Positions 1-64,000 of a DNA stretch of 64,000 bases are shown piece after piece (within the stretch, counting starts at the first letter, position 1; the number at the start of each line of letters is the position of its first letter). The translations under genes were made by a program, and so were the position numbers. Source of the stretch: Salinicola socius (lineage in GTDB: Bacteria > Pseudomonadota > Gammaproteobacteria > Pseudomonadales > Halomonadaceae); contig NZ_MSDO01000003.1 in assembly GCF_001937195.1 (NCBI RefSeq), forward strand, positions 124,001 to 188,000, given 5' to 3'. A model generated the notes under the pieces. The model did no database searches. It saw nothing but the letters and a program-made list of their open reading frames with translations, and was not told the DNA's origin.

Positions 1-282
1 GCCCAGCGAGCGCGTGAGGCGATGGAAAGACTGCGTATCGAAAACTGGCCATGGCCGGGGCGCGTCGCCTTTCGAGAAAGCAACCAGCATGGCGAGATCG
101 GTCTGCATATCGTCGATCACTGGCACTACCTGGGTAGCGTCGAACGGCTAGACGACCTGCATGCGCTGCCCGATACGCGCGGTTTCGATATCGATACCTA
201 TCGCATTCTCAACCGCTTTATCTCGACGCCGAGCCCAGCCATCGAACCGATTCCGATCGATGGCGAAATTGACCTGATATGA
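1..282 (+). CDS. cho: Excinuclease Cho (UvrC-like), C-terminal part only
   Basis: The reading frame is open from the first base and ends at a TGA at 280-282, so the gene starts outside the window. About 93 codons remain. The visible part matches the C-terminal tail of E. coli Cho as I remember it: an ERLR helix, a WPWPG turn, a segment resembling HIIQNWLWLGAV, and GFD-DTYRIL. Cho is a UvrC homologue that makes the 3' incision in nucleotide excision repair with UvrAB. The catalytic GIY-YIG part is not visible. An internal ATG at 22 is not the real start, because homology continues upstream of it. The gene converges with the ybfF-type esterase. Confidence 0.8.
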   Translation, partial: AQRAREAMERLRIENWPWPGRVAFRESNQHGEIGLHIVDHWHYLGSVERLDDLHALPDTRGFDIDTYRILNRFISTPSPAIEPIPIDGEIDLI

Positions 283-325
283 GACCGAATTGAAACGCCC
301 CCGTCCTGACCTGATTGCTGCGCTG

Positions 326-1111
326 TCAGGATGCGGCGAGGAAGCGGTTCACCGCATCCCGAAACGCTTCCGGCTGTTCGGCGTGCAGCCAGTGCCCGGC
401 GCCATCCAGCGTCTGCCATTCGGCATTGGGCAGGACCGCATCGACAGACTCGCGATACCGATCCGGAACATAGTGCGAGGCGCCTCCCCGGATCAATAAT
501 GTCGCGCCTTCGAATGGCCGATCGCCGTCGGGTGGAGCAATGATCGCCTCGTACCCCGCGCTGATTTCGTCGAGACCGACTCGCCAGTACATGATCCCGT
601 CGTCACCGCGGAGCAGATTGGTGGCCAGAAACTGGCGCGTGGCCGCGTCATCGACTTCTTCCTGCATCAGCGCTGCGGCGTCGCGGCGCGATGTCGGCCT
701 TCCCGCCTCGACCCGGCGCATTGCCGCAAATATGTCATCGTGGCCGTGGTCGTAGGCAACCGGCGCGACGTCGGCAACGATCAGGTGAGCCACCCGCGCT
801 GGATGCAAGCGGGCCAGGGTCATCGCGACCTTGCCGCCCATCGAGTGGCCCAGCAGGTCGAATCGTTTGACCTCGAGCTCGTCCAGCAGCGCGACGACAT
901 CGGCCGCCATCGCAGCATATTGCATCCCGTCGGCATGCGGCGAACGGCCATGGTTGCGCAGATCGACGGCAATCACCCGACGCTCGTCCTGCCACTGCTT
1001 GATGTGGGAACGCCAGTTGTCGGCGCTACCGAACAGTCCGTGAAGTATGACCAGCGGTAGCGTCGCGTCGCCGTTCTCCGGCACGCCCGTATCGATACAG
1101 TAAAGTTGCAC
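326..1111 (-). CDS. ybfF: YbfF-type alpha/beta-hydrolase esterase
   Basis: A 261-residue alpha/beta hydrolase of the YbfF acyl-CoA/ester hydrolase family. The oxyanion-hole HG is at residues 24-25, the nucleophile elbow GHSMGG places Ser90, and the catalytic His is in GAGHWLH near residue 240. There is no signal peptide, so it is cytoplasmic. The start is a GTG at 1111, preceded by an excellent AGGAGG ribosome site. The natural substrate of YbfF enzymes is uncertain (short acyl esters, malonyl-CoA or palmitoyl-CoA have been reported for the family). It stands alone between cho and yhhQ. The family call is firm; the substrate is not. Confidence 0.85.
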   Translation of the reverse strand: MQLYCIDTGVPENGDATLPLVILHGLFGSADNWRSHIKQWQDERRVIAVDLRNHGRSPHADGMQYAAMAADVVALLDELEVKRFDLLGHSMGGKVAMTLARLHPARVAHLIVADVAPVAYDHGHDDIFAAMRRVEAGRPTSRRDAAALMQEEVDDAATRQFLATNLLRGDDGIMYWRVGLDEISAGYEAIIAPPDGDRPFEGATLLIRGGASHYVPDRYRESVDAVLPNAEWQTLDGAGHWLHAEQPEAFRDAVNRFLAAS

Positions 1112-1190
1112 GTCATCCCTCCTGAAAGCCGGTTCGGCAACCCTGGCAGCCGCCGTTGCAAGTTGCAGGATAACAAAATGCCGCCGGGGG

Positions 1191-1871
1191 TTACCCCTGC
1201 TGGCGCGACGCCCCCGGCAGATTGACCTGGTCTCGTTGCGTCAACAGGCGCCGACCGAGGTAGGCCAGCAGCACGCCGTACAGTGGCAGGAAAAAGATCA
1301 GACTGATCGACAGCTTCACGGCGTAATCGAACCAGGCGATCTCCACCCAATGTTCACGCATGAACGGATCGGGACCCTGCCAGAAGGCGATGGCAAAGAA
1401 CGCGAAGGTATCCGCCAGGTTGCCGATGATCGTGGATAAGGTCGGCGCGACCCACCAGGCACGAAGCCGACGCATGCGGTCGAACACATGGATGTCGAGC
1501 AGTTGCCCCAGCACGTAAGCCATGAAACTGGCCAACGCGATGCGTCCGACGAACAGATTCCACTGGGCCAGGGCCTCGAAACCCTGAAACCGTCCCTGCT
1601 GGAACAGCACCGATACCGCATAGGAAATCAGCAAAGCCGGCACCATGACGCCGGCAATGATTCGTCTCGCCGATGACTTGCCGAACAGACGAACCGTCAA
1701 ATCGGTAGCGAGGAAAATGAACGGGAAACTGAAAGCGCCCCAGGTGGTGTGCAGCCCCCACAGCGTGAATGGCAACTGAACCAGATAGTTGCTGGCGGTG
1801 ATCACCATCACGTGAAAGCTGACCAGCCAAAGTAACGCAAGTCGGAGCTGGTGGTTATCGAGTCTCAACAT
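1191..1871 (-). CDS. yhhQ: Queuosine precursor transporter YhhQ
   Basis: A 226-residue inner-membrane protein of the YhhQ (COG1738) family, which imports 7-cyano- or 7-aminomethyl-7-deazaguanine for tRNA queuosine synthesis. About six hydrophobic helices are visible, with the family's conserved polar intramembrane stretch STIIGNLADTFAFF near residues 145-158 and a Trp-rich LYGVLLAYLGRRLL end. The ATG at 1871 has an AAGG ribosome site. The putative transcript leader is long (about 165 nt from a TATAAT at 2044-2049) and holds a hairpin that loosely recalls a preQ1-I aptamer; see the separate entry. It is divergent from an ArsR-family regulator. Confidence 0.88.
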   Translation of the reverse strand: MLRLDNHQLRLALLWLVSFHVMVITASNYLVQLPFTLWGLHTTWGAFSFPFIFLATDLTVRLFGKSSARRIIAGVMVPALLISYAVSVLFQQGRFQGFEALAQWNLFVGRIALASFMAYVLGQLLDIHVFDRMRRLRAWWVAPTLSTIIGNLADTFAFFAIAFWQGPDPFMREHWVEIAWFDYAVKLSISLIFFLPLYGVLLAYLGRRLLTQRDQVNLPGASRQQG

Positions 1872-2043
1872 GGGAAGCCTTTTTCGTTTGCCGGGCTTTC
1901 GGTCACGGGCGTTCTGGCGTAACGAACGACCGTCAACGGAAGCTTACCGGGCGCCGGTGCGAATGAAGCGGCGGTGCCGGGCCGAGGGGTTAGGGAACCC
2001 TCTGGGATGACGGATAGCTTGCAGCACGCTGCAGCGGGCGCGA
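1872..2043 (-). promoter_or_regulatory. Long GC-rich leader of yhhQ with hairpin, possible riboswitch-like element
   Basis: This is the first half of the 325-nt gap between yhhQ and the divergent ArsR-type gene. Read on the minus strand, a stem of the form AGAGGGTTC-CCTAA-CCCCTC lies at about 1992-2011. It recalls the stem and first loop of preQ1-I aptamers, but the A-rich tail that completes that pseudoknot is missing. preQ1-responsive control of yhhQ-type genes is known, so the position is suggestive. The structural match is incomplete and I do not call it a riboswitch. Confidence 0.25.
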
Positions 2044-2049
2044 ATTATA
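2044..2049 (-). promoter_or_regulatory. -10 element (TATAAT) of the yhhQ promoter
   Basis: On the minus strand this is a perfect TATAAT. The -35 region 17 nt upstream (TGGCGA) is poor. If used, transcription would start near 2037 and yhhQ would have a leader of about 165 nt. Confidence 0.4.
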
Positions 2050-2100
2050 GGGATCCCGACCCAGGATCGCCAGTACAACGCTCAAGATACATCGGAAAAG

Positions 2101-2123
2101 TATTGTAACTCTAAGTTACAATA
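2101..2123. promoter_or_regulatory. Palindromic operator upstream of the ArsR-family gene
   Basis: A perfect 9-bp inverted repeat (TATTGTAAC / GTTACAATA) flanks a 5-nt spacer. It overlaps a plausible -35 (TTGTAA, 2103-2108) and the spacer of a promoter with TAATAT at 2127-2132, reading toward the ArsR-type gene. The size, AT-rich symmetry and position fit an autoregulatory site for a dimeric winged-helix repressor. This is inferred from position; the protein-DNA match is untested. Confidence 0.65.
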
Positions 2124-2196
2124 AGCTAATATCAGCATACCCTGAACAGTGGGTTCAGTACGGGCAATCTGCCCAACGCGCCTGCGGAATTTTACG

Positions 2197-2499
2197 ATGA
2201 TGACAACGGTTACCCCGCTTAGCGACCACCAGATCGGTCCCGCTACCGCCACCCTCAAGGCCATCGCCAACGAGAGCCGGTTGCGTATTCTCTGCCTGCT
2301 GATGCAGGGTGAACATTCGGTTACCCAGATCAATAGGGAGATGACGCTGAGCCAGTCAGCGTTATCGCAGCACCTTGCCGTACTTCGGCAGGAACAGCTG
2401 GTGGCGACCCGCCGTAGCTCCCAGGTAATTTATTACTCGCTGAATGGCAACGTGGCCGAGCGCCTGATCCAGACGCTCGGTGAGCTGGATATCGCCTGA
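2197..2499 (+). CDS. ArsR/SmtB-family transcriptional repressor (HlyU/YgaV-like)
   Basis: A winged-helix regulator of about 100 residues. The recognition-helix region (LSQSALSQHLAVLRQEQLV) and the wing (TRRSSQVIYYSL) are very close to those of HlyU, BigR and YgaV. Those redox or sulfide sensors use two cysteines, one in the ILC(L/M)L helix and one near the C-terminus. Here only the first (ILCLL) is present and the C-terminus ends LGELDIA, so dithiol sensing is unlikely in the usual form. I prefer the ATG at 2197 (MMTT...) over an in-frame GTG at 2149, because the alignable family begins after it. It probably controls itself through the palindrome at 2101-2123. Confidence 0.82.
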   Translation: MMTTVTPLSDHQIGPATATLKAIANESRLRILCLLMQGEHSVTQINREMTLSQSALSQHLAVLRQEQLVATRRSSQVIYYSLNGNVAERLIQTLGELDIA

Positions 2500-2518
2500 G
2501 CCGGATCCCGGAAAGCGG

Positions 2519-3559
2519 TTATCGGCGCTGCCAGCGAAGGTCCTCGACCCGCTGCAGCAGGCGATCGATACTCCTTTCCAGGCCGCTCTCCATGCTCTTG
2601 CTCAACTTGCCCATCAGGCCGGAACGCGACGCCAGCGATACGTTCAGCACCCGTGCCTGGTGCCGCTGTTTTTCCAGCAGATAGGCATCACTGGTGCCCA
2701 CGGCATCGATCAACCCGGCCTCCAGCGCCTCGCTGCCGTACCAGATTTCGCCGGTCGCGACCTTGTCGACGTCCAATGCGGGCCGCCGTTCGGCCACATA
2801 ACGCTTGAAGAGATCGTGCGTGGATTCCAGATCCTCGAGAAACTTGGCCCGCCCCTCTTCGCTGTTTTCTCCCAGCACCGTCAAGGTGCGCTTGTAACGG
2901 CCCGCCGTCAGCAGCTCGACATCGACATCATGCTTCTTGAGCAGGCGATGGACATTGGGTATCTGCGCCACTACGCCGATCGAACCGATGACCGCGAACG
3001 GCGCGGCAATCAGATGACTGGCACAGCACGCCATCATGTAGCCGCCGCTTGCCGCAACCTTGTCGACGCAAACGGTCAAACGCGCGCCGGCATCGCGAAG
3101 GCGATCCAGCTGCGCGGCCGCGAAACCATAGCTATGGACCAGGCCGCCACCTGACTGCAGGCGCAGCACGATTTCGTCACCACGCTGAATCTCTTCCAGC
3201 AGCAGCGATATCAGCTCGGCCAGAGCCGGGGTTCCGGAGGCCTTCAAGTCGCCGTCGAAATCGAGTACCCAGACCCGCTCGGCGTCGCGCTCCGCGTCAC
3301 GCTTGGTGGCCAGTTTGGCGGATTTTCGCAACTGCTTGGCGAACCGACGACGGCCCGCCTTGGGTACTGCGGCGAGGCGCAGTTGACGCTGCCGGCGTTG
3401 AAACCGCTCATCCAGCTCGACGACCTTGAGCGTGGCACCGCCACCGCCCTGCCCCTTGTGCCGACCACGGGCGATCAGCATCAGAATCACGCCGATGGCG
3501 ATCACCAGCGTCGCCGTCTTGGCGAGAAATAGACCGTAGTCGGCCAACCATTCGATCAC
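2519..3559 (-). CDS. sohB: Inner-membrane serine protease SohB
   Basis: A signal-peptide-peptidase-like (S49 family) Ser-Lys protease anchored by an N-terminal helix (LFLAKTATLVIAIGVILML). The Ser is in AASGGYMMA (about residue 171) and the general-base Lys in GRYKRTLT (about residue 223). I place the start at a GTG at 3559: it is preceded by AAGGAG with a 6-nt spacer, and the protein then begins MIEWLADYGLFLAK, which aligns with E. coli SohB MELLSEYGLFLAK. The upstream in-frame TTG at 3577 would put this ribosome site inside the gene. SohB is thought to degrade membrane-protein fragments. The insert between helix and protease domain is rich in Arg and Lys. Confidence 0.92.
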   Translation of the reverse strand: MIEWLADYGLFLAKTATLVIAIGVILMLIARGRHKGQGGGGATLKVVELDERFQRRQRQLRLAAVPKAGRRRFAKQLRKSAKLATKRDAERDAERVWVLDFDGDLKASGTPALAELISLLLEEIQRGDEIVLRLQSGGGLVHSYGFAAAQLDRLRDAGARLTVCVDKVAASGGYMMACCASHLIAAPFAVIGSIGVVAQIPNVHRLLKKHDVDVELLTAGRYKRTLTVLGENSEEGRAKFLEDLESTHDLFKRYVAERRPALDVDKVATGEIWYGSEALEAGLIDAVGTSDAYLLEKQRHQARVLNVSLASRSGLMGKLSKSMESGLERSIDRLLQRVEDLRWQRR

Positions 3560-3744
3560 GTCATGCTCCTTGTTCAAGGCATTCGTTCTGTCCGGGCATA
3601 CCCCGGGTTCGATGAATTCGCGGGACCTGGGAGAGTGTGTCGCGCTCTGCGCGCGTCGGAATGAACCAAAACCCCCGCCTTTGCCCCTTGCATGGGGATA
3701 GCGGCAATGATTTGCTTGGCGTTTCTGTCACGGGAGACATCATC

Positions 3745-4065
3745 ATGGATGACGATCAACTCATCGCCAAACTCCGCGCCCGATTCGATGCCGAGGCCGC
3801 CGAGAACGTTTCGGCCATTTATCAATTCGATCTCGACGATGTCGAGGACTATCACATGACTATCGATCATGGCTCGCTCGACATCCAGCCGGGCCGTCAC
3901 CCGGATCCCAGCGTCACCATTTCCAGCGACACCACGACGCTGATGGCCCTGGTGAAGAAAGAGCTCAACGCGATGCAGGCACTGCTGACAGGTAAAGTGA
4001 AGGTCAAGGGAGATATCGGGCTTGCCAGTCGGCTCCCCAAACTCTTCTCCAGATCCTCTCCGTGA
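3745..4065 (+). CDS. SCP2 sterol-binding domain protein
   Basis: A 106-residue stand-alone SCP2-like domain: an IYQFDLDD--DYHMTIDHGSLDI beta core, then DPSVTISSDTTTLMALVKKELNAMQALL and a closing GKVKVKGDIGLASRLPKLF helix. Such proteins bind lipids in a hydrophobic tunnel, and the bacterial versions have no agreed function. The ATG at 3745 has GGGAG 8 nt upstream. A longer frame from 3637 exists, but its N-terminal part is not like the family. It is divergent from sohB and convergent with nudC. Confidence 0.85.
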   Translation: MDDDQLIAKLRARFDAEAAENVSAIYQFDLDDVEDYHMTIDHGSLDIQPGRHPDPSVTISSDTTTLMALVKKELNAMQALLTGKVKVKGDIGLASRLPKLFSRSSP

Positions 4066-4074
4066 CCCATACGC

Positions 4075-4845
4075 TCAGCGGATCGCAACCGCGCCACGAT
4101 GAGTCTCGATCAATTGCCGCGAAATCGAGTAGGCCGGGGGTAGTTGGGGCATTTTTTCCGGTGTGAACCACGCGGCATCGACGATCTCCTCGCCATCGAT
4201 GCGGATTCGCCGACTAGCCGCTTCAGCGAAGAAGCCCATCATCAGCGAATGCGGGAAAGGCCAGGACTGACTCTTGAAGAAGCTGACCCGCCCCACGTCG
4301 ACACCGACCTCCTCCATGACTTCCCGCCGGACCGCCGCCTCCACGGCCTCTCCGGGTTCGATGAATCCGGCCAGCGTGGAGTAGCGCTGCGGCGGAAATC
4401 GCGGGCTGCGTGCCAGCAGCATATCCCGGCCATGGGTCACGAGGGTGATGATACATGGCGAAATGCGCGGATAGTTTCGCAGTCCGCAGTTGTCGCAATG
4501 CATGGCGAACTCGTGCGATAGCCGCTTCGCGGCGTGGCCACAGCGTCCGCAAAAACGATGGTCCCGTTGCCAGTGCGTTACCTGGAGAGCCGTCGCCAGC
4601 AGTTCGCTTTGCGCGGCGGATAGCTGCGCCAACCAGTCGCGAAAGGCGGGCCACTCTTCGCCATCCTCCTCGACCACGACGGCGACCGGCTCACCCTGCC
4701 AATACCCCAGGCGCAGTGCTTGCCCGGGCCACCGCTCCCGGTAGACGAGCATGTCATCGGTCTCCCCCGGCGCCACGCCGCTTGCGTTCATACGTAGCAA
4801 CCAGCCACCGACGACGTCCATCGGCGGTATTTCGCGCTGTAGCAT
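4075..4845 (-). CDS. nudC: NAD(H)/RNA-cap pyrophosphatase NudC
   Basis: A Nudix hydrolase that cleaves NADH and NAD-capped RNA 5' ends. It has a four-cysteine zinc ribbon (CGRCG ... HCDNCG) before the Nudix box (GFIEPGEAVEAAVRREVMEEVG fits GX5EX7REUXEEXGU), then the NADH-specific SQSWPFPHSLM motif. The start ATG at 4845 shares its A with the TGA of dnaQ (TGATG), so translation is probably coupled to dnaQ. A longer frame reaching back to 4938 would sit inside dnaQ and is rejected. The protein has about 256 residues, normal for the family. Confidence 0.95.
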   Translation of the reverse strand: MLQREIPPMDVVGGWLLRMNASGVAPGETDDMLVYRERWPGQALRLGYWQGEPVAVVVEEDGEEWPAFRDWLAQLSAAQSELLATALQVTHWQRDHRFCGRCGHAAKRLSHEFAMHCDNCGLRNYPRISPCIITLVTHGRDMLLARSPRFPPQRYSTLAGFIEPGEAVEAAVRREVMEEVGVDVGRVSFFKSQSWPFPHSLMMGFFAEAASRRIRIDGEEIVDAAWFTPEKMPQLPPAYSISRQLIETHRGAVAIR

Positions 4846-5594
4846 CAGTGCTGGGTCCCCGGCGTTTTCAGCGTGTCCCAATGGCATTGGCCTGCCGACT
4901 GTCTGATCTGTTCGAGACGCTGCTGATGGGCCTCCCACTCGGCATCGCTGGGCTTGAGCACCGTCAGCGGCAGGCCGGTTCGCTCGATCCGGCGCAACCC
5001 GCTGGCTCCGCCCGATTCGCGGCTGTCGCCAGTATCACTGCCGGCCAGCGACAATGCGGTCTGCCCGCCGGTCATGGCGAGATAGACTTCCGCCAGGATT
5101 TCCGAGTCCAGCAGCGCCCCGTGGAGCACGCGCTGGCCATTATCGATGTCGTAGCGCTTGCACAGCGCGTCCAGGCTATTGCGCTGCCCCGGGTGCATTT
5201 TCCGCGCCATTTTCAGCGTATCCAGTACGCTGCAGTGCTCGGCTACCGGTCCCAGCACGGGCTCGCCCCGCGCTGCCTTCAGCAGCTTGAATTCGTGATC
5301 GAAGAAGCCGACATCGAACGGGGCATTGTGAATGACTAGCTGCGCGCCGCGCATGAACTCCCAGAGCCCATCGGCGATTTCGGCGAAAACCGGCTCGTTG
5401 GCAACCCGTTCGTTGGTGATACCGTGGATCCCGATGGCTTCCGCCTCGATGTCCCGCTCCGGGTTGACGTACTGATGGTAAGTGCGCCCGGTGAAGCGGC
5501 GATTGACCAGTTCAATACCGCCGATCTCGATGATGCGATGGCCTTCTCGCGGGTCGATACCGGTGGTTTCCGTATCCATGACGATTTGGCGCAT
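4845..5594 (-). CDS. dnaQ: DNA polymerase III epsilon subunit (proofreading exonuclease)
   Basis: A DEDDh 3'-5' exonuclease of 249 residues. The catalytic set is visible: Asp7 and Glu9 in DTETTG, Asp94 in HNAPFD, and His158 and Asp163 in LHGALLDSEILAEVY. QTALSL at residues 178-183 fits the beta-clamp-binding motif. The C-terminal tail (GLRRIERTGLPL and following) would contact the alpha subunit. It lies between rnhA and nudC, all on the minus strand. rnhA-dnaQ adjacency is conserved with E. coli, but there the two genes are divergent, whereas here they are co-directional. Confidence 0.96.
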   Translation of the reverse strand: MRQIVMDTETTGIDPREGHRIIEIGGIELVNRRFTGRTYHQYVNPERDIEAEAIGIHGITNERVANEPVFAEIADGLWEFMRGAQLVIHNAPFDVGFFDHEFKLLKAARGEPVLGPVAEHCSVLDTLKMARKMHPGQRNSLDALCKRYDIDNGQRVLHGALLDSEILAEVYLAMTGGQTALSLAGSDTGDSRESGGASGLRRIERTGLPLTVLKPSDAEWEAHQQRLEQIRQSAGQCHWDTLKTPGTQH

Positions 5595-5668
5595 ACGTTA
5601 TCCTCGCTTGTGCCTGGCGACAGTCGTTTGTGTTGCTGACGAGGCGGGGCTCGCCCTCGATGATCGAG

Positions 5669-6127
5669 TCACTGCGCCGACGACCGCCGTTTGGCGATGA
5701 CTTCATCGATCGCCTCGTTGACCAGGCGATCGGCGGCCTCGTTCCCCTCATGGCCGCTATGCCCCTTGACCCAATGCCACTCGACGATGTGGCGCTCGGT
5801 TTCGGCAAGCAGCTCTCGCCACAGTTCCGCATTCTTGACCGGCTGCTTGGCGGCCGTCTTCCAGCCGCGCTTCTGCCAGCCATGTATCCATTCGGTGATG
5901 CCCTTGCGGACGTACTGAGAGTCGGTCCACAGCGACACCCGGCAGGCGCGATCCAGCGCGCGCAGCGCCTGAATCGCGGCCATCAGTTCCATGCGGTTGT
6001 TGGTGGTTTCAACCTCGCCGCCTTTCAACGGCTTTTCATGTCGGCCGGAGACCAGTAGTGCGCCCCATCCGCCGGGGCCGGGGTTGCCGCGGCAACCGCC
6101 ATCGGTATAGATGGTCACGGCGGGCAT
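5669..6127 (-). CDS. rnhA: Ribonuclease HI
   Basis: A 152-residue RNase HI that removes RNA from RNA-DNA hybrids. The four acidic residues are Asp9 ([16 protein letters not shown]), Glu47 (NNRMELMA), Asp69 (LWTDSQYV) and Asp133 ([12 protein letters not shown]). The basic protrusion is present ([17 protein letters not shown]). I choose the ATG at 6127, giving [11 protein letters not shown]. An upstream TTG at 6157 would add ten non-family residues. No strong Shine-Dalgarno precedes either start. Confidence 0.95.
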
Positions 6128-6296
6128 CGTCGACGATTCGGAATTCGGAGCTGGCAAGACGTTAACTCTCTTCGATGTAAATGGCCTGAGCTTTCAAGCG
6201 GGATTGGTTTCACAGCGAACCTGGGTTTGCAGCGGACACTGATTGTCAGACCGCGCTTGATACCGGCCGGTTTACGGCATCAGGCGGATATCAACT

Positions 6297-7214
6297 TCAG
6301 GCAATCGACCGAGGAGATCGGGCGCGCGCAACGGAGCGACGTTCGCCGTGGTCCGGCTCTGTCGCAGGCCGCGACTCACCTTTCAGCGTATCGACCGAGA
6401 TTGCCGAGTCTTCGACCGCCACTAGGCCGACAGCGCTGACCGGTCTGCGATTCGACTCGTCCCGACCGCGATGGCTGGCCGGCGCGGTCTCCTTTGCCAG
6501 TCCCAGCCAGGCGCCGGACTTGTTACCACCGAGAACCGGATCGCGCAACTTGATGGGCTGAACGGGGATGCTGCGTCGACGCGCCACCAGCAGGTAGGCC
6601 GAGGCCAGCGGCACGTTGTAGCGACGTCCCAGCGTCTCCAGGCGATCGCTGCCCATCTCGCGGCCCGGCAGCCGGAAGCCGCAGTAGTCTACCCGCTCGA
6701 TCTCGAAGTCGACAAACGCCAGCCAGTCGCGCAGCCGACCGGGCGTTCGCCACGGATGCCGCCAGGGCATCGGTCGTTCGCGTCGGCGAACGCCAGCCGG
6801 TCCGAAAGGATGCCAACCGAACACCAGCAGACGGCCATCGGGGCGTGTCACGCGAACGGCTTCCTGCAGCACATGGTGTGGTCGATCCACGGCTTCCAGT
6901 AGATGATGCAGCAGTACCAGGTCGACGCTGTCGTCGGCGAGGGGAAGGCTGTCAGGCAGACAGACCAGACTGTTGCGGGTGCGAGCGAGCTCCTCGGAGG
7001 GTGCCCAGTCCAGCGCATGGCGGATCGGACACATATCGCTCATCAGCGGCGCCATGCCCAGTTGCAGACTCAGGATGCCGCGGTGCTGTTCGCAGTGCGG
7101 GCCCAGGCACGCACGCTCCGCCCGCCACAGCGCCACTCCGGGTGATGACTCCCAGAACTGGCGACCCTCGCGGACAGCTGCCTGCAGGGTTGGATCGGGT
7201 GGCGAGATTGACAC
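6297..7214 (-). CDS. SAM-dependent methyltransferase, YafS-like
   Basis: A class I methyltransferase with degenerate glycine motif and a clear motif IV/VI region (DDSVDLVLLHHLLEAVDRPHHVLQEAVRVTRPDGRLLVFGWHP split over residues 96-138). It sits between gloB and rnhA exactly as yafS does in E. coli, so I assign it to that family. Substrate unknown. The C-terminal 80 residues, after the conserved domain, are Arg/Ser-rich and look disordered. The start is a GTG at 7214 with a GGGGAG some 13 nt away, so it is not certain. Confidence 0.82.
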   Translation of the reverse strand: MSISPPDPTLQAAVREGRQFWESSPGVALWRAERACLGPHCEQHRGILSLQLGMAPLMSDMCPIRHALDWAPSEELARTRNSLVCLPDSLPLADDSVDLVLLHHLLEAVDRPHHVLQEAVRVTRPDGRLLVFGWHPFGPAGVRRRERPMPWRHPWRTPGRLRDWLAFVDFEIERVDYCGFRLPGREMGSDRLETLGRRYNVPLASAYLLVARRRSIPVQPIKLRDPVLGGNKSGAWLGLAKETAPASHRGRDESNRRPVSAVGLVAVEDSAISVDTLKGESRPATEPDHGERRSVARARSPRSIA

Positions 7215-7249
7215 GGACGGCTTTACTCCCCAAGGTTAGCGCTTTTTTA

Positions 7250-7287
7250 CAGTGGTTCGACTCTGACGGTCAGTGGTTCGATTCTGA
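7250..7287 (+). repeat. Direct repeat in the yafS-gloB divergent region
   Basis: Two 17-nt copies of CAGTGGTTCGAYTCTGA at 7250-7266 and 7271-7287, period 21 bp, one mismatch. A two-helical-turn spacing could suit a regulator, or it may be a chance duplication by slippage. Confidence 0.55.
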
Positions 7288-7390
7288 ACCCGCGGCGAAA
7301 AGGCGGCCCCTTGCGGGAACCCGCGCGCGCCACATCGGTCAGACCGACATCCGAACCCTGACGTTCGAACCTGCCGGAGAAGGATGCCAC

Positions 7391-8158
7391 ATGTTGACGG
7401 TGAAACCGATTCCCGCGTTCCAGGACAACTATATATGGCTGCTGCAACAGGACAACCAGGACCGCGTTGTTGTCGTCGATCCCGGTGACGCCAAGCCCGT
7501 CATTGCCTGGCTGGAACAGCAAGATCTGACGCTCGATACCATTCTCGTCACCCATCACCATCAGGATCATACGGGCGGTCTGCGCGAACTGATCGAACGC
7601 TATTCCCCTGAGGTCTACGGCCCCGCCAATGACGCCATTCCCGGTATTCGCCATCACGTCGGCGAGGGCGATGAATGTCGCGTTCTGGGGCGTCACTTCG
7701 AAGTCCATGCCGTTCCCGGCCATACCCTCGATCATATCGCCTTCTACGCTCCCGGCACACCGGGACTGCTGTTCGCCGGTGACACGCTCTTCTCTGGCGG
7801 CTGTGGCCGGCTGTTCGAAGGGACTCCCGCGCAGATGCGCGAGTCGCTGACAAAACTCGACGCCCTGCCGGACGACACGCTGGTATTCGCCGCGCACGAA
7901 TATACGCTGGCCAACCTTGCCTTCGCCGCGGCGGCCGAGCCCGACAACGCCGCTCGCGATGCCTATCGCGCCGAATGCCAGACGGCACGCGATCTGGATC
8001 GGCCGACGCTACCGACCACGCTGGGACGCGAGCGCCAGATCAATCCGTTCCTGCGCATCGACGAACCCAGTCTGCTGACAACTTTACGTCAGCAGGGACC
8101 TGCCGATAACAGTCTGGAGGCTTTCACCACGCTACGTGCGTGGAAAGATCGCTTCTAA
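7391..8158 (+). CDS. gloB: Hydroxyacylglutathione hydrolase (glyoxalase II)
   Basis: A metallo-beta-lactamase-fold glyoxalase II that hydrolyses S-lactoylglutathione from methylglyoxal detoxification. The binuclear metal motif THHHQDHTGG supplies His55, His57, Asp59 and His60. Further ligands are in VPGHTLDHIAFY, FAGDTLFSGGCGRLFEG and FAAHEYTLAN. The C-terminal glutathione-binding helices end in EAFTTLRAWKDRF. ATG 7391 follows AAGGA at good distance. A frame running back to 6845 is open but non-coding and antisense to the methyltransferase. Confidence 0.96.
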   Translation: MLTVKPIPAFQDNYIWLLQQDNQDRVVVVDPGDAKPVIAWLEQQDLTLDTILVTHHHQDHTGGLRELIERYSPEVYGPANDAIPGIRHHVGEGDECRVLGRHFEVHAVPGHTLDHIAFYAPGTPGLLFAGDTLFSGGCGRLFEGTPAQMRESLTKLDALPDDTLVFAAHEYTLANLAFAAAAEPDNAARDAYRAECQTARDLDRPTLPTTLGRERQINPFLRIDEPSLLTTLRQQGPADNSLEAFTTLRAWKDRF

Positions 8159-8234
8159 CATCATGGCGAGAGACGACGTGACTCGCTGCCGGCCCGCACG
8201 CCACTCCGGCAGCGCCATCAAGGATTTACGACGC

Positions 8235-9383
8235 ATGAATTCCCGATCGAAGTGCTGCCATGTCTTTGTGGGCATTGCCGGCGGCCTTCTACTTTCCGCC
8301 CTTCCCGTGACCGCCACGGCGGCGGATGCCGTGGGCAGCGCTCCACAACGTACGTTCTGGTCATCACTGGCGCTCCAGGAGCGGCACGCCCCCGACGCCT
8401 GGACTCGTCTGCGTCAAGGGCTGCGACTCTCTCACGAGACGGACAATCCACGCGTTGCCAAGTGGCTGGAGTGGTATCGCGAGCATCCCCGACACGTCGA
8501 GCGAGTGGCGGCCCAGGCAAAACCCTGGCTGCGCTGGGTCACTCTGCAGCTGGAATCTCACCATCTGCCCAGCGAGATCGCGCTGCTGCCGTTCATCGAG
8601 AGCGGCTACGATCCGACGGCCACCAACCCCGGAGGCGCGGCGGGTCTCTGGCAATTCATGCCCGGCACCGGCGATGCCATGGGTCTCTCGCGCACGGCCT
8701 GGTACGACGGCCGCCACGATGTCGTTGCCGCCACTAAAGCCGCCATGGACTATATCCGACAGCAGGCCGATCGCTGGTATGACGGCGATCTGCTGTTGGG
8801 GCTGGCCGCATACAACGCAGGCGCCGGCACAGTGAACGCCGCCCGGAACGCCGCAGCCAATCGCGGCGATCCGATCGATTACTGGCATCTACGCCTGCCT
8901 GCCGAGACCATGGCCTACATTCCGCGTCTGCTGGCACTATCGGAAGTGATTGCAAAGCCGGAACAGTATGGCGTGGTGCTGCCCTCGATTCCCGACAAGA
9001 CCCAGTTTGCCCAGGTCGCGACCGACGGCCCGCTGACGCTATCGCTGGCGGCCAATCTCGCAGGTGTCGATCCGCAGACGCTGCGCAAGCTGAATCCGGG
9101 CTTCAAACGGGCGTCGACTCGTCCTCGCGACGATGCCACCATCCTGGTGCCGGTGGCGGCGAAGCAGCGGTTCCTCGCCAATCTGGCGACGCTACCCGCC
9201 ACCGAGCGCACGGTGCTCAATCGCTATGTCGTCCGAAAAGGGGATACCCTGTCGGCGATCGCCGCACGCTTTGGCGCCAGCGTCGGCGAGATCCGTCGCG
9301 AAAACGGTATCCACGGCAGCAAGATCCGCATCGGACAAACGCTGGCCGTCCCGGCCACGGCGCTGGCACAGAACGCGCAGTAG
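8235..9383 (+). CDS. mltD: Membrane-bound lytic murein transglycosylase D-like, with LysM
   Basis: A family 1D lytic transglycosylase that cleaves peptidoglycan to 1,6-anhydro muropeptides. The signal peptide (FVGIAGGLLLSALPVTATAADA) is followed by the SLT domain with catalytic Glu122 in LLPFIESGYDPTATNPGGAAG and GLWQFMPGTG. One convincing C-terminal LysM (YVVRKGDTLSAIAARFG) and a weaker LysM-like stretch precede the end. Unlike E. coli MltD there is no lipobox cysteine after the hydrophobic core, so this copy looks secreted or periplasmic rather than lipid-anchored. ATG 8235 gives a proper signal peptide; a start at 8136 would overlap gloB. mltD next to gloB is the E. coli arrangement. Confidence 0.9.
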   Translation: MNSRSKCCHVFVGIAGGLLLSALPVTATAADAVGSAPQRTFWSSLALQERHAPDAWTRLRQGLRLSHETDNPRVAKWLEWYREHPRHVERVAAQAKPWLRWVTLQLESHHLPSEIALLPFIESGYDPTATNPGGAAGLWQFMPGTGDAMGLSRTAWYDGRHDVVAATKAAMDYIRQQADRWYDGDLLLGLAAYNAGAGTVNAARNAAANRGDPIDYWHLRLPAETMAYIPRLLALSEVIAKPEQYGVVLPSIPDKTQFAQVATDGPLTLSLAANLAGVDPQTLRKLNPGFKRASTRPRDDATILVPVAAKQRFLANLATLPATERTVLNRYVVRKGDTLSAIAARFGASVGEIRRENGIHGSKIRIGQTLAVPATALAQNAQ

Positions 9384-9538
9384 ATATCGCTTTGATGTCG
9401 CGACGATTGCCAGTAAAACGGGTTCCATTGCGGAGATTCCCGGTGCTGCGATGATGGCCGATGTGCTGGTTACCGCTACTGCGTTCCACACTTTTCAGCG
9501 TCCACACTGGCGCCCGTACCCAGAGAAGGATGTCGACG

Positions 9539-11410
9539 ATGGCTGGATTCCGATGGCTCGTGGCCGCTGCCACGCTGGCGCTGGCCATCCCGCTGTCTGC
9601 CTCTGCCAACGCCCCGCAGCACAATGCCGGGGAGGCGGGAGATAGGAAAGTCGACCGCGTGGCGACCGTGCATGCCATCGCGCTCTATGACGATCCGGCG
9701 CTCCCCGCCAACTTCGATCATCTGCCCTACGCCAATCCTGCCGCCCCCAAAGGCGGTACGTTGCGTCGCGCTGCCAACGGTAGCTTCGACTCCACCAACC
9801 CGTTCATCATCCAGGGGACGCCCGCCGACGGTCTCAACCAGATCTACGATACGCTGATGGAAGCCAGCGCCGATGAGCCTTTCACCATGTACGGGCTGCT
9901 GGCTGGCGGCATCCGACTCGATCCCGATCGTCACTGGATGGAAGTCGATATCCGACCGGAAGCGCGTTTCCACGACGGCACGCCGGTCACCGCAAAAGAT
10001 GTCGTATTCAGCTTTCGCCTGCTGCGAGACAAGGGATCGCCCTTCTATCGCGCCTATTACGCCAGCGTCGAATCGGTCTCGGCTCTCGGCGAGCGCACCG
10101 TGCGGTTCGTGTTCTCCAACAATCAATCGCGGGAACTCCCGCTGATCCTGGGTCAATTGCCGGTATTGCCGGAACACTACTGGCGAAACCGGGACTTCAC
10201 CAAGCCGACGCTCGACAAGCTCATGGGTTCCGGCCCCTACGAAATCGCCGAGGTCGATCCCGGCCGACGCATCGTCTATCGCCGGGTCGATGATTACTGG
10301 GGCCGAGATCTGCCGCTCAATCGCGGACGCTACAACATCGACCGGCTGGTCTACGACTACTTCCGCGATCAGTCGGTGGCATTGGAGGCATTCCTTGCCG
10401 GCGCGCTGGACATGCGCGTCGAAAGCAGTGCCAAGAACTGGGCCACGGCCTACGACACGCCGGCCGTCGACGACGGAGCGATCCAGCAGGTGATCGTCCC
10501 CGACGGTCAGCCAGCGGGGATGCAGGGCTACGTGTTCAACACCCGTCGCGACAAGCTGTCGGATCCCAAGGTTCGCCGCGCGCTCGGCCTGGTATTCGAC
10601 TTCGACTGGATCAACCAGCACCTGTTCTACGGCGCCTATCAACGTACCGAGAGTTTCTTCCAGAACTCGGAGATGGCTGCGCAAGGTCTGCCCGGTAAAG
10701 AAGAGCTGAAGCTGCTCTCGCCCTACCGCGACCGACTACCGGCCGCCGTATTCGACCAGCAGCTTCCCATACCGCACCCGCAAGCCCTGCGTCCGAGACT
10801 GCGCGAGGCACTGAATCTGCTGCGCGAGGCCGGTTACGACGTGCGGGACGGGACGTTGGTGAATCTCGAGACCGGCCAGCCGTTCACCCTGGAATTCCTG
10901 CTCTACGACAGTCAGTGGGAACGCATCACCCAGCCGTTCGCGCGCAATCTCGAGCGGCTCGGCATCCAGAGCAAGATTCGCGTGGTCGACGTCAACCAGT
11001 ACCTCGATCGCCTCCGCCGATTCCAGTTCGACATGATCGTCGGCAGCTATCCTCAGTCGGCCAACCCTGGCAACGAGCAGCGGGACTTCTGGACCAGCGA
11101 GTACGCCGACGTGCCGCAGAGCCGCAACCTGGCGGGCGTCAACGATCCCGTCGTCGACGCCCTGGTCGACGACTTGATCCAGGCCGACAGCCGGAGCACG
11201 CTGGACACGGCCTCCCGAGCCCTCGATCGGGTGCTGCGCTGGGGCTTCTACGTCGTCCCGCAGTGGAATTTCGACGGAACTCGTGTCGCCGTCTGGGACA
11301 AGTTCGGCTACCCTCGCCCATTCCCGAGCTATACGCCCGACTTCACGGTGTGGTGGGTCGATGCCGATCGGGCCCGGGCGATCACCGCGCGCCAGCGCGG
11401 CCAGGAGTGA
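9539..11410 (+). CDS. yejA: Peptide/microcin C ABC importer, substrate-binding protein YejA
   Basis: A family 5 extracellular solute-binding protein of about 623 residues. The signal peptide FRWLVAAATLALAIPLSASANA is followed by the long SBP_bac_5 domain (AAPKGGTLRRAANGSFDSTNPF, GGIRLDPD--WMEVDIRPEARFHDG, GSGPYEIAEVDPGRRIVYRR). YejA feeds oligopeptides, and in E. coli the peptide antibiotic microcin C, to YejBEF. ATG 9539 has AAGG nine nt upstream, better placed than the in-frame ATG at 9530. First gene of the yejABEF operon; yejB begins 9 nt after its stop. Confidence 0.92.
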   Translation: MAGFRWLVAAATLALAIPLSASANAPQHNAGEAGDRKVDRVATVHAIALYDDPALPANFDHLPYANPAAPKGGTLRRAANGSFDSTNPFIIQGTPADGLNQIYDTLMEASADEPFTMYGLLAGGIRLDPDRHWMEVDIRPEARFHDGTPVTAKDVVFSFRLLRDKGSPFYRAYYASVESVSALGERTVRFVFSNNQSRELPLILGQLPVLPEHYWRNRDFTKPTLDKLMGSGPYEIAEVDPGRRIVYRRVDDYWGRDLPLNRGRYNIDRLVYDYFRDQSVALEAFLAGALDMRVESSAKNWATAYDTPAVDDGAIQQVIVPDGQPAGMQGYVFNTRRDKLSDPKVRRALGLVFDFDWINQHLFYGAYQRTESFFQNSEMAAQGLPGKEELKLLSPYRDRLPAAVFDQQLPIPHPQALRPRLREALNLLREAGYDVRDGTLVNLETGQPFTLEFLLYDSQWERITQPFARNLERLGIQSKIRVVDVNQYLDRLRRFQFDMIVGSYPQSANPGNEQRDFWTSEYADVPQSRNLAGVNDPVVDALVDDLIQADSRSTLDTASRALDRVLRWGFYVVPQWNFDGTRVAVWDKFGYPRPFPSYTPDFTVWWVDADRARAITARQRGQE

Positions 11411-11419
11411 TTGACGATC

Positions 11420-12505
11420 ATGGCCAGCTATATCGTTCGCCGTCTGTTGCTGATGATCCCGACCCTGTTGGGCATCCTGCTGCTCAACTTCATCATCGTG
11501 CAGGCCGCACCCGGCGGCCCGATCGATCAGATGATGGCCCGCTTCGAGGGGCTGAACAGCAATGCCAGCACCGGTCTGGAAAGTGGCGGTGGTGACGGCA
11601 ATAGCGGTGGCAACACAGGCGGCAGCTCGCAGCGTTTCAGCGGCGCCAACGAAGAGCTGCGCCAGGCGCTGACCGAGGAGTACGGCTTCGACAGGCCAGC
11701 CTGGGAACGTTTCGGGCTGATGCTCAAGGACTACGCCACGTTCGATCTGGGCGACAGTCTGTTCCGCGGCCAGCCGGTCATCGATCTGGTACTGGATCGG
11801 CTGCCGGTGTCGATCTCGCTGGGGCTGTGGACCACGCTGCTGGTCTATCTCATTTCGATTCCGCTGGGCATTCGCAAGGCGCTACGCCATGGCAGCGCTT
11901 TCGACGTCTGGTCGTCGGGCGCGGTGGTGATCGGCTACGCGATTCCCGGCTTCCTGTTCGCCATCCTGCTGATCGTGGTGTTCGCCGGCGGCAGCTACTG
12001 GAACTGGTTCCCGCTGCGCGGGCTGACGTCGTCCAACTTCAACGAACTGTCGCTGCTCGGCAAGATCCAGGACTATTTCTGGCATATCACGCTGCCGGTC
12101 CTCGCCTCGGCCATCGGCAGTTTCGCCACGTTGACCATGCTCACCAAGAACAGTTTCCTCGACGAAATCCACAAGCAGTACGTGCTGACGGCAAGAGCCA
12201 AGGGCGCCTCGGAACGCCGCGTGCTGTACGGCCACGTCTTCCGCAACGCCATGCTGATCATCATCGCCGGAATGCCGGCGGCGCTGATCGGCATCCTGTT
12301 CACCGGCTCGCTGCTGATCGAGGTGATCTTCTCCCTCAACGGCCTGGGTCTGCTGGGATTCGAGGCCGTGATGCAGCGCGACTATCCACTGATCTTCGGC
12401 ACGCTCTATCTCTACACGCTGATCGGGTTGGTACTCAAGCTGGTCTCGGATCTGACCTACGTCTGGGTCGACCCTCGCATCGATTTCGGCACCCGGGAGT
12501 CCTGA
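11420..12505 (+). CDS. yejB: Peptide ABC importer permease YejB
   Basis: A binding-protein-dependent permease with about six membrane segments, closely matching E. coli YejB: it begins [21 protein letters not shown] and contains [30 protein letters not shown] in two pieces. The EAA loop is at [21 protein letters not shown], and the end is [15 protein letters not shown]. Between helix 1 and the conserved domain lies a Gly/Ser/Asn-rich linker (about residues 45-75), where E. coli also has a variable stretch. The ATG at 11420 is preferred to a TTG directly after the yejA stop. The TGA overlaps the yejE ATG (TGATG). Confidence 0.93.
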
Positions 12506-13620
12506 TGACATCGAGCCACCGTAGGCGATTGTCGCCAATCACTCAGCGCCGTCTCGAGGTCTTCCGCGCCAATCGTCGCGCCGTCTGGTCGCTGTGGATC
12601 TTCGGCCTGCTGTTCATCGTCAGCCTGGGTGCCGAGCTGGTCGCCAACGACAAGCCGATCGTGATGCAGTACGACGGCCACTGGTACGTGCCGCTGCTGG
12701 TGGACTATCCCGAGACCGAATTCGACGGTTTCCTGCCAACGACGACGGACTATCGCGATCCCGTGGTTTTCGAGCAGATCGCCAGCAACGGCTGGATGCT
12801 GTGGCCACCGGTGCCGTTTTCCTACCAGACGCTCGATCGCGACGTGCGCGGCCCGGTGCCCTCGCCGCCCGGCAGCCGCCACTGGCTGGGAACCGATGAT
12901 CAGGGCCGTGACGTGTTTGCCCGCGTCCTCTACGGTTTTCGACTGTCGGTGGCCTTCGCCCTCGCGCTCACCATCGGCTCGATTTTTCTGGGCGTCGTGA
13001 TCGGCGGCGTGCAGGGTTATTTCGGCGGCAAGATCGACCTGATCGGCCAACGTCTGATCGAGATCTGGTCAGGATTGCCGGTGCTGTTCCTGCTGATCAT
13101 TCTCGCCAGCCTGGTCGAGCCCAACATCTGGTGGCTGCTGGGCATCATGCTGCTGTTTTCCTGGCTGGGCCTGGTGGACATCGTTCGTGCGGAATTTCTG
13201 CGCGCCCGCAATCTGGAATATGTCAGAGCCGCTCGCGCCATGGGCCTGCCCTCGCGCCTGATCATGCGTCGGCACGTACTGCCCAATGCGATGGTCGCGA
13301 CGCTGACGTTCATCCCGTTTCTCTTCACCGGCGCGATCACCACCCTGACCGCACTGGACTTTCTAGGGTTCGGGCTGCCGCCGGGTTCGCCGTCATTGGG
13401 CGAGCTGGTCGCCCAGGGCAAGAACAATCTTCAGGCGCCGTGGCTCGGGGTGACTGCGTTCCTCACCCTGAGCGTGATGTTGTCGCTGCTGGTATTCATC
13501 GGGGAAGGTCTGCGTGATGCTTTCGATCCGCGCCACATTCCCACTTCGACTCAGATCAAGCGCGCCGGGAGTCCAACTGGGCGCCCATCCGATAGCCCGC
13601 GCCAGGAAAGCCTGCCATGA
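12505..13620 (+). CDS. yejE: Peptide ABC importer permease YejE
   Basis: A 371-residue partner permease. It has an N-terminal helix (WSLWIFGLLFIVSLGAEL), a periplasmic domain with DGFLPTTTDYRDP typical of YejE, the core HWLGTDDQGRDVFARVLYG, and the EAA loop ARAMGLPSRLIMRRHVLPNA. It starts at ATG 12505, overlapping the yejB stop by one base. A much longer open frame from 11827 is antisense-free noise inside yejB. The stop overlaps yejF by four bases (ATGA). Confidence 0.93.
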   Translation: MTSSHRRRLSPITQRRLEVFRANRRAVWSLWIFGLLFIVSLGAELVANDKPIVMQYDGHWYVPLLVDYPETEFDGFLPTTTDYRDPVVFEQIASNGWMLWPPVPFSYQTLDRDVRGPVPSPPGSRHWLGTDDQGRDVFARVLYGFRLSVAFALALTIGSIFLGVVIGGVQGYFGGKIDLIGQRLIEIWSGLPVLFLLIILASLVEPNIWWLLGIMLLFSWLGLVDIVRAEFLRARNLEYVRAARAMGLPSRLIMRRHVLPNAMVATLTFIPFLFTGAITTLTALDFLGFGLPPGSPSLGELVAQGKNNLQAPWLGVTAFLTLSVMLSLLVFIGEGLRDAFDPRHIPTSTQIKRAGSPTGRPSDSPRQESLP

Positions 13621-15200
13621 GCGACAAGCGACTGTTCGAACTGCGTCAGCTGACTATCCGCTTCGGTGCCCACACGGCGGTCAATTCACTGGATCTGCAT
13701 GTCGATCGCGGAGAGACGGTGGCCATGGTCGGGGAATCCGGGTCGGGCAAGTCGGTCAGCGCGTTGGGAGCGCTGGGCTTGCTGCCGGCAGGCACCGAAA
13801 TCCAGGGCGAGCGGCGTTTCGACGGGCGTGATCTCGATACGCTCTCGGCTCGCCAATGGAACGCGCTACGCGGCGGTGAGATCGGCTTCATCTTCCAGGA
13901 GCCGATGACGTCGCTCAACCCGTTGCACAGCGTTGGCAAACAGTTGGGGGAAACCCTGCGTCTGCATCAAGGGCTCCGAGGCGAAGCCGCCAAACGCCGC
14001 ATTAGAGAGCTACTGGCTCAGGTCAAGCTGCCCAGAGTCGATGAACTGATGTCGTCCTGGCCCCATCAGCTCTCCGGCGGACAGCGCCAGCGGGTGATGA
14101 TCGCGATGGCGATCGCCAACGATCCACAATTGCTGATCGCCGATGAACCCACCACGGCGCTGGATGTGACGGTTCAGCGGGACATTCTGGCACTTCTGGG
14201 CGATCTGCGTGATCGCTACGCCATGGGCCTGCTGCTGATCAGCCACGATCTCAATCTGGTGCGTCGTCATGCCGACCGCGTCGTCGTCATGCGTCATGGC
14301 GAACATGTGGAGTCCGGCCCCACACCGACCGTCTTCGACTCGCCGCAGGCGACCTATACCCGTCAGCTGATCGATGCCGTACCCGACGGACGGCCCGTTC
14401 CGCTGCAAGATGACGCCAAGCCACTGCTGAAGGCAAACCAGCTCAGCGTCACCTTCCCTCGGCCCAAGCCCTTCCTGCGCCCCCGGCCGCCCGCCTTCGT
14501 CGCGGTCGAACCGCTGTCGTTGCAACTGCGTCAGGGAGAGACGCTAGGCGTGGTGGGTGAATCCGGCTCCGGCAAGACCACCCTGGCATCGGCGCTGATT
14601 CGGCTGCTGCCGGCCAGCGGCGAGATCCATTTCGCCGACCAACGTCTCGACTTACTGAGCGGCGATGCGCTGAGACGACAGCGGCGCGGCTTCCAGATTG
14701 TGTTTCAGGATCCCTACGGTTCGCTGTCACCGCGAATGCCGGTGGCCGATATCATCAGCGAGGGCCTGCGCTTCCACCATCCCGAGCTCGAGGAAGCGGC
14801 CGTGGCCGAGCGTATTGCCGAAGCGCTCCGGGACGTCGACCTGCCGCCGGATTGCGGCCGCCGCTACCCGCATGAATTCTCCGGTGGCCAGCGCCAGCGC
14901 ATCGCCATCGCACGCGCCCTGATTCTCAAGCCGAGACTGCTGGTGCTCGACGAACCCACGTCGGCACTCGATCGCACGGTGCAGAAACAGTTGATCGAGC
15001 TGCTGCGCAACGTTCAGACCAGGCACGGCCTCAGCTACCTGTTCATCAGTCACGATCTGGCCGTCGTTCGAGCGATGGCGCACCGGATGCTGGTGTTGAA
15101 AGATGGCAAGGTCGTCGAACAGGGAGAGTGTGAAGCGCTGCTGGAAGCGCCTCGATCGCCTTATACCCAAGCATTGATCGAGGCTTCTGCGCTCTCGTGA
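13617..15200 (+). CDS. yejF: Peptide ABC importer ATPase YejF (two ABC domains)
   Basis: A 527-residue double ATPase. Domain 1 has Walker A GESGSGKS at residues 39-46, signature LSGGQRQR and Walker [13 protein letters not shown]. Domain 2 has Walker [10 protein letters not shown] near residue 316, signature FSGGQRQR and [12 protein letters not shown]. Each domain carries the switch His ([16 protein letters not shown]). It powers YejBE and the start overlaps yejE by ATGA. I see no clear intrinsic terminator in the 90 nt before the convergent rsuA. Confidence 0.95.
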
Positions 15201-15290
15201 CAATCAAGAAGGTGTCTTTGTTCGATATCATAAGATAACGGTATAAATTTTTCCCCACCCAACTTCTTTCAGACGCCTATCTTCTACGGC

Positions 15291-15992
15291 TCAGAACGCG
15301 GCGATCTCTTCCGGGCGCAGATAGCGGCACTCGCCGGGCTCGAGATCCGGATCGAGTTCCAGCGGACCAATGGCCTCGCGATGCAATGCCTCGACCGTAT
15401 GCCCCACTGCCGTCAGCATGCGCCGAACCAGATGGTAGCGACCTTCGGTCACGCCGATCAGCACTTCGGTGTCGTTCACGGCTTCGAAAGTGGCAGGCCG
15501 GGTCGGTCTTTCGTCGCCGTTGAGCTCGACGCCCTCGTCGAACTGCCGTGCGATTCGCTCGGCTTCGCCTTCCTCCAGGGGTTCACCCAACGTCGCGCGG
15601 TAGCGCTTAACGCAGGCGCGGTTCGGTGACGTCACCCGGTGCGTCCACTTGCCATCGTCGCTGATCAGCAGCAGCCCCGACGTGTCGAGATCCAACCGCC
15701 CTACTGGATGTACCCGTTCGATCTGCGGGATATCGATCAGGCTCAGCACGGAGGGATGGTGTGTCGGGCGCAGAGAACACTCGACACCTACCGGCTTGTG
15801 CATCATCAGATATCGCCAGCCGACACGCTCCAGCGTGTCGCCCTGCCATCGCACCACCTGGTCATCGGAGACCTGATAGGAGGCGTCTCGCGTCACTTCG
15901 CCATCGACGCTGACCTCGAGCTGGCGCAGCGCGCGTTTGGCCTGGCTACGAGTGAGTTCCGTGGCCTCGCTAAGAAATCGATCCAACCGCAT
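15291..15992 (-). CDS. rsuA: 16S rRNA pseudouridine-516 synthase RsuA
   Basis: A 233-residue small-subunit pseudouridine synthase. It has an N-terminal S4 domain (MRLDRFLSEATELTRSQAKR), the catalytic Asp101 in GRLDLDTSGLLL, the KRYRATL strand and the C-terminal VTEGRYHLVRRMLTAVGH typical of the RsuA/RluBEF group. The length and the HKPVGVECS motif favour RsuA over the larger RluB/RluF. Convergent with yejF and divergent from rarD. Confidence 0.92.
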   Translation of the reverse strand: MRLDRFLSEATELTRSQAKRALRQLEVSVDGEVTRDASYQVSDDQVVRWQGDTLERVGWRYLMMHKPVGVECSLRPTHHPSVLSLIDIPQIERVHPVGRLDLDTSGLLLISDDGKWTHRVTSPNRACVKRYRATLGEPLEEGEAERIARQFDEGVELNGDERPTRPATFEAVNDTEVLIGVTEGRYHLVRRMLTAVGHTVEALHREAIGPLELDPDLEPGECRYLRPEEIAAF

Positions 15993-16130
15993 TGTCAGTC
16001 ATCCCAGTAAAAAGTGTCGGCATCTTGCCACGCCAGGAACGGGTCGCGAAATGTCTTTAGTGAATCAGGAACACGGTAACCGGATCGACGAACGCCACGC
16101 CCTCGAAGCCGAGAACCATTGACATGTCGG

Positions 16131-16153
16131 CCACAGGCGGCCACCGCCTGTGG
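16131..16153. repeat. Perfect inverted repeat upstream of rarD
   Basis: Ten-bp arms CCACAGGCGG / CCGCCTGTGG around a 3-nt loop, 41 nt before the rarD start. A TTGACA lies just upstream (16119-16124) but has no matching -10 at normal distance. There is no T-run, so it is more likely an operator or leader hairpin than a terminator. Confidence 0.55.
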
Positions 16154-16193
16154 GTCATGATAGATTACGGACTAAAGACACGGAGCGTCGATC

Positions 16194-17159
16194 ATGCCAA
16201 ATCCGGTAATGGATGAGTCGCAACCCCAGGCGGGCGGAACGGAAACCGCGACATCGCGGACTCTCGCTGACGACGCGCGTCGAGGCGTCGTGTTCGGACT
16301 CGCCGCTTACACTCTATGGGGCTGCTTTCCGCTGTTCTTTTCTCTCTTCGATGGCGTACCGGCCTTCGAGGTGCTGATCCAGCGAATCCTGTGGTCCTGT
16401 GCCTTCCTGGCGGTCGTTGTGACGTTGATGGGACGCTGGTCTGCCCTGCGCCGAAGTTTCTCCGAGCCTCGCGAGCTGGCCCAAAAGCTAGCCTGGAGTC
16501 TGGGTTGCGCGCTGCTCATCGCGCTGAACTGGGGGCTTTACATCTACGCGGTGGAAACCCATCACGTACTCGAGGCGAGTCTCGGCTATTTCATGACCCC
16601 ACTGGTCAACGTCGCCCTGGGCATGCTCGTTCTGCGCGAGCGACTTGGCCGCTGGCAGCTGGTGGCCATCGGCCTGGCGCTGATGGCAGTACTGTTGCAA
16701 CTCGTCCTGCTCGGCAAGCTACCCTGGATCAGCCTGGTGCTGGCACTGACATTCGGAACTTACGGCCTGCTGCGCAAGCGCGTCTCTCTGGATGCCCTGT
16801 CGAGCCTGCTGGTGGAAACGAGTCTACTGCTGCCACTGAGTCTGGCGGCGCTGATCTGGCTGTCATGGCACGGCCAATCCCACTTCGGCGACACCGCGCG
16901 GACCACCGCGCTGATGATCGTCAGCGGTATCGTCACCACGCTGCCCCTGCTCGCTTTCGCCGGCGCTGCACGACGACTGACACTCTCCACCGTCGGCTTT
17001 CTGATGTATCTCAACCCGACTCTGCAGTTTCTGCTGGCGCTGTGGGTCTTTGGCGAGTCAATCTCCTGGCCTCAGCTTGCGACGTTCGTGCTGATCTGGA
17101 TCGGGCTGGGCTTCTACTCGGTGGACACCTGGCGTCAGCATCGCAAGCTCGCACTCTGA
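16194..17159 (+). CDS. rarD: EamA-family transporter RarD
   Basis: A 321-residue ten-helix drug/metabolite transporter of the RarD type: GVVFGLAAYTLWGCFPLFFSLF, EVLIQRILWSCAF, WGLYIYAVETHHVLEASLGYF and LMYLNPTLQFLLALWVFGE are all close to the E. coli protein. Substrate unknown; the E. coli name reflects chloramphenicol sensitivity. It starts ATG 16194 with GGAGC before it. Divergent from rsuA, and followed by a GC-rich hairpin. Confidence 0.92.
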   Translation: MPNPVMDESQPQAGGTETATSRTLADDARRGVVFGLAAYTLWGCFPLFFSLFDGVPAFEVLIQRILWSCAFLAVVVTLMGRWSALRRSFSEPRELAQKLAWSLGCALLIALNWGLYIYAVETHHVLEASLGYFMTPLVNVALGMLVLRERLGRWQLVAIGLALMAVLLQLVLLGKLPWISLVLALTFGTYGLLRKRVSLDALSSLLVETSLLLPLSLAALIWLSWHGQSHFGDTARTTALMIVSGIVTTLPLLAFAGAARRLTLSTVGFLMYLNPTLQFLLALWVFGESISWPQLATFVLIWIGLGFYSVDTWRQHRKLAL

Positions 17160-17171
17160 AGCACGAACAAA

Positions 17172-17199
17172 GCCCGGCGGTTGTGGACAACGGCCGGGC
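17172..17199 (+). terminator. Possible terminator hairpin after rarD
   Basis: A perfect 7-bp GC stem (GCCCGGC / GCCGGGC) with a 14-nt loop that can itself pair (TTGT/ACAA), starting 12 nt after the rarD stop. It lacks a T-run, so termination is only possible. It lies between convergent rarD and fliE. Confidence 0.45.
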
Positions 17200-17233
17200 A
17201 TCGGTACAGCACGAGCGGAATCGCCGAGCGGCG

Positions 17234-17560
17234 TTAGACCTGCAGCCCCATGATCTCCTTGTATGAGGTCACCAGACGATTGCGCACCTGGACCCCCATA
17301 TCGAAGGCCACGCTGGCCTTCTGCATGTCGACCATAACGTCGTTCAACGCCACGTTGGGGTCGCCTGCCTGAAAGGACATTGCCTGCTGGTTGGCGGACT
17401 GCTGCATCTGATTGATGCGCCCGAGCGATGCCTGCAACTCACCAGCGAAACTACCGCTGGTCTCGGCAAGCGGAGACTGCGAGCCCGCGCTCTGTCCGCC
17501 GGCCTGGGCCGACAGAGCCTGCATCTGCTGAAGCACCGCTTGAATGGCTGGAGCACTCAT
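17234..17560 (-). CDS. fliE: Flagellar MS-ring/rod adaptor FliE
   Basis: A 108-residue FliE, the first rod component, which links the FliF ring to FlgB. The C-terminal half (GDPNVALNDVMVDMQKASVAFDMGVQVRNRLVTSYKEIMGLQV, given here only as a position: about residues 66-108) is nearly family consensus. The ATG at 17560 has AGGA eight nt upstream; the open frame back to 17698 is not FliE-like. Single gene divergent from fliF, as in enteric bacteria. Confidence 0.95.
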   Translation of the reverse strand: MSAPAIQAVLQQMQALSAQAGGQSAGSQSPLAETSGSFAGELQASLGRINQMQQSANQQAMSFQAGDPNVALNDVMVDMQKASVAFDMGVQVRNRLVTSYKEIMGLQV

Positions 17561-17865
17561 GAAGATTTTCCTGTGTGACGGCGCCGGTGCGGGAGGCGAC
17601 AGGACCGTCGGTGGATTCGACGCTCGCAGCCTATCAACAGCAAGCCAACCACTATCGCGGTAAATGCGCCTGAAAACAGCGGCTTTTCCCACCTTCACCG
17701 TTAACAGACCGACACATAATGGCTGCCATCAAACTAACGCCCCGCCCAGGACCGCATCGGAACGACTCTCCGAGCGTGCCAGGAGACGGATGAGCAGACG
17801 CGTTGCAGGGAGCAGATTACTGCTATGTTGTCGAGTCGCACCACGTGCCATGATCGGAGCCCGAC
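17561..17865. promoter_or_regulatory. Divergent fliE / fliF control region
   Basis: 305 nt without a gene. It must hold both the leftward fliE and the rightward fliF promoters. I find no sigma-28 GCCGATAA and no convincing -24/-12 sigma-54 pair. A TATGTT at about 17824-17829 could be a -10 for fliF. The absence of clear -35 boxes would fit activator-dependent (FlhDC-type) class II promoters, but I cannot recognise an activator site here. Confidence 0.4.
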
Positions 17866-19692
17866 ATGAGCACGGCCACGTCGTCCAACGACACTCAGAG
17901 TTCAACCACATCCTCCGCCCGGAATCCGAATCGGCAAGCCGCTTCGGAGGCGACCGCTGGCGGCCGCGACTGGTTGAGCAAGCTGCAGAAAAATCCACGC
18001 GTTCCCTTGATCATCGCCGGCGCGGCAGCCGTGGCGATCGTGATGGCGCTGTTGCTGTGGGCCCGCAGCCCCGAATATCGCGTCCTCTACTCCACGCTCA
18101 CGGACGCCGACGGGGGGCGCATCATCACCCAGCTCGACACCATGGGCGTCCCCTATGAGTTCAGCGAGGGCGGACAGGCCCTGCTCGTTCCCGCCGATCA
18201 GGTCCGCCCGATTCGCCTCAAGCTAGCCGAGCAAGGGCTTCCCGAAGCCAGCGGCGTCGGCTTCGAACTGATGGACGATCAGGCATTCGGCATCAGCCAG
18301 TTCGCCGAGCAGGTCAACTACCAGCGTGCACTGGAGGGGGAGTTGGCACGCACCATCGGCACGCTGGGCAGCGTTGCTCGCGCCCGGGTGCATCTCGCCA
18401 TGGCCAAGCCATCTGTCTTCGTTCGCGAGAGTGAACCCGCCACCGCCTCCGTGGTTCTCGACCTGCAGCCGGGCCGCGTGTTGGGCGAAGGCCAGGTCAA
18501 TGCCATCGTCCACATGGTCTCCAGCAGCGTGCCCCAACTGGCCGTCGATGACGTCACCGTCATCGATCAGAATGGCGATCTGCTGAGTCGTTCCAATCGC
18601 AACGCCAGTCAACTCGATGGCAGCCAGCTCGATTACGTCAGCAATCTCGAGGACCAGTACGCCGAACGCATCGAAGCGATTCTGGCGCCCATCGTCGGCG
18701 CGAGAAACGTGCGGGCTCAGGTCACCGCGCAGATCGACTTCTCTCAACGCGAACAGACCGCGGAGCGATACGGCCCCAATCAGTCGCCCAACGAGGCCGC
18801 GGTGCGCAGCCAGCAGAGCAGTTCGTCGTTCCAGAGCAATAGCGACCTCGCCATGGGCGTACCGGGCGCAATGAGCAATCAGCCGCCGGGCGTTGCAGCG
18901 TCGCCGATCAATGCGCCGGGCACCCAGGCCCAGGACGATAACAACGACGATCAGGCCGATGGGGAAAATGCCGACACCGAAGGCGACGCGACCCAAACCG
19001 AAACCGATGCCAATACCGGCCAGGTACGCCGCGACAGCACCACCAATTATGAAGTGGATCGCACCGTCGAACACATCAAGCAGCATAGTGGCGATATCGA
19101 ACGCCTCTCCGCCGCCATCGTCGTCAATTATCGCGACGGGGTGGATGACGAAGGAAATCCGACCCGCGTGGCCCTGAGCGATACGGAAATGGAGCAGATT
19201 CGCGGCCTGGTGCGTCAGGCCATGGGCTTCTCGGAGGCACGTGGCGATGCGCTCGAAGTCGTCAACAGCCCGTTCCAGCTCAACGCTCCCGACTTCGAGA
19301 TTCAGCCGTGGTGGCAAACGCCGGAAGCCTGGAGTCTCGCCAAGAGCTTGCTGAAGTATCTGGTCGTTGCTCTGGTTGCCCTGTTCCTGTGGTTCAAGGT
19401 AGTGAAGCCGCTGCTGCGCCGTCAGACACCGGAACCCGTACCGGCCCCGGCAGCGTCACCGATGCCCGCGAGCGGCGCGGCGGCCACCGCCGGCGCCGCA
19501 AGCTATCAGACGGTCAGTGACAGTGGCGTCGACGACAGCGGTAGCCGCGCCGGCAGCGCCGCCAAAGCCCGCGAGCGGAATCGTCGTGGCGCCTCGAATT
19601 ACGAGCAGGATCTCAAGGACGTTCGCGAAATCGCCCAGGAAGATCCCCGCCTGGTCGCCATGGTCGTCAGAACCTGGATGGACAAATCATGA
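17866..19692 (+). CDS. fliF: Flagellar MS-ring protein FliF
   Basis: A 608-residue MS-ring protein. The first membrane helix ([21 protein letters not shown], about residues 46-66) is followed by the ring-building motifs ([40 protein letters not shown]). A low-complexity Asn/Asp/Gln/Glu segment lies at about 340-385. A second helix is near 490-510, and a C-terminal FliG-binding tail runs [28 protein letters not shown]. The stop overlaps fliG by four bases. Confidence 0.96.
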
Positions 19693-20687
19693 CGGTGGAA
19701 ATGACCGGCGCCCGACGCGGTGCCATTCTGTTGCTCTCGCTGGACGAAGACAGCGCCGCGGAAGTCTTCAAGTACCTGTCCAGTCGTGAAGTGCAGGACA
19801 TCAGTCAGGAAATGGCCAAACTGGGCCAGGTCTCTCACGAAGAGATGGCCGCGGTGCTGCGTGACTTCCACAACGAAGCCGAGCAGTTCACCGCCATCAA
19901 CCTGCATTCCAACGATCACATCCGCGCGGTCCTGACCAAGGCCCTGGGCAGCGAACGCGCCAGCAGCCTGATCGAAGACATTCTCGAGACCAGCAACACC
20001 GCATCGGGGATCGACTCGCTGAACCTGATGGAAGCCTCGATGGTTGCCGAACTGATCCGCGATGAGCATCCGCAGATCATTGCCACGATCATGGTCCATC
20101 TGGAGCGCTCCCAGGCCGCCGACATTCTCGAGCTGTTCGACGAGAAGCTGCGTGACGACGTCATGCTTCGCATCGCCACCTTCAGTGGCGTTCAGCCGGC
20201 GGCATTGCAGGAACTGACGGAAGTGCTCACCTCCATGCTGGACGGCACCAACCTCAAGCGGAGCAAGATGGGCGGTGTCAGAACCGCGGCCGAAATTCTC
20301 AACCTGATGAACTCGGCTCAGGAGGAGCAGGTCATCGACGTGGTCCGCGCCCACAGCGAGGACCTCGCCCAGCGCATCATCGACGAGATGTTCCTGTTCG
20401 AGAATCTGCTGGATATCGACGATCGCGGCATCCAGATGATCCTGCGCGAAGTCGAGACCAATTCGCTGGTGATCGCGCTGCGCGGCGCCGAAGATGCACT
20501 GATCGACAAGTTCACTCGCAACATGTCCCAGCGTGCGGCTCAGCTGATGCGCGAGGACATGGAAAATCGCGGTCCGGTTCGTCTGTCTCAGGTCGAGAAC
20601 GAACAGAAGTCGATTCTGGGGGTCGTGCGGCGTCTGGCGGATTCCGGCGAGATCGCCTTGAGTGGTGGCGACGATGGCTACGTCTGA
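19689..20687 (+). CDS. fliG: Flagellar motor switch protein FliG
   Basis: A 332-residue C-ring protein that couples stator force to rotation. The N-terminal FliF-binding part begins [26 protein letters not shown]. The [22 protein letters not shown] armadillo region is intact, and the C-terminal torque helix keeps the charged pattern ([24 protein letters not shown] and RNMSQRAA). It overlaps fliF by ATGA and fliH by 14 nt. Confidence 0.96.
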
Positions 20688-21519
20688 TCGCCACCCGCAC
20701 GCCACGCCCGGACCCGGCGATGAATGGCATCGCTGGCAGATGGAGGATCTCGGACGCGGCCCCGCGTCCGAGAAGCCAGGCCCCAATGGCGACGCCGAGC
20801 ATCGCCGCCGGCAGCACGACGCCGAGGAAAAGGCACGCCGCACCATCGCCGAGAAGGCGCAGCGTCAGGGCATGGAAAGCGGCTATCGCGAAGGCCACGA
20901 GCAAGGCTATCAGGCAGGCTATCGTGAGGGGCTTGCCGCGGCCGATGCGGCCGCCGAGCTGGAATTTCACAAGCGCCTGGAACTGACGCTGGTTCCGCTT
21001 GCCGAACTCGCCGAGCATTTTCGCCAGGCGATGACGACGCTCGATACCGAGATTGCCGATCAACTGGTCGAGCTGGCTTTGATTGCCGGCCGCCAACTGG
21101 CTGGCGAGTCTCTGGCCGCCAATCCCGAGCATATTCTTTCCGTCGTGCACGAGCTGCTGGATGCCGACACCACGCTGAATGGCAAGCCTCGCCTGTGGCT
21201 GCACCCGGACGATCTCGAACTGGTCACGGGCTCCATGGGCGAGCGACTCATGGCCAGCGGCTGGGAGTGCCAGCCCGATACATCGCTTGAGCGCGGAGGC
21301 TGTCGCGTCACCAGTGCCGGCGGCGGGCTCGATGCCAGCTTGAGCACCCAGTGGAAGGCGATTCTCGACCAGCGGCGTCAGCGCAAGATGATGCCGTCCG
21401 CCTCACCGGAGAGTCAGGAGACTCACGAATCCGGGCCTGACAATGCCGCCCGAGCCGGTTCCCGGTCGGCAGACGCCGGCCCGGATAGCGCGGACGACGG
21501 GAACCCGAGCGATGAGTGA
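20674..21519 (+). CDS. fliH: Flagellar export apparatus regulator FliH
   Basis: A FliH of about 281 residues, longer than the E. coli protein (about 235). It binds and restrains the FliI ATPase. Gly-repeat glycine-zipper-like helices ([20 protein letters not shown]) are diagnostic. The C-terminal V-ATPase E-like domain follows ([34 protein letters not shown]). The extra length is an Asp/Ser/Ala-rich C-terminal tail after residue 240 that looks disordered. The ATG at 20674 is chosen; a GTG at 20662 is possible. Confidence 0.93.
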
Positions 21520-22954
21520 GCCCGGCGATACCTCAGTGATTTCGGACATCTCCGCGCATCACCAACGCTGGCGACTGGCGCTGGGCAAGGTCACACACCG
21601 CGTCGAGTCGCTCTCCCACTACCGCCATGAGGGCCGCGTGACTCGTGCCACCGGGCTGGTGCTGGAAGCCGTCGGCATTCGTCTTCCTCTGGGCAGCGCC
21701 TGTCTGATCGAACTCTCTTCCGGCAGCGGACGCGACGACGAACGCTACGCCGAGGCGGAAGTGGTGGGGTTTTCCGGAGACAAGCTGTTCCTGATGCCGC
21801 TGGCTGACACCAGCGGTTTGTTGCCGGGCGCCCGCGTGCTGGCCCTCAGCGGCAATCGCCTGGACATCGCCAGCGCCAGGCGGTTTCCTCTGGGCGACGG
21901 GCTGCTTGGCCGCGTCGTCGATGGTAACGGCCGGCCGCTCGACGATCACGGTCCGCTGGAACATGCCCCGCACGCCCCGCTTGACACTCCGCCGATCAAC
22001 CCGCTGGCTCGTGCCCCCATCGACACCACCATCGATGTGGGCATTCGGGCGATCAACGGTCTGTTGACCGTCGGGCGAGGCCAGCGCATGGGCCTTTTCG
22101 CCGGGTCCGGCGTGGGCAAGAGTGTGCTGCTGGGGATGATGGCGCGATTCACCGACGCCGACGTCATCGTCGTCGGCCTGATCGGCGAGCGTGGCCGCGA
22201 GGTTCAGGACTTCATCGAGAACATTCTGGGCGAGGAAGGTCTGGCGCGCGCCGTGGTCGTTGCCGCGCCGGCCGACACCTCTCCACTGCAACGCATGCAG
22301 GGCGCCTCGTACGCGACGCGGCTGGCGGAAGATTTCCGCGATCAGGGACGCGACGTGCTGCTGATCATGGATTCACTGACCCGCTACGCCATGGCTGCCC
22401 GCGAAATCGCGCTGGCCATTGGTGAACCGCCCGCGACCAAGGGCTATCCACCCTCGGTCTTCGCCAAACTGCCGGCACTGGTGGAGCGCGCCGGTAACGG
22501 CAAGCGCGGCGGCGGTTCGATCACCGCCTTCTATACCGTACTGACGGAAGGCGACGACCAGCAGGATCCCATCGCCGATTCTGCTCGCGCCATTCTCGAT
22601 GGCCACATCGTGCTCTCCCGGCAGCTGGCGGAGAGCGGTCACTATCCCGCCATCGACATCGAAGCCTCCATCAGTCGGGCGATGCCGGCGGTGGTCGACA
22701 CCAGACGTCTGCGTCAGGCCCAGGGATTCAAGCAGATGATATCCCGCTATCAACGCAACCGTGATCTGATCAACGTCGGAGCTTATATCAGCGGTCAAGA
22801 CCCCCAACTGGATCGCGCAGTCGCGCTCTATCCGCGGCTCGAAACGTTCCTGCAACAGCGCATGGACGAGATCGCCAAACTGGAGCATACCCGGGCCGAG
22901 CTCGATCGACTCATCCCCATCGACGACACATCCCCATCGACGACCAAGCCCTGA
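21512..22954 (+). CDS. fliI: Flagellum-specific ATPase FliI
   Basis: A 480-residue type III export ATPase of the F1-beta family. Walker A is GSGVGKS (198-204), followed by [15 protein letters not shown], Walker [17 protein letters not shown] and the [19 protein letters not shown] segment. ATG 21512 lies within the last codons of fliH (overlap ATGAGTGA). A gap of 166 nt follows before fliJ, which is unusual inside such a packed operon. Confidence 0.96.
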
Positions 22955-23107
22955 TCGCCTCTGCAGGCGTCTTTCATCGAACGCCGATCCACCATGTACG
23001 ACACGAGAATAGTGGCATTTTTGATCGTTTATCGAACCTTCGAGCCGATGCCGGGCCGGTCACAATGGCAAGCGGCGAATGGTTTCATTGGGTATCGATA
23101 GACGGAA

Positions 23108-23113
23108 AGGAGG
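23108..23113 (+). promoter_or_regulatory. Strong ribosome site that fixes the fliJ start at a TTG
   Basis: AGGAGG inside AAAGGAGGT, 7 nt before the TTG at 23121. The nearest in-frame ATG (23130) is 16 nt away, too far for this site. Confidence 0.75.
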
Positions 23114-23120
23114 TAACGCT

Positions 23121-23579
23121 TTGGCCAACATGCAAGCCATGCAGATGCTTCGGGACCTGGCGCAGCGCAGCAGCGACAAGGCCGTCGAAAATCTGGGTCA
23201 ACTGCAACGTCAGCAGCAGGATGCCGAGAGCCAGCTGGGGCAGTTGCAGCGCTATCGCGACGAGTACCAGCGCAAGCTCCACGACAGCCTGACCCAAGGT
23301 GTCTCATCGAGCCAATGGCGCGACTATCAGCAGTTCATCGGTTCGCTGGACAAGGCGATCGAACAGCAGCAACGTCGACTCGGTGAGCATCAGACCCGGG
23401 TCGAAAGCGGCAAGCAGCACTGGCAAGGCGAACGTCGCAAGCTCAACGCCTACGAAACGCTGCACACGCGAAGAATGCGTGAAGCGGATCGGCATCAGGC
23501 CCGCCACGAGCAACGCCACAGTGACGAGATGGCCGCGCAGTTACGTCGCCGTCAGCACGAGTCCGGGCATCATCACTGA
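23121..23579 (+). CDS. fliJ: Flagellar export chaperone FliJ
   Basis: A 152-residue, almost wholly coiled-coil protein rich in Gln, Arg and Glu. FliJ sits in the centre of the FliI ring and helps recycle export chaperones. The stretch WRDYQQFIGSLDKAIEQQQ matches E. coli FliJ WINYQQFIQTLEKAITQH. I start it at TTG 23121 because of the ribosome site at 23108-23113; the protein then begins MANMQAMQMLRDLA. The very basic His/Arg-rich C-terminus ends ESGHHH. Confidence 0.9.
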   Translation: MANMQAMQMLRDLAQRSSDKAVENLGQLQRQQQDAESQLGQLQRYRDEYQRKLHDSLTQGVSSSQWRDYQQFIGSLDKAIEQQQRRLGEHQTRVESGKQHWQGERRKLNAYETLHTRRMREADRHQARHEQRHSDEMAAQLRRRQHESGHHH

Positions 23580-23696
23580 AGCACGATTCATGATCCTGAG
23601 CACTGACGTGAAGCCCGTTCGATGCCCTGATTCACGGCACCGAGCCAAAACACCGATTCAACGTTCTACCCGACAACGCAACTGGCGGCCCTGCCC

Positions 23697-25145
23697 ATGG
23701 AACTCTCCTCCCTGACCGGCGTGACCTCATCCTCGACGCGTGGCGCCGAGACCAGAAATGGCGAGTCCCGAGACACGGCCAACGCCCCCTTCGCCGACGT
23801 CATGCAGCGAGCCGCAGTAGCGGAAAAACCTCAGCGATCCGAGGCGCGCGGTGAAAGCTCGGCATCTCGGACCGCGGGCGCGCAGGAAACCCGCGAGCCG
23901 ACACCAGCCGGTGTCGCGGCGGAGCAGACGGCACCGAATTCACGCCAGTCGGATTCTGAAATCGAGCCAGGTCGCGACCCGGGCCCGGACACCGAGGCAG
24001 ATACGGACACCAGCCGTATTCTGCAGGCACTCGAGCAAGGTGACATGTCGGGGCTGCACGCGGTGCTGGCGAGTCTTTCGGGGAAAACCGGGTCGAAAGA
24101 CACCGACAGCGCGAGCCTCTCGAGCGGGCAGGATAGCCGGGGCGCAGCAGAATCGCTCGACGCGACCGATCTCGCCTCCCTCTTTGCCACGCTTTCGCTG
24201 ACGGTGAATGCTCAGCCCGCGACCGGTAGCGAAACCGCCGGGACGAATGGTGCCGCTACGCTGGCGACCGGCTCCCCTGCCCTGCAGCAGGTGGCATTGA
24301 CGCTCACCGAGGGCGCCCGAAACGCTGCCGCGATGGTCACCGGGGAACTGCCGGATGATGCAGACCATCCCGGCGCCTCGAGTCACGCCAGGACGACTTC
24401 GACTTCCGGGCAGGCCGGAGTCGGTGGCCTGCTCTCGGCGATCGACGTCACCCGCGGCGGCAACCCGGGCTCGGGTCAGGGGCTAGCGACGGCCAATGGC
24501 CAAGGACTCCCCCTGGGTGACGCTGGCGCGGTGCTGACCGGTGCCCTGGCGGACCCCTTGGCAGCCAACGGCAACGGTGGCGATCCTGACAACAGCGCTT
24601 TTTCCAACTCTCGTTTCGATCCCGGCTCCCTGGCAAATCTGACGTCGTCACCGTCGAACACGACGGGATTGTCGTCGTCGGCGGCCCAGGCAACGACCGG
24701 TACCCTCACCACCCCGGTGCAGTCACCCCAGTGGCCGGCCTCCTTCGGCCAGCAGATACTGCAGATGCATCAACGCGGTGATCAGCAAATGTCGCTGCGT
24801 CTCCACCCGCAGGAACTGGGCCCTATCAGCGTCTCGCTGACGGTGCAGGACCAGCAGGCGCAGCTCCAGATCCTGTCGGCCCACGCCCCGGTTCGCGCCG
24901 CGGTCGAAGCGGCCATTCCTCAGCTCCGTCAGGCGCTCGCGGATAGCGGTATCGCGCTGGGCGAAGCGATGGTCGGTGACCAGGGGCAGTTCCAGCAAGG
25001 TCAGTCACCGAACGACGAGCAGCCACGCCAGGCCCCCAACGTCTCCGGCCAGCTGCTTGCCACGTCGGGCGTGGACTCAGGCGATAACACCATGCTGCGC
25101 CAGGTCGCCATGTCCGGTAACGGCAACATCAACCTTTACGCCTAG
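23697..25145 (+). CDS. fliK: Flagellar hook-length control protein FliK
   Basis: A 482-residue FliK. The N-terminal and central part is a low-complexity Thr/Ser/Gly/Ala ruler region. The conserved C-terminal domain begins around residue 340 (WPASFGQQILQMHQRGDQQ), contains LRLHPQELGPISVSLTVQD and ends with the switch-type helix ALADSGIALGEAMV. FliK measures the hook and switches export specificity through FlhB, which is not in this window. Starts at ATG 23697, 117 nt after fliJ. Confidence 0.93.
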   Translation: MELSSLTGVTSSSTRGAETRNGESRDTANAPFADVMQRAAVAEKPQRSEARGESSASRTAGAQETREPTPAGVAAEQTAPNSRQSDSEIEPGRDPGPDTEADTDTSRILQALEQGDMSGLHAVLASLSGKTGSKDTDSASLSSGQDSRGAAESLDATDLASLFATLSLTVNAQPATGSETAGTNGAATLATGSPALQQVALTLTEGARNAAAMVTGELPDDADHPGASSHARTTSTSGQAGVGGLLSAIDVTRGGNPGSGQGLATANGQGLPLGDAGAVLTGALADPLAANGNGGDPDNSAFSNSRFDPGSLANLTSSPSNTTGLSSSAAQATTGTLTTPVQSPQWPASFGQQILQMHQRGDQQMSLRLHPQELGPISVSLTVQDQQAQLQILSAHAPVRAAVEAAIPQLRQALADSGIALGEAMVGDQGQFQQGQSPNDEQPRQAPNVSGQLLATSGVDSGDNTMLRQVAMSGNGNINLYA

Positions 25146-25161
25146 ACGTCGCTGCCGATAA
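25135..25161 (+). promoter_or_regulatory. Possible sigma-28 -10 box between fliK and fliL
   Basis: GCCGATAA, an exact match to the FliA -10, occurs at 25154-25161. The 8-mer 11 nt upstream (TTTACGCC) is a poor -35. Because the fliK-fliL gap is 204 nt, an internal promoter is reasonable, but this one is weakly supported. Confidence 0.3.
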
Positions 25162-25349
25162 CACGGATAGCGGCGACCTTGGGTCTGCCGCCATACCCGT
25201 CATGCGACGCCGGTCGCGATCGGCTCGCATGGGTCTACCCTCCCGTATGCATGAAAGCGGAAGTTGGCAGACCGGAAGGCGTCTTTTCCGTCGATCGCAA
25301 CACCCCCTGGCACCGCATACTCCGCTGCAACTTTCAGAGATGATCCGTA

Positions 25350-25832
25350 ATGGCAGAAGCAATGGCCGCACCTCGTAAAAAACGACCCATGCTACTGGTG
25401 GGACTCCTCCTCGTGCTGCTGGCAGTTGCCAGTTCGGTCGCCGTGTACTTTTTCCTCGATGCTCGCGACGACACCGAAGCTGGCGCTACGGTCGACCAGG
25501 CCCCGAGCGAACCGCCGATACCGATCTTCGTCACCATCCAGCCATTCACCGTCAACTTGCAGAGTGACTACGGTGACCGTCTGCTTTACGTCGGGCTGTC
25601 GCTACGTGTCAGCGATGACGCAACCAGCGCATTTCTGACCCAGCACATGCCGGAGGTCCGCAGCCGTCTGCTGATGCTTTTGTCCGGCAAGAGTGCGCAG
25701 GAGCTGATCAAACCCGAGGGCAAGGTTCAGTTGAAACAGCAGATCCTCGGGCTGTTCGACGAGCCGATCACGACGCCACAGCCGACGTTATCCATCGATG
25801 ACGTGCTGTTCTCCGATTTCATCGTGCAGTAA
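25350..25832 (+). CDS. fliL: Flagellar basal body-associated protein FliL
   Basis: A 160-residue single-pass protein: a basic N-terminus APRKKRP, one membrane helix (MLLVGLLLVLLAVASSVAVYFFL), then the periplasmic stomatin-like ring domain (FVTIQPFTVNLQSDYGDRLLYVGLSLRV) ending in the conserved ISIDDVLFSDFIVQ-type tail (here LSIDDVLFSDFIVQ). FliL rings surround stator units. First gene of the fliLMNOPQR block; fliM starts 18 nt later. Confidence 0.95.
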   Translation: MAEAMAAPRKKRPMLLVGLLLVLLAVASSVAVYFFLDARDDTEAGATVDQAPSEPPIPIFVTIQPFTVNLQSDYGDRLLYVGLSLRVSDDATSAFLTQHMPEVRSRLLMLLSGKSAQELIKPEGKVQLKQQILGLFDEPITTPQPTLSIDDVLFSDFIVQ

Positions 25833-25850
25833 GCGGACGCCAGGCCAACC

Positions 25851-26858
25851 ATGTCCCAAGACGATCTACTGTCGCAAGAAGAGATCGACGCCCTTCTCAA
25901 CGGCGTCAGCGGCGATGACGACAAGCCAGCCGACGACACCCAGGGTGACCGTCGCACACGACCGTTCGATCCGGCCAACCAGCATCGGGTCATTCGCGAG
26001 CGTCTGCAGTCACTGGATATCATCAACGAGCGCTTCGCGCGCCTCTTCCGGGTGGCCTTGTTCAACTTGATCCGGCGCAGCGCGGATATCACGGTCTCCG
26101 GCGTGCGTTATCAGAGCTACAGCGAGTTCGCGCGCAACCTGCCGGTCCCCACCAACCTCAATCTGATCAGTCTCAAGCCGCTCAAGGGTACCGCGCTGCT
26201 GGTGTTTCCGCCGGGTCTGGTCTTCATGGTGGTGGACAATCTATTCGGTGGTGACGGCAGATTCCTGACCAAATCCGACGGTCGCGAGTTCACCGCCACC
26301 GAGCAGCGCATCATCCAGCGCCTGATGTCATTGGCCCTGGAAGGTTACAGCGACGCCTGGAAGTCGATCTATCCGCTGGAGATCGACTACATGCGCTCGG
26401 AGATGCAGGTCCGTTTCGCCAATATCACCAATTCGCCGAACGAGATCGTCGTCAACAGCACGTTTCATCTCGAGGTCGGCAATCTGGCCAGCGACTTCAA
26501 CATCTGCATTCCGTTTTCCATGATCGAACCGATCCGGGACATCCTGTCCAGCCCGATCGGTGCGCTCGATAGCGACGATACCCAGTGGGAATCGCGTATG
26601 GCAGGCGAGATCAAGCAGACCCAGGTCGAACTGATCGCCGATTTTGCCGAAATCTCTTCGACCATCGGCGACGTGCTGTCGCTGGAGGTCGGAGACGTTC
26701 TCCCCATCGATCTGCCCAGAGCCATCGACGTGCGTGTCGATGGTGTCCCGGTCATGGCCTGCGAATACGGGACCCGACAAGGTCAACGCGCGCTACGGGT
26801 AAAGCATCTTATTGACCATGGTACGTACACCGCCATGAAGGACTTCGACAATGAGTGA
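25851..26858 (+). CDS. fliM: Flagellar motor switch protein FliM
   Basis: A 335-residue C-ring protein. The N-terminal LSQEEIDALLNGV is the CheY-phosphate binding peptide. The middle CheC-like domain follows (QHRVIRERLQSLDIINERFARLF, GGDGRFLTKSDGREFTATEQRII), then a C-terminal SpoA domain near residues 260-335. It overlaps fliN by 8 nt. Confidence 0.97.
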   Translation: MSQDDLLSQEEIDALLNGVSGDDDKPADDTQGDRRTRPFDPANQHRVIRERLQSLDIINERFARLFRVALFNLIRRSADITVSGVRYQSYSEFARNLPVPTNLNLISLKPLKGTALLVFPPGLVFMVVDNLFGGDGRFLTKSDGREFTATEQRIIQRLMSLALEGYSDAWKSIYPLEIDYMRSEMQVRFANITNSPNEIVVNSTFHLEVGNLASDFNICIPFSMIEPIRDILSSPIGALDSDDTQWESRMAGEIKQTQVELIADFAEISSTIGDVLSLEVGDVLPIDLPRAIDVRVDGVPVMACEYGTRQGQRALRVKHLIDHGTYTAMKDFDNE

Positions 26859-27384
26859 TGATCAGAAGCCGGGATCCCAGAAGGGATCTTCCGAGCATAC
26901 CGCTAACAGCCAAGAAGACGCTGAGGACCTGTGGGCGGCGGCCATGGCGGAACAGGGCGTCGAGCCCGAGGCCGATGAATCCGGCGCCGACGAGCCTGCG
27001 ACTGCAAGCGAGCCCGTGGCGGATACCCGACCTACCGCCACGGCGAACTCCGGTGAGTCCCGCGCGGCCGAGATGGGGGTGTTCCAGTCCTTCGATCAGG
27101 GCAGCGGCAACGCACGCCAGTCTCGGGATCTGGGAGTCGTCATGGACATCCCGGTCAAGCTATCGGTCGAACTGGGCAGAACACGCATCACCATCAAACA
27201 GCTACTCGAACTGGCCCAGGGCTCGGTCGTCGAGCTGGATGGTCTGGCCGGCGAGCCGATGGATATTCTGATCAACGGCTATCTCATCGCGCAGGGCGAA
27301 GTCGTCGTGGTGGAAGACAAGTACGGCATTCGGATCACCGAAATCATCACGCCGTCCGAGCGTGTTCAGAAACTGAACCGATGA
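26851..27384 (+). CDS. fliN: Flagellar motor switch protein FliN
   Basis: A 177-residue FliN. The C-terminal SpoA domain (DIPVKLSVELGRTRITIKQLL, GEPMDILINGYLIAQGEVVVV) is standard. The first 85-90 residues are acidic and rich in Glu, Ala and Ser, making this longer than E. coli FliN (137). Starts inside the last codons of fliM and overlaps fliO by ATGA, so the whole block is translationally packed. Confidence 0.95.
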   Translation: MSDDQKPGSQKGSSEHTANSQEDAEDLWAAAMAEQGVEPEADESGADEPATASEPVADTRPTATANSGESRAAEMGVFQSFDQGSGNARQSRDLGVVMDIPVKLSVELGRTRITIKQLLELAQGSVVELDGLAGEPMDILINGYLIAQGEVVVVEDKYGIRITEIITPSERVQKLNR

Positions 27385-27869
27385 ACGACGAACCGCTACG
27401 GCAGGTGACCCAGACGGCCGGTGCCGGCAGCGACAGCATCGGTCTCCTGATGATGGGCAAGACCGCCGTGTCACTGCTGATCGTGGTGGCGATCATTCTG
27501 GGCTGCGCCTGGCTGCTGAAGCGTCTCGGCCCCAATCGACGCGCGGGTACGCAGCATCTGCGTGTCGTCGCCAGCACCCCGGTTGGCCAGCGTGAGCGCG
27601 TGGTCATCGTCGAGGTCGACGATCGCTGGCTGGTACTGGGGGTCGGCGGCGGCCAGGTCACCAAGCTGGAAAGCATGGCGCCACCGCCCGCCCCGCCTGC
27701 AGCGCCGGATTCTTCACCGCTGACCGGCTCTTTCGCCAGTCGCCTGGGGCAGGCACTCAAGCAGAATGCCGGGGGCTCACGTGATCGCGGCGTTCGGAAC
27801 CCGCTCGGACGCCGCGCCTCGCAACCCGGGAACGTCGATTCCCGCGACGATGACGGGGCCGATTCGTAG
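27381..27869 (+). CDS. fliO: Flagellar export gate assembly protein FliO
   Basis: A 162-residue single-pass protein with a short periplasmic N-terminus, one helix ([29 protein letters not shown]) and the cytoplasmic FliO domain ([30 protein letters not shown]). It helps assemble the FliPQR export gate. Overlaps fliN by ATGA; its TAG shares a G with the following GTG. Confidence 0.9.
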
Positions 27870-28678
27870 TGGCTATGGCAGCGATGATGACAGCGTCGAG
27901 GACCGTGCTTCGATCAGCGACTCGACACAAATCGCGTGGCGTCCTGATCGCGCTGTTGGCCCTTGTGACTTTGATGGTCAGCCAGTGGGCCAGCGCTCAG
28001 GCGCTTTCCGGCATCGTCAGCGAACCGATGCCCGATGGCGGGCAGCGCTGGTCGTTGAGTCTGCAGACCCTGCTGTTCCTGTCCTCACTCGCCTTTCTGC
28101 CGGCGATGCTGCTGATGATGACCTGCTTTACCCGGATCATCATCGTGCTGGGCTTGCTGCGCACCGCCATGAGCACGCCTTCCGCCCCACCCACCCAGGT
28201 TCTACTCGGGCTCGCTCTTTTCCTGACATTCTTTGTCATGTCGCCGGTGCTCGACCGGGTCTATGACGAAGCCTGGCAACCGTTCTCGGCCGAACAAATT
28301 TCCATGGAAGAAGCTCTGGATCGGGGTAGCCAGCCCTTCCGCGAGTTCATGTTCGCCCAGACCCGGCAAGCCGATCTGGCAATGTTTGCCCGCATCGCCG
28401 ATATCGGCGAGATGCAGGGACCGGAAGATGTGCCGATGCGGATACTGGTGCCGGCTTATGTCACCAGCGAACTGAAGACGGCTTTCCAGATCGGCTTCAC
28501 GATCTTCATCCCGTTTCTGATCATCGACCTGGTCGTTGCCAGCGTATTGATGGCACTAGGGATGATGATGGTGCCGCCGGCGACGATCTCGCTGCCGTTC
28601 AAGCTGATGCTGTTCGTGCTGGTCGACGGCTGGCAGCTGCTGATCGGCTCGCTGACGCAGAGTTTCTATCTCTCATGA
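27869..28678 (+). CDS. fliP: Flagellar export gate protein FliP
   Basis: A 269-residue FliP with a cleavable N-terminal signal-like segment ([22 protein letters not shown]) and the family motifs ([71 protein letters not shown]). The start is uncertain: the GTG at 27869 overlaps the fliO stop, and ATGs at 27875, 27884 and 27887 are all possible without changing the mature protein. Confidence 0.95.
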
Positions 28679-28737
28679 ATCGCGCAGGCATGCGCGGCAT
28701 CCTCGGCCGCAGCCCTGCAGCCGCCCGGAGGTGAGCA

Positions 28738-29007
28738 ATGTCTCCCGAAATGGTAATGAGCCTGGCCTATCAGGGCATGAAAGTGACCCTGATGATGGCC
28801 GCCCCGCTGCTGTTGACCGCGTTGCTGATCGGGCTGCTGGTCAGCCTGTTCCAGGCTGCGACCCAGATCAACGAAATGACGCTGTCGTTCATTCCCAAGA
28901 TCCTGGGCGTCTTCGCCATGTTGATCGTGTCCGGCGCCTGGATGATCCAGTTGTTGGTCAATTTCACCCGCGAGCTGCTGCAGAACATCCCGCAAATGGT
29001 GAGTTGA
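28738..29007 (+). CDS. fliQ: Flagellar export gate protein FliQ
   Basis: An 89-residue two-helix export gate subunit (MSPEMVMSLAYQGMKVTLMM, LLTALLIGLLVSLFQAATQINEMTLSFIPK). GGAGGTGAGCA precedes ATG 28738, a strong ribosome site. 59 nt after fliP. Confidence 0.96.
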   Translation: MSPEMVMSLAYQGMKVTLMMAAPLLLTALLIGLLVSLFQAATQINEMTLSFIPKILGVFAMLIVSGAWMIQLLVNFTRELLQNIPQMVS

Positions 29008-29023
29008 GGCGTCAACGCCCCCG

Positions 29024-29815
29024 ATGATCGACATCACCTCCGCCCAGTGGCTGGGTTGGCTGCAACTGTTCTTCTGGCCGACGGTCCGCATTCTCGCCTT
29101 CTTCATGGCCTCGCCGCTATGGAGCCTGCCCAGCGTGCCGACGCCAGTGAAGGCATTGTTCGGCGCCGGCATCGCGATTGCCATCGCGCCCGCGTTACCG
29201 CCAATGCCGGCGATTCCGCTGTTCTCTCTGGAAAGCTTCGGCCTCATGCTGCAACAGATCCTGATTGGCGTCGCCATGGGGATGGTGCTGCGGATCATGA
29301 TTGCGGTGGTACAGACCGCAGGTGAGTTCATCAGCATGCAGATGGGCCTGGCATTCGCGACTTTTTATCAACCGGATGCCGGGACCAACACCATGGTGAT
29401 TTCGCGCATGCTGGAACTGCTGACGCTGCTGATGTTCCTGGCGTTGGACGGTCACCTGATCACGATCGAGATTCTGGCCTGGACCTTCGAGGTGCTGCCG
29501 ATCGGTTCGACCTCGATCGACGCCAGTTTTGCCGAAACGCTGGCTCGCTGGGGCGGCACGATCTTCTCCTCCGGGCTGCTGATGGCGATTCCCGTCATTA
29601 CCGCACTGCTGCTGATCAATCTCTCGCTGGGCATACTCAACCGTGCGTCACCGCAGCTCTCGATCTTCTCGGTGGGCTTTCCAATGACGCTGACGGCGGG
29701 CCTGGTCATGATGACCGTCTTGATTCCGGACATGGGCGGTTTCTGGAACGATCTCTTCAGTCAGCAGCTGCGTTTCATGCAAGGCATGATCGAGCAGATG
29801 GCCGGGCCGCCTTGA
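29024..29815 (+). CDS. fliR: Flagellar export gate protein FliR
   Basis: A 263-residue polytopic export gate subunit: FFWPTVRILAFFMASPLWSLPSVPTPVKALFG region, then FISMQMGLAFATFYQPD and LGILNRASPQLSIFSVGFPMTL. Last gene of the rightward fli arm; a bidirectional terminator follows 81 nt later. flhB, which usually follows fliR in many bacteria, is absent here. Confidence 0.96.
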   Translation: MIDITSAQWLGWLQLFFWPTVRILAFFMASPLWSLPSVPTPVKALFGAGIAIAIAPALPPMPAIPLFSLESFGLMLQQILIGVAMGMVLRIMIAVVQTAGEFISMQMGLAFATFYQPDAGTNTMVISRMLELLTLLMFLALDGHLITIEILAWTFEVLPIGSTSIDASFAETLARWGGTIFSSGLLMAIPVITALLLINLSLGILNRASPQLSIFSVGFPMTLTAGLVMMTVLIPDMGGFWNDLFSQQLRFMQGMIEQMAGPP

Positions 29816-29843
29816 GCCGATGGCCCCACACGATGTCGATCCG

Positions 29844-29873
29844 ATAGAGAACCGGCAGATAGAGAACCGACAG
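29844..29873 (+). repeat. Tandem 15-bp duplication after fliR
   Basis: Two adjacent copies of ATAGAGAACCGRCAG with one difference, in the fliR-flgL intergenic region just before the terminator. Probably a slippage duplication. Confidence 0.6.
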
Positions 29874-29896
29874 AGCGTTTCAATATCCCATATGCA

Positions 29897-29930
29897 GAAA
29901 GGGACGCATCCTGCAGGATGCGTCCCTTTC
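29897..29930. terminator. Bidirectional intrinsic terminator between fliR and flgL
   Basis: A 34-bp perfect palindrome (15-bp stem with TGCA loop; arm GAAAGGGACGCATCC). On the plus strand it ends in CTTTCTTTCC, and on the minus strand in CTTTCTGCAT. It separates the convergent fli and flg arms. Confidence 0.85.
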
Positions 29931-29990
29931 TTTCCTATCCCGTCTTCATGTCGAACAGCTATCGATCTCGACCCGGGCCGAGGCGGTCCG

Positions 29991-31205
29991 TCACATCAGA
30001 TCGAACAGGGACGTCCCCTGAAGATCGACGAATGCTTTCTGCGAAGCCTGCAATCCCACCTGACGCAGCACGTAATCCGAGATGGCCGTGGTGTAGTCCA
30101 GATCGATCAGATCACTCTGAGTCTGGGTATAGCTGATCGCGCGATCGCTGCCCACGGCATCTAGGGTATCCAGCTCGTTGAGCCGGGCACCCACTGATGC
30201 CCTGACGGTCAGCACATTGTCCAGCGCGTTATCCATCTCCCGGCTGGAGGTCGACAGGGTGTTGGCAAAAGCGGCCTTGTCGGCATCGGAATCGAGCGGA
30301 TTTTCCAGCGCCGAGAGCATGTTCTCGAAGGTAGTAAAGACATCCGGACTCATGTTCCTGGCGGGTCTTACCGAGAGGGAATCTCCGCCTTCCGGCGCGC
30401 CTTCCATTGTCAGACGCACGCCACCGAATTCTAGCGTGGTACTGGTGCCATCGTAGGTGCCCGAGGTGTCGCCATTCGGACCACCGCTGATCGTGTATTC
30501 GAAAGTCCCGTCGCCGTTATCGCTGAACGAGATCGCATAATCATCGCCGTAACCGTCAGCCGTAGTGTCAGTTACCTTAGGGCCGGTAAATGTCAGGCTG
30601 CCACTGTTTCCGCTGTCAGCCCTGGCCAAGTAACCGGATCCTGCCGCCACCGTCTGAAACACGTCACGACCGGTATTGCCGACTTCCATGAGTCGCGAGG
30701 AATCGACCTTCTGCTCACGAACCTGATCGGAGCCGGCATATTGGACGGCGCCGGACACATCCTTGACGAAGGGCTCGGCACCGTCCTGGTAGCCGCCAAA
30801 AAGGTAACTGCCGTTACCGTCGGTGGAATTGGCCTGTCCCAGCAGCGCTTCGTAGACGCCTCGCATCTCTGTCGCCATCGACTGACGGTCAGCATCACTC
30901 AGCGTGCCGTTACCCGCCTGAACCAGCAGCTCCTTGGCTCGCGTCAGAGAGTCGGAAACGCTGTCGAGAATGCTCTCCTCCTGGCTCAACGAATTGCGCG
31001 CCGTGATTCGACTGTCGCTCTGCTGACCATTGGCGGCCAGTGACTGCGACACCCCGACTGCCCGCGAGGCGGCTTGCGGGTCATCTGACGGCCGCACGAC
31101 GCGCTTGCCGGAGGCGATCTGTTCGCCGACCTCCATGAAAGCGCTCTGCTGGCGGTTCATCGAGCTGACACTGCGCTCGAACATCATCACGGTGCTGACA
31201 CGCAC
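29991..31205 (-). CDS. flgL: Flagellar hook-filament junction protein FlgL (HAP3)
   Basis: A 404-residue junction protein with flagellin-like coiled-coil ends (MRVSTVMMFERSVSSMNRQQ; IASGKRVVRPSDDPQAASRA; LDLDYTTAISDYVLRQVGLQASQ-like end). The middle is an expanded beta domain of about 200 residues. The start is a GTG at 31205 with GAGGAG ten nt upstream. It lies 145 nt after flgK, a gap filled with short tandem repeats, and is the last gene of the leftward flg arm. Confidence 0.93.
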   Translation of the reverse strand: MRVSTVMMFERSVSSMNRQQSAFMEVGEQIASGKRVVRPSDDPQAASRAVGVSQSLAANGQQSDSRITARNSLSQEESILDSVSDSLTRAKELLVQAGNGTLSDADRQSMATEMRGVYEALLGQANSTDGNGSYLFGGYQDGAEPFVKDVSGAVQYAGSDQVREQKVDSSRLMEVGNTGRDVFQTVAAGSGYLARADSGNSGSLTFTGPKVTDTTADGYGDDYAISFSDNGDGTFEYTISGGPNGDTSGTYDGTSTTLEFGGVRLTMEGAPEGGDSLSVRPARNMSPDVFTTFENMLSALENPLDSDADKAAFANTLSTSSREMDNALDNVLTVRASVGARLNELDTLDAVGSDRAISYTQTQSDLIDLDYTTAISDYVLRQVGLQASQKAFVDLQGTSLFDLM

Positions 31206-31260
31206 GGCTCTCTCCTCGAAGGCGCCTCGAAACCGACGCGCTCAATGGCTATTCAATAAA

Positions 31261-31317
31261 GACGCTTCTCAACGACGCTTCTCAAAAACGATGCTTCTCA
31301 AAGACGCTTCTCAAAGA
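31261..31317 (-). repeat. Four short tandem repeats in the flgK-flgL spacer
   Basis: The plus strand carries ACGCTTCTCAA or ATGCTTCTCAA four times in 57 nt, with unit spacing 13-16 bp and a run of A after most units. Unit spacing is too short and irregular for a CRISPR. It may modulate flgL expression or be simple slippage. Confidence 0.6.
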
Positions 31318-31350
31318 CGACATCGATCAATCATGACCCTTCGGCAACGC

Positions 31351-32979
31351 TCAGGAGCGTAGACCCAGGATGGTATCCATGATGGTCGAGCCGGCTTCGA
31401 TAACCTTGGCATTGGCTGAAAAGTACTGCTGAAACTGCAACAGATTGGCGTACTCCTCATCCAGATTCACGCCCGAGTCGGCCTGCTGATAGGCGTAAAG
31501 CTGGTCGCTCAACCCTTCCTGGGTAGTGAGGTTGGCCTGAGTAATCGCTGTACGGTTGCCGACATCGCTGACCAGCGACGCGTAACCGCCGCTGAAGGTG
31601 GCACTGCCGCCGACCAGTTTCTGATTCTGTAGATCGAGCAGTGCCAGCGCGTTGCGGTTGTCACCGCTACCGCCGCCGTCGGCAGCCGCCGCCGCGATCT
31701 CGCTGGTATCGCTCAACGCCACATCGAATCCGGCTGCCGCATGACGTGTCGGCTGGAGCATGAAGACATCGCCCTCGGCCGGGCTGCCACCAGGCGTTAG
31801 CGTCACCCCGGCGACGGACAGGTTGCCGTCGCCGTCGGGGGAGATCGTGCTGATCTCGCCGCTACCCAGATTCTCGACCGAGTAGGAACCATCCGCCTGA
31901 TAGGTCAGACGATAGTCGTCCGCGGTCAGCTCGCTGACATCGCCATACTCGGCGCTCATCGAACCACTGCCGGTATTGGTCGAACGGCTGATGACAGTAG
32001 GGCTGCCGATATCGAAGAAGGCTTCGCCCGGATCCCCGTTGAGATCCAGGCCGGCTTCATGCTGCTTATTGAAGCTCCCCGCCAACGTCACCGCCAACTG
32101 CCCCAGTTGATTCTGGGCGCTGTCCAGCGTCTCGCTGCGAAAGCTCATCAGCCCGCCGAGCTCACCGCCCTGGATGACCGATTCCTTGAGCGGGGAGCGC
32201 GAACCGGCGCCATCCTGATAGGCGATCGTGGTGCTGGAGGGATCGTCGCTACTCTTGACAGCAACCAGATCGAACGACTGGTTACCGGCGACCAGCGGCA
32301 TGCCATTGGATAGCGAGACCTGGTAGGTCGAGCCGTCCTGCACCTGGACATTGACGTCGACCAGCTCGCCAAGATCACTGACCAGCTTGTCGCGCTGATC
32401 CAGCAGCGCATTGGGCTCCTCGCCACTTCGGGCGCGGGCCAGCGTGACCTGCTTGTTGAGATTCGAGATCTGGTCACTGAGATTGTTGACCTGTGTCACC
32501 ACGTCACCGATCTGACCGTTGATGCCCTCACGCATGTCGCTGAGGTAGCCGTCATAGGCTCGGAACTGCGCCGCCATGCTGTTAGAGCTGCCCAGCAGCC
32601 CTTCCCGCGCTGCGGCGTCCGCCGGTGCGCCGGTCAGATCCTCGACGCTGGAAAAAAAGCCCTGCATCAAGGTGGTCAGGCCGGAATCGCTATCCGCCAA
32701 CAGGTCATCGATCTGATTGATCTGGCTCTGATAGGTTTCCAGTGCCGACTGACGGCTGTTGACCTGATTGAGCTGCGAACTGATGTAACTGTTGTACTGG
32801 CGCTGAATGCCATCGACGCTGACGCCGGCACCAGCGCCCACACCACTGCTGTTCTGCCCCAGCAACGTCAACTGGCGGCTATAGCCGTCGGTATAGACGT
32901 TGCTGATGTTGTTACTGGTGGTCGACAGCGCGTTCTGCGCTGCGCTCAAACCGCTCAGGCCAATCGAAAACAGGCTCAT
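31351..32979 (-). CDS. flgK: Flagellar hook-filament junction protein FlgK (HAP1)
   Basis: A 542-residue HAP1. The N-terminal rod/hook motif MSLFSIGLSGLSAAQNALSTTSNNISN and C-terminal FSANAKVIEAGSTIMDTILGLRS form the D0 coiled coils. The central Gly/Ser/Asp-rich domain is variable. The start is ATG 32979 (GGGA upstream); the frame continues to 33027 without homology. A sigma-28-like promoter lies about 60-85 nt upstream, fitting FlgK as a late (filament-stage) gene. Confidence 0.95.
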   Translation of the reverse strand: MSLFSIGLSGLSAAQNALSTTSNNISNVYTDGYSRQLTLLGQNSSGVGAGAGVSVDGIQRQYNSYISSQLNQVNSRQSALETYQSQINQIDDLLADSDSGLTTLMQGFFSSVEDLTGAPADAAAREGLLGSSNSMAAQFRAYDGYLSDMREGINGQIGDVVTQVNNLSDQISNLNKQVTLARARSGEEPNALLDQRDKLVSDLGELVDVNVQVQDGSTYQVSLSNGMPLVAGNQSFDLVAVKSSDDPSSTTIAYQDGAGSRSPLKESVIQGGELGGLMSFRSETLDSAQNQLGQLAVTLAGSFNKQHEAGLDLNGDPGEAFFDIGSPTVISRSTNTGSGSMSAEYGDVSELTADDYRLTYQADGSYSVENLGSGEISTISPDGDGNLSVAGVTLTPGGSPAEGDVFMLQPTRHAAAGFDVALSDTSEIAAAAADGGGSGDNRNALALLDLQNQKLVGGSATFSGGYASLVSDVGNRTAITQANLTTQEGLSDQLYAYQQADSGVNLDEEYANLLQFQQYFSANAKVIEAGSTIMDTILGLRS

Positions 32980-33038
32980 ATCGCTATCCCGTGAAACGCC
33001 ATGACGACTGTGGCGATGTCCGTGCAAGATTATGATTT

Positions 33039-33065
33039 TTATCGGCTGCGAAAGCCGCTTCTTGA
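33039..33065 (-). promoter_or_regulatory. Sigma-28 (FliA) promoter for flgKL
   Basis: On the minus strand, GCCGATAA (33046-33039) is an exact FliA -10. Exactly 11 nt upstream is TCAAGAAG, which matches TAAAGTTT at four of eight positions. The start codon of flgK is 60 nt downstream. Position between flgJ and flgK matches the enteric class III flgKL promoter. Confidence 0.75.
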
Positions 33066-33105
33066 TCCTTGCGGACAGCGATTTCGCAACGAATTGTTAC
33101 TGCGA

Positions 33106-34194
33106 TCAGAAGATGGCGGTAGGCAAGTCGTCAGGACCGAATGGATTGCCGCCATTGCCAGCCATCGCCACCAGGTTGCTACCTGCCGAAGCGTCGAGCG
33201 TGCCCAACTGGGCCATGATGCCACGCAACTTCTCGGCATAGCGCGGATCGGTGGCATAGCCGCCCTGCTGCAATGCCTGCGCTGCCATATCCGGCGAGGA
33301 GGCGGTCACGACGCCCTGGTAGCGAGGGTTATCACCGATCAATCTGGCGTAATCGGTGAAGGCATCGGCATAGGAGTCATAGACGCGGAAGCGGTCGGCC
33401 ATCTTGATCGGCCGCCCGTCGACATACTCGGTGGTGGTGATTTCCGTGGTGGCCCCCTGCCAGGACCGCCCGGCCTTGATGCCGAACAGGTTATGACTGT
33501 TGCCACCGCTGGCCGTGGGAATCTCACGCTGGCCCCACCCGGTTTCGAGCGCGGCCTGGGCGAGAATCAGCTTGGCGGGCACACCCGACGCACCTTCGGC
33601 CTTCCTGGCAGGCCCGGCAAGGCTATCCAGAAAGGCGCGGACGTGTGCCGGGCGGTCATCGGTTTCGGCAGGCGCCATCGCCGATGAAGAGGCGACTGAA
33701 AACTCATTGGACCTCGCACCGCTGCCGGCGATACCCGCCCCTGGCATGTCGTGCCGTAACGGCTCCGGCATGAACCCTGGCGTGCGCAGCCCGCCGTGCA
33801 GCAATCGCGGCGCTCCCCGCGGGATGCCGGCGATCAGGGTCGAGGTATCCTCGGAGGCAGCCGCGCCGGGAAGCGCTGCCGTTCCCGGCAAGCCACTGCC
33901 TTCCAGCTGCTGAACCAGCTGATCGGCCAGCCCCAGACCCTTGCCCGCGAGCTGCTGCGCCCACTGCTGATCCTGCATGGAGCGCATCATGTCCATCTGA
34001 TCGCTCTGCAGCAGACCGGACTTGGGGCTGGCATCACGCATGCTCTTTAGCATCATCTGCAAAAAGACCGCCTCGAACTGACGCGAGGCCTCCTTGAGAC
34101 TGCCCTGCGGCGAGTTGGCCGCGCTGTATTTGAGCTTCTGCACGCTCTGAACGTCGAGCGCGAACTGGCCGGAGAGATCGTTGCTGATCGCCAT
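33106..34194 (-). CDS. flgJ: Flagellar rod-cap/peptidoglycan hydrolase FlgJ
   Basis: A 362-residue two-domain protein. The N-terminal rod-scaffolding domain (EASRQFEAVFLQMMLKSMRDA, residues 35-54) is followed by a linker of about 90 residues and a C-terminal glucosaminidase domain with the catalytic Glu217 in AQAALETGWGQRE and GGNSHNLFGIKAG. It opens the cell wall for rod growth. Its stop is 127 nt before the flgK start and its ATG abuts the flgI stop. Confidence 0.95.
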   Translation of the reverse strand: MAISNDLSGQFALDVQSVQKLKYSAANSPQGSLKEASRQFEAVFLQMMLKSMRDASPKSGLLQSDQMDMMRSMQDQQWAQQLAGKGLGLADQLVQQLEGSGLPGTAALPGAAASEDTSTLIAGIPRGAPRLLHGGLRTPGFMPEPLRHDMPGAGIAGSGARSNEFSVASSSAMAPAETDDRPAHVRAFLDSLAGPARKAEGASGVPAKLILAQAALETGWGQREIPTASGGNSHNLFGIKAGRSWQGATTEITTTEYVDGRPIKMADRFRVYDSYADAFTDYARLIGDNPRYQGVVTASSPDMAAQALQQGGYATDPRYAEKLRGIMAQLGTLDASAGSNLVAMAGNGGNPFGPDDLPTAIF

Positions 34195-35342
34195 CAGATG
34201 ACATCCAGTTCGGCGTTGAGCGAGCCTGCGGACTTCAACGCCTGCAGAATCGACATCAGATCCTGGGGCGAAGCGCCCAACGCGTTCAAGGCATTGACCA
34301 CGTCCATCAGATCGGCACTGGTCTCGACCATCTGCAGCGCCCCGCCTTCCTGCTGAACGGTGATATCGGCGTTGGGCACTACCACGGTGTCGCCACCGGC
34401 GAGCGCATTGGGCTGGCTGACCTGAGGATTGGAATCGATGACGATCGACAGGTTGCCGTGAGCCACCGCGGCACGATTGAGCGTGACGGTATCCGACAGC
34501 ACCACCGACCCGGTACGCGCATTGAGAATGACTCTGGCCGGGCCACGCTCGGTGGTGACGTTCACCCCCTGAACGCGGGCCAGAAAGGTGACGCGATCGT
34601 TGTCATTGGCGGGCAACTTCAACTGCACCGTACGCCCGTCCAGCGCGGCCGCCACCGGCGCTCCGAACTCCTGATTGATTGCCGTCACCATGCGTCGGGC
34701 GTTCTCGAAGTCGGACTGCTTCAGAAACAGATCCAGCGTGCCGCTGGCGTTGCCAAGACGCATCGGCACTTCCTGCTCGACCAGACCGCCACCGGGAATG
34801 CGTCCGGCAGACAGGTGATTCACGGAAACGCTGCTGCCTGCAGCTTCCGCCCCGGCGCCGCCCACGTAGACATTGCCCTGGGCCAACGCGTAGACGCGGC
34901 CGTCGGCGCCCTTGAGCGGCGTCATCAGCAGCGTGCCGCCGCGCAGGCTGTCGGCGTTGCCGACCGACGAAACGGTGACATCGATCTCCTGGCCCTGACG
35001 CGAAAACGGCGGCAGTTTTGCCGTCACCATCACCGCCGCCACGTTGCGTAGCTGCATGTTGGTACCAGCGGGAATCGTGACCCCCAGCTGCGACAACAGG
35101 TTGGTGACGCTCTGGCCGGTGAACGGAGCCTGGGTGGTCTGGTCGCCCGTACCATCGAGTCCGACTACCAGGCCGTAACCGACCAGCGGGTTATCCCGCA
35201 CGCCGGAAAAGTTGGCCAGATCCTCGATGCGCTGAGCCTGAGCGCTCAGGCTGAACAGCAGCATCGCCAGCAGCACCAACGTTTTCGTCAGCGACGAGTA
35301 CCGCATCCGGGAAAGATATGAGAGACGAGACGACATAGGCAT
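34194..35342 (-). CDS. flgI: Flagellar P-ring protein FlgI
   Basis: A periplasmic P-ring subunit with signal peptide TLVLLAMLLFSLSAQAQ followed by RIEDLANFSGVRDNPLVGYGLVVGLDGTGDQT, split here as the family start. The end is the usual DLMSILQALKSAGSLNAELDVI-type tail. ATG 35342 overlaps the flgH stop (TGATG) and is taken as the start. An ATG at 35306 would give a more typical short signal peptide, so the start is unsettled. Confidence 0.95.
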   Translation of the reverse strand: MPMSSRLSYLSRMRYSSLTKTLVLLAMLLFSLSAQAQRIEDLANFSGVRDNPLVGYGLVVGLDGTGDQTTQAPFTGQSVTNLLSQLGVTIPAGTNMQLRNVAAVMVTAKLPPFSRQGQEIDVTVSSVGNADSLRGGTLLMTPLKGADGRVYALAQGNVYVGGAGAEAAGSSVSVNHLSAGRIPGGGLVEQEVPMRLGNASGTLDLFLKQSDFENARRMVTAINQEFGAPVAAALDGRTVQLKLPANDNDRVTFLARVQGVNVTTERGPARVILNARTGSVVLSDTVTLNRAAVAHGNLSIVIDSNPQVSQPNALAGGDTVVVPNADITVQQEGGALQMVETSADLMDVVNALNALGASPQDLMSILQALKSAGSLNAELDVI

Positions 35343-36040
35343 CAGAACGGTGAGATGTTGAGGAAGAAGCGCTGCAGCCAACCCATGGTCTGCGCTTCGT
35401 TGATATAGCCATCACCGATATATTCGATGCGGGCGTCGGCGACTTGAGTCGACTGCACGGTGTTGGAACCGCTGATCGCGCGGGGATTGACCACGCCGGA
35501 AAATCGGATGTACTCGGTGCCCTGATTGATCGCGATCTGCTTTTCCCCTCTCACCTTGAGATTTCCGTTGGCCAGCAGGTCGTAGACCGTCACGGTAATC
35601 GTCCCGGTGAAGGTGTTGTTGGCGTTGGCGCCACCGGCACCGTTGAAGACGTTCTCGCCCTCGATATCATTGGCATATCGATCGAGAAAATCGAGATCAT
35701 TGGGCAGCAATGTCGGCGTAAAGGACGCGGAGCCGTTACGCGTGGCATTCGCGGCAGAATTCTTGCTGGCGCTGACCTGTTCGTCGAGCACGATGGTAAT
35801 GATGTCGCCGACCTGGCGCGGACGACGATCCTCGAACAGCGGCTGGAAGCCGAATCGAGCCTGATAGATGGAGCCGTTGGCCTGAACGGGCGGGGTCGAG
35901 GGAATCTCCACCGGCGCCGAATCCTCGACCACGGAGTGACGCGGGATCTGGGCACAGCCGGTCGCGGTCAACACCAGACACAAGCCTGCCAGCATGATCA
36001 CTCTTCGCCACATCGTGGCCAATTCTGCGGTCAGCAACAC
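35342..36040 (-). CDS. flgH: Flagellar L-ring lipoprotein FlgH
   Basis: An outer-membrane L-ring lipoprotein with lipobox LTATGC. The mature part is near family consensus ([61 protein letters not shown]). Two starts are possible: GTG 36040 behind GGGGAAGG, used here, and ATG 36013 (MWRRVIML), which gives the more typical signal peptide but has no clear ribosome site. Confidence 0.95.
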
Positions 36041-36054
36041 GCGCCTTCCCCGGT

Positions 36055-36837
36055 TTATAGCTGCGTCAGACGCTGCAGCATCTGATCGGAAGTTTCGACA
36101 GCCTTGCTATTGATCTCGTAGGCCCGCTGCGTCTCGATCATGCTCACCATCTCCTCCACCACGTTGACGTTGGAGGTCTCTACGTAACCCTGGTAGAGCT
36201 TGCCAGCACCATCCAGGCCGGGGTTGAGGTCGGTACGTGGTCCGGAGGCATCGGTTTCCAGATACAGGTTCTGGCCAATGCTTTGCAGCCCGGTCGGATT
36301 GATGAACGTGGAGAGCATCATCTGCCCCACTGCGTTGCTCTGAGACGTTCCCGGCTGAGTCACCGACACCGCGCCGTCCTGGCTGACCGTGATCGACAGC
36401 GCGTTCTGGGGGATCACGATCGGCGGATCGACCGGGTAACCGCCGGCGGTCACCAGCTGGCCGTTCTCGTTGACCTGAAAGCTGCCATCACGGGTATAGC
36501 CAGTGGTGCCATCCGGCATCTGTACGGCAAAGAAGCCCTTGCCGTTGATCGCGAGGTCGCGGGAGTTCTCGGTATTCTGCAGGCCACCCTGCGTGTGCAG
36601 GCGCTCGGTCGCGACCGGGCGAACACCGGTACCTACCTGCATGCCCGAAGGCAGCGTATCGACCACCGAGGACTGCGCGCCGGGCTGACGCACGTTCTGA
36701 TACAGCAGATCTTCGAAGACGGCACGAGACCGCTTGAAGCCATTGGTCGAGACGTTGGCCAGGTTGTTGGAAATCACGTCCAGCTTGGTCTGCTGCGATT
36801 CCAGGCCAGTCTTGGCCGTCCATAATGATTTGATCAT
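36055..36837 (-). CDS. flgG: Flagellar distal rod protein FlgG
   Basis: A 260-residue FlgG, the same length as the E. coli protein. It has the N-terminal rod motif ([38 protein letters not shown] in two halves) and the C-terminal [23 protein letters not shown] 36837 is used; the frame to 36864 is open but unlike the family. Confidence 0.97.
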
Positions 36838-36898
36838 GACAAAAATCCCGCTGTCGGTGCGCAAGCGCGGTGGCTGGCGCCGCTGGTCGAAATTGACG

Positions 36899-37666
36899 TT
36901 AGCTGGTCAGAGAAAGAAGACTGTTGGCGCGTTGCTCGTTCTCATCCGCGCTTTCGATCACCTTCATATGCATGTCGTAACGTCGGGCGCTGTCGATCAT
37001 CGAAATCATCGCGTCGGTCGCAGTGACGTTACTGCCCTCGAGCGCACCGGGAACCAGGCGCCGGGTATCATCGGCCGGTAGCGGCGGCGCGACATTCTGG
37101 CCTTGCGCCGGCGTCATGCGAAACAGGCCGTCTTCGCCGCGCACCAGGTTGTCGTTGCCTGGTGCAACCATCTTGAGCCGTGCCAGCGGTGCCACGGCGT
37201 CGGGGTTCTGACCCGGCTCCAGCACGCTGATCGAGCCATCCGGCGCGATCGTCACGTCGCCGCCGAGGGGCACCACGATGGCCTGGCCATTGTCGGAAAG
37301 AACCGGATTGCCGAGCGACGTCAGCAAGCCGGTGGAATCGACCTGAAGATCGCCGCGCCGGGTATAGGCTTCGCCGCCCTCCGGGGACTGCACCGTCAGC
37401 CAGGTATCGTCGCCTTGCAGAGCCACATCCAGACTGCGCCCGGTGGTGTTGATGTTGCCGGCCGTGAAGTCGGCGCCAGGCGTGGTCATCATGGAAGCGA
37501 CACGCGTCGACAGACGCGCTTCGCCCTCCACCGGCACCGCGCGGAACGCCATCAGCTCACCTCGGAAACCCGGCGTGCTGACGTTGGCCAGGTTGTTGTT
37601 GACCACCGATTGCTGCGCCATGGTCTGGCTGGCACCACCGCCGGCGGTATAAAGAATTCTATCCAT
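36899..37666 (-). CDS. flgF: Flagellar proximal rod protein FlgF
   Basis: A 255-residue rod protein: [16 protein letters not shown], the [18 protein letters not shown] motif, and a C-terminal [22 protein letters not shown] helix. Between flgG and flgE; the 105-nt gap to flgE carries a hairpin and a repeat-like sequence. Confidence 0.95.
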
Positions 37667-37688
37667 GACCGAAGCCTTTCAAGTCAGC

Positions 37689-37713
37689 CTTGCGAACCAG
37701 AGCTTGTCGAAGG
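37689..37713. repeat. REP-like dispersed repeat fragment between flgE and flgF
   Basis: CTTGCGAACCAGAGCTTGTCGAAGGGA resembles the short element, common between genes of many proteobacteria, with core GAGCTTGTCGAAGG. In one frame it encodes the tell-tale EPELVEG. Only one copy occurs in this window, so the assignment rests on resemblance. Confidence 0.4.
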
Positions 37714-37717
37714 GAGC

Positions 37718-37748
37718 GCGTTGCCGGCCATGCGGCGACCGGCAACGC
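37718..37748. repeat. Hairpin in the flgE-flgF spacer
   Basis: Perfect 10-bp arms GCGTTGCCGG / CCGGCAACGC around an 11-nt loop. No T-run follows on the minus strand (the operon direction). It could protect the upstream mRNA half or damp downstream expression. Confidence 0.6.
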
Positions 37749-37771
37749 CATTGCTGTTGGCGACCGAACTA

Positions 37772-39064
37772 TCAGCGCAGCTGCGCCACCTGATCCATGA
37801 CTTCGGACTGGGTACGAATGGAATTGGTGTTGGCCTGATAGTTGCGCTGCGCAATGATCAGATTGACCAGTTCCTGGGTCAGATCGACGTTTGACGCTTC
37901 CAGCGTCTCGGACTCGATCGACCCCAATGTACCGGTGCCCGCGGTACCCAGCAGTTCGTTGCCGGAATCCGCCGTCGCCGCGAACAGGTTGCCGCCGGAG
38001 GGTGTCAGGCCCTCAGGATTACGGAAGGTTGCCAGTGCGATCTGGCCCAGGCTGACCGTCTTCTCGTTGGCATAGCTGCCGACGACGGAACCGTCATCGG
38101 CGAAGCTGATACCGACCAGCGCCCCGGACGAATAACCGTCCTGCGCCAGGCTCTTGACCGTCGAGTCGTCGGAGAACTGGGTACTGCCCGCCATATTGAA
38201 GGTGGCGTTGATCGGATCCACCCCATTGCCCAGCTCGTTAGCGCCGAAGGACAACGTCGGCCAGTTGACCGGGTTGGCCGTGGCGTCCTGACCATTGATC
38301 GTCGCGAGCTTGCCGGCACTATCGAACGTCGCCGGGAATTCCTGATCCGTCAGCACGCCATCCAGTGCCGTGCGTGCACTCCAAGCGTTGTCACCGGTCT
38401 TCTGGAAATACAGTGTCGCGTTGTGCTGTGCGCCCTGGGAGTCGTAGACGGTGAAGCTGGTGGAGTAGTTATAAGCAATGGATGTCTGCTGGGTGGTGTC
38501 CTCGGCAGTCTTGGCAGCCAGGTTGTCATAGAGCACGGTAGTGGAGGTGTCATCGGCGACCGTGGATGCATCCAGGTTGAGCTGAATATTGATCCCGGTA
38601 CCCGTCGCGCCGGTCGCGCTGGCCGGCATGTCCGCCGCCGGAATGTTGAGCACCTGCGGCTGGCCGCCGACGACGACGCCGGAATTGACGTTGGCGGCAT
38701 CTGCCAGCCCGTAGCCCATCAGCCGCGCACCCTGGGCATTTTCCAGGAAGCCGTCGGCGGTCATCGTCAATTGGCCATTGCGCGAATAGCCGACCTCGCC
38801 CTCCTGCTGAAAACGCAGGAAGCCATCACCGCTGATGGCGATATCCAGATTTCGGCCGGTGGCTTCCAGACTGCCGGTGCTGAAGTCCTGAAGCACGCCG
38901 GAAACCCGGGTACCCAGACCAACGGCGCTGTTGGCAAAGACATCGGAAAACTGCACCGAGCCGCTCTTGAATCCTTTGGTCTGAGAGTTGGATATGTTGT
39001 TCCCGATGACATCCAACTGCTGAGCCGCGGCGTTGACGCCGCTCAATGCTTGTGAAAAACCCAT
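37772..39064 (-). CDS. flgE: Flagellar hook protein FlgE
   Basis: A 430-residue hook subunit. The ends are conserved: MGFSQALSGVNAAAQQLDVIGNNISNSQTKGFKSG (as N-terminal 35 residues) and VNLIIAQRNYQANTNSIRTQ. The D1/D2 region includes FLRFQQEGEVGYSRNGQLTM. ATG 39064 is preceded by GGGG. Follows flgD in the leftward operon. Confidence 0.95.
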   Translation of the reverse strand: MGFSQALSGVNAAAQQLDVIGNNISNSQTKGFKSGSVQFSDVFANSAVGLGTRVSGVLQDFSTGSLEATGRNLDIAISGDGFLRFQQEGEVGYSRNGQLTMTADGFLENAQGARLMGYGLADAANVNSGVVVGGQPQVLNIPAADMPASATGATGTGINIQLNLDASTVADDTSTTVLYDNLAAKTAEDTTQQTSIAYNYSTSFTVYDSQGAQHNATLYFQKTGDNAWSARTALDGVLTDQEFPATFDSAGKLATINGQDATANPVNWPTLSFGANELGNGVDPINATFNMAGSTQFSDDSTVKSLAQDGYSSGALVGISFADDGSVVGSYANEKTVSLGQIALATFRNPEGLTPSGGNLFAATADSGNELLGTAGTGTLGSIESETLEASNVDLTQELVNLIIAQRNYQANTNSIRTQSEVMDQVAQLR

Positions 39065-39128
39065 GACTGATCCCCTGCGTTTATCGGTTGCGTACGCTAG
39101 AACTGTTCTGTGTCGGTACTGATCTTAC

Positions 39129-39830
39129 TCAGAGAATCTGGCGCACTTCCGAGAGCGCCACGGGATCCTGAGCGTATCCCAAGTCGAGTTTTGGTCCATT
39201 CGCGCCCTGAATCACTCCGTTGACGAGGGCGTAATTCAGTGCTGTCGGCGCGTAGGTCTCATCACCCACGCTGCCAGTGAGGGATGCCGTATAGGTACTG
39301 TTGGGCGTGACACTGGTGCCGTCGGCCAACTTCCCATCCCAGGTAAAGCTGTGCACGCCGGCTTTCAGCGGTCCCGTCGAGAAACTGTCGATGATCTCGC
39401 CACTGGCGCCCCGAATATCGATCTGCAAATCCTCGACGGCGCTATTCAGCTCCACGCCGATCGGAGTGGTAACCACGCTGTCGGAACCCTCGGTCGAGCC
39501 GACCAGAATCTCGTTGCCCGGCACCATGACGCCCTGTCCGATCAATGCGGTGGCCTGCAGCGCCTGACCCGCGTCGATCTGATCGGTGATGGCGGACAGG
39601 CTATCGTTGAGTTTCTCGATACCGCTGACGGTGTTGATCTGAGCCAACTGAGCAGTCATGTCCGAGTTTTCCATCGGACTGGTGGGATCCTGGTTCTTCA
39701 ACTGGGTGACCAGCAGCGTCATGAATCGTTCGTTAAGCTCGCTGCCGGAATCGACCCCCTTGGTACTGCTGCTGGCGGCCGCGCCATTGATATTGGCTAG
39801 GGTACTGCTACCAATCACCGGACTGGACAT
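39129..39830 (-). CDS. flgD: Flagellar hook cap FlgD
   Basis: A 233-residue hook-capping protein: the N-terminal RFMTLLVTQLKNQDPTSPMENSDMTAQLAQ block is diagnostic. An Ig/FlgD beta domain follows (HSFTWDGKLADGTSVTPNSTY). AAGGAG precedes ATG 39830. Confidence 0.96.
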   Translation of the reverse strand: MSSPVIGSSTLANINGAAASSSTKGVDSGSELNERFMTLLVTQLKNQDPTSPMENSDMTAQLAQINTVSGIEKLNDSLSAITDQIDAGQALQATALIGQGVMVPGNEILVGSTEGSDSVVTTPIGVELNSAVEDLQIDIRGASGEIIDSFSTGPLKAGVHSFTWDGKLADGTSVTPNSTYTASLTGSVGDETYAPTALNYALVNGVIQGANGPKLDLGYAQDPVALSEVRQIL

Positions 39831-39858
39831 GACATCTCCTTGATGTGCCCTAAACCGA

Positions 39859-40269
39859 TCAGCCTTCGCCGATGGTGAGTGTTTTGGTCATCAGCGTCTT
39901 GGCGGTATTCATGACCTCGACGTTGGCCTGGTATGAGCGGGAAGCGGCGATCATGTCGACCATTTCGTTGACCGGATCGACATTGGGCATCTGTACGTAG
40001 CCTTCATCGTTGGCCAGCGGATGCCCGGGACGATACTCCAGCCGCAATGGCGTGGTGTTGTCTTCGACTACCCCATTGACGCGCACGCCACCCGCGCTTC
40101 CGCCCTGCTGACTCATCGCCTGGAACATCACCTGTCTGGCGTGGTACGGCTGCCCGTCCGGGCCGGCAACGCTATCGGCGTTCGCCAGATTGCTCGCCGT
40201 GACGTTCATGCGCTGCGAATTGGCAGACAGCGCCGACCCGGAAATTTCGAATACACTGAACATCGACAT
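39859..40269 (-). CDS. flgC: Flagellar proximal rod protein FlgC
   Basis: A 136-residue rod protein: [28 protein letters not shown] and the end [27 protein letters not shown] 40269 has GGAG eight nt upstream. Four nt separate it from flgB. Confidence 0.97.
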
Positions 40270-40273
40270 CGTA

Positions 40274-40693
40274 TTACTCCGACTGCATGGCTTTCTTCAG
40301 GCCTTGAATCTTGCGACTGACGAAAGTGACATCCGCCTGATAGCGGAGCGAGTTGTCGGCGAAGGCCGAGCGTTCCCGGTCCATGTCGACGGTGTTGCCA
40401 TCGAGACTGGGCTGATCCGGCACACGGTAGAGCAGGTCATGAACCCCCGATCCGCCGCCGGCGTGTCCCGGAATATGGCGGGCCGATGTCAGCGACAAGG
40501 ACAAACCGCCGGAAGATTCACTGCGTCCCTGCTCCATGACCCGATTCAACTCCGTGCGAAAATCGAAGTCTCGGGCCTTGAAATTGGGCGTATCGGCGTT
40601 GGCGATATTATTGGCCAGAACCTGTTGACGCTCTGCGCGCAGATTGATGGCTTCCTGCTGAAAGCGCAGCGCGTTATCCAACTTGTCGAACAT
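40274..40693 (-). CDS. flgB: Flagellar proximal rod protein FlgB
   Basis: A 139-residue rod protein: [38 protein letters not shown] (as its N-terminal third) and [19 protein letters not shown] at the end. First gene of flgBCDEFGHIJ(KL). A 209-nt region separates it from divergent flgA. Confidence 0.97.
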
Positions 40694-40902
40694 GCCGTGC
40701 CCCTCGATGGCGTTCGCTGGAAATTTGACAGGATGGAGAATAGCGGCGGGCGGTTCGTTTCAAACGTGTAAACAAGCTGTCAATTGCGCGCCATTTTCAG
40801 CAATGCTCGTTGTCGGGCATCTCTACAATCGCTACCCAATGTGGAGAATTCCGTCGCCTGGCGGGAAGCGCCGCGATACTCACCGCCGCCGAGATCCGTG
40901 AC

Positions 40903-41679
40903 ATGCGTGACGACCCGTCCGAAGCCTTGCAGCGCCTTCGATCGAGATATCGCCCCTACATCCAACGCCTGCTGTGGGCCGCCGCCGTAACGCTGATGAC
41001 CTGCCTGTTCGCGCTATCGCTACTGCCGATACCTTCGATCGCTCGCGCGGACGACAACATCGTCGAGCAAGGCGACCCCCTCACGCTCAGCGTGGAGCGA
41101 TTTCTCCAGCAGCGCACCGCCTCACTCGGCGATCAGGTAACGATCGACATCCGGCAGAGCGCCGCCGATCTTGGACACTGCATCAACCCGCAACCGTTTC
41201 TGCCCCGTCCCGGCGTGCCCCAGGGCCGGGTGACGGTGGGCGTCCACTGCGGTAACGACGGCAGTCAGACGCGCTATCTTCAGGCGACGATTTCGGCGAC
41301 GGTTCGCCACCTGGTGGCTCTCAAGTCGATCGATTCCGGCCAGCGTATCGATCCCGCGATGCTGGGCTGGCAACAGTCGGAGATTTCACGGCTACGCCGA
41401 GGTTATCTCGACAACATGGATCAGGCGTCCGGCATGGTGGCCACACGACGCATTCCGGATGGCGCGACCTTGACCGACAACATGTTGAGAAAGCCCTGGA
41501 TGGTGAAACGCGGCGATACGGTCGTGCTGACAGCCGTCGGTCAGGGGTTTCGCGTCAGTCGCAGCGTCGAGGCGCTGGACAATGGCGGATTGGGCAGTAC
41601 CATTCGCCTCAAGACCGAGAACAACCAGATCCTCCAAGGAACGGTGACAGGTCAGGACCGACTGCGTGTCGACATCTGA
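40903..41679 (+). CDS. flgA: P-ring assembly chaperone FlgA
   Basis: A periplasmic chaperone for FlgI. A long positively charged N-terminus and helix (LLWAAAVTLMTCLFALSLLPIPSIARA) precede the FlgA/SAF domain, which has HLVALKSIDSGQRIDPAML and the conserved end AVGQGFRVSRSVEALDNGGLG then GTVTGQDRLRVDI. The ATG at 40903 is my choice. An in-frame TTG at 40810 would add 31 residues. Divergent from flgB as in enteric bacteria. Confidence 0.88.
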   Translation: MRDDPSEALQRLRSRYRPYIQRLLWAAAVTLMTCLFALSLLPIPSIARADDNIVEQGDPLTLSVERFLQQRTASLGDQVTIDIRQSAADLGHCINPQPFLPRPGVPQGRVTVGVHCGNDGSQTRYLQATISATVRHLVALKSIDSGQRIDPAMLGWQQSEISRLRRGYLDNMDQASGMVATRRIPDGATLTDNMLRKPWMVKRGDTVVLTAVGQGFRVSRSVEALDNGGLGSTIRLKTENNQILQGTVTGQDRLRVDI

Positions 41680-41722
41680 TCTGCTCAGATAAATTTCTTA
41701 ACAAAACTCCGTTCGAATCTCT

Positions 41723-41749
41723 TTCAGCTCGCGCTGCTTTTGCCGATAA
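41723..41749 (+). promoter_or_regulatory. Sigma-28 (FliA) promoter for flgMN
   Basis: GCCGATAA at 41742-41749, exact FliA -10. Exactly 11 nt upstream is TTCAGCTC, matching TAAAGTTT at four of eight positions. flgM starts 46 nt downstream. A FliA-dependent flgM promoter lets the cell rebuild its anti-sigma factor, as in Salmonella. Confidence 0.72.
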
Positions 41750-41794
41750 CGTAAGCAACCACGGGATTGTGCATACAGCCATGAGGTAACGACC

Positions 41795-42070
41795 TTGAAA
41801 ATCGATCAGACACAGCCGCTGACTCGCTCCACGCAGAACGAGCCCGTCGAGCAGCGCAAAGGCGCCGAATCACTGGAAGACACCAAAGCCTCGGCCGGCT
41901 CCACGACGACGTTGAGCCAGATCCCGAAGGGAGATGCGAGCGAAGATATCGATACCGCTCGTGTCAACGAGATTCGCCAGGCAATTTCCGAGGGCCGGCT
42001 CGAACTCGATACCGGCAAGATCGCCGACGGTCTGGTCCAGAGCGTTCGCGATATGCTGGACAAGTCCTAG
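41795..42070 (+). CDS. flgM: Anti-sigma-28 factor FlgM
   Basis: A 91-residue protein: MKIDQTQPLTRSTQNEP at the N-terminal export end, and the sigma-28 binding region DTARVNEIRQAISEGRLELDTGKIADGLVQS. The start is a TTG at 41795 with GAGGT seven nt upstream; no ATG fits. FlgM holds FliA inactive until the hook is finished, then is secreted. flgN follows 132 nt later. Confidence 0.93.
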   Translation: MKIDQTQPLTRSTQNEPVEQRKGAESLEDTKASAGSTTTLSQIPKGDASEDIDTARVNEIRQAISEGRLELDTGKIADGLVQSVRDMLDKS

Positions 42071-42073
42071 GTT

Positions 42074-42113
42074 CTGTCTGAAAAATCGACGAGCGCAGGC
42101 AGTTTTCAGACAG
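42074..42113. repeat. Inverted repeat between flgM and flgN
   Basis: Arms of 11 bp (CTGTCTGAAAA / TTTTCAGACAG) with an 18-nt loop start 3 nt after the flgM stop. It could reduce read-through into flgN, but no T-run follows. Confidence 0.55.
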
Positions 42114-42150
42114 TGCCTAATCACCTGATTTCAGGGCCTGTGACATCAGG

Positions 42151-42182
42151 CTCCTTTTATTTCAGGTTCCTTCTATTTCAGG
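42151..42182 (+). repeat. Tandem 16-bp repeat before flgN
   Basis: Two adjacent copies of YTCCTTYTATTTCAGG (two differences), with a shorter third GATTTCAGG upstream at 42128-42136. It lies 20 nt before the flgN start and may be slippage or a binding array. Confidence 0.55.
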
Positions 42183-42202
42183 CCTGATGGCAGGATTCCC
42201 GC

Positions 42203-42655
42203 ATGACGCCAGCTGAATTGATTGCCGAACAGCAGACTCTGTTGCAGACACTTGTGCAAACGCTCGATGCCGAAGCCAGTTGCCTCGGCGAAGGCAGAGT
42301 GGACGGGGAGCGTCTTGGCGAACTGGCCGCACTCAAGCAGCGCCAGCTGGATGCGCTTGATCGGATCGAGAGCCTTCGTCGGGAGCATCAGCAATCCCAG
42401 GGGTTCGGCACGGGCAGTCAGGGGGCCGGGCAGTTCGCCCTCGCGATAGGCGGGCATGAGGCATGGCAACGAATTCGTGCGCTGGCGGAACAGGTGCGTC
42501 GAACCAATCGCCTCAATGGCCACATCATCTCCGCCCGGCTGGAACACAATCAGCAAGCCATCGATTTTCTGAACCGCGCCATCGGCGGCAACGTCTACGG
42601 TCCCAGGGGCGAGTCCCGGCATAACGGATTTGGCGGTATCAGTTCCAAGGCGTGA
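42203..42655 (+). CDS. flgN: Flagellar export chaperone FlgN
   Basis: A 150-residue helical protein with FlgN-family pattern (LIAEQQTLLQTLVQTLDAEASCL at the N-terminus, RRTNRLNGHIISARLEHNQQAIDFLNRA near the end, then VYGPRG). FlgN chaperones FlgK and FlgL, both encoded here. Last gene of the flagellar locus; a good terminator follows 68 nt later. Confidence 0.88.
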   Translation: MTPAELIAEQQTLLQTLVQTLDAEASCLGEGRVDGERLGELAALKQRQLDALDRIESLRREHQQSQGFGTGSQGAGQFALAIGGHEAWQRIRALAEQVRRTNRLNGHIISARLEHNQQAIDFLNRAIGGNVYGPRGESRHNGFGGISSKA

Positions 42656-42722
42656 TACGGCGAGAGTCCCATCGCCACTCAATGCTCACCTGGCGCTGAA
42701 AAATTCGAGGTCTATGGAACGC

Positions 42723-42762
42723 AGAACCCTCCGCCGAGAGACTCGACGGAGGGTTCTTTTTT
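42723..42762 (+). terminator. Intrinsic terminator of flgMN
   Basis: An 11-bp stem (AGAACCCTCCG / CGGAGGGTTCT) with a 13-nt loop followed by TTTTT. It also precedes the end of the convergent mvaT gene, but the T-run is only on the plus strand. Confidence 0.9.
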
Positions 42763-42789
42763 GGCTGAGCGGGATGAAAAGAAAAGCGC

Positions 42790-43170
42790 TCAGTCTTCCG
42801 TTCTGACGACCCAGGATTCGACGGTGTCGCTACCGTGCTCGTCCTTCCACACTTTCAAGGTCTTGTGGTTACCACCGCGCGTTTCGACCACTTCCCCGGT
42901 GGTGGGGTTCTTGTAAATCTTGAGCTTACGCTTGCGACGGCTACCCGTTGAGCCGGTCTGCGACGTCGTGGTCTGGGCGTTGTCGGCTTTGGGGTTCAAC
43001 AACTCAATGACGTCACGTGTCGTCTTGCCGTATTCCGCCATCAATGCTTCGAGCTTCTCCTTGAACTCGAGCTCGGCTTTCAGACGTTGGTCACCTTCCA
43101 TGCGCTTCAGCTCTTCTTCAAGCTGCTTCAGGAGCTGTTCTTTCTTGACGTAATCGCTGAGTAGAGACAT
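42790..43170 (-). CDS. mvaT: MvaT-family xenogeneic silencer (H-NS functional analogue)
   Basis: A 126-residue nucleoid protein. The N-terminal coiled-coil oligomerisation part starts MSLLSDYVKKEQLLKQLEEELKRME and contains LEFKEKLEALM. The C-terminal AT-pincer-type DNA-binding domain is YKNPTTGEVVETRGGNHKTLKVWK, almost identical to Pseudomonas MvaT. It binds AT-rich, often foreign, DNA and represses it. Own promoter upstream with a palindrome over the -10, suggesting autoregulation. Confidence 0.93.
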   Translation of the reverse strand: MSLLSDYVKKEQLLKQLEEELKRMEGDQRLKAELEFKEKLEALMAEYGKTTRDVIELLNPKADNAQTTTSQTGSTGSRRKRKLKIYKNPTTGEVVETRGGNHKTLKVWKDEHGSDTVESWVVRTED

Positions 43171-43597
43171 TCGTTGTTCCGTTGCGGATTGGTTTAAGCG
43201 TGGATATTATTGCCGATATCCACAAACTTGCAAGTCTTATCGAAGTGATTTTTTTAAAACAAACGGATTGCCAATATTTATTTAACGGCGGCTTCGTTAA
43301 TGAGGCAGGACACTAACGGCCTTCGCTACGCCAATGCCGAGGTTGTTTTTTAACGACTCTCGATCCAGCCATACAATGCCATCCGGACTATCGTCTGGCA
43401 GGCCCATCATTGTCCAGTAGCCCCATGTCTATTGAATACTTTCATCATCGGCACCAGATACTGGCATTTCCCGTCAACAAATAACGCCGGACAATGGCCA
43501 CTACATCAATGAAATCTAATTGGTTGGCGCTCTTCCAGGTGTCTACAGTTTTTCCTCCTGTCGTCGATAGTGGATAGGAGACTCGGAGCCGACAGGA
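43171..43597. promoter_or_regulatory. AT-rich region between mvaT and the GGDEF gene
   Basis: 427 nt with no gene I can support, clearly richer in A+T than its surroundings. Near mvaT it holds the promoter and palindromes listed separately. The remaining part up to 43580 has no recognisable element. Its AT richness makes it a likely MvaT binding target. An 81-codon minus-strand frame at 43445-43687 has no family resemblance and overlaps the GGDEF gene. Confidence 0.5.
43200..43235 (-). promoter_or_regulatory. mvaT promoter with overlapping palindromes
   Basis: On the minus strand, -35 TTGCAA (43233-43228), 18-nt spacer, -10 TAATAT (43209-43204). An inverted repeat with 8-bp arms GTGGATAT / ATATCCAC (43200-43223) covers the -10 and part of the spacer. 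ACTTGCAAGT (43226-43235), a 10-bp palindrome, covers the -35. This fits an operator, possibly for MvaT itself. Confidence 0.6.
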
Positions 43598-44599
43598 ATG
43601 AAATCGAGTTCCTCCTGTCTGGCCGCACAGGGCGTATTTTCGATGATCAGGACACCGGCTCAAGATATGCCAAAAACTCGAAGTCACTTCTTGACCCGAA
43701 CGCTGGCGGTGTTGGCCGGCATCTGGTTTTTCGCTTCGCTGCTGATGTTGGGCGCAGCCTGGCTGGCCGTCTCAGGCGGACCGTTCGCGATCGTCGTACT
43801 GACCACCCTTTTCAGCGGGCTGACCGGCCTGGTAGCCAGTGTCTGGCTGTTCGATCGCCGGTTGCTGGTGCCGATCAGACGACTCGCGGATCATGTCCGC
43901 CTCGAGCATGACTTCACCAGCACTTCGCGGCAGGTGCCCCCGGATCTGACCAGCCGCTCGGATGCCGTGGGCCTGCTGGCACGCCAACTGCAAAAGTTGA
44001 TTGAAGAATCCAGGAGTTACAACGCCGCGCTACTGGAGCAGACGTTGAACGACCCGCTGACCGGGCTTGGCAATCGGCGCCTGCTGGAAAGTCGCCTCAA
44101 CATGCTCGTGCCTCTCAGTCGCCGCCTGAGCTGTACGGTGTCGGCGATGATGATCGATGTCGATCACTTCAAGGCATTCAACGATCACTATGGTCATCCG
44201 GCAGGCGATGCGTGTCTCGTCGATATCGCCGGTGTGCTCAGGGATACTTTCCGCAGGGAAACCGATGTCGTGGTACGCCTGGGTGGCGAAGAGTTTCTGG
44301 TCCTGCTGATCCACACCGGCAAGGAGGAAGCCTGGGCGCTGGCCGATGCCATGCGCGGCATGATCCAGGCACTGGGGCTACCTCACGAATACTCGCCGGT
44401 TGCGGAGGTCGTGACCGTCAGTGTCGGGGTAGTGACCAGCCCCAATGGCTTGCTGATCGACATCGACGACATGATTGCGCACGCCGATCAGGCACTCTAC
44501 GACTGCAAGGCTCATGGCAGAAATCAGGTGGCGGCACGCGTGATCGGCGTGGAGCAGACGGCGCAGGCGTTTCGTCCCTCGACCGAATCAACGGCGTAA
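43598..44599 (+). CDS. GGDEF diguanylate cyclase, membrane-anchored
   Basis: A 333-residue protein. Two adjacent membrane helices (about 33-60 and 63-87) make a hairpin with almost no periplasmic loop. A HAMP-like or coiled linker follows (RLLVPIRRLADHVRLEHDF), then a complete GGDEF domain: NDPLTGLGNRRLLESRL and the active-site GGEEF at 229-233. An inhibitory I-site RETD sits exactly five residues before it, so it should make c-di-GMP and be product-inhibited. Start 43598 has GGAG nine nt upstream; ATGs at 43643 or 43667 are alternatives. Next to the flagellar locus, a motility/biofilm role is likely but inferred. Confidence 0.92.
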   Translation: MKSSSSCLAAQGVFSMIRTPAQDMPKTRSHFLTRTLAVLAGIWFFASLLMLGAAWLAVSGGPFAIVVLTTLFSGLTGLVASVWLFDRRLLVPIRRLADHVRLEHDFTSTSRQVPPDLTSRSDAVGLLARQLQKLIEESRSYNAALLEQTLNDPLTGLGNRRLLESRLNMLVPLSRRLSCTVSAMMIDVDHFKAFNDHYGHPAGDACLVDIAGVLRDTFRRETDVVVRLGGEEFLVLLIHTGKEEAWALADAMRGMIQALGLPHEYSPVAEVVTVSVGVVTSPNGLLIDIDDMIAHADQALYDCKAHGRNQVAARVIGVEQTAQAFRPSTESTA

Positions 44600-44652
44600 C
44601 CCGCCTCGGACAACAATCTTTACAGTTCAGCGGGCAATTTTTTACAGCAAAA

Positions 44653-44672
44653 TACTGGATATAAATACAGTC
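44653..44672. promoter_or_regulatory. LexA (SOS) box-like sequence
   Basis: TACTGGATATAAATACAGTC agrees with the gammaproteobacterial LexA consensus TACTGTATATATATACAGTA at 17 of 20 positions, including both CTG/CAG half-sites at the right distance. It lies about 150 nt upstream of the satD-like start, with no other gene reading away from it. A TATAAA inside the box could be a -10. Confidence 0.55.
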
Positions 44673-44749
44673 ATTAATTACCTTATCCTTATCGACGCAC
44701 CAGCACTACCACCATTCTTTAATAGCCAAATTAATGCATAATCGCGAAA

Positions 44750-44767
44750 ATAGCTTTTTTAAGCTAT
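44750..44767. promoter_or_regulatory. Palindrome upstream of the satD-like gene
   Basis: Perfect 7-bp arms ATAGCTT / AAGCTAT with a TTTT spacer, 50 nt before the satD-like start. The AT-rich symmetry fits an operator, and the satD-like protein carries a C-terminal helix-turn-helix that could bind it. Confidence 0.55.
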
Positions 44768-44817
44768 AGATTGACCGTTGTGAAAGACGTTGCGAAACAC
44801 TATCGATGGGGATCTCT

Positions 44818-45444
44818 ATGATCGGCGTGCTCAGCGGGGACATCGTCGCGTCTCGCGATATCAGCGACAAGCGCGCGCTTCGCCGCGCGATAGACCTCGG
44901 CATTGATCGACTTGGCCAGTCACTGGGCGCGGTGGGTATGCGATTTCGCGGTGACGCTTTTCAGGTAGCGATTCCCGAGGCGACGGAGTCGGTCACGGCA
45001 GCAGTAATCATGCGCGCCAGTCTCATCGAACACTCCCCCTCCAGACAGCAGATGTGGGATGCGAGAATCGCGATCGGCATCGGTGAAGGCAGCGTGCCCA
45101 CACTCGACAACTTCATCGACGCCGATGGCGAGACCTTCGTGCGCTCCGGCCAGGGTCTGGACGCGTTGAGCGAGAGCCATCAGCGTCTGGGCCTGTTCCT
45201 CGCGACGCCGCAGCCGGATCTCGATCTGCTGATGCTGTTTGCCGATGACGTCATCAGCCACTGGAGCCATAACGCCGCAGAAGTGGTTCGCTTCAACCTG
45301 ACGACCGAACACTCTCAAAGCGAACTTGCCAGACGCCTGGGTCGCTCCCAACCGACGATCAATCGTCGCCTGAGCGCCGCGCGCTGGTCGCTGATTCGCG
45401 AATTTCTCGAATTTACCCGGTTCCGCCTGGAGGGACTGACATGA
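44818..45444 (+). CDS. SatD-family protein (cyclase-like fold plus HTH)
   Basis: A 208-residue member of the SatD family. It begins MIGVLSGDIVASRDISDK, the hallmark of the family, whose N-terminal part resembles nucleotide-cyclase/GGDEF folds but lacks a GGDEF motif. A C-terminal helix-turn-helix (SQSELARRLGRSQPTINRRLSAARW) follows. The molecular function is not established. ATG 44818 has GGGGA five nt upstream and gives the family N-terminus; ATG 44806 adds four residues. It overlaps the DUF3307 gene by ATGA. Upstream lie a LexA-like box and a palindrome. Confidence 0.85.
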   Translation: MIGVLSGDIVASRDISDKRALRRAIDLGIDRLGQSLGAVGMRFRGDAFQVAIPEATESVTAAVIMRASLIEHSPSRQQMWDARIAIGIGEGSVPTLDNFIDADGETFVRSGQGLDALSESHQRLGLFLATPQPDLDLLMLFADDVISHWSHNAAEVVRFNLTTEHSQSELARRLGRSQPTINRRLSAARWSLIREFLEFTRFRLEGLT

Positions 45445-46187
45445 GCGAGGCAAGTCTGTCACTGTTGTTGGCACTGCTGCTCTCGCACACCGTCGCCGAC
45501 TTCGTTTTGCAAAGCGACAGCTGGGCGCTTCAGAAACAGCAACACCACTTCCGCGCACCGTCGCTCTACTGGCATGTCGGAATTCACATGCTGTTGAGCC
45601 TGGTCGTTCTCGTGCTCTTCGGCGCAAGCGTCGCTAGCGCTATTGTCGGCACACTCGGAATTGGTGCATCCCATTGGCTCATCGACACGCTGAAAAGTTA
45701 TACCCCCGCGCGCCAGGTGCGCTTTTTCCTGCTCGACCAGCTCCTGCACATCCTGATACTCGGGCTCGTCTGGTGGTGGATCGTTGGCGACAACCTGTCC
45801 GGTCTCACGTTCGATCTCGCGCTGTTCTGGCAGCCGTCAACGCTACTGGTCGCTCTGGCGTATCTGACCGTGATGCGCCCGGCTTCGGTTCTGATCGCGC
45901 TGATCATGCGGCGCTGGAGTGAAGGCGTCGACACCCGAGGCACGCTGGCCGATGCGGGCGCGCGAATCGGCATGCTCGAGCGCTTTCTCATTCTGACTTT
46001 CGTCTTGAGCCATCAAATGGCCGCAATCGGGTTCCTGCTGACCGCCAAGTCGGTACTGCGCTTCGGCGACCTCTACGAGGACCGCGACCGCAAGCTGACC
46101 GAATACGTGCTGCTCGGCACCATGCTGAGTTTCTCGATCACGCTCACCCTGGGCCTGTTGACCCGCTATCTGCTGGACGCATTATGA
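45441..46187 (+). CDS. DUF3307 integral membrane protein
   Basis: A 248-residue polytopic membrane protein with the DUF3307 signature at its start (LLLSHTVADFVLQSDSWALQK), a second conserved set (YWHVGIHMLLSL, SHWLIDTLKSY) and about six or seven helices. SatD-like and DUF3307 genes are often neighbours, and here they overlap by four bases. The polar His/Asp residues in the first helices (SHTVAD, HVGIH, SHWLID) could be catalytic or metal-binding, but no activity is known to me. It overlaps the amidase gene by ATGA. Confidence 0.85.
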   Translation: MSEASLSLLLALLLSHTVADFVLQSDSWALQKQQHHFRAPSLYWHVGIHMLLSLVVLVLFGASVASAIVGTLGIGASHWLIDTLKSYTPARQVRFFLLDQLLHILILGLVWWWIVGDNLSGLTFDLALFWQPSTLLVALAYLTVMRPASVLIALIMRRWSEGVDTRGTLADAGARIGMLERFLILTFVLSHQMAAIGFLLTAKSVLRFGDLYEDRDRKLTEYVLLGTMLSFSITLTLGLLTRYLLDAL

Positions 46188-47134
46188 GTCGCGTCGACGC
46201 CGGGCATTCACGCCCCGCCCGACACCTGCTGATCGCCGGGCTGCTGGCGCTATTGGCCGGCTGTACCAGCCTGCCGACGACGGAAGTTCGCGACGGCTAC
46301 GTGGCCGATCGCGCGCATCGATCCGATGCCTACAACCAGCGGATTCGCTATCTGATTCTTCACTACACCGACTCCGAGGAAGCCAGGGCGATGCGCACCC
46401 TGCTCGGCCCTGATGTCAGCTCGCATTATCTGGTGCCCAGAGAGCCTCCCACGACGAATAGCCTTCCACGAGTCTGGCAACTGGTCGATGAATCCGCCCG
46501 CGCCTGGCACGCCGGCATCAGTGGCTGGGAAGACCGCACGCAGCTCAACGACACCTCGATTGGCGTGGAAATCGTCAATCGCGGTCCGCAGCGAGCGCTT
46601 CGGGATCCGTCTCGGAACACGCCCCAGAATACGTCTAACCGTCTGGCCGCCAGCCAACGATGGCAGCCTTACCCCGATGCGCAGATCGACGCTGTCATCG
46701 CGCTGGCAAACGATATCATCCACCGTTACCGCCTGCCGCCGACGGCCATCCTCGGGCACTCTGATATCGCGCCATCACGCAAGATCGATCCCGGGCCCCG
46801 GTTCCCATGGAAAAGACTTCATGATGCCGGGGTCGGCGCCTGGCCAGAAGACGATGACGTCGCTGACTATCGTCGACAGTTCGCGCGCTGCGCTCCCTCG
46901 ATGACGCAAGTTCAGCGAGCGCTGAGCGCTTATGGCTACACCATCGACGTCAACGGCAAAGGGGATAGGCAGACTCGCGAGGTGCTACGCGCCTTCCAGA
47001 TGCATTTTCGTCCCGCCAACTATGCCGGCCAGCCGGATCGCGAGACGTCAGCCATTCTGTGGGCACTACTCGCCCGTTATCGCCCACAGGCGCTAATGGA
47101 CAACGATCTTTCAAGACCGGAATGCTCTCGATAA
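46184..47134 (+). CDS. amiD: N-acetylmuramoyl-L-alanine amidase lipoprotein, AmiD-like
   Basis: A 316-residue outer-membrane lipoprotein (lipobox LLAGC, Cys27). It has an Amidase_2 zinc domain: zinc ligands His60 in YLILHYTDSEE, His192 in LGHSDIAPSRK and Asp202 in KIDPGPRFPW, plus Glu129 in SIGVEIVNRG. A peptidoglycan-binding domain (MTQVQRALSAYGYTIDVNGK) forms the C-terminus. It cuts the stem peptide from muramic acid and probably recycles wall fragments. The four-base overlap with the DUF3307 gene ties it to the satD-like operon. Confidence 0.9.
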   Translation: MSRVDAGHSRPARHLLIAGLLALLAGCTSLPTTEVRDGYVADRAHRSDAYNQRIRYLILHYTDSEEARAMRTLLGPDVSSHYLVPREPPTTNSLPRVWQLVDESARAWHAGISGWEDRTQLNDTSIGVEIVNRGPQRALRDPSRNTPQNTSNRLAASQRWQPYPDAQIDAVIALANDIIHRYRLPPTAILGHSDIAPSRKIDPGPRFPWKRLHDAGVGAWPEDDDVADYRRQFARCAPSMTQVQRALSAYGYTIDVNGKGDRQTREVLRAFQMHFRPANYAGQPDRETSAILWALLARYRPQALMDNDLSRPECSR

Positions 47135-47177
47135 ATCGATGAAAGAGAGAGGCCGGCGCCGGGTCCGCGGCAACGCT

Positions 47178-47732
47178 TCATTGGCTGGAAGAATAATGAA
47201 TCAGATCGTGAACTCTGACCGATGCCCGTGACAGATTGCGATAGGCGTGAGGCTGATCACCCGGAAAGCGTATCGCATCCCCCGCCGCCAGGGTTTGCCA
47301 CTCCTCGTCGAGTCGGAGTTCCATCACTCCTTCAAGCACGACCAGGTGCTCGACGACACCAGGCGCATGGGGTGCCGACTCGCTGACCGTGCCCTGTGGC
47401 AGCTCGATCACGAACATTTCGAATCCCAGTGTCGGATCGAATGTAAACAGCGGCGTGACGATCATTCCCGAGGCGTCGTGATGCCGTTGAGGAGTCGATG
47501 TCGGGCGCTGTAGTTCGGGGGTTTGCGCCACCAGAAAACCCGTAAGCGGTACCCGCAGACCACTGGCTATTTTCCACAATGTCGAGATGGTCGGCGTGGA
47601 TTCACCGCGCTCGATCTGACCCAACATGGCCTTGCTCACGCCGCTGGCCTGAGCGACTCGATCAAGGCTCCAGCCACATTCGGCGCGGCGCTTTTTCAAG
47701 TGTCGGCCGATGGCCAATACATCCGCCTCCAT
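47178..47732 (-). CDS. sutR: XRE-cupin regulator SutR (YdcN) orthologue
   Basis: A 184-residue regulator with N-terminal HTH (WSLDRVAQASGVSKAMLGQIERGES) and a C-terminal cupin (FEMFVIELPQGTVSESAPHAPG, EHLVVLEGVMELRLDEEWQTL). Both halves align closely with E. coli YdcN, now called SutR, a regulator linked to sulfur use. ATG 47732 follows AGGAGG. It is divergent from a benE-family transporter, the same pairing as ydcN-ydcO in E. coli. Two identical-type operators lie between them. Confidence 0.9.
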   Translation of the reverse strand: MEADVLAIGRHLKKRRAECGWSLDRVAQASGVSKAMLGQIERGESTPTISTLWKIASGLRVPLTGFLVAQTPELQRPTSTPQRHHDASGMIVTPLFTFDPTLGFEMFVIELPQGTVSESAPHAPGVVEHLVVLEGVMELRLDEEWQTLAAGDAIRFPGDQPHAYRNLSRASVRVHDLIHYSSSQ

Positions 47733-47808
47733 GCTTCCTCCTGAGTGACGCACTGCTGGAGCCCTCACTTTACCGCAAGTGAATCGTCAGCCTGGAAAAA
47801 CCAGGGTC

Positions 47809-47824
47809 GTGCGTTATAGCGCAC
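47809..47824. promoter_or_regulatory. Operator 1, sutR side
   Basis: GTGCGTTATAGCGCAC, near-perfect 16-bp palindrome. On the minus strand it contains TATAAC, a possible -10 for sutR, so binding would block sutR transcription. It pairs with operator 2, centre to centre 39 bp. Confidence 0.8.
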
Positions 47825-47847
47825 ATTGGCACCGCTTCATCGAAAGT

Positions 47848-47863
47848 GTACGCTATAACGCAC
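47848..47863. promoter_or_regulatory. Operator 2, benE side
   Basis: GTACGCTATAACGCAC, the inverted copy of operator 1 with one difference. On the plus strand its TATAAC can be a -10 for the transporter gene. The common form is GTNCGNTATANCGCAC. SutR is the obvious candidate binder. Confidence 0.8.
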
Positions 47864-47890
47864 ATTACTGATCCCTTCGAGATATCTCCC

Positions 47891-49084
47891 ATGGCTCGTT
47901 TACCGAATGGACGTCGCCTGGTTTCGTCCAGAATCACCCTCTCGCAGGTTACAGCCGGTTTCGTCGCGGTTCTGGTCGGATACACGAGTTCCGCCGTGAT
48001 CATTTTCCAGGCTGCTGCTGCAGCCGGCGCCTCTCCCACTCAGATCGGAGGCTGGCTGAGCGCGCTGGGCCTGGCCATGGGCATCACCTCGATCGGGCTT
48101 TCGCTGCGCTATCGGCAACCCATCCTGACAGCCTGGTCAACCCCGGGCGCAGCATTGCTGGCAGTCAGCCTGCCGGGTCTTCCGCTGAGCCAGGCAATCG
48201 GTATTTTTCTATTCAGCGCCGTCCTGATTCTGATCTGCGGTGTCACCGGCTGGTTCGCCAGGCTGATGCAAATCATTCCGCAATCGATCACTGCTGCCAT
48301 GCTCGCCGGCGTGCTGTTGCGCTTCGGTCTGGACGCATTTTCCTCGCTGGACGGAGACTTCCTGTTGGTACTATCGATGTTTTTAACCTATCTCGCCGCC
48401 AAACGATGGGTGCCACGCTACGCCATCGTGCTGGTACTCCTGGCAGGACTCGGCGTGGCCGGCCTGCTGGGTGAGATCGATATCCAGGCGGCCCAACTGA
48501 TCGTCAGCGCTCCCTCTCCGGTCTGGCCAACCTTCTCGCTCTCGAGCCTGATTGGCGTGGGGATTCCACTGTTCGTGGTGACCATGGCCTCACAGAATGC
48601 TCCCGGCGTAGCCACGCTGCGCGCTGCCGGCTACGACGCACCCATTTCGCCGCTGATGCTATGGACCGGATTGGCGACGTTCCTTCTAGCCCCGTTCGGT
48701 GCCTTCAGTATCGGTCTGGCCGCCATTACCGCAGCGATCTGCATGGGGCCAGAGGTCGATCCCGAGGCGAGCCGGCGCTACCCGGCAGCGATCTGCGCCG
48801 GCGTATTCTATTTACTGGCTGGGCTTTTCGGTGGATCGATCGGCACTGTATTCGATGCCCTGCCGTCGGGCCTGGTGCTGGCGATCGCCGGCCTGGCGCT
48901 GCTTTCTAACATCGGCGGCAGCCTTCATCGCGCCCTGCTGCAAAGCCACCAGCGCGAGCCGGCCCTGATCACCTTTCTGGTAACCGGTTCCGGTGTGACC
49001 TTGTGCGGCATCGGCGCTGCATTCTGGGGGCTAGCGGCCGGGTTGCTAGCGCTGTTCGTACTGACGAAACCGTGCCGTATCTGA
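47891..49084 (+). CDS. ydcO: BenE-family transporter (YdcO-like)
   Basis: A 397-residue polytopic carrier of the benzoate/H+ symporter (BenE) family, with about 11-12 helices: QVTAGFVAVLVGYTSSAVIIFQAA, LRYRQPILTAWSTPGAALLA and VVTMASQNAPGVATLRAAGY are typical. The substrate is unknown; its coupling to SutR suggests it need not be benzoate. ATG 47891 is used, since the frame upstream crosses operator 2. Confidence 0.88.
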   Translation: MARLPNGRRLVSSRITLSQVTAGFVAVLVGYTSSAVIIFQAAAAAGASPTQIGGWLSALGLAMGITSIGLSLRYRQPILTAWSTPGAALLAVSLPGLPLSQAIGIFLFSAVLILICGVTGWFARLMQIIPQSITAAMLAGVLLRFGLDAFSSLDGDFLLVLSMFLTYLAAKRWVPRYAIVLVLLAGLGVAGLLGEIDIQAAQLIVSAPSPVWPTFSLSSLIGVGIPLFVVTMASQNAPGVATLRAAGYDAPISPLMLWTGLATFLLAPFGAFSIGLAAITAAICMGPEVDPEASRRYPAAICAGVFYLLAGLFGGSIGTVFDALPSGLVLAIAGLALLSNIGGSLHRALLQSHQREPALITFLVTGSGVTLCGIGAAFWGLAAGLLALFVLTKPCRI

Positions 49085-49097
49085 ACTGACCAAAGAC

Positions 49098-49112
49098 GCG
49101 CCAAAAAGGCGC
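49098..49112. terminator. Small hairpin between convergent ydcO and a transglutaminase gene
   Basis: GCGCC-AAAAA-GGCGC, 5-bp stem, 13 nt after the ydcO stop. Short and without a T-run on the plus strand, so only a weak candidate. Confidence 0.3.
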
Positions 49113-49121
49113 CATTACACA

Positions 49122-50024
49122 TCAAATGCCGATCAAGGCGCCCTGCCGCGACCGTCCATCGTCATCGGCGATCGGTTCGACATCCACCGAGACGTCGAGC
49201 TCGTGCGCGCCGCCGCCATTCATGATGCCCTTGAGCGGCGGTACATCACCGTAATCACGCCCCCACCCCAGAATGAGATGCCGCTCACCCGGCAGGTTGC
49301 CGTTGGTCGGATCGTACTCGAGCCAGCCCCAGTTCGGCACATGTACCGCGACCCAGGCATGGGAAGCATCGGCGCCGATCAACCGGGGTTGACCGGGTGG
49401 CGGCAGGGTTTCCAGATAGCCGCTGACATAGCGCGCCGAGAGCCCCAGCGAGCGCAGACATCCGATCATCAGGTGGGCGAAGTCCTGGCAAACGCCGCGC
49501 CGGGCGCGAAGCACGTCCAGCACCGGGGTCGCCAGCGTCGAGAACGCCGGGTCATAGGTGAAGGTCTCGAAAATACGACGATTGAGGTCATCTACCGCGT
49601 TCAGTAACGGCCGGCCGACCGGAAAGCTGGATGCTGCGAATCCGCGTAGCGCCGGGTCTCGGGAGATGAACGGGGAATCCAGCTGAAATTGGCGGAGTTC
49701 CGGTGTTCGGCTGGCATGTCGTACGGCCATCTGCCAGTCGTTATCGACCTCGCTTGGCGGCAGCGGGCGTCCCTGAGTTCGAAGGGTGGTCGAGGCAGTG
49801 ACCGACAACGCCAGATGGACTTCCTGAACGCTGAAAAAGGCCACCCGATTACCGAAGAAATCGAGGCGCTCGCTGGTAACGGCCGGACGCGGCTCGATAT
49901 CGAGTCCGGTCGGTTCGACCTTCTGCCACGATAGCTCCCGGGGCAGGATTCGTGCCTCGTTGTGGCATAGCGAAACCGGCGCCGCGTACTCATAGCGGGT
50001 CGTGTGGCGAACTCGATAGCGCAT
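49122..50024 (-). CDS. Transglutaminase-fold protein (bacterial N-domain type)
   Basis: A 300-residue cytoplasmic protein with the bacterial transglutaminase N-terminal beta domain (MRYRVRHTTRYEYAAPVSLCHNEARI) and a papain-like core. The triad is visible: Cys179 in RRGVCQDFAHLM, His222 in ASHAWVAVHVP, Asp238 in LEYDPTNG. Proteins of this sort may hydrolyse or transfer peptide amide bonds. It sits 146 nt downstream of the ATP-grasp/Alpha-E fusion on the same strand and is read as part of the same module. Substrate unknown. Confidence 0.9.
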   Translation of the reverse strand: MRYRVRHTTRYEYAAPVSLCHNEARILPRELSWQKVEPTGLDIEPRPAVTSERLDFFGNRVAFFSVQEVHLALSVTASTTLRTQGRPLPPSEVDNDWQMAVRHASRTPELRQFQLDSPFISRDPALRGFAASSFPVGRPLLNAVDDLNRRIFETFTYDPAFSTLATPVLDVLRARRGVCQDFAHLMIGCLRSLGLSARYVSGYLETLPPPGQPRLIGADASHAWVAVHVPNWGWLEYDPTNGNLPGERHLILGWGRDYGDVPPLKGIMNGGGAHELDVSVDVEPIADDDGRSRQGALIGI

Positions 50025-50100
50025 GCATCAATCCTGTAACGAAAAGATGACAACCGGGCGATGACAGTCGCTGGCGACGACAGTCGTCAACTCAATCATT

Positions 50101-50145
50101 CGCGAACTCGGTCACTCGCAAAATCAGCCGGTCGCGAACTCGGTC
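50101..50145. repeat. 13-bp direct repeat between the fusion gene and the transglutaminase gene
   Basis: CGCGAACTCGGTC occurs at 50101-50113 and 50133-50145. The spacer around it is also repetitive (GACAGTCG twice near 50063). No structure or known element is recognised. Confidence 0.5.
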
Positions 50146-50170
50146 GGTCGTAAACGCCGCCAGCCGCCCG

Positions 50171-52702
50171 CTATGGTGTCTGCATCGGTATCAGCTGACG
50201 CGGGGCTTCGACGTGACTGAAGTGACTGTGCTCGATGGCCAAGGACAGCGCCTCGAGCGGCACCGTCAATGCATCGAGCAGATCCGCCAGTGCCTGCTTG
50301 GCATCTTCGTCATCCTCCAGCTTCGCCAGCAACTCCAGATCCGCCAGATGCAGGGCCGAGCGAGCCTTGATCAACAGCCGGGCCTCGTCGCTGCGATAAG
50401 GCGTATTGCTGGGCTGGGGTAGGCGCTCGATCTGGCGCTCGAGACGCTTGAACATGTAACCCACCGAGCGCGGGTTGGCCTCGTCGAACAGCAGCAGATC
50501 GAGAATGGCTGCCGGATGCAGCTCGCTGCGATAACGTCGCCGATACGCCGTGGCATTGTCGGTCGTGGTCAATACCACGTCCCACAGCGCCTCGCCGGCA
50601 TGCCTCGAGTCGATCAGCGCCAGACGCAGCAGCGTCAGTGTCGCCAACGCTCGCTCGAGAAAACGCCCGATATCCATGAAGCGCCAGCCGAAGTGATGCG
50701 GCATGGTCTCGTTGCAAAGGCCGAAGAAAGCCGCCAGCTGGGTGATCACGGTCTCGACGGATCGCCGCCCCTGGTCGATACCGGCGTTGGGTAGCCGCAC
50801 CGCTTCCTGACGCAGCTGATTGAAGACCCGCCAGGCATCGTCTCCCAGATGATCACGAACCGCGCGGCAGTTGTTGACCATACGCGAGACCATCATCGGT
50901 AAACTGCCGTCCTGGGTCTCGTGAAACAACCCCATCAGACGGTCCCGATGCATGACAAAACGTTCGACCGGCAACTCGCCGGGCGATGATGTATCGAGCT
51001 CGAGCAGATGCAGAAGGTCCTCCAGCGTGTCATCCGCCTGCCCTTCCTGCCCCTGCTCGAGCAATCGATACAGCGCCTCGCGCAGCAATCGGGACCGTCC
51101 CTCGAGCCGCTCGCCGTAGCGCCCGACCCAGAACAGGCTATCGGCAACGCGACTCGGTAGATCGGCGCCATCCCGCGTGACTACCAGCGGCTGGCGTGAC
51201 CGCCGCAGACGGCTGACATGCGGCTGCGGTTCTTCCGCGGTCACCCACACATCCTTGACACACTGACTGGACCGCATCGCACTACCCGGAGCACCGTGCC
51301 ACGCCACCCCACCGGGCATGACGTCATAACCACTGAATCGATAATCGGTATCGAAGACCGCCTGGGTGAAGCAGCGCACGTTGAACGGTAGTGGCGACAG
51401 CTCGGCACAGTCACGGCTGAAGAACGGCGCGGTCGCCGCCACCAGCGGCTGCTGGGCCACGTAACGATCCGGTTGGGCGACGATCGCCTGGCGCAACCGG
51501 CTGGCCGCCTCTTCGTTCATGTCCGCGGGCGACACCGGACCAGGCTCGCCGTCCAGGCGTTGAAAGCTCAGCGTCTCGAAGCCCGCCATCGCCCAGGCCA
51601 GCCCTTCCGGCTGCCCACACCAGTGACGCTCCATGCCTTCGATCTGCAATGTCTCGCCGAGCAGGCGCTTGCACAGGGCCGGCAGGTGTGCACCGATCAA
51701 CGGATGTTCCAGCGCACCGACGCCCGGCGGATTGGCGACGCCGACTCCACCGGCCCGGATCGCCTCGAGCAGCCCGGGCACACCGATCAAGGAATCCCCT
51801 CGCAACTCCAGGGGATCGCTCCATGCATCGCCAATATGGCGCAGCAAAACGTCCACCGGCTGCAGCCCCCCCAACGTGCGGATCCAGACACGCGAGTCGC
51901 GCACCACCAGATCGCTACCCTCGACGAGGGCAAGATTGAGGTAGTTGGCCAGGTAGGCGTGTTCGAAATGACTGTCATGCCCGGGGCCCGGGGCCAGCAA
52001 CGCGATGGTCGGATGATCGAAATTGAGCCGCGACAGTGACGAGAGCGAATGGTGTTGGGCACTCAGGAACCCCGCCAGCCGCTTCAGCGGTGCACGGCGA
52101 TAGAGATCCGGCAAGGCACGCGCCATGGCGATGCGATTCTCCAACGCGAAGCCAACGCCCGAAGGAGACTGCACTCGATCCGCCAGCACACGCCAGTGTC
52201 CTTGCGCATCGCGCGTCAGATCCACCCCGTGCAGCAGCAGGCCAGGGTCTTCCTCGGCCAGCAGCTGATCGCAAGGCAGCAGAAAAGCGGAATTGGCATA
52301 CAAGGCATCGGCCGGGAGCACACCTTCCGCCAGCATTCGACGCGGACCGTAGATATCCTTGAGCAGCGCTGCCATCAATCGGCTGCGCTGGCGCAGGCCC
52401 TGTTCGAGTTGCTGCCATTCCTGAGGCGCGATCACCAACGGCAGCGGATCCAGCCACCACTGACGGCGGCTGCCGGCTTCGTCGTTCGGCAGGTTGTAGG
52501 TCACGCCGTTCTCGTGCAGCAGGTGCTGCACTTCATCGGCTCGCTGCACCAGCGTATCCCGCCCCAACTGTCCCAATTGATCCAGTAGCGGCAGCCACCG
52601 CGGGCGCACCGAACCATCGTCAGCGATCAAGGCATCGTGAACGCTGCCAGGGGCATAAGTTTCCAACCAGGGAGTGCGAAGCGTCTCGATCGCCACCATC
52701 AT
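50171..52702 (-). CDS. Circularly permuted ATP-grasp / Alpha-E fusion protein
   Basis: An 843-residue fusion. Residues about 15-490 are a circularly permuted type 2 ATP-grasp (COG2308). Residues about 515-830 are an Alpha-E domain (COG2307: SRVADSLFWVGRYGERLEGRSRLL, FMDIGRFLERALATLTLLRL). Compared with the stand-alone copy at 56526, two key motifs differ: the metal-ligand LEDNLRVPSG is LADRVQSPSG here (174-182), and the nucleotide-loop VVKPANESGGYGMLIG is LSFQRLDGEPGPVSP (378-392), losing the lysine and the paired glycines. The fusion may therefore be non-catalytic or use another chemistry. Starts at ATG 52702 or 52699. Confidence 0.88.
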   Translation of the reverse strand: MMVAIETLRTPWLETYAPGSVHDALIADDGSVRPRWLPLLDQLGQLGRDTLVQRADEVQHLLHENGVTYNLPNDEAGSRRQWWLDPLPLVIAPQEWQQLEQGLRQRSRLMAALLKDIYGPRRMLAEGVLPADALYANSAFLLPCDQLLAEEDPGLLLHGVDLTRDAQGHWRVLADRVQSPSGVGFALENRIAMARALPDLYRRAPLKRLAGFLSAQHHSLSSLSRLNFDHPTIALLAPGPGHDSHFEHAYLANYLNLALVEGSDLVVRDSRVWIRTLGGLQPVDVLLRHIGDAWSDPLELRGDSLIGVPGLLEAIRAGGVGVANPPGVGALEHPLIGAHLPALCKRLLGETLQIEGMERHWCGQPEGLAWAMAGFETLSFQRLDGEPGPVSPADMNEEAASRLRQAIVAQPDRYVAQQPLVAATAPFFSRDCAELSPLPFNVRCFTQAVFDTDYRFSGYDVMPGGVAWHGAPGSAMRSSQCVKDVWVTAEEPQPHVSRLRRSRQPLVVTRDGADLPSRVADSLFWVGRYGERLEGRSRLLREALYRLLEQGQEGQADDTLEDLLHLLELDTSSPGELPVERFVMHRDRLMGLFHETQDGSLPMMVSRMVNNCRAVRDHLGDDAWRVFNQLRQEAVRLPNAGIDQGRRSVETVITQLAAFFGLCNETMPHHFGWRFMDIGRFLERALATLTLLRLALIDSRHAGEALWDVVLTTTDNATAYRRRYRSELHPAAILDLLLFDEANPRSVGYMFKRLERQIERLPQPSNTPYRSDEARLLIKARSALHLADLELLAKLEDDEDAKQALADLLDALTVPLEALSLAIEHSHFSHVEAPRQLIPMQTP

Positions 52703-52900
52703 CTATTGTCTGCGTGTGCGCCGGGGAATCCTTCCCAGCGGCCGGTCATCACCGGACTCCTGCCGGTGTCATGAGACTCGACGACATCGTCGACTTCCCG
52801 TTCTCAGCAAAGCGTTCAAAACTGATGCAATGCGGTCTTCATCGTGTCGCTGATGACATCCCATTATCGGCGCCCATCATATAGATGTTTAGCCAGGCCG

Positions 52901-55900
52901 CTAGTCGATTCCGCTTTCCCGCTCCCGCAGATCCAGCGTAAACGGATAATCACGGCTGATATGCGGCTCGGGAACTTCATGTACGCCCTGCCGATGACCG
53001 TGAGGCAGGAACCTGGCCAGACGCCGCGCTTCCGCCTCGTTGGCGTTGACCGGAAAGCTCTCGAAATTGCGCCCGGCCGGATGGGAGACGTGATAGGTAC
53101 AGCCGCCGATCGAACGCCGGTTCCAGGTATCGACGATATCGAACACCAGCGGCGCATGAACCGGAATTCGCGGATGCAGCGCCGACGGTGGCTGCCAGGC
53201 ACGATAGCGCACCCCGGCGACCGCTTCGCCATTACGATCCGTTGCCCTCAGCGGCACCCGCTGCCCGTTGCAGGTCACGACATAGCGATCGCCGCTCATG
53301 CCGCTGACCTTGACTTGCACTCGCTCCACCGACGAGTCCACATAGCGCGACGTACCACCGCCCGCGGCCTCCTCGCCGAGCACGTGCCAGGGCTCGATCG
53401 CCTGACGCAGCTCCAGCTCGAGCCCCTGATACTGAACCCGCCCCAATACCGGGCACCGAAACTCCAGAAATGGTGCGAACCACGTCAACGCAAAGGCCAT
53501 GCCGTCATTGTCGAGATCGACCAGAACCTCCTCGAGATCGCACCAAAGGTAGTGCGGAAGCATCCAGCGATCGTGCAAAGCCGTGCCCCAGCGCACCAGG
53601 CCACCATAACTCGGCCGATCCCAGAAATGCGCGACAAGCGCCCGGATCAACAGCCCCTGCATCAGGCTCATGCGCGGATGCGGCGGCATCTCGAACCCCC
53701 TCAGTTCGAGCAGGCCGAGCCGACCGGTATCGCTGTCGGGCGAATAGAGCTTGTCGATGCAGAATTCCGCACGGTGGGTATTGCCGGTGAGGTCGGTCAA
53801 CAGATGCCGGAAAAGGCGGTCCACCAGCCACGGTTGCGCGGTCTCCTCTCGGGACAGTTGCGCCAGCGCAATTTCGAGTTCGTGCAACGACTCGTGGCGC
53901 GCTTCGTCCACACGGGGCGCCTGGCTGGTCGGGCCGACGAACAGGCCCGAGAACAGATAGGAAAGCACCGGATGGCGTTGCCAGTAGCTGACCAGACTCC
54001 CCAGGAGTGCCGGACGTCGCAGGAACGGCGAGTCGGCCGGCGTGGCGCCACCCAGGGTAACGTGATTGCCGCCGCCAGTGCCGGTGTGACGGCCGTCGAG
54101 CATGAACTTCTCCGCCCCCAGGCGAGTCTGTCGGGCCTGCCCGTAGAGCGTCTCGGTCTGGGCTACCAACGCCGGCCAGCTCTCCGCCGGCATGATATTG
54201 ACCTCGATCACGCCGGGGTCCGGCGTGATCATGAAATGGTTGAGGCGTGGATCGGCAGGCGGCGGATAACCCTCGACGAACACCGGCATCTCGAGCGTCG
54301 CGGCGGTCTGCTCGATCGCCGCGATGAGTTCGAGATAGTGCTCGAGCCGCGTGACCGGTGGCACGAAAACGTAGAGCTGTCCGGCGCGTACTTCCAGGCA
54401 CAGGCTGGTGTTGATGGTGTCAGGCTGGTCGTTGACCACGCTGCCCTTGCCAGGCGACTCGTCGTCCGTCTGGGCGACGGTTGCGGGCAGGCGGCCACCG
54501 CTCAACGCGTTGTAGGGAAGGCTTTCGGCATTCTCGCGACGCGCGTCCGAGGGGCCCGCCTCGACGGCCTTGCGCACCGCCTGGTAGCGTCGCGTCACTC
54601 CGCCATGCGAGTCTTCGAGCGCCGCCGTCGGCGCCCACAGTGAATGCGGCTGGTCGACATCGCGAAATGCCGCCTGCGGCAGCGACGACAGCGGCAACCT
54701 CAAGCCCATGGGCGAATCGCCAGGGATCAGATAGAGATGTTCGCGTCTCAACGGCCATTCGCCGCTCTGCCAGCCATTCAGCCGTGGCGCGTATCGCAGC
54801 GGCAACGCATAGCCGATCACCTTGCCCAGACCTCGCTCCAGCAACTGTGCCAGGCGCCGGCGCTCCTCTTCATCGTCGAGATCGTACTGGCGCGGGTCGA
54901 CATCGACCGCCAGGGTCTGCTCGCGCCACAGATAGTAGAAAGCGTCCTCGTAGCCCGGCAGCAGATGATCCGCGTCGACGCCCAGATGTTCGGCCAATTT
55001 TTCGCCGAAGCGAAGCGCATCCTCGGCGGCATGGCCGGGGGCGGCACTCTCTTCGAAATTCTCGTCGGCCAACCAGCGTTCGTCATGCCATATCGCTTCA
55101 CCGTCCTTGCGCCAGTAACAGGCCAAGGCCCAGCGAGGCAGCGATTCGCCGGGATACCACTTGCCCTGACGATAATGCAGCAGGCCGCCCGGGGCGAAGG
55201 CGCGCCGCAACCGCTTGAGCAGCTCGCCGGACAGCTTGCGCTTGGTCGGGCCCTGGGCGGCAGTGTTCCATTCGTCCGCCTCCATGTCGTCGATCGACAC
55301 GAAGGTCGGCTCGCCACCCATGGTAAGACGGACATCGGCGCCACTCAGGCGGCGATCGACCTGCTCGCCGAGGCGCTCGATGGCTTGCCACTGGTCGTCG
55401 CTATAGGGTCGTGTGACACGCGGATCCTCGTGGATCCGCTCGACGCCCATTGAAAAATCGAACGTCACCTCGCACTCGTCGGAATAACCGACGATCGGCG
55501 AGGCGCTGGTCGGCTCCGGTGTTGCCGCCAGCGGAATGTGTCCTTCGCCTGCCAGCAGACCCGAGGTCGGATCGAGACCAATCCATCCGGCGCCGGGGAT
55601 GAATACCTCGGTCCAGGCATGAAGATCGGTAAAGTCGGTCTCGGTGCCGGAGGGCCCTTCCAGCGCCTTGACGTCGGCCGTCAACTGAATCAGATAGCCG
55701 GAGACGAAACGTGCCGCCAACCCCAGATGGCGAAGAATCTGCACCAGCAGCCAGGCCGAGTCCCGACACGAGCCCCGGGCTTTCTCCAACGTCTCCTCGC
55801 CGCTCTGTACCCCCGGCTCCATGCGCACCAGATAACTGATGTCCTGCTGCAGGCGTTGATTCAGCATCACCAGGAAATCGGCGATGCCGGACGACTCCCT

Positions 55901-56305
55901 GGGGACCTTTGCCAGCCAGGCCATCAAACGCTCGCCGCGTTCGCCGATCTCGAGATAAGGCGCCAGTTCCTTGCGCAGCGCCTCGGGATAGGCAAACGGA
56001 TAGTTCTCGGCGTAGCTCTCGACGAAGAAATCGAACGGGTTGATCACCGTCATCGGGGCGATCACCTCGACCGCCACGTCGAGCCGCGTTACCGGTTCGG
56101 GAAACACCACCCGCGCGATGAAGTTGCCGAAAGGGTCCTGCTGCCAACTGAGAAACTGCGGCTTGGCCGAGACGCTCAGCGAATAAGCTTCGATCGGGGT
56201 CCGGCAGTGCGGCGCCGGCCGCAGCCGAATCAGGTGCGGCGACAGATTGACGGGGCGATCGAAGATGTAGGACGTACGGTGAGACAGCGCAACGCGTAGG
56301 GTCAT
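52901..56305 (-). CDS. Transglutaminase - DUF2126 fusion protein
   Basis: A 1134-residue protein. Residues 1-80 are the transglutaminase N-domain. The core follows, with Cys180 in KARGSCRDSAWLLVQ, His229 in DLHAWTEVFIPG and Asp245 in GLDPTSG. From about residue 300 to the end is DUF2126 (RLTMGGEPTFVSIDDMEADEW, GGGNHVTLGGATPADSPFLRRP, RTLEL-type acidic patches). I recall DUF2126 being assigned to the COOH-NH2 (glutamine-synthetase-like) ligases, which would join ligase and peptidase on one chain. ATG 56305 is used; the frame to 56365 is unlike the family. Divergent from the ATP-grasp gene. Confidence 0.88.
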   Translation of the reverse strand: MTLRVALSHRTSYIFDRPVNLSPHLIRLRPAPHCRTPIEAYSLSVSAKPQFLSWQQDPFGNFIARVVFPEPVTRLDVAVEVIAPMTVINPFDFFVESYAENYPFAYPEALRKELAPYLEIGERGERLMAWLAKVPRESSGIADFLVMLNQRLQQDISYLVRMEPGVQSGEETLEKARGSCRDSAWLLVQILRHLGLAARFVSGYLIQLTADVKALEGPSGTETDFTDLHAWTEVFIPGAGWIGLDPTSGLLAGEGHIPLAATPEPTSASPIVGYSDECEVTFDFSMGVERIHEDPRVTRPYSDDQWQAIERLGEQVDRRLSGADVRLTMGGEPTFVSIDDMEADEWNTAAQGPTKRKLSGELLKRLRRAFAPGGLLHYRQGKWYPGESLPRWALACYWRKDGEAIWHDERWLADENFEESAAPGHAAEDALRFGEKLAEHLGVDADHLLPGYEDAFYYLWREQTLAVDVDPRQYDLDDEEERRRLAQLLERGLGKVIGYALPLRYAPRLNGWQSGEWPLRREHLYLIPGDSPMGLRLPLSSLPQAAFRDVDQPHSLWAPTAALEDSHGGVTRRYQAVRKAVEAGPSDARRENAESLPYNALSGGRLPATVAQTDDESPGKGSVVNDQPDTINTSLCLEVRAGQLYVFVPPVTRLEHYLELIAAIEQTAATLEMPVFVEGYPPPADPRLNHFMITPDPGVIEVNIMPAESWPALVAQTETLYGQARQTRLGAEKFMLDGRHTGTGGGNHVTLGGATPADSPFLRRPALLGSLVSYWQRHPVLSYLFSGLFVGPTSQAPRVDEARHESLHELEIALAQLSREETAQPWLVDRLFRHLLTDLTGNTHRAEFCIDKLYSPDSDTGRLGLLELRGFEMPPHPRMSLMQGLLIRALVAHFWDRPSYGGLVRWGTALHDRWMLPHYLWCDLEEVLVDLDNDGMAFALTWFAPFLEFRCPVLGRVQYQGLELELRQAIEPWHVLGEEAAGGGTSRYVDSSVERVQVKVSGMSGDRYVVTCNGQRVPLRATDRNGEAVAGVRYRAWQPPSALHPRIPVHAPLVFDIVDTWNRRSIGGCTYHVSHPAGRNFESFPVNANEAEARRLARFLPHGHRQGVHEVPEPHISRDYPFTLDLRERESGID

Positions 56306-56525
56306 GGCGATCTCTTGGCCGATTGGCGATCTTGTTCTGGGTTCTGGTGACACGGTACTGAACAAATTCAGGCTATCAGCGTAGCCGTTTAACGTGACAT
56401 CTACACAAGCCTCTCACTATGCTTGATAGCGCCTACAGAATCTTTATATACGGTTTTGCCACGACGGGCGACGCGACAACACCCAACAAATGCGTCTTCA
56501 AACCCGCACACAGGAGTCTTCTCCC
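56306..56525. promoter_or_regulatory. Divergent control region of the ATP-grasp/transglutaminase module
   Basis: 220 nt between two outward-facing genes of the module. Rightward, TTGATA (56423-56428) and TATATA (56445-56450) with 16-nt spacing make a fair sigma-70 promoter for the ATP-grasp gene. AGGAG precedes its ATG. I see no obvious operator. Confidence 0.45.
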
Positions 56526-57980
56526 ATGGGCAATGTGGATTGGAAGCAGTACCCGGGCCAGCGCTTCTACGACGAACTGCTCAATGCCAGCGGCATCCCC
56601 AGAGAGGCGGCCAAGCCGCTTTGCGACATTCTCTCGAGCTTCACGCCACAGGAACTCAACGAACGCAAGATCGCGGCGGAAGTCGCCATCCGGACCATGG
56701 GCATCACCTTCACCGTCTACTCCGAAGGCAGCACGATCGATCGAGCCTGGCCGTTCGATATCGTGCCGCGCATCATCCCGGCCAATGAGTGGCGTGCCGT
56801 CGAAGCCGGTCTCAAGCAGCGCGTCGATGCGCTGAACCTGTTCATCGACGACCTCTACCACGACCAAAAAGTGATCAAGGACGGTGTGTTTCCCGAGGAA
56901 GTGCTGGCGCAGTCGGTGAACTTTCGTCCGCAATGCATGGGCATCGATCCGCCCCACGGTGTATGGGCCCATATCTGCGGCTCCGATCTGGTCCGCGACG
57001 GCAACGGCACGATCTACGTGCTCGAAGACAACCTGCGTGTCCCCTCCGGCGTCTCCTACATGCTCGAGAACCGCAATGTCACCAAGCGAGTGCTGCCGGA
57101 GCTGTTTGCGACCGGTCGTATCCTGCCGCTGGATGACTACCCGGCTCAGCTCTACGACATGCTGGCCAGCATGTCTCCGCGCCCGGGTGACGAGCCGCAG
57201 ATCGTGGTGCTGACGCCCGGCATCTACAACTCCGCCTATTACGAACACGCCTATCTGGCGCAGCAGATGGGCGTGGAACTGGTGCAGGGTTCCGACCTGA
57301 TGGTGGACGACGACGATGTCGTGCACATGCACACCGTCGACGGCCTCAAGCGCGTGGACGTGATTTACCGCCGCGTCGACGACCTGTTTCTGGATCCGGA
57401 AGCGTTCATTCCCGACTCCCTGCTCGGCACGCCGGGACTGATGCGAGCCTGGCGTGCGGGCAAGGTCGCCCTGACCAATGCTCCAGGCGCCGGCGTCGCG
57501 GACGACAAGGTCGTCTACGCCTTCGTACCCAAGCTGATCGAGTACTATCTCGACCAGAAACCGCTGATCCCCAACGTCCCCAGCTATCTGTGCATGTTCG
57601 AAGACGATCGACGCTACGTGCTGGAGCATCTGCACGAGCTCGTGGTCAAGCCCGCCAACGAGTCCGGCGGCTACGGCATGCTGATCGGCCCCCGCGCCAC
57701 CGAGGAGGAGCGCCAGGAATTCGCCAGGCGCATCGAGGCGGACCCTCGCAACTACATGGCGCAACCGACACTCGCACTCTCCACCGCGCCGACGCTGTTC
57801 GATGGCACGCCGGAGCCGCGTCACGTCGATCTGCGCCCATTCATCCTGTCCGGCACCGAGACGCATGTCACCATGGGCGGTTTGACTCGGGTGGCACTGG
57901 TCAAGGATTCGCTGGTGGTCAATTCCTCTCAGGGTGGCGGAAGCAAAGACACCTGGATCGTCGAAACCGAGGGAGAGTGA
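56526..57980 (+). CDS. Circularly permuted ATP-grasp protein (COG2308), stand-alone
   Basis: A 484-residue ATP-grasp. The metal-binding LEDNLRVPSGVSYMLENR places Glu167, Asp168 and Asn169. The nucleotide loop VVKPANESGGYGMLIGP places Lys375. Further conserved parts are HGVWAHICGSDLVRDG and LALSTAPTL. It should activate a carboxylate as acyl-phosphate for amide bond formation, but the acceptor is unknown. ATG 56526 has AGGAG nine nt upstream. The Alpha-E gene starts 4 nt after its stop. Confidence 0.9.
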   Translation: MGNVDWKQYPGQRFYDELLNASGIPREAAKPLCDILSSFTPQELNERKIAAEVAIRTMGITFTVYSEGSTIDRAWPFDIVPRIIPANEWRAVEAGLKQRVDALNLFIDDLYHDQKVIKDGVFPEEVLAQSVNFRPQCMGIDPPHGVWAHICGSDLVRDGNGTIYVLEDNLRVPSGVSYMLENRNVTKRVLPELFATGRILPLDDYPAQLYDMLASMSPRPGDEPQIVVLTPGIYNSAYYEHAYLAQQMGVELVQGSDLMVDDDDVVHMHTVDGLKRVDVIYRRVDDLFLDPEAFIPDSLLGTPGLMRAWRAGKVALTNAPGAGVADDKVVYAFVPKLIEYYLDQKPLIPNVPSYLCMFEDDRRYVLEHLHELVVKPANESGGYGMLIGPRATEEERQEFARRIEADPRNYMAQPTLALSTAPTLFDGTPEPRHVDLRPFILSGTETHVTMGGLTRVALVKDSLVVNSSQGGGSKDTWIVETEGE

Positions 57981-57984
57981 GCGC

Positions 57985-58983
57985 ATGCTGTCACGAGTCG
58001 CCGAGAATCTGTACTGGCTGGCACGCTACGTCGAACGGGCCGAGGACACCGCTCGGCTGATCAGCGTCAACAGCAACCTGCTCCTCGACATGCCGGGGAA
58101 GGCGGCGCTGAGCTGGTCGACCCTGATCGACATAACCGGCAGCGGAGACGTGTTCGACACGCTGTTCGAAGAGCGCAACGAACGCAACGTGGTGGAGTTC
58201 CTGTGCCTGTCACGCGAGCATGACAGTTCGATCCTCTCCTCGCTGGCCAATGCGCGCGAAAACCTGCGCACGACTCGCGACGTTGTCCCGCGAGAGATCT
58301 GGGAAGAGATCAATCACTGCTATCTGGAGATCAGCGAGCTGACCCAGACCGGCATGAAGGCACGCAACCGGGACGAGTTCCTGAAGCGCGTGACACGCGC
58401 CTGCCAGACGTTGACCGGTTTGATCGAAGGCACGTTGAGTCATACCGAAGCGAGAACGTTCCTGACCCTGGGACGCCATCTCGAGCGCGCCGACATGACC
58501 ACCCGGATCATCGACGTGCGGTCCAACAACCTGTTGCCCCGCAACCCGGAAGAGTTGATTCCGTTCGAACACCTGCAGTGGATGAGCGTACTCAAGTCGC
58601 TGACGGCCTATCAGATGTATCGGCGGGCAGTCAGACTTCGCGTGCGCGGTCCCGACGTACTGCGCTTCCTGCTGCAGGATCGTGCCCTGCCCCGGTCCGT
58701 GCTGCGCAGCCTGGAAGAGGTCAGTTGGGAATTGCAGGCGCTACCCAACCATGATCGGCCGCTGGCGGTCGCTGCCCTGGTCCGCGCCGAGGTCGCCGAG
58801 GCCGATGTGCAATCGCTGGCGCGTGCACCGGACCAGCTACACCAATTGATCGATGAGTTTCAGATTGGCTTCAACAATCTCCACGAGGCGATCGCCAGCG
58901 CCTATTTCGCGGTCAGCGAACGGCCGGTGAAGGCGTCGCAGAGCCAGGAACAGACGACTTACGTCGATGATGAGGATGACTGA
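57985..58983 (+). CDS. Alpha-E domain protein (COG2307), stand-alone
   Basis: A 332-residue all-helical protein. The start MLSRVAENLYWLARYVERAEDTARLI and the middle FLTLGRHLERADMTTRIIDV carry the conserved Glu-Arg-x-Glu patterns that name the domain. The C-terminus is acidic (YVDDEDD). No catalytic role is known. It always travels with COG2308 ATP-grasp proteins and is likely their partner. ATG 57985 directly follows the ATP-grasp stop; an earlier start at 57934 would overlap it. Confidence 0.9.
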   Translation: MLSRVAENLYWLARYVERAEDTARLISVNSNLLLDMPGKAALSWSTLIDITGSGDVFDTLFEERNERNVVEFLCLSREHDSSILSSLANARENLRTTRDVVPREIWEEINHCYLEISELTQTGMKARNRDEFLKRVTRACQTLTGLIEGTLSHTEARTFLTLGRHLERADMTTRIIDVRSNNLLPRNPEELIPFEHLQWMSVLKSLTAYQMYRRAVRLRVRGPDVLRFLLQDRALPRSVLRSLEEVSWELQALPNHDRPLAVAALVRAEVAEADVQSLARAPDQLHQLIDEFQIGFNNLHEAIASAYFAVSERPVKASQSQEQTTYVDDEDD

Positions 58984-59009
58984 AAAGCACGGGCGAGAAG
59001 ACAGATGTT

Positions 59010-59046
59010 ATCGGTGGGGAACCGATGACCCGGTGACGCCACCGGG
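59010..59046. terminator. Twin hairpins between convergent Alpha-E and metallopeptidase genes
   Basis: ATCGGT/ACCGAT (59010-59026) and CCCGGTG/CACCGGG with a 4-nt loop (59029-59046). No T-run on either strand. Positioned where a bidirectional terminator is expected. Confidence 0.4.
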
Positions 59047-59081
59047 CCGATCGGGGCAGACGTCGATGTCTCGGGAACGAG

Positions 59082-60179
59082 CTACGGGGCAGGTGTGGGT
59101 GTGGGTGTAGGTGTAGTTGTGGTTGCAGTACTGCGCTGCACGACCCGATGAATGTAATCGAGTTTTTCACGGATGGCTGGCGTGATGACCACCGGCACCA
59201 TGTCCAGCAACCCCATCTCCCGATTCAGTTCGTTCAGCGCCAATCCAACCTGCTGGTAGGCCAGAATCATGGCGTCGATGGTGCCATCGTGCTCGGCCCG
59301 TGCCATGCCCAGTCCGATGGCAGTATCCAGCACCGCGACGATGTCCTGGTAGGCGGCAAAGGTCTCGGCAAAATCCTCCCACGGATGCATGGTCGCATAG
59401 GCGGATACATGGGACTGGGCCCAATCCGCCGCGGCCCCCTGCTCGTAATAGCGTTCCAGCGCCTCGGCGTAAGTCGGCGCTTCGGGATCGCCGAAAATGG
59501 CCCGGCTGGCATCCTCGTCATGCCCTCGTATCAACAGATCCCAATAGTAGTGGCCGATCTCATGGCGAAAATGGCCGATCAGGGTGCGATGCGACTCGTT
59601 CATATCGACGCGCAGCCGCTCGCGCTCTGCATCGTCGGTCTCCTTGAGGTTGATCGTGATCAACCCTTGCGCATGGCCGGTATAGACCTTCTCGTCGCTG
59701 CCGGTGGAGCGCCATAGCCCGGCATCCGGCAGGGCATCGGCCATGAACGCGAAACTCAGCGGCAGCACCGATTCGTCCTGCGGCGAAGGGTGCGGCAGGC
59801 CGATCAGATCCAGCGTGTAGAACAGTCGGCGCTTGGCAGCCTCCAGCGATGCCCAGCGTTCACGGTGGCCCTCGATCGAGAGATCGGGAATCACCGCATT
59901 GTGGCGACAACAGTCACACAAGCCGTCGTAAGCCGCGTGGTCTTCCGGTGTCTGCATGCGATTGCAGACGCTCTCGCTGGCATAGTTGAAGCACTTCACG
60001 AGCGCCGTTCCACAACCCGGGTTGGCGCAGCGATAGCCGACCTCGTTGTCCGGAATCATCGCCGCAATGGTATGACAGGCCGGACACCAGCCGACCTCAG
60101 CGTCGCAGATGATGCATTGCGTGTTGTCGAAGAAGAGCCGACTCGACGGATTACAGTGATGGCATTCGAAAGTACGCAT
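59082..60179 (-). CDS. Zinc-ribbon putative metallopeptidase (Peptidase_Mx type)
   Basis: A 365-residue protein. The N-terminus packs about a dozen cysteines in pairs (CHHC, CIICD, CPACH, CANPGC, CDCC), that is two or more zinc ribbons. A gluzincin motif HEIGH at 206-210 (GHFRHEIGHYYWD) follows, with acidic candidates downstream (WEDFAETFAAY). It matches the putative zinc-binding metallopeptidases that accompany COG2307/2308/transglutaminase clusters. The C-terminus is a Thr-Pro repeat tail (TTTTPTPTPTPAP). ATG 60179 follows GGGAG. Confidence 0.85.
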   Translation of the reverse strand: MRTFECHHCNPSSRLFFDNTQCIICDAEVGWCPACHTIAAMIPDNEVGYRCANPGCGTALVKCFNYASESVCNRMQTPEDHAAYDGLCDCCRHNAVIPDLSIEGHRERWASLEAAKRRLFYTLDLIGLPHPSPQDESVLPLSFAFMADALPDAGLWRSTGSDEKVYTGHAQGLITINLKETDDAERERLRVDMNESHRTLIGHFRHEIGHYYWDLLIRGHDEDASRAIFGDPEAPTYAEALERYYEQGAAADWAQSHVSAYATMHPWEDFAETFAAYQDIVAVLDTAIGLGMARAEHDGTIDAMILAYQQVGLALNELNREMGLLDMVPVVITPAIREKLDYIHRVVQRSTATTTTPTPTPTPAP

Positions 60180-60268
60180 GACCAATCTCCCTATCAGCTG
60201 TGGCGCAATACCGCCGACGGCGGCATTTTCCGGTGCCCAGACAAGCAGATTAGCAAATTACTCGGGAC

Positions 60269-60727
60269 TCATGACTCATCGCTCGAGAATGAGGCGCCAG
60301 GAATCCGCCCTGACGAATCGGCAAACTGCCGATTGTCGAATTCGAGCTTGGACAGCGCCTGATCCAGTGTCGCGACCCGCTCGACGATGGGTAGACCAGC
60401 GTCGACATCGCGCCCGGTGCGAGTCTCGATCAGCGACGCCAGCCGATGGTCACTCAGCTGGCCGTCATAGTGAACGCGATCGATCGAGGCATCATGCGAA
60501 CCCGGCAGGTAGATCGTGTTGTTGGAAAAATCCACCGCATAGGCAATAACGCCTGGCACGATGAATAGCAGCAGGCCCAGCCCATCGGCAATCGCCACGC
60601 CGGGGTCGATGCGCCCCTGCAACTGCCCCTTGCGCTCGGGATAGAAAAGGGTTCCGCAGCCGGTGAGTGATAGCACCATGCCGGCGACGATCGTGCCGGC
60701 CGTCAAGCGTTTGAGAAGAGGTTGCAT
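60269..60727 (-). CDS. Predicted lipoprotein, conserved hypothetical
   Basis: A 152-residue protein with signal peptide and lipobox (VAGMVLSLTGCGTLFYP, Cys24). It then has a hydrophobic segment DPGVAIADGLGLLLFIVPGVIAYAVDFSNNTIYLP (about residues 41-75), which could span or enter the membrane. The arrangement of a short lipid-anchored N-terminus, G-rich hydrophobic stretch and DFxNxTIYLP is seen in small YceK/YidQ-like lipoproteins. I do not recognise a function. A Ser/Asp-rich tail follows. Confidence 0.75.
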   Translation of the reverse strand: MQPLLKRLTAGTIVAGMVLSLTGCGTLFYPERKGQLQGRIDPGVAIADGLGLLLFIVPGVIAYAVDFSNNTIYLPGSHDASIDRVHYDGQLSDHRLASLIETRTGRDVDAGLPIVERVATLDQALSKLEFDNRQFADSSGRIPGASFSSDES

Positions 60728-60870
60728 CGCAGAAATCCCGGTGACAGAAAAGTTACGCGAAGTAACCTAATCCATCCGCTGGCGTCGCGTCCAGCAACGT
60801 CCAGCAAGCGAGTGCAGACACAGCGACGCCCACACCGTGAGCGTAGGCGTCGGATGATGGTTGATCGGCA

Positions 60871-61476
60871 TCAGACCAGCGAAGCGCCATACCCCCACAG
60901 CAGCACGGTGATGGCGAGCAAAGCCTCCAGTACCAGTACACCGATAGCCAGCGCCGCACTCGAGGCGCGCATGCCTTCATGCTGATCGATGCCCAGAAAC
61001 GATGGCAACCCCGCATAGACGAGATAGACCGTGTAACAGAGACCGGCAGTGCCGGCCAGCAGGCAAAGCCAGATAAGAGGGTAGAGTGCCACCACGCCGC
61101 TCAGAAACATCGGCGTCGCCATGTACCCCGCGAAGACGACGCAATGGCTCAGGTCCGGGCGTTCGGAATAACGCCGCGCCAGCCAATGGATCACGTTCCC
61201 CATCAGCCATACGGCGCCCAGAATCAGCGCGTAGAAAATGATCGCCAGCAGTACCGCCGTGGCTGGCGAGACGCTGACGGTTTTCGCCAATCCGTCCTCG
61301 GTGGTACCGAAATGCCAACCGACCACCGTAGTGCCAATGAAAGCGCAGATCACTGGAATCGCGGCCATCACCAGCACATGGGAACCGTAGAAATGCGATA
61401 CGGTCTCGTTCTCTCCGCGAATCTGCTGCCATTCGCGGTTGGGATTCGTGAGCAGGCCCCAGACGTGATGAATCAT
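60871..61476 (-). CDS. Yip1-family inner membrane protein
   Basis: A 201-residue polytopic protein that begins MIHHVWGLLTNPNREWQQIR, the recognisable start of bacterial Yip1-domain proteins, followed by five helices (VLVMAAIPVICAFIGTTVVG, VLLAIIFYALILGAVWLMGNVIH, LAIGVLVLEALLAITVLLW). Function unknown. ATG 61476 has a strong GGGAGGT; the frame to 61506 is an overrun. Confidence 0.85.
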   Translation of the reverse strand: MIHHVWGLLTNPNREWQQIRGENETVSHFYGSHVLVMAAIPVICAFIGTTVVGWHFGTTEDGLAKTVSVSPATAVLLAIIFYALILGAVWLMGNVIHWLARRYSERPDLSHCVVFAGYMATPMFLSGVVALYPLIWLCLLAGTAGLCYTVYLVYAGLPSFLGIDQHEGMRASSAALAIGVLVLEALLAITVLLWGYGASLV

Positions 61477-61798
61477 GACACACCTCCCTCCGGCGCGGGC
61501 CGCCAACGACGGATTTCCGATGGTGTCTGTTCCGTTCGCCTCCCGACGATGCCGGACGCGGCCCTGCTTTCACTATAGGTAAGATTGGGCCGGTGGAAAG
61601 GTCAATCGCAATAGCCGCCGCAAGCCGGTAATGTCCAGGAGTAAGCGCCAGATTGGCCGAGAGGTTTTTACCGGTCGCCCTTCCCCGTCCGCTATTCGAA
61701 TCTCTATACTGGCGACCCGATGAATGACTGCCGATCACGTCATATCGAGCATATGCCGCGTTCCGCTTGACGCTGATGAATACAGGAAAGAACACCCC
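61477..61798. promoter_or_regulatory. Divergent region between the Yip1-type gene and proS
   Basis: 322 nt without a gene. Rightward, TATACT at 61705-61710 is a good -10 for proS, with a weak -35, giving a leader of about 85 nt. Leftward, TATAGT (61577-61572 on the minus strand) is a possible -10 for the Yip1-type gene. I see no T-box or other leader structure. Confidence 0.4.
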
Positions 61799-63508
61799 AT
61801 GCGTGCCAGCCAACTACAGATCTCGACCCTCAAGGAAACGCCGGCAGATGCGGAGATCGTCAGCCACCAGCTGATGCTGCGCGCCGGCATGATCCGCCGC
61901 CTGACCTCGGGACTCTACACCTGGTTGCCGGTGGGCGTGAGAACGCTGCGCAAGGTTGAACGCATCGTCCGCGAGGAGATGGATCGCGCAGGCGCGCAGG
62001 AAATATTGATGCCGGCGGTTCAGCCCGCAGAGCTGTGGCAGGAGTCCGGTCGCTGGGACGAGTATGGCCCAGAGTTGCTGCGACTCAAGGATCGCCATCA
62101 GCGCGACTACTGCGTCGGCCCGACTCATGAAGAGGTCATCACCGATCTGGTACGGCGCGAGATCAGCAGCTACAAGCAGCTGCCGACCAACTTCTATCAG
62201 CTCCAGACCAAGTTTCGCGACGAGATTCGCCCGCGTTTCGGCGTGATGCGCTCGCGCGAATTCATCATGAAGGACGCCTACTCGTTCGATAGCGATGAAG
62301 CCGGTCTCAAGGCGTCCTATCAGCGCATGTACGACGCCTACGTCCGCATCTTCACCCGGCTGGGCCTCGACTTCCGTCCGGTCCTTGCCGACAACGGATC
62401 CATCGGCGGCACCGGCTCGCATGAGTTCCATGTCCTGGCCGACTCCGGCGAAGATGCCGTGGTCTTTTCCACCGGCTCCGACTACGCCGCCAATATCGAG
62501 AAGGCCGAGGCGCTGCCGCCCCGGGGCGTCGAGCGTGCCGTGCCCCGGGAGACGATGCGCCAGGTGCCGACACCCGGCGTGCGCACCATCGCCGCGCTGG
62601 TCGAAGGGTTCGATCTACCGATCGAGAAGACCGTCAAGACGCTGATCGTGCACGCCGCCGAGGGCGGCCTGATCGCACTGATGGTGCGAGGCGATCACCA
62701 GCTCAACGAGATCAAGGCCGAGAACCTCGAGGCCGTCGCCGCGCCGTTGACCATGGCCAGCGAAGAGGAAATTCGCGCCGCCATCGGCGCCGGCCCCGGC
62801 TCGCTGGGCCCGGTCAAGCTGCCGCTGACACTGATCATCGATCACAGCGTTGCCCTGATGAGCGATTTTGGCGCCGGCGCCAACGTCGACGACCACCATC
62901 TGTTCGGGATCAACTGGGAACGCGATCTGCCGCTGCCCGAGGTCGCCGATCTGCGCAACGTGGTCGAAGGCGACCCGTCGCCCGATGGACAGGGCACGCT
63001 CTCGATCACCCGTGGCATCGAAGTCGGCCACGTCTTCCAGCTTGGCCAGAAGTATTCCAGGGCCATGAACGCCACGGTTGTCGACGACAGCGGCCAGCCG
63101 GCGACGCTGTGGATGGGGTGTTACGGCATCGGCATCACCCGCGTGGTCGCGGCGGCGATCGAGCAGAATCACGACGCCGGCGGAATCATCTGGCCCGACG
63201 CCATCGCCCCCTTCCAGCTGGCGATCGTGCCGATGAACGCACACAAGTCGGACCGGGTGCGCGAGACCGCCGAAACGCTCTATCAGGAACTGACGGACGC
63301 CGGCATCGACGTGCTGCTGGATGATCGCGACCTGCGCCCGGGCGTCAAGTTCGCCGACCAGGAACTGATGGGGATTCCCCACCGTCTGGTAATCGGTGAT
63401 CGTGGCCTCGACAACGGCGAGCTGGAGTACAAGGGACGCCGTGACAGCGAAGTCACCATGGTCGCGCTGGACGATCTGCGAGCGTTCCTGGACACCCGCT
63501 TCGCCTGA
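61799..63508 (+). CDS. proS: Prolyl-tRNA synthetase
   Basis: A 569-residue bacterial-type class II synthetase. Motif 1/2 region: [23 protein letters not shown] and [26 protein letters not shown]. The editing insertion domain lies at about 230-390 ([27 protein letters not shown]). Motif 3 is [19 protein letters not shown], and the C-terminal anticodon domain has [27 protein letters not shown] 61799 with AGGA upstream. Family and function certain. Confidence 0.97.
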
Positions 63509-63523
63509 TCGAAAGAGATCGTG

Positions 63524-64000
63524 ATGGCTCGGCTCTCGGCCATTCTGGTGACGGCGATCTGGCTCGTCGTCGCCGGTCTGCCGAGCGCCGACATGGCGCT
63601 GGCCCAGTCGACCGCGCCTGCCCAGCGATCCGAGAATCCGGGGGAACTCCCGTCGCCAGCCCTGCTGGATTCACTGTCCCGTGCCATGGCTGCACCGGAC
63701 GGGTTCGAAGACGTCTTCGACGCTCAGGTGTGGCTGCTCGACATGCAGTCGCGCCTGGCCAGGCGCCAGCCCGAGGCCTACCCGTCACGTCGCGCCCGTC
63801 TGGCGCTGCTGGAACGAGTTCATGCCGAAGCTCGGCGGGCTCAGCTGCCGCCGGAGCTGGTACTGGCATTGATCGATGTGGAAAGCCGCTTCCAGCCCGA
63901 TGCGGTGTCGTCGGCCGGCGCACTGGGATTGATGCAGGTGATGCCGTTCTGGAAAGCGGAAATCGGTCGACCACAGGACGATCTCCACGATATCGATACC
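63524..64000 (+). CDS. Lytic transglycosylase (SLT domain), 5' part only
   Basis: The frame is open to the window edge (159 codons, no stop). The signal peptide LSAILVTAIWLVVAGLPSADMALAQ is followed by a helical stretch, then the SLT core with the catalytic Glu in LALIDVESRFQPDAVSSAGALG and LMQVMPFW. It should cleave peptidoglycan glycan strands in the periplasm. ATG 63524, 15 nt after proS; a GTG at 63521 is adjacent. No lipobox seen, and the rest of the gene lies outside. Confidence 0.85.
   Translation, partial: MARLSAILVTAIWLVVAGLPSADMALAQSTAPAQRSENPGELPSPALLDSLSRAMAAPDGFEDVFDAQVWLLDMQSRLARRQPEAYPSRRARLALLERVHAEARRAQLPPELVLALIDVESRFQPDAVSSAGALGLMQVMPFWKAEIGRPQDDLHDIDT

Follow-up and report, generated by a model that had tools for sequence, protein, structure and literature searches.

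A cluster of predicted amide-bond enzymes in Salinicola with one intact ATP-grasp and one probable pseudo-ATP-grasp

Introduction

Iyer et al. (2009) reportedly described a network of amidoligases that includes circularly permuted ATP-grasp proteins, a glutamine-synthetase-like ligase, and Alpha-E proteins. The same set of domains is found in a six-gene cluster from Salinicola socius, which we analyzed within a stretch of 64,000 nucleotides ("the window"). As cited in the excerpts of PMC6376114 and PMC5666114 that deal with this module, Iyer et al. predicted that it functions in peptide synthesis or tagging.

A described relative of this cluster is the Anbu operon, which encodes an ATP-grasp protein, an Alpha-E protein, a transglutaminase-like protein, and Anbu. 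The statements that follow reflect the parts of the cited papers that concern this operon or its domains. Anbu is a relative of the proteasome whose substrates are still being sought, and expression of its operon was unchanged under various conditions, with the exception of nitrogen limitation (PMC5666114). The related operon in Pseudomonas putida and Burkholderia responds to nitrogen or depends on NtrC and sigma-54 (PMC8050072, PMC3325844, PMC5491218). A relative of the module's ATP-grasp liberates phosphate from ATP, and pull-downs with Anbu as the bait did not recover a specific complex of the operon proteins from Yersinia bercovieri (PMC6376114). Also, a study of metagenomes found that the domains of the module associate with domains for urea metabolism (PMC3597751).

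The Salinicola cluster shares with the Anbu operon its first two genes and their order, and it likewise contains a transglutaminase-like protein and a nearby peptidase. In contrast to the Anbu operon, the peptidase here is a zinc metallopeptidase, no Anbu was found in the genome, and the cluster has a second, diverging arm that encodes a transglutaminase-like protein, a fused ATP-grasp/Alpha-E protein, and a transglutaminase-like/DUF2126 protein.

Results

The cluster comprises six intact open reading frames that run contiguously from 49122 to 60179 of the window. On the minus strand are TG, a transglutaminase-like protein of 300 amino acids (49122..50024; Bact_transglu_N and Transglut_core in Pfam); AGAE, a circularly permuted ATP-grasp fused to Alpha-E (50171..52702; 843 amino acids; 381 bits for CP_ATPgrasp_2 and 224 bits for Alpha-E); and TG-DUF2126, which joins a transglutaminase-like domain (again Bact_transglu_N and Transglut_core) to a putative amidoligase (52901..56305). 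Across a divergent intergenic region, the plus strand encodes AG, a free-standing circularly permuted ATP-grasp (56526..57980; 550 bits for CP_ATPgrasp_2), and AE, a free-standing Alpha-E protein (57985..58983; 287 bits). The last gene, MX, is convergent with AG-AE (59082..60179, minus strand) and encodes a zinc ribbon (Zn_ribbon_DZR_6) and a metallopeptidase of the Peptidase_Mx family (280 bits), with the motif HEIGH at residues 208–212.

This agrees with the original prediction of six genes in this interval, uninterrupted by unrelated genes and including a zinc-ribbon HEIGH peptidase. The families that it named also stand, as each of them scores well above its Pfam cutoff. It counted seven domains; there are eight (two transglutaminase-like, one DUF2126, two CP_ATPgrasp_1/2, two Alpha-E, and one Peptidase_Mx), or nine if the zinc ribbon is included. 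None of the six proteins received a name from NCBIfam.

Some of these genes probably begin at a different position than their open reading frames do. The probable true start codons are ATG at 56305 for TG-DUF2126 (whose frame opens at 56365), at 56526 for AG (which opens at 56490; AGGAG precedes the ATG), at 57985 for AE (which opens at 57934), and at 60179 for MX. The methionine chosen for AE is present in 25 of 26 aligned AE rows, and it lies just 4 bases from the stop codon of AG, on the same strand.

Further genomes of the genus, and other genera as well, carry this set of genes in the equivalent location, so the arrangement is not due to chance. This is the known system of Alpha-E, circularly permuted ATP-grasp, and transglutaminase-like proteins, here with Peptidase_Mx. 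Alpha-E was present in 212 of 398 genomes that were drawn evenly from the window's phylum. Among 58 relatives (including the window's own genome, and ignoring kinship), the components were nested: 26 had AG and AE, 23 of these 26 also had the fused copy, and 16 of these 23 had DUF2126. One genome of the genus (L086) has a minimal locus of AG, AE, and MX.

We then compared the two ATP-grasp proteins. The E-x-N motif of the ATP-grasp family binds metal. The family's signature (E-x-N plus the Lys and glycine-loop residues) is intact in 75 of 75 distinct AG sequences but in none of the 79 distinct fused copies that are complete. (Distinct sequences were counted, as L157 and L166 lie on contigs equal in length to those of G006 and G017; AG or fused open reading frames below 420 amino acids, of which there were seven, were left out, and a fragment of a broken fused gene in G013, L085, was set aside.) The window's fused copy lacks E179, N181, and K387, with Gln in place of the lysine, and it has a changed glycine loop that is missing G396. 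Across the fused copies, E179 is kept in 2/79, N181 in 0/79, and K387 in 41/79, while D302 is kept in 79/79, R449 in 78/79, and D487 in 78/79. The retention of these last three residues suggests that the fused copy remains under constraint and is not decaying. Since the signature is lost, the cluster would encode one classical ATP-grasp ligase and one probable pseudo-enzyme; by the look of its signature residues, the fused ATP-grasp is probably catalytically dead. This does not bear out the original view that both ATP-grasps are ligases. In one relative (L095), an intact ATP-grasp is itself fused to Alpha-E.

AG is similar across nearly its full length to PDB 3n6x (E = 2.7e-159), and a search of PDB chains with an AG profile found nothing else, even at E = 10. 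3n6x is a putative glutathionylspermidine synthase, a function that is an annotation. It shares the segments VLEDNLR, GGYG, and NSSQGGG with AG, but these are absent from the window's fused copy.

The transglutaminase-like domains have conserved candidate catalytic residues. In TG, the candidate triad is Cys179, His222, and Asp238; Cys179 and Asp238 are present in all 28 aligned rows and His222 in 27 of the 28. The corresponding residues of TG-DUF2126 (C200, H249, and D265, numbered from the start of the open reading frame) are invariant in 15 of 15 aligned proteins.

DUF2126 itself spans residues 296–1147 of its open reading frame (1315 bits), and Pfam names it a putative amidoligase, so it is the putative second ligase of the module. 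The AlphaFold2 model for this domain, built from a shallow alignment, is poor (pLDDT of 58). When this poor model was compared to known structures with Foldseek, the best match was 1tt4, a predicted glutathione synthase, with a weak E value of 0.024; a glutamine-synthetase-type chain ranked 14th (E = 0.33), with many unrelated matches ranked in between. Using hhalign, DUF2126 did not match GS or GCS2, and neither did the positive control, GS against GCS2, give a match. From the Pfam name and the weak match of a poor model, DUF2126 may be a glutamine-synthetase-like ligase.

The window's peptidase belongs to Peptidase_Mx (PF15887) by its Pfam match. All 24 of the 24 Mx proteins that we aligned have H208, E209, and H212 of the zinc site (HExxH), and also E270, D271, and E274. 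The AlphaFold2 model of Mx has a mean pLDDT of 84. Its best match in a fold search was PDB 4l7a, a putative zinc-binding metallo-peptidase, and was weak (E = 0.013); a search against viral structures gave nothing at E = 0.001. Both of the cluster-linked Mx proteins that we scanned (from the window and from L120) have the N-terminal zinc ribbon, in contrast to the one unlinked protein scanned (L111), which has no match to it.

Within the window's genus, Mx is found in the cluster in all 13 of the 13 genomes with Alpha-E, and the other 5 of 18 genomes have neither Alpha-E nor Mx. More broadly, among the 398 genomes from the phylum, Alpha-E is present in 70 of 72 genomes with Mx versus 142 of 326 without it (these counts ignore kinship). 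In several other genera, too, Mx is a neighbor of the module. To look at other contexts, we considered 40 regions with Mx, which came from 38 of the 72 genomes that have it and were, for the most part, single representatives of genera that do not belong to the window's family; a few of the regions end at contig ends. In 25 of these 40 regions, there are no module genes within about 9.5 kb of Mx.

The window's genome has no match to the Anbu profile, and its sole match to the proteasome family is an HslV-sized open frame of 183 amino acids on another contig. The clusters in the window's family suggested that Mx might strictly replace Anbu. It does not hold in general, as 3 of the 40 Mx regions contain both. 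Nor is there a negative association of Mx with Anbu among the genomes with Alpha-E: 51 have both, 19 have Mx only, 90 have Anbu only, and 52 have neither (Fisher p = 0.22).

To see how the module might be controlled, we examined the regions upstream of its genes. Sigma-54-type sites are found ahead of AG in 24 of 45 loci from named relatives, versus 0.5 expected; the named loci come from the best 80 of 589 relatives of DUF2126 and hence lean towards the query. These sites fit with the published induction under nitrogen limitation. NtrC-like sites, with at least 10 specified positions matching, were found in 12 of 81 regions upstream of AG versus 25 of 542 for control genes (Fisher p = 0.001), which is no more than suggestive. 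Upstream of Mx, there is no enrichment of sigma-54 sites (5/74, not de-duplicated).

Neither the window nor any other member of its genus has a sigma-54 site of at least 10/12 matches ahead of AG, so nitrogen control of the window's copy is not supported. There is a 10/12 match upstream of the window's TG-DUF2126, which we did not count as a promoter because it lies within the coding sequence of AG. The divergent intergenic region contains a sigma-70-like promoter on the plus strand (56394..56423; GTGACA-N18-TATGCT, with 9/12 matches to the consensus). The CTCACTATGCT part of it is identical in 10 of 10 aligned rows (from 8 genomes). The match to sigma-70 is weak by itself, because 4 such sites were found in the intergenic region as compared to 2.8 in shuffled sequences.

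Finally, we ran the comparative search for co-occurring small genes that was originally proposed. Across open reading frames of 20–150 amino acids in the gaps between module genes, as distinct from the flanks, there was no conserved precursor gene, in agreement with the absence of a visible precursor peptide in the window. The largest recurring groups of small open reading frames (from 8 and 5 loci) were all from the window's genus. Outside of the genus, the groups with at least 3 loci were all in gaps that hold a larger gene, and the rest were pairs. The absence of an exporter was likewise upheld: among the 25 commonest families of neighbors (open reading frames of at least 80 amino acids within 6 kb, in the best 80 of 589 relatives), none was exporter-like in more than 3 of the 80 loci. 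The commonest family was found in just 10 of the 80 loci, and apart from BenE, which is found in the Salinicola loci, the only transporter-like family was, by our reading, an ABC-type ATPase (3/80 loci).

Discussion

The original prediction was that the locus forms and cuts amide bonds, and this fits with the families and with the prediction of Iyer et al. (as cited in the relevant excerpts of PMC6376114 and PMC5666114). The same excerpts agree that no substrate is known. We tentatively propose, at somewhat less than even confidence, that the module carries out an intracellular cycle of amide ligation and hydrolysis. AG, together with AE, would be an ATP-dependent carboxylate-amine ligase; DUF2126 would be a second ligase, and probably an independent one; and the transglutaminase-like domains and Mx would hydrolyze or exchange amide bonds. 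The fused protein would be a dead relative of AG-AE, and might partner with AG as a scaffold, as a holder of the substrate, or as a regulator. We infer that an amine- or glutamyl-type group is conjugated to, and later released from, a small peptide or metabolite within the cell. The cycle may be linked to the nitrogen economy in many relatives, with the Salinicola copy being driven by the sigma-70-like promoter instead. A bolder version of this proposal seems improbable to us. It holds that the active ATP-grasp/Alpha-E ligase and its dead twin are an obligate pair, with the twin holding the substrate or switching the ligase, in an amide cycle for nitrogen starvation; that Mx and Anbu both act as release peptidases, either as alternatives or in parallel; and that Salinicola has been freed from nitrogen control by its sigma-70-like promoter.

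If the fused ATP-grasp were instead alive, by way of a different arrangement for binding the nucleotide, then there would be two active ATP-grasps, as was originally assumed. The near-universal D302, R449, and D487, and the lysine that persists in about half of the copies, speak for this, but the almost complete loss of E179 and N181, along with the window's Gln and its altered glycine loop without G396, makes this quite unlikely. We also doubt that Mx is an unrelated neighbor that accompanies the module by chance. Mx is convergent with AE and therefore lies outside its operon, and most Mx regions elsewhere have no module gene nearby; against this, Mx tracks Alpha-E perfectly within the genus, almost every Mx genome from the phylum carries Alpha-E, and Mx adjoins the module in several other genera.

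Two other ideas about the substrate are each unlikely, in our view. The ligases might tag proteins with a short peptide or an amino acid, and the transglutaminase-like domains and Mx (or elsewhere, Anbu) might take this tag off, comparable to the removal of ubiquitin or Pup. Such tagging has been proposed for the module before (Iyer et al. 2009, cited in PMC6376114 and PMC5666114), and a single locus has several putative ligases and hydrolases. However, the gaps between the module genes hold no candidate for a tag gene (beyond the genus, the larger groups of small open reading frames sit with a larger gene), the sections of those papers on Anbu do not name a substrate, and the genome's only proteasome-family match is on another contig. 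The tag might still be a single amino acid or come from a gene elsewhere in the genome. Alternatively, AG might act in the manner of glutathionylspermidine synthase and attach a gamma-glutamyl peptide to a polyamine, with the hydrolases releasing it. The name of 3n6x, the only solved relative of AG, points in this direction, but that name is an annotation. Structures of true glutathionylspermidine synthases exist; the AG profile matched no other chain besides 3n6x. The reported association with urea metabolism domains (in the relevant part of PMC3597751) is consistent with a role in polyamine conjugates.

Three results go beyond the original prediction: the loss of the signature in the fused copies, the sigma-54 sites in relatives, and the lack of a conserved precursor between the module genes. 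The link to the Anbu operon and to nitrogen control had not been drawn either. The Alpha-E/ATP-grasp system is widespread and is often found beside Anbu. That just one of the two ATP-grasps appears to be a classical ligase, and that many copies of the system have nitrogen-type promoters, may guide the choice of the enzyme, the control protein, and the growth condition for an assay. The minimal AG-AE-Mx locus of L086 would provide a three-gene entry point.

The module and its distribution

The six genes and named families of the original prediction hold up: there are six open frames between 49122 and 60185, and all six proteins have Pfam matches well over the cut-off. On the minus strand are TG, a transglutaminase-like protein (49122-50024); AGAE, a circularly permuted ATP-grasp and an Alpha-E domain in one protein (50171-52702; the fused copy); and TG-DUF2126, which joins a transglutaminase-like domain to DUF2126 (frame 52901-56365). 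On the plus strand are AG, a free-standing ATP-grasp (frame 56490-57980), and AE, an Alpha-E protein (frame 57934-58983). MX, a zinc ribbon with Peptidase_Mx (Mx), is on the minus strand (frame 59082-60185). NCBIfam has no name for any of the six. The sequence points to ATG starts at 56305 (TG-DUF2126), 56526 (AG), 57985 (AE), and 60179 (MX); using the first two, the gap between the divergent arms is 220 bases.

One border of the module is a BenE-family transporter gene (by Pfam), and the other is a small protein that Pfam does not recognize, beyond which we read a Yip1-like membrane protein and prolyl-tRNA synthetase (ProS). The transporter is divergent from an HTH-cupin regulator (47178-49084), and this pair is kept beside the module in the genus's related loci. 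Flagellar genes on both strands at 17866-39064 (FliF, FliI, FliK, FlgJ, FlgI, and FlgE) are unrelated to the module.

The module is real and of a known kind; its layout includes Mx but no Anbu. The system was described by Iyer et al. 2009, as cited in passages of PMC6376114 and PMC5666114, which treat the same system as the Anbu operon (ATP-grasp, Alpha-E, transglutaminase-like protein, and the proteasome relative Anbu). Unlike that operon, the window's module has Mx and lacks Anbu. According to passages of PMC6376114, the operon's ATP-grasp releases phosphate from ATP, Anbu did not act on any substrate tried, the search for a specific complex among the operon's proteins was negative, and the operon's proposed roles are unconfirmed.

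All matches in the S. socius genome to Alpha-E (two), ATP-grasp (two), DUF2126 (one), and Mx (one) fall within the module locus. An Anbu profile built from four relatives had no match in this genome, and its one proteasome-family match is of HslV size and on another contig. The DUF2126 protein is 87% identical to that of Salinicola halimionae and 85% identical to that of S. acroporae. Among 58 genomes (including this one), ATP-grasp and Alpha-E are found in the same 26, the fused copy in 23 of these, and DUF2126 in 16, all among the 23. Within the genus, all 13 Alpha-E-bearing genomes carry Mx in the cluster, and the five remaining genomes (of 18) lack both; for Alpha-E genomes of the family as a whole, the figure is 18/20. 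Because the genomes are related, these counts are not independent events. The family's exceptions are G023 and G025, and G025 has an Anbu-type gene at the cluster instead of Mx. Four genomes lack the TG-DUF2126 gene at the same site between BenE and the small protein, and one locus (L086) has only AG, AE, and Mx there. L085 (genome G013) has ProS and several of the module genes in pieces, which probably reflects sequencing quality rather than decay.

One ATP-grasp has lost its signature residues

Both predicted ATP-grasps are present by Pfam, but only AG keeps the signature residues. When we aligned both kinds of domain, the AG segments VLEDNLR, KPxxxxGGYG, and NSSQGGG were changed or lost in the window's fused copy. 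The E-x-N pair of ATP-grasps binds metal. Among distinct complete copies from the fetched loci, E179, N181, K387, G393, and G394 are kept together in 75/75 free-standing copies versus 0/79 fused copies (leaving out one broken piece). Taken singly, E179 is found in 2/79 fused copies, N181 in 0/79, and K387 in 41/79; D302 (79/79), R449 (78/79), and D487 (78/79) are conserved. Given the loss of the signature with other residues kept, we read AG as a putative ligase and the fused copy as a conserved pseudo-enzyme that may be its partner.

In a tree of 158 ATP-grasp domains, all 77 free-standing copies fall on one side of a long branch (support 0.99) and the fused copies on the other; within-group distances are about twice as large for the fused copies (1.85 vs. 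0.96). Distances for the two kinds correlate across 52 loci (Mantel r = 0.60, 0/999 permutations), which shared host ancestry can also produce. L095 is a natural fusion of an intact ATP-grasp with Alpha-E.

Sigma-54-type sites and nitrogen control

Passages of several studies link related operons to nitrogen. In Pseudomonas putida, PP_2685 and PP_2688 of a related four-gene operon (PMC8050072) and PP2685-2687 (PMC3325844) are among the nitrogen-responsive genes, and I35_5080-83 of Burkholderia cenocepacia respond to nitrogen in an NtrC- and sigma-54-dependent manner (PMC5491218). Metagenomic data show an association with urea metabolism (PMC3597751). Expression of the Anbu operon was unchanged under various other conditions (PMC5666114).

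We surveyed 80 named DUF2126 loci, the best 80 of 589 relatives, for sigma-54-type sites (at least 10 of 12 positions matched), with expectations from dinucleotide shuffles. In this sample, sites precede AG in 24/45 loci (0.5 expected) and TG-DUF2126 in 17/80 (1.3 expected), and are rare before the fused gene (2/52), TG (1/47), AE (0/46), and Anbu (0/16). A comparison with neighboring genes gave 29/81 for AG and 5/74 for Mx versus 26/542. No such site precedes AG in the window or its genus; in the rest of the family, 3/8 loci have one (L093, L158, and L159). These sites suggest nitrogen control of the module in many relatives, and their absence here means that nitrogen control of the window's copy is not supported. 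The window does contain GTGACA-N18-TATGCT, which fits a sigma-70 promoter; its CTCACTATGCT part is identical in 10/10 aligned rows.

The Mx peptidase and DUF2126

Mx tracks the Alpha-E system, although they are not always linked. Of 398 genomes sampled evenly across the phylum, 72 contained Mx, 212 Alpha-E, and 144 Anbu. Alpha-E was in 70/72 genomes with Mx versus 142/326 without (Fisher p ~1e-19, ignoring relatedness). In 40 Mx regions from 38 of the 72 genomes, at least one of AG, AE, and the fused gene was close by in 13, DUF2126 alone in two more, and no module gene in 25. Three of the 13 also carry Anbu, so 3/40 regions have both, which rules out Mx as a strict substitute for Anbu. Small Anbu-like proteins also occur away from the module (L114 3780-4505, L115 5454-6194, and L116 6267-7007), near a weakly matching transglutaminase-like gene.

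The HExxH residues of Mx are invariant (24/24). The best PDB match of its AlphaFold2 model (pLDDT 84) is 4l7a, a putative zinc metallopeptidase; with E = 0.013, placement in this wider fold family is weakly supported. The C-terminus (59082-59130) is a Thr-Pro repeat tail with low model confidence.

Pfam labels DUF2126 a putative amidoligase. A shallow alignment gave a poor model (pLDDT 58), whose best PDB match is 1tt4, a predicted glutathione synthase (E = 0.024); a glutamine-synthetase-type enzyme ranked 14th (E = 0.33), after unrelated folds. Profile comparisons were null, as was the positive control. DUF2126 may plausibly be a GS-like ligase. In four Methylococcales-type loci (L170, L177, L181, and L184), what reads as a citrate-synthase-like gene lies directly 3' of TG-DUF2126.

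Precursor, exporter, and substrate

The original prediction saw neither a precursor peptide nor an exporter and proposed a neighborhood search for co-occurring small genes. Our search, of ORFs of 20-150 amino acids in the gaps between module genes, bears this out, with no conserved peptide precursor seen there. Small ORFs recur in at most eight loci, all of the window's genus; outside the genus, every group found in three or four loci sits in a gap also occupied by a larger gene, and the rest are pairs. Among the 25 commonest neighbor families, the sole transporter-like family besides the Salinicola BenE is in 3/80 loci, so no widely linked exporter was seen among them either. The commonest larger neighbor, a protein of ~410 amino acids, is in 10/80 of these loci (L165, L171, L174, L179, L181, L196, L204, L209, L214, and L225), and a Pfam scan of one member (L209) gave no hit. 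By name, six of the ten are from methylotroph lineages.

Among the matches listed for DUF, COG, and domain names in the open-licence literature, we found no substrate assignment for the module. What we mainly add is the loss of signature residues in the fused ATP-grasp and the survey of sigma-54-type sites; both make this question more testable.
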